DNA from: Candidatus Latescibacterota bacterium
GTDB lineage: Bacteria > JAAXHH01 > JABIQT01
Assembly: GCA_018667995.1 (NCBI GenBank)
Contig: JABIQT010000887.1
Span: 1 to 7,506 of the forward strand
DNA length: 7,506 nucleotides
Direction: 5' to 3'
The position numbers and the translations under genes were made by a program. Below, piece after piece: positions 1 to 7,506 of the stretch. A model generated the notes under the pieces. That model had not been told where the DNA came from. It did no database searches and saw only the letters and a program-made list of their open reading frames with translations. Within the stretch, counting starts at the first letter, position 1. Every line of letters begins with the position of its first letter.

Positions 1-104
1 ATCTTGTCCTGCGTGATACCTGCCTGGACGGTAAATCCCTCGATATTGGTGGTAATCTCGGGAGCCCCCAACCCGACAGCCCGACTATCAAAAACCACAT
101 CTGC
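1..104 (-). pseudogene. Continuation of the secreted-protein frame beyond the amber codon (partial, runs off the left edge)
   Basis: Directly after the TAG at 105-107 the same minus-strand frame stays open for 34 codons to the window edge. It begins ADVVFDSRAV and continues with alternating hydrophobic residues. Read with Gln in place of the stop, the junction becomes PVAGLQADVVFDSRAVGLG. That is the usual pattern of the first strands of cohesin-like domains (a V-x-G-h-Q-h-D-h strand followed by a D-x-x-x-h-x-h-G turn). TAG differs from the Gln codon CAG by one transition. The stretch is therefore best read as the severed C-terminal part of the upstream gene, through a nonsense mutation, a sequencing error or amber read-through. 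No independent start codon with a ribosome site is seen in it. Confidence 0.6.
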
Positions 105-2315
105 CTACAGGCCGGCCACGGGTCCATTGGTGTCCATGACCAAGGGAATCACACGATTTCCATCGGGCATGGTAACTGGTGCCTCCAGGGACAGATATAT
201 CTGACTAGGAGGGTTCGTCACTGCAACTGGCCTGGTCACGATATCCAGCACCATGTTGATCTGCTTTACCACATCCAACACGTTCAGTCTGAGATCTCCA
301 TTCAGATCGGACGCATGAAAGAGAGGCGACTCTTCCGATGGGGTTGGATCTGTGCGTACAATGATCCGCACGAGCGTGATTACATCGAGAATATCGAAAC
401 CACCACTCTCGTCCAAATCCCCTCGCAGAATCGCTCTGCCCAAAACAGGAATCTCGAGAACAGGAAGAGAGGGATCGTTACTCTCGACGAATATCGTGTC
501 CGCGAATACCCCAGACTCATTGGGTGTGAACGCCGCGAGCAATGCCACACTGTCTCCCACGGCAGCGAATGCCGTTGAATCAGAGATGTTGAATGGTCCT
601 CCTGCCAAGGTCAACCGATTTACTTCGAGATCCCCGGTTCCGAGGTTCTGAAGCCAGAAAACCAAAGCGGTCTCTTCTCCGACGCCGGTGAAACCGAAAT
701 CCAAGTTGCCCGGAGTCGTAGCGATGGACGGTGTTCCCGGAACCGGCGAGATCTGTCCCCACCACGTACCCCATCGATCCGTAGACTGAACAGGCTCCTC
801 CGCATACTGCTGAACGGTCCAGAAGCTTGAATCATCCAGAGGATCAACCACCGTATTGCTGTAATCGCCCCAGCGATTTCGACCTGATCCGAACGTTTTT
901 ACATACTTGGCTTCCCCCTCTTTCAAGACCGTGTCGTCCTGCAGGGTGTTCAAGAGGTCACCGCCCGCACGAAATGCGTAATTGGCAGAAACGAACTGAT
1001 CAGACGCAAAGCGGGAATACCCTATGAGAGCATCATCGTTCTCATTCACCGCGATGGAGGGAAAGGCAAAGTATCTGTTGCCTGTCGGGTCATCGATACG
1101 TCCACGCTGCACAACGGATCCAATCGGACTGATCTCCCACCACTGGACCGCACTGCGCGTCGGCCCCGACTCAGGCAAAAAGATGGTATGGGTGCCCCAG
1201 ATGGAACCGTTCCGGTAGACCGCATTTTGCATACGAGAATCATTGGTCATAATACCTGTACTACTACCAGCCTGCGGGGCGAAATTGTTGTGGGGAGGAT
1301 CGTCCGCCCAGACGTCTGCAGTTGTGACGAAGGCCACATCCTGAGTGTATACTTCGTCACCCACGGGACCGGATATGGTTGTGAGTCTTAGAAGTCCCTG
1401 GCCATCCTCATTCCCTATCCAATTCTCGATCAGGTACATCGTCGAAAGTGTATCATCATAAGTTATGGCGGGCACCTGGCTGAAACCGTCTGAAAAATCC
1501 TGAAACAGCGTAAAGAGGCCGGAACCTCCAGAATACAGGTCCCCTTTGTCAAATACATAGATATTAGATCCCGTGTAATCACTGCCCACAACCGTGAACA
1601 TATTCACCTGGACAACGATCCAGTCCTTGTTGTAGCCGATGCTGGGATAGTCTGCCCACCCCAAATTGCTGGCGTCCGCGTCCACACGATAGATATTCCA
1701 GACTCCAGTTGGATCGCTTGTTTGGGAAACGGCGATAAGTATAGAGGATGTAGCAAATGCCGGATCGGCCATGACTGTAAACATCCAGCGTCCAGACATA
1801 TGATCGTAGAGGATCTTCGGATCGAAGGGACGTCGATCAAAAAACCCCGCCCAAAAGGTACTCAGAGAGACGGTGCTGATGACACTGCTATTCCGGTCCT
1901 GTATCCTGACTTCCGTATTGAGCGTGACCATCACGTGGTTGGGTCCAACGGCTCCGTGCGTATCAGGGGGAATGGACGAGTTATTGTCCCCAAGAGCAGG
2001 AAAGCTGGCCACCAATGACGGCACGATGCCGGACGAGGCCTCTGGTGTGCTGGCCTTATGCGGCATTGCAGGCTCTGGATCTCCTGATCGTTGGGGTAAT
2101 TCCAATGGAGAACGTCGGCTCGGGCCCGGTTGCGGTGGATGGACTTCGAAAGGCCGATTCACGGGATTGATAGGCAGAAATCTGGATCTGACAGCCGATT
2201 CCACATGTATCGTCCCAGCAGCATTGGCTGTAAGCCGCTGGCCGGTAATGGCCGTTTGCCCGTAGGCGGCACCAACTGGCATTGCAATGAAGAGAAACAG
2301 CAGCAGCATTTTCAT
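105..2315 (-). CDS. Secreted modular protein: propeller-like region, choice-of-anchor-D-like domain, dockerin-like repeats; ends at an in-frame amber codon
   Basis: Probably an exported or surface protein; no enzymatic function is recognised. Numbering is from the ATG at 2315 (736 residues). A Sec signal peptide spans about 1-20 (MKMLLLFLFIAMPVGAAYGQ). A proline-rich linker reaches about 95. A large region, about 100-525, is rich in Trp, Gly and Asp. It opens with PPDTHGAVG, a motif I associate with large secreted bacterial proteins, and may be a beta-propeller. Residues about 528-629 (LDFGFTGVGE, VESNDPSLP) resemble choice-of-anchor-D/ASH immunoglobulin-like domains. Two dockerin-type calcium loops follow: D633, D635, S637, D641, D644 and D670, N672, D674, N678, D681. 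A cohesin-like beta domain starts near 704 but is cut by TAG at 105-107. A GTG three codons upstream (2324) is the alternative start; neither has a visible Shine-Dalgarno. The frame stays open past the TAG, so the intact gene was probably longer. Confidence 0.8.
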   Translation of the reverse strand: MKMLLLFLFIAMPVGAAYGQTAITGQRLTANAAGTIHVESAVRSRFLPINPVNRPFEVHPPQPGPSRRSPLELPQRSGDPEPAMPHKASTPEASSGIVPSLVASFPALGDNNSSIPPDTHGAVGPNHVMVTLNTEVRIQDRNSSVISTVSLSTFWAGFFDRRPFDPKILYDHMSGRWMFTVMADPAFATSSILIAVSQTSDPTGVWNIYRVDADASNLGWADYPSIGYNKDWIVVQVNMFTVVGSDYTGSNIYVFDKGDLYSGGSGLFTLFQDFSDGFSQVPAITYDDTLSTMYLIENWIGNEDGQGLLRLTTISGPVGDEVYTQDVAFVTTADVWADDPPHNNFAPQAGSSTGIMTNDSRMQNAVYRNGSIWGTHTIFLPESGPTRSAVQWWEISPIGSVVQRGRIDDPTGNRYFAFPSIAVNENDDALIGYSRFASDQFVSANYAFRAGGDLLNTLQDDTVLKEGEAKYVKTFGSGRNRWGDYSNTVVDPLDDSSFWTVQQYAEEPVQSTDRWGTWWGQISPVPGTPSIATTPGNLDFGFTGVGEETALVFWLQNLGTGDLEVNRLTLAGGPFNISDSTAFAAVGDSVALLAAFTPNESGVFADTIFVESNDPSLPVLEIPVLGRAILRGDLDESGGFDILDVITLVRIIVRTDPTPSEESPLFHASDLNGDLRLNVLDVVKQINMVLDIVTRPVAVTNPPSQIYLSLEAPVTMPDGNRVIPLVMDTNGPVAGL

Positions 2316-2406
2316 ACTAGGCACTATGGGTTCGTATGGTTCTTGAGGAAGAAACGGGGACTCAATCAGGTCGGGGTACTCAAATCAACATACGGCAGAA
2401 CACGCT

Positions 2407-2434
2407 AAAACGGGATGATGGGGGTCACATCACC
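2407..2434 (-). terminator. Weak terminator-like hairpin after sfsA
   Basis: On the minus strand GGTGATG (2434-2428) can pair with CATCATC (2420-2414), including one G-U pair, across a 7-base loop. The bases CCG and then four T (2410-2407) follow. The stem is short, not GC-rich, and separated from the T run by three bases, so it is at best a weak Rho-independent terminator. It lies about 90 bases past the sfsA stop and about 90 bases before the secreted-protein start, where a terminator would be expected. The rest of the 201-base gap (2325-2525) shows no gene and no convincing promoter. Confidence 0.25.
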
Positions 2435-2525
2435 ACATGCCGCCGTTTCACTGAGGACGCAACTCGATTGAGGGAAGCTTTCAGGACAAATCAGACTCAT
2501 TGAGCCCAGACGGTCATGTTTGGGA

Positions 2526-3227
2526 TCAAATGCCCAGATCCATGGGAAGGGCTCGTTTGATTTGAATCTGCTGAGGAGAGACGGTGGCCTCGTAGACCAG
2601 AATCTCCACGCCTTCCCGATAGGCCTCTCGCAATGTCGAACCATAGACTGGATCGACTGAATCTTCGGGCCGGAAAATGCTACAGTCCGATCGTTGCACG
2701 AAGTAGAACATGACCGATCGATTTCCCTGGCCGACCTGATTGATCAGTTCACGAAGATGCTTCGTTCCGCGCTCTGTCACGGCATCCGGAAACATCGCTA
2801 TTTGCCCACGGGCTAGAGTAACATTCTTAACTTCCACGAAACATGTATGATCGGTACCACGCAGCCATACATCAATGCGGCTGTTCTCGCCATACTTTAC
2901 CTCGCGCCGCATTTCGTGGTAACCGGACAGCTCAGGGATCGTTCCACGCTCAATGGCTTCATATACGATCCTGTTGGGATGGCCCGTATTTATGCCCACC
3001 CACGCACGCCCCACACGAACCATTTCCCATGTGAATTTGAGCTTGCGCTTGGGGTTATCCTGACGAGACAGGTACACCCGGCTGCCTGCCCGTTGGCAGC
3101 CCTCCATACTCCCGGAATTGGCGCAGTGCGCTGTAATTATGCGACCATCATCGAGTTCAACATCTGCAAGAAAGCGCTTGTAACGCTTAACTAGCCTGCC
3201 TGGGAGTAATTCTTCTTCGAATTTCAT
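2526..3227 (-). CDS. sfsA: DNA/RNA nuclease-fold protein SfsA (sugar fermentation stimulation protein family)
   Basis: This is a cytoplasmic nucleic-acid-binding protein of the SfsA family. The family was named for stimulation of maltose metabolism in E. coli and carries an OB-like N-terminal region followed by a PD-(D/E)xK-type nuclease fold. The 233 residues match the usual full length. Recognisable blocks, in order, are RYKRFLADVELDDG (15-28), HCANSGSM (34-41), SGYHEMRREVKYG (101-113), the RID motif with acidic D119, the EVK motif (132-134, the expected metal-site Glu and Lys), FPDAVTERGTKHLRELI (146-162) and EGVEILVYEA (205-214). The putative catalytic residues D119, E132 and K134 are all present, so the protein looks intact. 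The ATG overlaps the mutY stop as ATGA, and no separate Shine-Dalgarno is visible, so translation is probably coupled to mutY. Its physiological role remains poorly defined across the family. Confidence 0.95.
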   Translation of the reverse strand: MKFEEELLPGRLVKRYKRFLADVELDDGRIITAHCANSGSMEGCQRAGSRVYLSRQDNPKRKLKFTWEMVRVGRAWVGINTGHPNRIVYEAIERGTIPELSGYHEMRREVKYGENSRIDVWLRGTDHTCFVEVKNVTLARGQIAMFPDAVTERGTKHLRELINQVGQGNRSVMFYFVQRSDCSIFRPEDSVDPVYGSTLREAYREGVEILVYEATVSPQQIQIKRALPMDLGI

Positions 3228-4390
3228 GGCGTCTGAGGAGAAACGGACACAAATCGGTCACGTAGCCCGGTATGTTTGTCGGATCGCAGGAAATCAATGA
3301 GCCTGGAGTGCGCTCGTGAGAATGCGAATTTCGTCAATTGGTCAAAAGGAACCCATCGGTAATTATCCGATGTCTGCGCATCCAGGCTATCGGAAGTCAA
3401 ATGACAGATAAATCCATGTAGCGTTATTCGAAAGTGCGTAAATGCGTGAGACACCTGGGGAAGATCCTGAACAATGGAGATCGCCAGTCCGGTGGTACCC
3501 AGTACGCTCCGGACGACACCGTCAACAAGCGACTCTTCTCCCTCGCGATTGCCGCCGGGAAACTCCCACAGTCCACCGAGAAGACCATCCATAGGTCGCT
3601 GGACAATCAGGATCCGGTCATCATTGACCACCAAACCCGCCAGGACGTCCCGATGGGGCCTCTCCTTCCTGGGAGCTTTCTTGGGAAGAATGGAAGGATC
3701 GCTCAATAACGCTTGAGCCTTACAATATCTCATTACCGGGCAAAACTCGCAGACGGGATTCCGTGGAAGGCACACAGTGGCACCCAGTTCCATCATCGCC
3801 TGATTGAAGTCGGCGGCACGTCCCGGTACCAGAAGTGTATCGGCCAGCCACTGTAGACGACGCTTGACCGGCGTTCTTGATACTAAATCCTCGATACGGA
3901 AAAGACGGCTCAGTACCCGGATTACGTTTCCATCCACAGCCGCATGGTCTTTGTTATAAGCTATGCTGAGTATCGCGGCAGCCGTATAGGGCCCAATACC
4001 GGGCAAGCCTCCAATTTCTATCGGATCGGATGGTATCCGGCCCCCATACTCCGACACAATCCTGATGGCAGCCCTGTGAGCATTACGTGCACGGGCATAG
4101 TATCCGAGACCTTCCCACGACTTGAGGACCTCATCTATAGATGCCTCGGCCAGAGCCTGCACTGTGGGGAAACGAGCCATGAACCTATCATAGTAGGGTC
4201 GGGCCTGATCCACACGCGTCTGCTGCAGTAGCATCTCTGAGATCCATACGGAATAGGGATCGTCGTTTCGCCGCCAGGGCAGGTCCCGTTGGTGTACCGA
4301 ATACCATTTAAGGATCCTCCGACGAAAACCAGCTACCTCGTCAACAGTAAGGCCGGATGGTGACTTTTCGGGAGACGCAGCCTGGGACAA
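3224..4390 (-). CDS. mutY: Adenine DNA glycosylase MutY with C-terminal NUDIX-like domain
   Basis: MutY removes adenine mispaired with 8-oxoguanine, preventing G:C to T:A transversions. The 388 residues compare with 350 in E. coli; the extra length is about 15 residues at the N-terminus plus part of the C-terminal domain. The HhH-GPD glycosylase domain covers about 20-225. It shows SEMLLQQT with catalytic E52, GLGYYARARN with Y97, the helix-hairpin-helix GGLPGIGPYTAAAI (127-140) and catalytic D153 in AVDGNV. The [4Fe-4S] ligands C207, C214, C217 and C223 form CX6CX2CX5C. A NUDIX-like 8-oxoG-recognition domain follows from about 247, with VSHAFTHF (313-320) in the place of the FSH recognition loop, so all key residues are present. 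The start is TTG, chosen because AAGGA lies six bases upstream and no better start precedes FRRRILKWYS. It lies 42 bases after the symporter gene and overlaps sfsA by four bases. Confidence 0.96.
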   Translation of the reverse strand: MSQAASPEKSPSGLTVDEVAGFRRRILKWYSVHQRDLPWRRNDDPYSVWISEMLLQQTRVDQARPYYDRFMARFPTVQALAEASIDEVLKSWEGLGYYARARNAHRAAIRIVSEYGGRIPSDPIEIGGLPGIGPYTAAAILSIAYNKDHAAVDGNVIRVLSRLFRIEDLVSRTPVKRRLQWLADTLLVPGRAADFNQAMMELGATVCLPRNPVCEFCPVMRYCKAQALLSDPSILPKKAPRKERPHRDVLAGLVVNDDRILIVQRPMDGLLGGLWEFPGGNREGEESLVDGVVRSVLGTTGLAISIVQDLPQVSHAFTHFRITLHGFICHLTSDSLDAQTSDNYRWVPFDQLTKFAFSRAHSRLIDFLRSDKHTGLRDRFVSVSPQTP

Positions 4391-4396
4391 AATGAA

Positions 4397-4401
4397 TCCT
4401 T
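4397..4401 (-). promoter_or_regulatory. Ribosome binding site that fixes the TTG start of mutY
   Basis: The minus strand reads AAGGA, then six bases, then TTG (4390-4388). This is the best-spaced Shine-Dalgarno in the minus-strand cluster and supports the non-ATG start. It sits in the 42-base spacer after the symporter stop. Confidence 0.6.
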
Positions 4402-4432
4402 AGCAGGGGATCTCGGTGGACGAAACTTACGC

Positions 4433-5782
4433 CTAACCTACACGGCGAGCGCCCATGTAGCGTCGCGTTTCAGAGGCAACAACTCCGGACAGCGCGATCA
4501 GACCAATTAGATTGGGAGCGGCCATAAGGCCGTTGGTCAGGTCGGAAAAAGTCCAGACGAGATCCAATCTTGTGACGGCTCCAATTCCTACAAAAACACA
4601 GAACACTAGCCGATAGGGAAGCGCCGCTCGATCGCCCAGAAGATAAACGATGGACTTCTCACCGTAATAGCTCCATCCCAGGACAGTCGAGTAGGCAAAG
4701 AGGACTAGCCCGACGGCGACGATAATTCCGCCATTGGTCCCCGGCAGGCCTGCCGAGAATGCGGCAGCAGTCAACGGTGCGCCTGTTTCGCCGCTTGCCC
4801 AAACCCCTGTGCCAATAATAGCAAAACCCGTAAGTGTGCAAACGACGAGGGTGTCAATAAACGTCTGGGTCATGGAGACCAGGGCTTGAGTCACAGGATC
4901 ACGGGTCTGTGCTGCAGCTGCGGCGATTCCGGCACTTCCCAATCCGGATTCATTCGAGAAGACACCCCGCGCTACGCCCATCTGAATTGCCATTCTAACA
5001 GTCGCACCCGCAAATCCCCCCGATGCAGCGGCAGGTGTGAAGGCATGGGAAAAAACCAGACTCAGTATTTCGGGTACTTTCGATATATTGTAGATTAATA
5101 GCAGAATTGCGCCCACCATGTAGAAGACAATCATGGCCGGAACAATAACGCTGGTAACACGGCCGATGCTTTTGATTCCGCCGATGATTACGAGTCCGGT
5201 CAGAGCAGCCAGGCCCAGCCCCGTTGCCCATTGAGGCACCTCAAACGTCGAAAAGAGAACATCCGCCACCGAATTAGACTGGGTCATATTCCCGATACCA
5301 AAAGAGGCCAGCACAGCGAAAAGTGCGAACGCGGCGCCAAGCTTGGGCCAACCTAGACCATTGGCCAGGTAATACATGGGACCGCCCCGCATAAGACCTG
5401 ACTCGTCCGACTCCCTGTACTTCACAGATAGCACGGCTTCTGCGTACTTGGTAGCCATCCCAACGAGGCCTGTTATCCACATCCAGAACAGCGCCCCCGG
5501 GCCCCCTGCAGCAATGGCCGTTGCCACTCCTGCGATGTTTCCCGTCCCCACCGTGGCAGCCAGAGCCGTCATGAGCGCCTGAAAATGACTGATATCTCCT
5601 TCGGCATCGTCGTCTTTTCGCTTAATAAAGGCCAGGTGCAACGAATGAAATATGGTCGTAAACTGCAGGCCCTTTAGGCGAACAGTAAGAAACAGGCCCG
5701 TTCCGACAAGGAGCACCAGCAACGGAACGCCCCAGACAAAGTCCCTCATTGCCGTGACTACGGTGAGTATCTGCTCCTGCAT
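4433..5782 (-). CDS. Sodium:alanine/glycine symporter, AGCS family
   Basis: This is an inner-membrane secondary transporter that imports small neutral amino acids (alanine, glycine, possibly D-alanine) with sodium or protons. The relatives are AlsT, YaaJ and DagA; the substrate cannot be read from sequence. From the ATG at 5782 it has 449 residues, the normal family length. Diagnostic blocks are [19 protein letters not shown] (about 72-90), [16 protein letters not shown] (93-108) followed by [22 protein letters not shown] (133-139) and [15 protein letters not shown] (277-291). About 10-11 hydrophobic helices fill the rest. The frame is open upstream to a TTG at 5893, but those 37 residues are hydrophilic and unlike the family. 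The ATG has GGAA seven bases upstream and opens directly before the first helix, so I chose it. It ends TAG GCG TAA, two stops one codon apart. It is the first gene of the presumed symporter-mutY-sfsA unit. Confidence 0.93.
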
Positions 5783-5828
5783 GGCGTGTTTCCAAGGTAG
5801 TTGTAATTGTGGTGTATTGTGGCTGACG

Positions 5829-5857
5829 AAACTACGCCGGCGTGGAATCGATGTCAA
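5829..5857 (-). promoter_or_regulatory. Promoter candidate for the symporter-mutY-sfsA unit
   Basis: The minus strand has a perfect TTGACA (5857-5852), a 17-base spacer and TAGTTT (5834-5829). Transcription would start near 5822, giving a leader of about 40 bases before the ATG at 5782. The -10 box is poor for sigma-70 (3 of 6). Read as TAGTTTCG it fits the Bacteroidota TAnnTTTG pattern at 5 of 6 fixed positions, with TTG 20 bases upstream as that class expects. This promoter would lie inside the unlikely N-terminal extension of the symporter, which further favours the shorter gene. Confidence 0.45.
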
Positions 5858-5974
5858 TTTCTTTGTTGGCCGAGAAAAGTGTCCGTGCACCAAGTATCTA
5901 TTTCAAAATTGGCTTCGCCTGAATCCGTTCATCTTAGACCGTGATGGAAGGCCTAAACCCTTGTGCCACCGCGA

Positions 5975-6036
5975 CCTATCCGAACGAATTCGGCTTGACA
6001 CGCCTTTCTGACCTTCATATCGTTATCCTATCCGAA
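5975..6036. repeat. 10-base direct repeat CCTATCCGAA bracketing a promoter candidate
   Basis: CCTATCCGAA occurs exactly at 5975-5984 and 6027-6036, 52 bases apart, about five helical turns. The left copy also forms an inverted repeat with the next bases: CCGAA (5980-5984), four bases, TTCGG (5989-5993). A partial third copy in the other orientation, TTCGGAT, is at 6130-6136. The two full copies lie just upstream of the -35 and at the expected transcription start of the TTGACA promoter. That arrangement suits paired operators for a looping repressor, although no regulator gene is in the window. Confidence 0.4.
5995..6023 (+). promoter_or_regulatory. Rightward promoter candidate P1 (TTGACA, 17 bases, TATCGT)
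   Basis: A consensus -35 TTGACA (5995-6000) is followed, after the optimal 17 bases, by TATCGT (6018-6023, 4 of 6). Transcription would start near 6030, leaving a leader of about 168 bases before the oxidoreductase GTG. The predicted start falls inside the second CCTATCCGAA copy. Confidence 0.4.
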
Positions 6037-6050
6037 TAATCTAACAGTTC

Positions 6051-6067
6051 TCATTAAGGATTAATGA
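6051..6067. repeat. 17-base palindrome TCATTAA-GGA-TTAATGA
   Basis: Seven-base arms TCATTAA (6051-6057) and TTAATGA (6061-6067) pair perfectly around GGA. The AT-rich perfect symmetry suggests a binding site for a dimeric regulator rather than an RNA hairpin. It overlaps the next palindrome by three bases, so two proteins could compete there. Confidence 0.4.
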
Positions 6068-6105
6068 TCTGGATCACAGTGGGCAGACTGCCAGGTCCTT
6101 ATACT
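6063..6105 (+). promoter_or_regulatory. CRP/FNR-like site and -10 box forming promoter candidate P2 for the oxidoreductase gene
   Basis: The palindrome TGATC-TG-GATCA (6065-6076) lies within AATGATCTGGATCACA (6063-6078). That keeps a perfect TCACA half-site and a weaker AATGA half-site around six bases, as in CRP sites. It also contains the TGAT-N4-ATCA core of FNR sites. A good -10 box, TATACT, is at 6100-6105, and no -35 is found at the right distance (CAGTGG at 6077-6082). The predicted start, 6112, puts the palindrome centre at -41.5, the exact class II activator position. The leader would be about 86 bases. The CRP/FNR-family identity is inferred from the motif only. Confidence 0.4.
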
Positions 6106-6197
6106 TCAATTGAATGTTGCTGTGATAGATTCGGATTCACTTCGAGAAAACAAAAAACCTAACAGTATGATCTCCCATTGGACGAAAGCGGTGTGAC

Positions 6198-7181
6198 GTG
6201 TTTCAAATTGGTATTATTGGAACCGGTGGAATGGGCAATCATCATGCCCGTGAGATAATGCAACGAGATGATGCACGCGTGACTGCGATGTGCGATATCA
6301 GCGAAGCATCGATGGATCGGCTCGAAGTAACGCTTGGCATGGATTCTGCCGATGTACAGCGATACAATAGTGTAGACGCGCTACTTGCTGGACGTGAACT
6401 TGATGCCGTAATAATCGCCACGCCACATACTGAGCACGCCGACCAGGTTCGCGCCTGCCTGCACGGCGGCCTCCACGTGCTCTGCGAGAAGCCAATGGCT
6501 ACGACGGCGAGCGATGCAAGGGCATTCATCGATGCGGCTGAGGAAAGCGGAAAAATCCTTGCAGTGGCCTACCAGAGACACGGAGATGGCAAGTTTATTC
6601 GAACGCGGGAGCTTATCCGTGAAGGCGCCATCGGCGATATTCGCTTGGTGCATGTAGTCATTGCACAGGATTGCCTCCATGTATTTCAACCCGGAGCCAC
6701 GTGGAGGGCAGACCCAAAGCTGTCTGGCGGTGGTCACTTTATGGATACTGGAAGCCACGTCAACGACATCCTGTTGTGGACCACTGGACTTGAACCACAG
6801 CGTGTAAACGCATTCATCAATCAGGAAGGCACACTGGTAGATGTTGTAACATCAGTCTCTGTTGAGTTTACCAATGGAGCTGTAGGATCTCTATCATATA
6901 CATCGCTTTCACCAGAGTGGCGCGAGGAGTTCACGTACTACGGCACGGAGGGCGTAATTCGATTCGGCGCGGCGGAACCATTGATGCTTCATCGCTCTGG
7001 AGAAGATATCGTACTGCCGCGTACGCCAGCTTCAGGGAAGGCGCCAGCTCAGAACTTCATCGATGCGATCAAGGGCGAGGCGAAAGTACAGGCACCCCCC
7101 ATCTGCGGATTGCGTGTGGCACAGCTAACTGAAGCCGCCTACGCGTCAGCAAAATCTGGAAAACCGGAGACGGTTGGCTAA
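6198..7181 (+). CDS. Gfo/Idh/MocA-family NAD(P)-dependent oxidoreductase
   Basis: This is a soluble oxidoreductase of the glucose-fructose oxidoreductase/inositol dehydrogenase family, probably acting on a sugar, inositol or sugar derivative. The substrate cannot be assigned. The 327 residues are near the usual length. An N-terminal Rossmann fold starts at once with GIIGTGGMGNHHA (5-17), and an acidic residue, D33, ends the second strand. CEKPMA (96-101) carries the family EKP motif with K98. The C-terminal domain has GGGHFMDTGSHVNDI (177-191), with the D-x-G-x-H pair D183 and H187 usual for catalysis. No export signal is seen. The start is GTG, the only standard start between the upstream in-frame TGA (6168-6170) and the nucleotide-binding strand. 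The Shine-Dalgarno is weak. It is divergent from the symporter and lies 41 bases before the WG-repeat gene on the same strand, so the two may be cotranscribed. Confidence 0.93.
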   Translation: MFQIGIIGTGGMGNHHAREIMQRDDARVTAMCDISEASMDRLEVTLGMDSADVQRYNSVDALLAGRELDAVIIATPHTEHADQVRACLHGGLHVLCEKPMATTASDARAFIDAAEESGKILAVAYQRHGDGKFIRTRELIREGAIGDIRLVHVVIAQDCLHVFQPGATWRADPKLSGGGHFMDTGSHVNDILLWTTGLEPQRVNAFINQEGTLVDVVTSVSVEFTNGAVGSLSYTSLSPEWREEFTYYGTEGVIRFGAAEPLMLHRSGEDIVLPRTPASGKAPAQNFIDAIKGEAKVQAPPICGLRVAQLTEAAYASAKSGKPETVG

Positions 7182-7193
7182 CATCACCCGATA

Positions 7194-7208
7194 GGGTATC
7201 CGATACCC
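7194..7208. repeat. 15-base inverted repeat GGGTATC-C-GATACCC upstream of the WG-repeat gene
   Basis: Perfect seven-base arms surround a single base, lying 12 bases after the oxidoreductase stop and 14 bases before the next ATG. As RNA it could fold with a five-pair stem and five-base loop close to the ribosome site. As DNA it could be an operator. An overlapping alternative pairing, ACCC with GGGT around GATA (7187-7197), would exclude it. No T run follows, so it is not a typical terminator. Confidence 0.35.
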
Positions 7209-7222
7209 ATGCGAGGCATAAA

Positions 7223-7506
7223 ATGAAATCGCTGAAATTCTGGCCTGTCAAGACGCTGCTTCTTATTGGAGTCATTATGGTCTCCATTACGACAGCGCAA
7301 CCCGCCTCAACGAACACTGTAGAGCAACTGTTTCCCGTAAACCTTAAAGCCAAGTGGGGGTTCATGAATCCATCTGGCGAGATGGTGATCACGAATCGAT
7401 TTCGGCAAGCACAGCGCTTTGCCGATGGTCTGGCCGCAGTTCAGATAGGTGTTAAGTGGGGTTTCGTTGATGCAACAGGTAAGGTGGTCATCAAACAACA
7501 GTTCAA
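7223..7506 (+). CDS. Secreted WG-repeat protein (partial, runs off the right edge)
   Basis: The ATG at 7223 is preceded by GAGG six bases upstream (7213-7216), one of the clearer Shine-Dalgarno sites here. The frame is open to the window end (94 codons plus two bases). A signal peptide covers about residues 1-25: a basic MKSLKFWPVK start, then LLLIGVIMVSITTAQ. Two WG repeats then follow 34 residues apart: AKWGFMNPSGEMVI with W45-G46 and VKWGFVDATGKVVI with W79-G80. Each shows the usual pattern K-W-G-F-h-[ND]-x-x-G-x-h-V-I, and RFADGLAAVQ separates them. In this family such repeats typically continue in series; no enzymatic role is established. It is probably periplasmic or surface-exposed. 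The next gene cannot be seen. Confidence 0.85.
   Translation, partial: MKSLKFWPVKTLLLIGVIMVSITTAQPASTNTVEQLFPVNLKAKWGFMNPSGEMVITNRFRQAQRFADGLAAVQIGVKWGFVDATGKVVIKQQF

Follow-up and report, generated by a model that had tools for sequence, protein, structure and literature searches.

A gene for a large secreted protein in a Latescibacterota genome contains an in-frame amber codon (TAG, positions 105-107, minus strand), which probably reflects a recent single-base nonsense change, real in the cells, in a gene for a T9SS cargo protein. We put the probability of this reading at about 0.56 and favour it over a base error in the sequence. Most likely the explanation is an ordinary one: a single substitution, whether real or artefactual, created a premature stop, and nothing points to recoding. 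The gene would be a broken copy, or the product of a sequencing error, rather than a case of novel decoding. The organism comes from an order of the Latescibacterota, a phylum in the FCB group. The stretch of DNA analysed here (the window) is the complete contig C967 with its 7506 bases, from a genome bin that comprises 1165 contigs, totals 6.06 Mb and is 85% complete. Since the window is the entire contig, the gene frame is not traceable beyond position 1. The gene, which lies on the minus strand, is laid out as follows:

108..2324, minus strand: 739-codon frame of the secreted protein (start GTG at 2324 or ATG at 2315; orthologues at 47-56% identity)
744..2027, minus strand: beta-propeller-like region, limits approximate (AlphaFold2 model and weak PDB fold matches)
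468..716, minus strand: Ig-like domain of the HYDIN/CFA65/VesB type (PF22544, 36 bits, cut-off 25.5)
252..422, minus strand: pair of dockerin-like repeats (PF00404, 15-18.1 bits, under the cut-off of 22.9)
108..200, minus strand: first strands of the cohesin-like domain, ahead of the stop (alignment with paralogues and relatives)
105..107, minus strand: premature amber, in-frame TAG (column with Q, E or H in 26 homologues, W in the best full-length homologue)
3..104, minus strand: 34 open codons up to the contig end, in which the cohesin-like domain goes on (homology score and gene-like codon usage)

The initial annotation had described a secreted-protein frame ending at TAG 105-107 with 34 sense codons beyond it, and both the coordinates and the translation agree with this. 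The 739-codon frame (2324-108) is closed by the TAG after ...VMDTNGPVAGL, and past it the 34 codons (104-3; ADVVFDSRAVGLGAPEITTNIEGFTVQAGITQDK) stay open up to the contig end, so that the stop falls within the first strands of the cohesin-like domain. At its N-terminus the protein has a signal-peptide-like segment, which is followed by the beta-propeller-like region. For the latter, AlphaFold2 gave a mean pLDDT of 73, and the fold matches in the PDB (sialidase/propeller) reached a TM of about 0.35 only; a search of solved structures by sequence gave nothing significant. The designation "cohesin-like" holds weakly. PF00963 scores 13.9-18.8 bits (E 0.0019-0.06) against intact relatives, under the Pfam cut-off of 24.1, and does not match the fragment in the window. 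The resemblance to cohesin (PF00963) and type I dockerin (PF00404) consists of a weak profile similarity and of a dockerin-like part followed by a cohesin-like part in one chain. It ends where both parts remain under the Pfam cut-offs, and where the two are paired in one chain beside a sorting domain, instead of being divided between an enzyme with dockerin and a scaffoldin with cohesin.

The open stretch past the TAG is more than a product of chance. Against a profile built from 26 homologues, with the window left out, the 34 codons scored 16.6 bits, while the best of 1000 shuffles reached 5.7. Their codon usage is gene-like, with a score per codon of 0.293 after the stop and 0.246 before it, compared to 0.158 +/- 0.106 for genes; the open stretches that follow other TAGs score -0.094. 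An equally long open and comparably coding-like sequel follows only one of 230 other gene-ending stops (626 kb). In a leave-one-out comparison, the residues after the stop and the orthologue in the genome G011 both lie at the low end of the family (13.8 and 10.8 bits). The low score thus need not mean decay, and it fits the divergence of this group of proteins. Since the 34 codons are both homologous and coding-like, the lesion should be recent.

That glutamine is expected at the position of the stop, as had been proposed, is confirmed by the alignment of 26 homologous domains, which were drawn from the source genome and three genomes of the same order. The column contains Q in 19, E in five and H in two of them, and the Gln codon is CAG in 17 of the 19 cases. 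The best full-length homologue, though, has W (TGG) here. The proposed path from CAG to TAG by one transition stands, and TGG to TAG is equally one transition. None of the 26 homologues ends at this column; all run on with a sense codon. A gene naturally ending at TAG 105-107 was therefore rejected. The stop is present in neither of two orthologues, which are uninterrupted frames of 986 codons (relative G011, contig C92) and 918 codons (G001, a relative in the same order, contig C185) with 47-56% identity and a T9SS sorting domain at the end; one has W at the position and the other is without the region. In the G001 orthologue (JACQVL010000238.1, 3881-6616) nearly all of the cohesin-like domain has been lost in frame and the sorting domain has been kept. 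The record JACQVL010000238.1 (Candidatus Latescibacterota bacterium) contains a frame identical to this 918-codon orthologue. A single scan of genome contigs for same-species records gave one distant match and one homologue, the latter from another species of the order.

What the stop would cost the protein is suggested by its relatives. In these, the cohesin-like part is followed by a type A sorting domain (TIGR04183, 33.8 bits, cut-off 23), and a sorting domain (TIGR04183/PF18962) is present in both orthologues and most paralogues; that of the window gene would lie beyond the contig end. The source genome contains 40 matches to the domain pair or to parts of it, and one T9SS component, PorU, is encoded at C1024:2101-5313 (model NF033707, 783 bits, cut-off 420). 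In Bacteroidota, export by the T9SS requires the sorting domain, which also suffices for it (PMC10202324). The window gene resembles genes for type A cargo in its signal peptide, its long multidomain passenger, the sorting domain that ends both orthologues and the presence of PorU in the genome. It differs in that the stop would precede the predicted sorting domain, itself expected beyond the contig end. Because relatives run on through the cohesin-like part to the sorting domain and the genome encodes PorU, the stop should remove the export signal.

We propose that a single substitution, CAG to TAG or TGG to TAG, may have created a premature amber in this large cargo gene. With an intact RF1, ribosomes would terminate at TAG 105-107, and the product would be without the last three quarters of the cohesin-like domain; judged by homology, it would also lack the type A C-terminal sorting domain. 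Such a truncated protein would reach the periplasm by means of its signal peptide and would not be moved on to the surface, and the allele is probably null or nearly so. This is the main consequence missed by the initial annotation, which had considered a short dockerin-ended form and a long form with dockerin and cohesin parts: the short form would be without its export signal.

Of the three origins considered at the outset, a nonsense mutation and an assembly error stay in play, while read-through is unsupported in view of an ordinary TAG, an intact RF1, the absence of PylS and of RNA structure, and orthologues without the stop. Indeed, TAG is a normal terminator in the source genome. Among 228 long frames (633 kb), TGA terminates 86, TAG 80 and TAA 62, and the next in-frame stop follows after a median of 13 codons for TGA and 17 for both TAG and TAA. 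This stop usage led us to reject amber recoding on a genome-wide scale, in agreement with the earlier view, which had argued from the symporter gene in the window; its stop is a TAG with a backup TAA as described (TAG GCG TAA). The gene for RF1 (prfA) scores far above the cut-off and its frame is uninterrupted; a TAA reported within the match is probably its terminal stop and does not lie inside the translated frame. Pyrrolysine decoding was rejected, since the profile search of the source genome for PylS found none (20.6 bits, cut-off 178). A stimulating RNA structure was rejected as well, the 107 nt available after the stop showing no excess over shuffles (z = 0.35). The suggested check for amber suppressor tRNAs gave no CUA anticodon among 29 tRNA matches, a set that is incomplete, as tRNAs for Tyr, Ile, Lys, Asn and Trp are missing too. 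Taken together, programmed or suppressed read-through and recoding find no support. The locus shares with amber read-through, suppressor-tRNA and pyrrolysine decoding an in-frame UAG with conserved sequence beyond it; unlike in those systems, no decoding machinery was found, the stop is unconserved and TAG is a widespread terminator.

It is nevertheless worth asking what a leaky amber would mean. The UAG would partly be read as Gln or Trp, so that a short form would stay in the periplasm and a long one would be exported by the T9SS. The conserved, coding-like continuation would suit this, and a suppressor could be missed in an incomplete tRNA set. However, apart from the decoding results above, the orthologues are without the stop, and the stops seen in further cargo genes vary in both kind and position, which makes the idea very unlikely in our opinion. 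Even less credible is its extended form, in which a periplasmic protein without sorting domain would be accompanied by low-level suppressed full-length export, the leakiness would set the surface dose of the cargo, and the scattered single stops in G011 cargo genes would be additional examples. Hardly better placed is the idea of a settled new C-terminus, according to which the truncated protein would function with neither a cohesin-like nor a sorting domain and the codons beyond the stop would be a fading remnant. The loss of the cohesin-like domain from the G001 orthologue implies that this domain is expendable, but that orthologue retains its sorting domain, and the 34 codons after the stop are without decay.

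A sequence or assembly error deserves more weight and is quite possible, if less probable than a real change. In that case the codon in the cells would encode an amino acid (most likely CAG), and the TAG would stem from a base-calling error or from a strain variant misjoined at the poorly supported tip of the contig. Internal stops in assemblies are often coverage artefacts (PMC11017572), spurious ones being a known result of low coverage, and several observations point in this direction or speak against a real mutation: a distance of 105 bp separates the stop from the end of a contig in a fragmented bin, a place more prone to base errors, the stretch past the TAG bears no sign of decay, the other 39 domain-pair matches in the source genome are without an internal stop, and the other genes of the window look intact. 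On the other hand, the bin contains no second copy of the contig-end sequence and thus no sign of a chimera, and a chimeric contig end was rejected on this basis; comparable stops in G011 are far from contig ends. An attempt at leftward extension found no other significant match to the contig-end sequence in the genome and no end overlap among 100 contigs. Contig C569 also starts in this domain and was set aside as the missing end, its sequence being different. Two further contigs of the source genome begin inside a sorting domain (C1080:3-248 and C1130:4593-4829) and are candidates for the missing C-terminal end; nothing links either to the gene. With nonsense pseudogenes and spurious assembly stops (PMC11017572) the locus shares a lone internal stop, for which a single substitution suffices, in a frame that is conserved and elsewhere intact; it differs in that it comes from a metagenome bin and not from an isolate, and may be real or artefactual.

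Returning to the recent nonsense change, similar interruptions are present in other cargo genes. In G011, a TAA occurs in frame where F/Y is expected, just before the sorting domain (C3, within 3066-3734), a TAG where F/Y is expected near the C-terminus (C53, within 1554-1757), and a TAG before a dockerin-like part (C97, near 10511). These stops are single, have family sequence on both sides and are well inside their contigs; they also come from metagenome bins. Since they lie well inside contigs, real lesions in cargo genes may be common enough. An internal-stop case in G013 (C20) is a frameshifted remnant. An excess of TAG over other stops in the cargo family was rejected, as four genomes contain few internal stops, among which all three kinds occur. 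A real stop at 105-107 would be a further case of an inactivated surface-cargo allele in a lineage without cultured members and would suggest that individual T9SS cargo proteins can be dispensed with; an erroneous one would warn against drawing biological conclusions from stops close to a contig end. A wider interest would arise only under the unlikely read-through reading.

Two observations apart from the stop may be added. Type A sorting-domain cargo has been described as restricted to Bacteroidota (review PMC10202324), and our literature search on T9SS in Latescibacterota found no paper; contrary to this description, the genome from this order of the Latescibacterota encodes a PorU-type sortase and dozens of cargo frames with type A sorting domains. 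In the window itself, positions 2526-5893 encode SfsA, a MutY-type glycosylase with a NUDIX domain and a sodium:alanine symporter, all sharing the strand of the interrupted gene and seemingly intact, and at 7223-7506 begins a protein with a signal peptide and WG repeats (PF14903), which is cut by the right contig end.
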